In this document: positions 1 through 6,251 of the stretch, piece by piece
Position numbering within the stretch: the stretch's first letter is position 1
Layout of the letters: each line of letters opens with the position of its first letter
Assembly: GCA_030609125.1 (NCBI GenBank)
Contig: JAUWCW010000124.1
Location: 1-6,251 of the forward strand
Length of the DNA stretch: 6,251 nucleotides
Source of the DNA: JAUWCW01 sp030609125 [NCBI: Candidatus Rokuibacteriota bacterium]
GTDB lineage: Bacteria > JAUVQV01
Direction of reading: 5' to 3'
Program-made: the position numbers and the translations under genes
Notes under the pieces: model-generated
What the model saw: only the letters and a program-made list of their open reading frames with translations
Told to the model about the DNA's origin: nothing
Database searches by the model: none

Positions 1-75
1 GTGTCGGTGGAGGTGATGGGCTATCTGATCTTCGTGAGAGCTCTGCCGGTCCTTCCGGAGCCGGAGCGTGCGTAA
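1..75 (+). CDS. hybB: C-terminal end of a probable HybB/NrfD-type membrane subunit of the hydrogenase (partial)
   Basis: Frame 1 is open from the window edge to a TAA at 73-75 and encodes 24 residues that include the stretch EVMGYLIFVRALPVLPEPE. A hydrophobic helix end followed by a short proline-rich polar tail fits the C-terminus of HybB/NrfD-family integral membrane proteins, which pass electrons from the periplasmic hydrogenase to the quinone pool. The position 21 bases before the large subunit gene also fits, because Geobacter-type hyb operons are, as I recall, ordered small subunit, HybA, HybB, HybL, HybP. Only the tail is visible, so the family call rests on context plus this short segment. 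It could instead be the end of another membrane subunit, such as a cytochrome b. Confidence 0.5.
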   Translation: MSVEVMGYLIFVRALPVLPEPERA

Positions 76-96
76 CCTTTTGGGAGGTAAAAACTA

Positions 97-1809
97 ATGG
101 CGAAAAGAGTTGTAATTGACCCCGTTACCAGGATTGAGGGCCACCTGCGGATCGAGTGTGAGGTCGACGGCGGGAAGGTCACCAACGCCTGGTCTTCCGG
201 GCAGATGTGGCGCGGTGTCGAGCTGATCCTCAAGGGAAGGGACCCGAGAGACGCCTGGGCGTTCACCCAGCGTTTCTGCGGCGTCTGAACGACCGTTCAC
301 GCACTGGCTTCAGTGCGTTCGGTTGAAAATGCCCTGGGGATGGAGATCCCCCTCAACGCGCAGTACATCCGCAACCTCATTATGGGCGCCCACGCCACCC
401 ACGATCACATCGTCCACTTCTATCACCTGGCCGCTCTTGACTGGGTCGACATCGTCAGCGCCATCAGCGCCGACGTCGGCGAGACGGTCAAACTGGCCAA
501 CAAGATCGAGGACTGGAGGGGCAACACGCGGCAGGAGCTCCAGGGAGCCAAGGACCGCCTGACGACCTTCATCCAGTCCGGGCAACTCGGCATTTACAGC
601 AGCGGCTACTGGGGCCACCCGGCAATGAAGCTTCCACCGGAGGTGAACCTGCTGGCGGCGACCCACTACCTGCAGGCGCTGCACTACCAGCGGCAGATCA
701 ACAAGGTGGTGGCCATTCTCGGGAGCAAGACGCCCCACATCCAGACTGTCCACGTCGGCGGCGTGACGAACCCCATCAACCCCGACGCTCCGGACGTTCT
801 GAACATGGAGCGCCTCTACCTGGTCAAGACCCTCCTCGACGAGGCCGGCGAGTTCGTGAAGAAGGCGATGCTGCCCGACACGGCGGCGGTGGGGGCCCTC
901 TACGCCGACTGGACCGGGTACGGCAAGGGGGTGACGAACTACCTCTCGGCTCCCGACATGCCGATGGATTCCAAGGGCACCGAGTTCCACCTGCCCGGCG
1001 GTTACATCCCCGGCGGGGACGTGAGCAAGTTTACGCCCATCAAGAGCTTCCAGGACCCCTTCTTCCGTGACAACGTGGCGGAAGGGATCAAGAATTCCTG
1101 GTATGACGGTGACTGGACGCGCCACCCCTGGGAAGGGGACACGGTCCCGAACTTCAAGGACTGGAAGGAAAGCGTCACGGAGAACGAGAAGTACTCCTGG
1201 GTGAAGTCCCCCACCTTCCAGGGCAAGCCGGCCCAGGTCGGACCCCTGGCCAACGTCCTGTGCATGTTCGCCGCCGGCCACGAGGGAGCGGCGAAATACG
1301 TCACCCAGACGCTGGACACCGTGAGCGCCCTGGCCGGGACGAAGGTGGGAGTCGGTGCGCTGCACTCCACCATCGGCCGGATCGCGGCCCGTTCGATCCG
1401 GTGCGCCATCCTGAACGACACGATGCAGGACCAGTACAACGCCCTGCTGGAGAACCTCGGCAAGGGAGACCTGACAACCTTCAACCCGCCGACCTTCCCG
1501 AAGGGAGAGCAGCAGGGCTTCGGTTTTCACGAGGCGCCCCGCGGCATCCTTTCCCACTGGGTGGTCATCAAGGACGGGAAGATCAAGAACTACCAGGCCG
1601 TGGTTCCCTCCACCTGGAACGCCTGCCCGCGCAACGGCGACGACGCCATGGGGCCCTACGAGGCGGCGCTTATCGGCACGCCCGTGGCGGACGAGCACAA
1701 ACCCCTGGAGGTCCTCAGGACCATCCACTCCTTCGACCCCTGCCTGGCCTGCGCCGTCCACCTCGTCGACAAGCAGCACCGTGAGATCGTCAAGGTCAAG
1801 GTCCTTTAG
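97..1809 (+). CDS. hybL: [NiFe]-hydrogenase large subunit with predicted selenocysteine at position 64 (UGA read-through)
   Basis: Catalytic large subunit of a group 1-type uptake hydrogenase (H2 to 2 H+ and 2 e-) carrying the Ni-Fe site. The ATG at 97 has a good GGGAGG at 82-87. The frame is open to a TAG at 1807-1809 except for one UGA at 286-288, so the full product is 570 residues, the usual length for the family. Family blocks in order are RIEGHLRIE near residues 12-20, the L1 motif R59-F-C61-G-V-U64-T-T-V-H68, APRG at 480-483 followed by H487-W488, [10 protein letters not shown] at 503-512, and the C-terminal D547-P-C549-L-A-C552-A-V-H555. The 15 residues after His555 are the expected tail removed by the HybP protease. 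Homology continues without a break across the UGA, with [12 protein letters not shown] directly after it, so the two open pieces are one gene. C61, U64, C549 and C552 would be the four Ni ligands. The lack of an export signal is normal, since the large subunit is co-exported with the small subunit. A simple nonsense mutation or sequencing error is the alternative, but the SECIS-like hairpin argues against it. Confidence 0.93.
286..288 (+). other. In-frame UGA, predicted selenocysteine codon (Sec64 of HybL)
   Basis: The UGA lies in the hybL frame and replaces the second cysteine of the RxCGxCxxxH motif that is nearly invariant in [NiFe] hydrogenases. Cysteine to selenocysteine is the substitution expected of a selenoprotein. 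The codon is followed at 290-325 by a stem-loop with the spacing bacterial SECIS elements need. The position corresponds to the N-terminal bridging Ni-Fe ligand (Cys68 in Desulfovibrio gigas numbering), not to the C-terminal terminal ligand that is Sec in the classical [NiFeSe] enzymes. Decoding would need SelA, SelB, SelC and SelD encoded elsewhere. Confidence 0.85.
290..325 (+). promoter_or_regulatory. Bacterial SECIS-like mRNA hairpin downstream of the UGA
   Basis: An 8-bp perfect upper stem pairs 299-306 with 311-318 around a GCUU tetraloop (307-310). A lower stem pairs 290-295 with 320-325 (six pairs, one of them G-U). The two are separated by an asymmetric internal loop, UUC (296-298) opposite U (319). 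The loop starts 18 nucleotides after the UGA, and its first base is G. Both agree with the known bacterial SECIS pattern of a small apical loop about 16-37 nt downstream with a G in the first two loop positions, bound by SelB. The unpaired U residues in the stem recall the bulged U of the E. coli fdhF element. The codons in this stretch (GCA, GCT, TCA, CGT, GTT, GAA, AAT) depart from the GC-ending codons used elsewhere in the gene, as expected if RNA structure constrains them. Confidence 0.82.
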
Positions 1810-1827
1810 CGAAGATACGACCCGGAC

Positions 1828-1861
1828 GGGCGCTCACCGCATGGAGGTGCGGTGAGCGCCC
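1828..1861 (+). promoter_or_regulatory. Perfect 13-bp hairpin enclosing the hybP ribosome binding site
   Basis: Bases 1828-1840 are exactly complementary to 1849-1861, with an 8-base loop (1841-1848, ATGGAGGT). The Shine-Dalgarno GGAGG (1843-1847) lies in the loop and the GTG start of hybP (1852-1854) lies inside the 3' arm. The stem is very GC-rich and there is no following T-run, so it is not an intrinsic terminator. It could limit translation initiation of the protease, stabilise the 3' end of the upstream hydrogenase mRNA, or both. The pairing is read directly from the sequence and its function is inferred. Confidence 0.6.
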
Positions 1862-2382
1862 TCGTCCTGGGCGTCGGCAACGTCCTGCTCCTGGACGAGG
1901 GCATCGGCATCCGGGCCATCGAGGAGCTGCAGCGCCGGTACGACTTTCCGGACGAGGTGCACCTGCTCGACGGAGGCACCTCCGGGATCGAGTTGCTGCG
2001 CTTCTTCGACGGGGTCGACCACCTCATCATCATCGACGCCATCAGTGCCGGCAAGCCGCCGGGGACGGTGATGCGGGTCGAGGGGGATGACGTGCCGGCC
2101 ACCTTCGAGACAAGGATCACGCCCCACCAGCTGGGGCTCTCCGACCTGCTCGCCACCGCCAAACTGACCGACGTCATGCCGGGGCGCCTGGTGCTTTTCG
2201 GCGTCGAGCCCAAGACGATGGAGTCGGGCCTCGGCTTCTCCCCGGAGGTGGAGGGGGCCCTCGAGAAACTGATGGGACACGTCGTCGGAGAGCTGAGACA
2301 GTTGGGCTACACGGTCGGGAAGTGCACCGAGGAGCGCCCCTGCCGGAGCCTGTTCTGGGGCGAGGGAGCGGCCGGGGACTGA
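1852..2382 (+). CDS. hybP: Hydrogenase maturation endopeptidase HybP (HybD/HyaD family)
   Basis: Cytoplasmic nickel-sensing protease that cuts the C-terminal tail from the large subunit after the last histidine of DPCxxCxxH, once the metal site is complete. The 176-residue product has the family signature GVGNVLLLDEG at residues 7-17. The three metal-binding residues are present as Glu16, Asp62 (in IIIDAISAG) and His92 (in TPHQ), matching Glu16, Asp62 and His93 of E. coli HybD. The GTG at 1852 is chosen because it places LVLGVGN at the normal distance from the N-terminus and has GGAGG at 1843-1847; the upstream ATG at 1841 is out of frame and hits a stop at once. It follows hybL by 42 bases and very probably processes that protein. 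The region after about residue 155 is a cysteine-containing tail (KCTEERPCRS) of unclear role. Confidence 0.92.
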   Translation: MSALVLGVGNVLLLDEGIGIRAIEELQRRYDFPDEVHLLDGGTSGIELLRFFDGVDHLIIIDAISAGKPPGTVMRVEGDDVPATFETRITPHQLGLSDLLATAKLTDVMPGRLVLFGVEPKTMESGLGFSPEVEGALEKLMGHVVGELRQLGYTVGKCTEERPCRSLFWGEGAAGD

Positions 2383-2402
2383 GCCGCCCGGCTCCATTGG
2401 AA

Positions 2403-2408
2403 TATGAT
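2403..2408 (+). promoter_or_regulatory. Weak candidate -10 element ahead of hypC
   Basis: TATGAT sits in an unusually A/T-rich patch (about 2396-2413) of the 65-base gap between hybP and hypC. It matches five of six bases of a sigma-70 -10 hexamer and lies about 40 bases before the hypC start. No convincing -35 is present 16-18 bases upstream, so this may be chance. If real, it would let the hyp genes be expressed apart from the hydrogenase structural genes. Confidence 0.2.
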
Positions 2409-2447
2409 AAGATCGCGAGCAGAGACAACCCCTGCGAGGAAAGCACC

Positions 2448-2765
2448 ATGTGCCTGGCCATACCTTCAAAAGTGATTGAGAAGAACGATCTCACGGCGAT
2501 GGTGGACGTCTGCGGAGCCCGCCGCGAAGTGAACCTGATGCTCCTGCCCGAGGAGGTCGACGTGGGGGACTACGTTCTCGTTCATGCCGGCTTTGCCATG
2601 CAGAAGATCGCTCGCGAAGCGGCGGAGTCTTCCTTGAGCTTCTTCGGACGCCTGGTGGAGGCGGAGAAGGCGAGGGACGGCGAAGGCGGGGGCGACGACG
2701 AGATGGCCGAGGTCCTCCGAAGGGGCACGATCCGCTGGGAGAAGACGCCCGGGAAAGAGGTCTGA
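2448..2765 (+). CDS. hypC: Hydrogenase assembly chaperone HypC/HybG family
   Basis: Small cytoplasmic chaperone that, with HypD, carries the Fe(CN)2CO unit and delivers it to the large subunit precursor. The ATG at 2448 gives the diagnostic N-terminus MCLAIPSKV, in which Cys2 is the essential residue; GAGGA at 2436-2440 is well spaced for it. The second conserved residue, a histidine, is His46 in HAGFAMQKI. The OB-like core ends near residue 55-60. At 105 residues the protein is longer than the usual 75-95, with a charged, glycine- and acid-rich tail (around residues 70-105). An upstream extension of the frame, running into the end of hybP, is not credible because it would bury Cys2. Since it sits beside hybP it may be the HybG-like chaperone specific to this hydrogenase, but that is inference. 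Confidence 0.93.
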   Translation: MCLAIPSKVIEKNDLTAMVDVCGARREVNLMLLPEEVDVGDYVLVHAGFAMQKIAREAAESSLSFFGRLVEAEKARDGEGGGDDEMAEVLRRGTIRWEKTPGKEV

Positions 2766-2802
2766 CCCTCGAGCCCCCCATCTCGCCTGACGCCATACCG
2801 CC

Positions 2803-3147
2803 GTGCACGAGCTTTCCATAGCCATGAGCATTCTCGATATTGTCAGGGACGCCTGCGCCGAAGAGGGCTGCAGCCGGGTGGAAAAGGTGCGGGTGAGGAT
2901 CGGGAAGGCCTCGGGCATCATGGCGGACTCGCTCCTTTTCTCTTTCGACTGCGCCAGGAGCGGCGCCGCGGCGGGGGCGACGCTGGAGATCGAGGAGGTC
3001 CCCGTCGGGGGGCACTGCCGGGACTGCGCGTCGGACTTCACCGTGGAGGAAAAGTACGTGCTGGAATGTCCGCTCTGCGGCGGCCCGGCTTTCACGATAG
3101 ACTCGGGGCACGAGCTTGAAGTTGTTGACCTGGAGGTGGACGATTGA
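2803..3147 (+). CDS. hypA: Hydrogenase nickel incorporation protein HypA
   Basis: Nickel metallochaperone that works with the GTPase HypB to load nickel into the large subunit. The 114-residue product has the typical length. It starts MHELSIA, in which His2 with the adjacent Glu3 forms the nickel site, and it has a zinc site made of C72-x2-C75 and C89-x2-C92. The GTG at 2803 is fixed by the need for His2. No clear Shine-Dalgarno is visible in the 37-base pyrimidine-rich gap after hypC, so initiation may be weak or depend on read-through from hypC. Its stop codon overlaps the hypB start, so HypA and HypB are probably translationally coupled. Confidence 0.94.
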   Translation: MHELSIAMSILDIVRDACAEEGCSRVEKVRVRIGKASGIMADSLLFSFDCARSGAAAGATLEIEEVPVGGHCRDCASDFTVEEKYVLECPLCGGPAFTIDSGHELEVVDLEVDD

Positions 3148-3812
3148 AGGTTAAGCTGGTAAAGAAGATTCTGGCGGCCAACGACCGCATCGCCGAGGCC
3201 AACCGCCGCCTGCTGTCCGACGCCGAGGTTTTTTCCCTCAACCTCATGTCCGCCCCCGGGGCGGGAAAGACGACCCTTCTTTCGAGAACCATCGGCGCCC
3301 TGGGCGGGAAGCTGCGCTTCGGTGTCATCGAGGGGGACATCCAGGGGACGCACGACGCCGAGGTCATCTCGGCTCACGGCGTTCCCGTGGTGCAGATCAA
3401 CACCGAGGGCGCCTGCCACCTCGACGCCAACATGATCAACGAGATCCTCCCCCAACTGCCGCTGGAGGAGATCGACGTCCTGGTCGTGGAAAACGTCGGC
3501 AACCTCGTCTGCCCGGCGGAGTTCGACGTCGGCGAGGATGCCAAGGTCATGCTCCTGTCCATCACCGAAGGGGACGACAAGCCCCTCAAGTACCCCCTCA
3601 TGTTCCAGAAGTCGGAGGCGCTCATCATCAACAAGATCGACCTCGTTCCCCACCTGGACGTGAGCCTGGAGAAGATACGGCGGGACGCGCAGGGGCTGAA
3701 CCCGAAGCTCAGGATCTTCGAAGTCTCCTGCAAGAGCGGAGAGGGCATGGAGGCGTGGTACGGGTGGCTCCAGGGACGAAAGGAATCCGGGTCCCTTCAC
3801 GGCGCCCTGTAG
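3144..3812 (+). CDS. hypB: Hydrogenase nickel incorporation GTPase HypB
   Basis: SIMIBI-class GTPase that powers nickel delivery with HypA. In the 222-residue product the P-loop is SAPGAGKTT at residues 36-44 (Lys42) and EGDIQGTHDAE at 62-72 is the switch region. Cys90-His91 (in ACHLD) and Cys122 (in NLVCPAE) form the dimer-interface metal site, with the same 32-residue Cys-to-Cys spacing as E. coli HypB. NKID at 162-165 gives guanine specificity. The N-terminal CxxCGC high-affinity nickel motif and histidine-rich region seen in some HypBs are absent. The start is a TTG at 3144 that overlaps the hypA stop as TTGA, supported by GGAGG at 3132-3136; the next residues (KVKLVKKILAAND) fit a normal HypB N-terminus. 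Confidence 0.94.
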   Translation: MKVKLVKKILAANDRIAEANRRLLSDAEVFSLNLMSAPGAGKTTLLSRTIGALGGKLRFGVIEGDIQGTHDAEVISAHGVPVVQINTEGACHLDANMINEILPQLPLEEIDVLVVENVGNLVCPAEFDVGEDAKVMLLSITEGDDKPLKYPLMFQKSEALIINKIDLVPHLDVSLEKIRRDAQGLNPKLRIFEVSCKSGEGMEAWYGWLQGRKESGSLHGAL

Positions 3813-3819
3813 GACAATC

Positions 3820-3861
3820 GGGGGCAGTCCCCCTTTATCGCAATAAGAGGGGGCAGTTCCC
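3820..3861 (+). repeat. REP/BIME-like pair of short GC palindromes between hypB and hypF
   Basis: Two near-copies of G5-CAGT-(C/T)CCC-x-TTT lie 29 bases apart, starting at 3820 and 3849. The first is a perfect 5-bp hairpin (3820-3824 with 3829-3833, loop CAGT) followed by TTT, and resembles a weak terminator. The region can also fold as one longer hairpin: 3829-3838 with 3843-3853 (ten pairs, one bulge, loop CGCA), a CAGT/CAGT internal loop, then 3821-3824 with 3858-3861. Such paired palindromes in gene gaps are typical of REP or BIME elements spread by RAYT transposases. I cannot confirm other copies from one window. Confidence 0.55.
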
Positions 3862-3870
3862 ATTTCTTGT

Positions 3871-6132
3871 ATGAAGCGGCTGAGGATCAGGATAACCGGC
3901 GTCGTGCAGGGGGTCGGGTTCCGGCCCTTCGTCTACGGTTTCGCCCGGGCCAGGGGGCTGGCGGGTTTCGTGAGAAACTCCTCGGCGGGGGTCGAGCTCG
4001 AGGTGGAGGGCGAAGGCATCGACTCCTTTCTCGAGGCGTTCCGCTCCGGGGCGCCCCCCCTGTCGGACATCGTCACCCTGGAGACGGAGGAAATCCCGCT
4101 CGAGGGCGACCGGGAATTCGCCATTCTCGCCAGCCGCGACGATGGCGAGTCGACCTGTATCCCGCCCGACGTCGGTACCTGCGGCGACTGCCTGGGGGAG
4201 ATGAAAGACCCCGCCGACCGCCGCTTCGGCTACCCGTTCATCAACTGCACCAACTGCGGACCCCGCTACTCCATCACCAGGAAAGTCCCATACGACCGGC
4301 CCAACACCACCATGGCGGCCTTCGAGATGTGTCCCGACTGCCGGAGGGAGTACGACGACCCCACGGACCGGCGCTTTCACGCCCAACCCAACGCCTGTGA
4401 CGTTTGCGGGCCCCGGACCGAGTTCGTTCACGATGACACCCGTCTCTTCGGGAAGGCGGCGGTGGAGGCGGCGGTGGCGCTGCTGCGGTCGGGGGGCACG
4501 GTGGCCGTCAAGGGCATAGGCGGCTACCACCTCGCCGTCGACGCGGAGAACGCCGACGCCGTCTCCCGGCTGCGGGAGAGGAAAAGAAGGAGCAACAAGG
4601 CCTTCGCCCTCATGGCCCCCGACGTGGACTGCGTGCGGCGGTTCGCCGTTGTCTCCGACGAGGAAGAGGCCCTCCTCCTTTCGATGCAGAAGCCCGTTGT
4701 CCTCCTGAGACGCAGGGAGAACCAAAGCCTGCCGGAAGCGGTCGCCCCCGGCGTCCCCGATCTCGGCTTCATGCTCCCCTACTCTCCCCTGCACGCCCTG
4801 CTCTTTCCCGGCCGCTCTTCCCCGCGCCTACTCGTCATGACCAGCGGCAACCTCAGCGAAGAGCCGGTGGTGAAGGAGAACGGGGCGGCGCGGGAGAAGC
4901 TCTCACAGCTGGCCGATGCCTTTCTCCACCACGACAGGGAGATCTTCATGCGCGTCGACGACTCGGTGGTGCGCCGCTTCGGCAACCAGACGATCTTCAT
5001 CCGCCGGTCCCGCGGCTACGTTCCCTCCGTCATACCCCTCGGTGAGGACGGGCCCCAGGTGCTGGCCTGCGGCGCGGACCTGAAGAACACCTTCTGCCTG
5101 ACCTCGGGTGAGGCGGCCGTGGTGAGCCAGCACATAGGCGACATGGAGAACCATGAGACCCTGGAGTTTTTCGAAGAGACCCTGGAAAACCTCAAAGCCG
5201 TCTACCGGATCACTCCCGCTGCGATGGCCCACGACCTTCACCCCCGGTACTTCTCGACCCGCTGGGCCCTGGAGCAGAACGGGGTGGAGAAACACGGAAT
5301 CCAGCACCACTACGCCCACGTCGGATCGGTCATGGCCGAAGCGGGCCTGAAAGATGCGGTGATCGGTGTGGCCCTCGACGGATCGGGCTACGGCGGGGAC
5401 GGCACGGTCTGGGGCGGGGAATTCCTTGTGGCCCGCCGGAACGGGTTTGAAAGGCGCGCCCACTTCCGGGCGGTCCCCATGCCGGGCGGCGAGGCGGCGG
5501 CGAGGAATCCCTGGCAGATGGCCCTGAGCTACCTTGCCGACCTGCACGGCGAGGCGGCCATGGCGGCGGCTGAAAACTCGGGGATGACGGAGAGAGTCGG
5601 CAGGACGGCGGTGGAAAACGTTCTGAAGATCAGGAAAAACCGCTCCCTCTCCCCCCTCACCTCGGGAGCGGGAAGGCTCTTCGAATCAGTCTCATCCCTT
5701 CTCGGCGTCAGGGACGTCAACACCTTCGAGGGTGAAGCCGCCATGGCTCTCGAAGCGGAGGCGGCACAGGGAGAAGGCGGGACATATCCCTATGACATCC
5801 ATGGCTCGGACCCCGCGGAGATCAGCTTCTCCGGCGCGGTCGCGGCACTCCTGAAGGATGCGGGCTCCGGCGTCTCGTGCGGCCGCGCGGCCGCCCGTTT
5901 TCACAACACCGTCTCCGCCGCCGTGGTCGAGATGGTCCGCCGGCTGCACAATGAAACGGGCATCGCCGACGTTGTCCTTACCGGCGGGGTCTTCCAGAAC
6001 CGATACCTCCTCGCCCGGGTGATCCCGGGCCTGAGCGCCCTCGGCCTGCGGCCCCACATCAACGCCCGCGTGCCCGCCAACGACGCGGGCATTTCCCTGG
6101 GACAGGCCTTCCTTCTGCGGTCCCTCCTTTAA
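3871..6132 (+). CDS. hypF: Carbamoyltransferase HypF (hydrogenase cyanide-ligand maturation)
   Basis: Converts carbamoyl phosphate and ATP to carbamoyl-AMP and moves the carbamoyl group to the C-terminal cysteine of HypE, the first step to the cyanide ligands. The 753 residues have the full architecture. An acylphosphatase domain (about 1-90) carries GVVQGVGFRPF with Arg18 and Asn36. Zinc-finger pairs follow: C104/C107, C126/C129, C154/C157 and C176/C179. A YrdC-like domain (about 190-385) has GIGGYHL at 215-221 and TSGNLSEEP at 324-332. A Kae1-like domain (about 395-753) has H479-x3-H483, DGSGYGGDG from Asp503, GGVFQN at 705-710 and Asn737-Asp738. In the YrdC K-P-F-A motif the proline is alanine (Ala244). 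The ATG at 3871 gives a normal acylphosphatase N-terminus, but there is no Shine-Dalgarno at proper distance; the REP-like repeat ends 9 bases before it. Confidence 0.96.
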   Translation: MKRLRIRITGVVQGVGFRPFVYGFARARGLAGFVRNSSAGVELEVEGEGIDSFLEAFRSGAPPLSDIVTLETEEIPLEGDREFAILASRDDGESTCIPPDVGTCGDCLGEMKDPADRRFGYPFINCTNCGPRYSITRKVPYDRPNTTMAAFEMCPDCRREYDDPTDRRFHAQPNACDVCGPRTEFVHDDTRLFGKAAVEAAVALLRSGGTVAVKGIGGYHLAVDAENADAVSRLRERKRRSNKAFALMAPDVDCVRRFAVVSDEEEALLLSMQKPVVLLRRRENQSLPEAVAPGVPDLGFMLPYSPLHALLFPGRSSPRLLVMTSGNLSEEPVVKENGAAREKLSQLADAFLHHDREIFMRVDDSVVRRFGNQTIFIRRSRGYVPSVIPLGEDGPQVLACGADLKNTFCLTSGEAAVVSQHIGDMENHETLEFFEETLENLKAVYRITPAAMAHDLHPRYFSTRWALEQNGVEKHGIQHHYAHVGSVMAEAGLKDAVIGVALDGSGYGGDGTVWGGEFLVARRNGFERRAHFRAVPMPGGEAAARNPWQMALSYLADLHGEAAMAAAENSGMTERVGRTAVENVLKIRKNRSLSPLTSGAGRLFESVSSLLGVRDVNTFEGEAAMALEAEAAQGEGGTYPYDIHGSDPAEISFSGAVAALLKDAGSGVSCGRAAARFHNTVSAAVVEMVRRLHNETGIADVVLTGGVFQNRYLLARVIPGLSALGLRPHINARVPANDAGISLGQAFLLRSLL

Positions 6133-6141
6133 CCCGGGTTA
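6130..6141 (+). other. 12-bp perfect palindrome at the hypF stop codon
   Basis: TAACCCGGGTTA is a perfect palindrome that includes the hypF TAA. It has no T-run and is too short to form a strong RNA hairpin with a normal loop, so it is not called as a terminator. It may be a protein-binding site or chance. No intrinsic terminator is visible between hypF and the next gene. Confidence 0.25.
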
Positions 6142-6181
6142 TTCATGAACGCCCGTCGCGAGAGCCAAAAGGGGGCGTGAG

Positions 6182-6251
6182 ATGGCAAGGGGCGATCCTG
6201 GTCGAAGGCAGTTCCACTTTTCCATCTGGTACTTTCTCATGGCCGTGCTTA
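6182..6251 (+). CDS. N-terminal start of a probable FtsH-like ATP-dependent zinc metalloprotease (partial)
   Basis: An ATG at 6182 preceded by GGGGG at 6171-6175 opens a frame that runs off the window after 23 codons. The peptide contains RRQFHFSIWYFLMAVL, a short basic lead followed by the start of a hydrophobic helix. The F-S-I-W-Y-F-L pattern is familiar from the first membrane segment of one branch of FtsH proteases, which degrade membrane and misfolded proteins. None of the AAA or HExxH region is in view, so the call depends on this N-terminal pattern alone. It starts 49 bases after hypF, with no visible terminator between them, and appears functionally unrelated to the hydrogenase genes. 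Confidence 0.5.
   Translation, partial: MARGDPGRRQFHFSIWYFLMAVL

Follow-up and report, generated by a model that had tools for sequence, protein, structure and literature searches.

The window analysed here, a stretch of 6,251 nucleotides, contains a gene for the large subunit of a [NiFe] hydrogenase of the Hyd-2 type. Very probably, SelA, SelB, SelD and tRNA-Sec insert selenocysteine (Sec) at its UGA-64 with the aid of a hairpin, and residue 64 bridges Ni and Fe. The gene likely represents a large class of natural [NiFe] hydrogenases, so far overlooked, whose N-terminal ligands include selenium. About nine or more phyla and candidate phyla would have its CxxU form, in group 1 as well as group 4-like enzymes, and a UxxU form would combine a terminal with a bridging Sec. 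Between them, the two forms are predicted in well over a hundred microbes, most of them uncultured. We computed the codon position, its conservation, the RNA structure signal and the decoding machinery, and we infer Sec insertion, bridging coordination and functional benefit. The gene and its elements lie as follows:

97–1809, forward strand: hybC-like group 1 [NiFe] hydrogenase large subunit, 570 amino acids with the UGA read through; stop codon TAG at 1807–1809
271–300, forward strand: N-terminal ligand motif R-F-C61-G-V-U64-T-T-V-H, read from the sequence and aligned with CGVC of Hyd-2
286–288, forward strand: in-frame TGA, codon 64, predicted selenocysteine; in frame with the ATG at 97; TGA also in contig C60 and in the related genome G001
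1735–1752, forward strand: C-terminal ligand motif D-P-C549-L-A-C552, both cysteines encoded by TGC
290–325, forward strand: SECIS-like hairpin; RNAfold −21.1 kcal/mol; z −2.4 against synonymous recodings (more stable)
299–306/311–318 and 290–295/320–325, forward strand: upper and lower stems of the hairpin, with loop GCTT at 307–310

A preliminary description of this DNA had noted a UGA at the second cysteine of RxCGxCxxxH with large-subunit sequence on both sides, and the alignments bear this out. Nucleotides 271–300 read R-F-C-G-V-U-T-T-V-H, and the TGA at 286–288 is the single interruption of the 97–1809 frame. The read-through protein matches E. coli hydrogenase-2 over residues 1–570 (E 1.6e-224), an alignment that places residue 64 at the second cysteine of CGVC. 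If UGA-64 is decoded as Sec or Cys, both CxxC ligand motifs are present (C61-x-x-U64 and C549-x-x-C552). The large subunit also contains E14 and the canopy arginine R482 (of EAPRG); passages of a study of Hyd-2 assign roles near the active site to the corresponding Glu and canopy Arg (PMC10430524). Judged by homology and by its score against PF00374 (NiFeSe_Hases; 704.8 bits, cut-off 25.8), the gene is a group 1 [NiFe] hydrogenase large subunit of the Hyd-2 type. Thirteen NCBIfam models match the protein, and it reaches the curated cut-off of none. The score against NF007778 (HybC) is 831.1 bits with a cut-off of 969; because this equivalog model covers close HybC proteins only, the name HybC equivalog is barred and membership in group 1 is unaffected. 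Neither model of [NiFeSe] enzymes reached its cut-off (NF045518, 358.6 versus 780 bits; NF033181, 482.5 versus 600 bits), and codon 549 is TGC; assignment to the classical C-terminal [NiFeSe] type was rejected on these grounds.

The remainder of the window contains the following genes:

1–75, forward strand: 3′ end of a hybB-like membrane subunit (NrfD family), continuing from contig C60 (C60 overlap; PF03916 on the C60 gene)
1852–2382, forward strand: hydrogenase maturation protease (HycI/HybD family), stop codon TGA; PF01750, 116.2 bits
2448–2765, forward strand: hypC; PF01455, 92.6 bits
2803–3147, forward strand: hypA; PF01155, 103.8 bits
3144–3812, forward strand: hypB; PF02492, 78.1 bits
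3871–6132, forward strand: hypF; HypF domains PF22521, PF17788, PF07503, PF01300 and PF00708

Contig C60 of the source genome encodes a small subunit, a ferredoxin-type subunit and an NrfD-type membrane subunit and ends inside the large-subunit gene. Together with the protease and hyp genes of the window, these genes point to a Hyd-2-like operon, and the gene product would be the large subunit of a membrane-linked Hyd-2-type [NiFe] hydrogenase. The end of C60 (L043, 4143–4436) overlaps window nucleotides 1–294 with 3 mismatches in 294 bases and also contains the TGA. The mismatches indicate a variant copy or an assembly fork; a fork between near-identical variants is the probable explanation. 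A search of the source genome (376 contigs, 92% complete) with PF00374 recovered only the window gene and the copy at the end of C60, indicating that a Cys-containing replacement hydrogenase is absent there. The ortholog in the second genome of the phylum that we compared (G001, from another family of the order) has TGA at the matching codon. Two genes that follow in the window end in TGA as an ordinary stop (2380–2382 and 2763–2765), which indicates that the genetic code is not reassigned.

The source genome encodes the factors for Sec insertion that the preliminary description had proposed to look for (selA, selB, selC and selD). SelA scores 593.4 bits and is followed on the same contig by selB (314.5 bits, with only profile positions 2–399 of 581 matched). 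The tRNA-Sec scores 67.9 bits with the Rfam model and is also found by ARAGORN, and selD scores 362.8 bits, above the cut-off, with one in-frame TGA. By these matches, the genome has the Sec machinery expected for a selenoprotein, and SelA, SelB, SelD and tRNA-Sec would decode UGA-64 as Sec. Among 50 genomes chosen from the listed UGA-hydrogenase matches described below, SelB was over the cut-off in 44 and was not found over it in 6, as compared with 2 of 14 control genomes. As a separate observation, selD has one in-frame TGA in all three genomes inspected, namely the source genome (L046), G001 (L047) and G046 (L048).

The hairpin at 290–325 lies directly downstream of the UGA, as a bacterial SECIS element should, and is a putative SECIS that would aid Sec decoding; an Rfam scan of the window gave no match to a SECIS family. 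Across homologs, the 36 nucleotides after the UGA fold more stably than synonymous recodings at 105 Sec loci (mean z −1.29) and not at 23 Cys loci (0.00; p 1.5e-6). Such p-values are optimistic, since the loci are related by descent and the Cys controls form a mixed, more distant set, many of them from other hydrogenase groups. A separate run with distinct sequences and other settings gave z values of −1.58 for group 1 (81 sequences), −1.16 for group 4-like (15), −0.97 for the double-Sec set (26) and 0.12 for Cys (23). The difference was weak in a longer segment of 57 nucleotides after the UGA (mean z −0.66 for Sec versus −0.01 for Cys). Of 103 Sec loci, 85 form an apical loop 16–30 nucleotides downstream of the UGA, capping a stem of at least 5 pairs, as compared with 5 of 23 Cys loci; two of the 105 Sec loci were too short in sequence for this count. 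In 73 of 103 and 2 of 23 loci, respectively, a loop so placed has a G within its first two positions. In the remaining 18 of 103 Sec loci, simple folding gave no well-placed hairpin of 5 pairs.

In 26 group 1 loci (23 distinct) that belong to neither the HybC-like nor the UP set, 22 of which have Chloroflexota titles, every cell of a 6-bp stem is paired (100%) and three pairs show compensatory changes; pairing falls to 19–56% when the structure is slid and to 34.8% in Cys homologs. The Cys set shows double changes at 5 of 6 pairs of this structure, at low pairing, because it is far more diverse. The structure of the window, placed on a hand-chosen HybC-like subset (34 loci, 32 distinct), is 88.6% paired as compared with 19–42% when slid and 48.4% in Cys homologs; compensatory changes occur at 1 pair in this subset, which is not above the slid versions (0–2). 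Ten Desulfobacterales-type and five Nitrospirota loci were left out of the subset because their hairpin lies elsewhere. The double-Sec set gave a mixed result, with 75.6% and 87.0% pairing in two registers and double changes at 1 and 0 pairs. The register of the hairpin varies between clades, so that no single fixed hairpin fits every family.

The preliminary description had also proposed a search for relatives with UGA at the same column, and such relatives proved numerous beyond the G001 ortholog. One scan over 84,980 genomes with the degenerate pattern [QE]R-x-C-G-x-UGA-x3-H returned at least 119 stretches, a lower bound, the pattern having been restricted to CGN for Arg and to Cys at the first ligand. 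BLAST comparison with either the window protein or that of the group 4-like locus L062 (the same gene as L041 1095–2798) identified at least 103 of these as large subunits of [NiFe] hydrogenase type whose UGA falls at the column of the second N-terminal Cys; 16 of the 119 listed matches failed this comparison and were dropped as chance. Among the matches listed, 88 loci are group 1-like and include Nitrospirota, Chloroflexota, Thermodesulfobacteriota, Bacillota, Spirochaetota and Actinomycetota. The other 15 (L062 with 14 others) are group 4-like, NuoCD/HycE-like large subunits with RICGIU, mainly from KSB1 and Chloroflexota, with Calditrichota, Acidobacteriota and further bins. By record titles, the listed CxxU carriers span about nine named phyla or candidate phyla, a tally that leaves out "Myxococcota" and "Pseudomonadota" (from the titles "Deltaproteobacteria" and "Proteobacteria"), and the records are mostly metagenome bins. 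The C-terminal motif is DPCxxC in all 79 readable loci among the matches listed; of the 103 loci, 24 were unreadable because the stretch ends first (22) or is masked (2). The UGA-bearing motif is rare in a broad sample of 386 genomes, of which 56 match the window protein at E ≤1e-60 and three (the source genome, G001 and G312) carry UGA in the N-terminal motif. The method is able to detect the known [NiFeSe] type, as G011:C1 has the C-terminal motif DPUIAC. A candidate for Sec at a ligand in G299:C5 was rejected; the single TGA of its 486-codon frame is the stop right after DPCTACSVH.

In G312, a single-contig genome, UGA occupies both N-terminal Cys codons (L195 1495–3204; QRIUGVUTTVHA). A search of 394 genomes around G312 with a double-UGA pattern gave 84 matches in 83 genomes, and the reversed pattern, used as a control, matched in one genome. 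Counted by eye from the printed letters, 82 matches in 81 of the 394 genomes read QR-[IF]-U-G-V-U-T-T-V-H. We read 31 double-UGA loci (L220 is the place of L195), and matches beyond these come from the pattern. All but L212 and L226 encode large subunits, and the complete frames among them contain DPCMAC or DPCMSC; those two of the 84 matches were dropped as chance. L212 was also the sole match in the 394-genome search to a form with UGA first and Cys second, which leaves that form with a chance hit. SelB was over the cut-off in 76 of 80 double-Sec genomes (80 of the 81 were given).

A quick tree was built by maximum likelihood from 135 group 1-like proteins (27 CC, 81 CU and 27 UU). The motif states require 8 changes on it, and starred branches force 5 or more changes of CU. 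The UU proteins form one side of a branch, and the window protein groups with G001 among CU proteins of Nitrospirota and Thermodesulfobacteriota. The tree omits group 4-like rows, the duplicate L220 and frames with fewer than 240 codons downstream of the UGA, together with L141, L176_CC and L128_CC (dropped at BLAST 1e-40); support is by SH-aLRT only, and L019 and L022 are long branches that meet. On this tree, the CxxU replacement has been gained or lost several times in group 1.

The enzyme is of a known kind. E. coli hydrogenase-2 HybC (PDB 6en9; NF007778) matches the window protein over its full length and shares its ligand motifs, but all four ligands of HybC are Cys, whereas ligand 64 is encoded by UGA in the window. 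In E. coli, the hyb partners are a small subunit, a ferredoxin subunit, an NrfD-type membrane subunit, a protease and hyp genes, and the window and C60 genes share these partners. Residue 64 is the second N-terminal ligand, which we take from the ligand roles in group 1 structures to bridge Ni and Fe. The active site would be Ni(Cys61)(Cys549)(mu-Sec64)(mu-Cys552)Fe(CN)2CO, the bridging coordination by Sec64 being proposed from homology and these roles. The [NiFeSe] hydrogenases of sulfate reducers (HysA; NF045518, NF033181) and the methanogen VhuU/FruA proteins likewise have a [NiFe] site with one Sec ligand. In the HysA and VhuU types, however, Sec is at the first C-terminal Cys, a terminal Ni ligand, a position held in the window by Cys549. 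The group 4-like RICGIU subunits of KSB1 and Chloroflexota have UGA at the same ligand column as the window, with C-terminal DPCFSC in the 10 that are readable, but belong to a different branch; their nearest NCBIfam model is NuoD-type, and only short stretches resemble the window protein.

Engineered enzymes offer a further comparison. In the set made from E. coli Hyd-1 by Evans et al. in 2021, the striking change, a marked oxygen effect, is said to have arisen at the C-terminal terminal position (C576U), and the bridging variants were reportedly near native in electrochemistry. The preliminary description had expected selenium at the bridge to change the redox, oxygen and CO behaviour of the site. 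With the oxygen effect at C576U, a large effect of bridging Sec is not assured, and such a residue need not act like terminal Sec. According to a passage of a later paper, Sec was put at each of the four Ni ligands of Hyd-1 in turn (PMC11212049, citing Evans et al. 2021). That passage suggests that one of the four variants has Sec at the position matching residue 64; the variant is artificial, whereas the window form is natural and has its own RNA signal.

Characterised [NiFeSe] enzymes had been described beforehand as having Sec in the C-terminal motif, and passages of the literature concur, giving UxxC or a Ni ligand of that class. A 2026 review describes Sec of the hydrogenase alpha subunit as UxxC and [NiFeSe] enzymes as exclusive to sulfate reducers and methanogens (PMC13188914, in the passages available), as does, for their distribution, the available part of a 2023 review (PMC10298544). 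Similar excerpts place Sec of natural [NiFeSe] enzymes at the terminal position (PMC11212049) and identify C546 of Hyd-2 as the first C-terminal Cys, terminal and near the catalytic Glu (PMC10430524). The accessible portions of the open-licence literature searched contained no mention of Sec at the N-terminal hydrogenase motif (PMC13188914, PMC9961374, PMC11212049, PMC10779653, PMC9723677, PMC5736913, PMC9469722, PMC5113046, PMC6895022, PMC3582634, PMC9312934, PMC10298544, PMC1914089 and PMC10430524), and the terms sought were absent from those of PMC10362691. [NiFeSe] hydrogenases have been credited, in passages that do not give the position of Sec, to the Firmicutes Thermacetogenium phaeum and Syntrophaceticus schinkii, so that N-terminal Sec may have been sighted earlier. 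Within the open-licence literature, the ligand position and the double-Sec form look new.

Other explanations of the UGA have to be weighed against decoding as Sec. One is that the TGA stems from faulty sequencing or assembly, or from a nonsense mutation newly arisen in a decaying gene, and fragmentation of the source genome into 376 contigs lends this idea some weight. It is extremely improbable: the TGA recurs in C60 (with other substitutions), in the family of G001 and at no fewer than 103 other loci, and the frame of 570 codons is otherwise intact and conserved. Decoding of the UGA as Cys, Trp or some other residue, by an altered code or a near-cognate tRNA, is highly improbable. Readthrough alone would equally yield a full-length protein, but TGA is a normal stop in neighbouring genes, the source genome has Sec machinery with tRNA-Sec, and the excess of RNA structure after the UGA seen in UGA-bearing homologs is absent in the Cys set. 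Every UGA selenoprotein depends on selenium supply, and the codon might serve mainly as a regulatory switch giving a truncated product without selenium and the full enzyme with it. We consider this very unlikely, as a switch would not need its UGA at a metal-ligand codon and the PF00374 search of the 92% complete genome revealed no Cys-containing replacement.

A rival that concerns function only, and agrees with Sec insertion, holds that selenium is nearly neutral at this site and drifts in where the machinery exists. The several Cys/Sec changes on the group 1 tree, five or more of them forced by starred branches, speak for this view, as does the reportedly near-native electrochemistry of Hyd-1 variants engineered at the bridge. 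Decoding of Sec is costly and inefficient, however, and this costly state has been kept across large clades together with RNA structure. We regard near neutrality as possible but doubtful. If instead Sec64 is of benefit to the enzyme, that benefit would most likely be a more reversible oxidation of the ligand or easier insertion of metal or cofactor, not a new reaction.

[NiFeSe] hydrogenases are prized for oxygen tolerance and H2 production, an advantage ascribed to selenium at one terminal ligand. If our interpretation is true, natural enzymes with a bridging selenium and with two seleniums would provide an independent test of its role at each position. One carrier, Syntrophomonas zehnderi OL-4 (L100, with the motif QRVCGVUPVGH), is a named strain, and its record bears no metagenome-bin label. 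Such proteins would be cut short by gene callers that take UGA for a stop, and the usual definition of [NiFeSe] enzymes would then cover only part of them. Annotation may miss or split the hydrogenases of Nitrospirota, Desulfobacterota, Chloroflexota and other anaerobes, with consequences for counts of hydrogen-cycling microbes.

Two minor observations concern the motif itself. Large subunits of Anaerosomatales/Coriobacteriia on a distant branch (L110 and L145) read QRICGVUPVPHG with a matching UGA, in frames that end with the locus. In the double-Sec set (L195 and L213–L241), the codon before the first UGA is nearly always ATA, the exceptions being G490 and G532; this may reflect a constraint of codon context or RNA structure.
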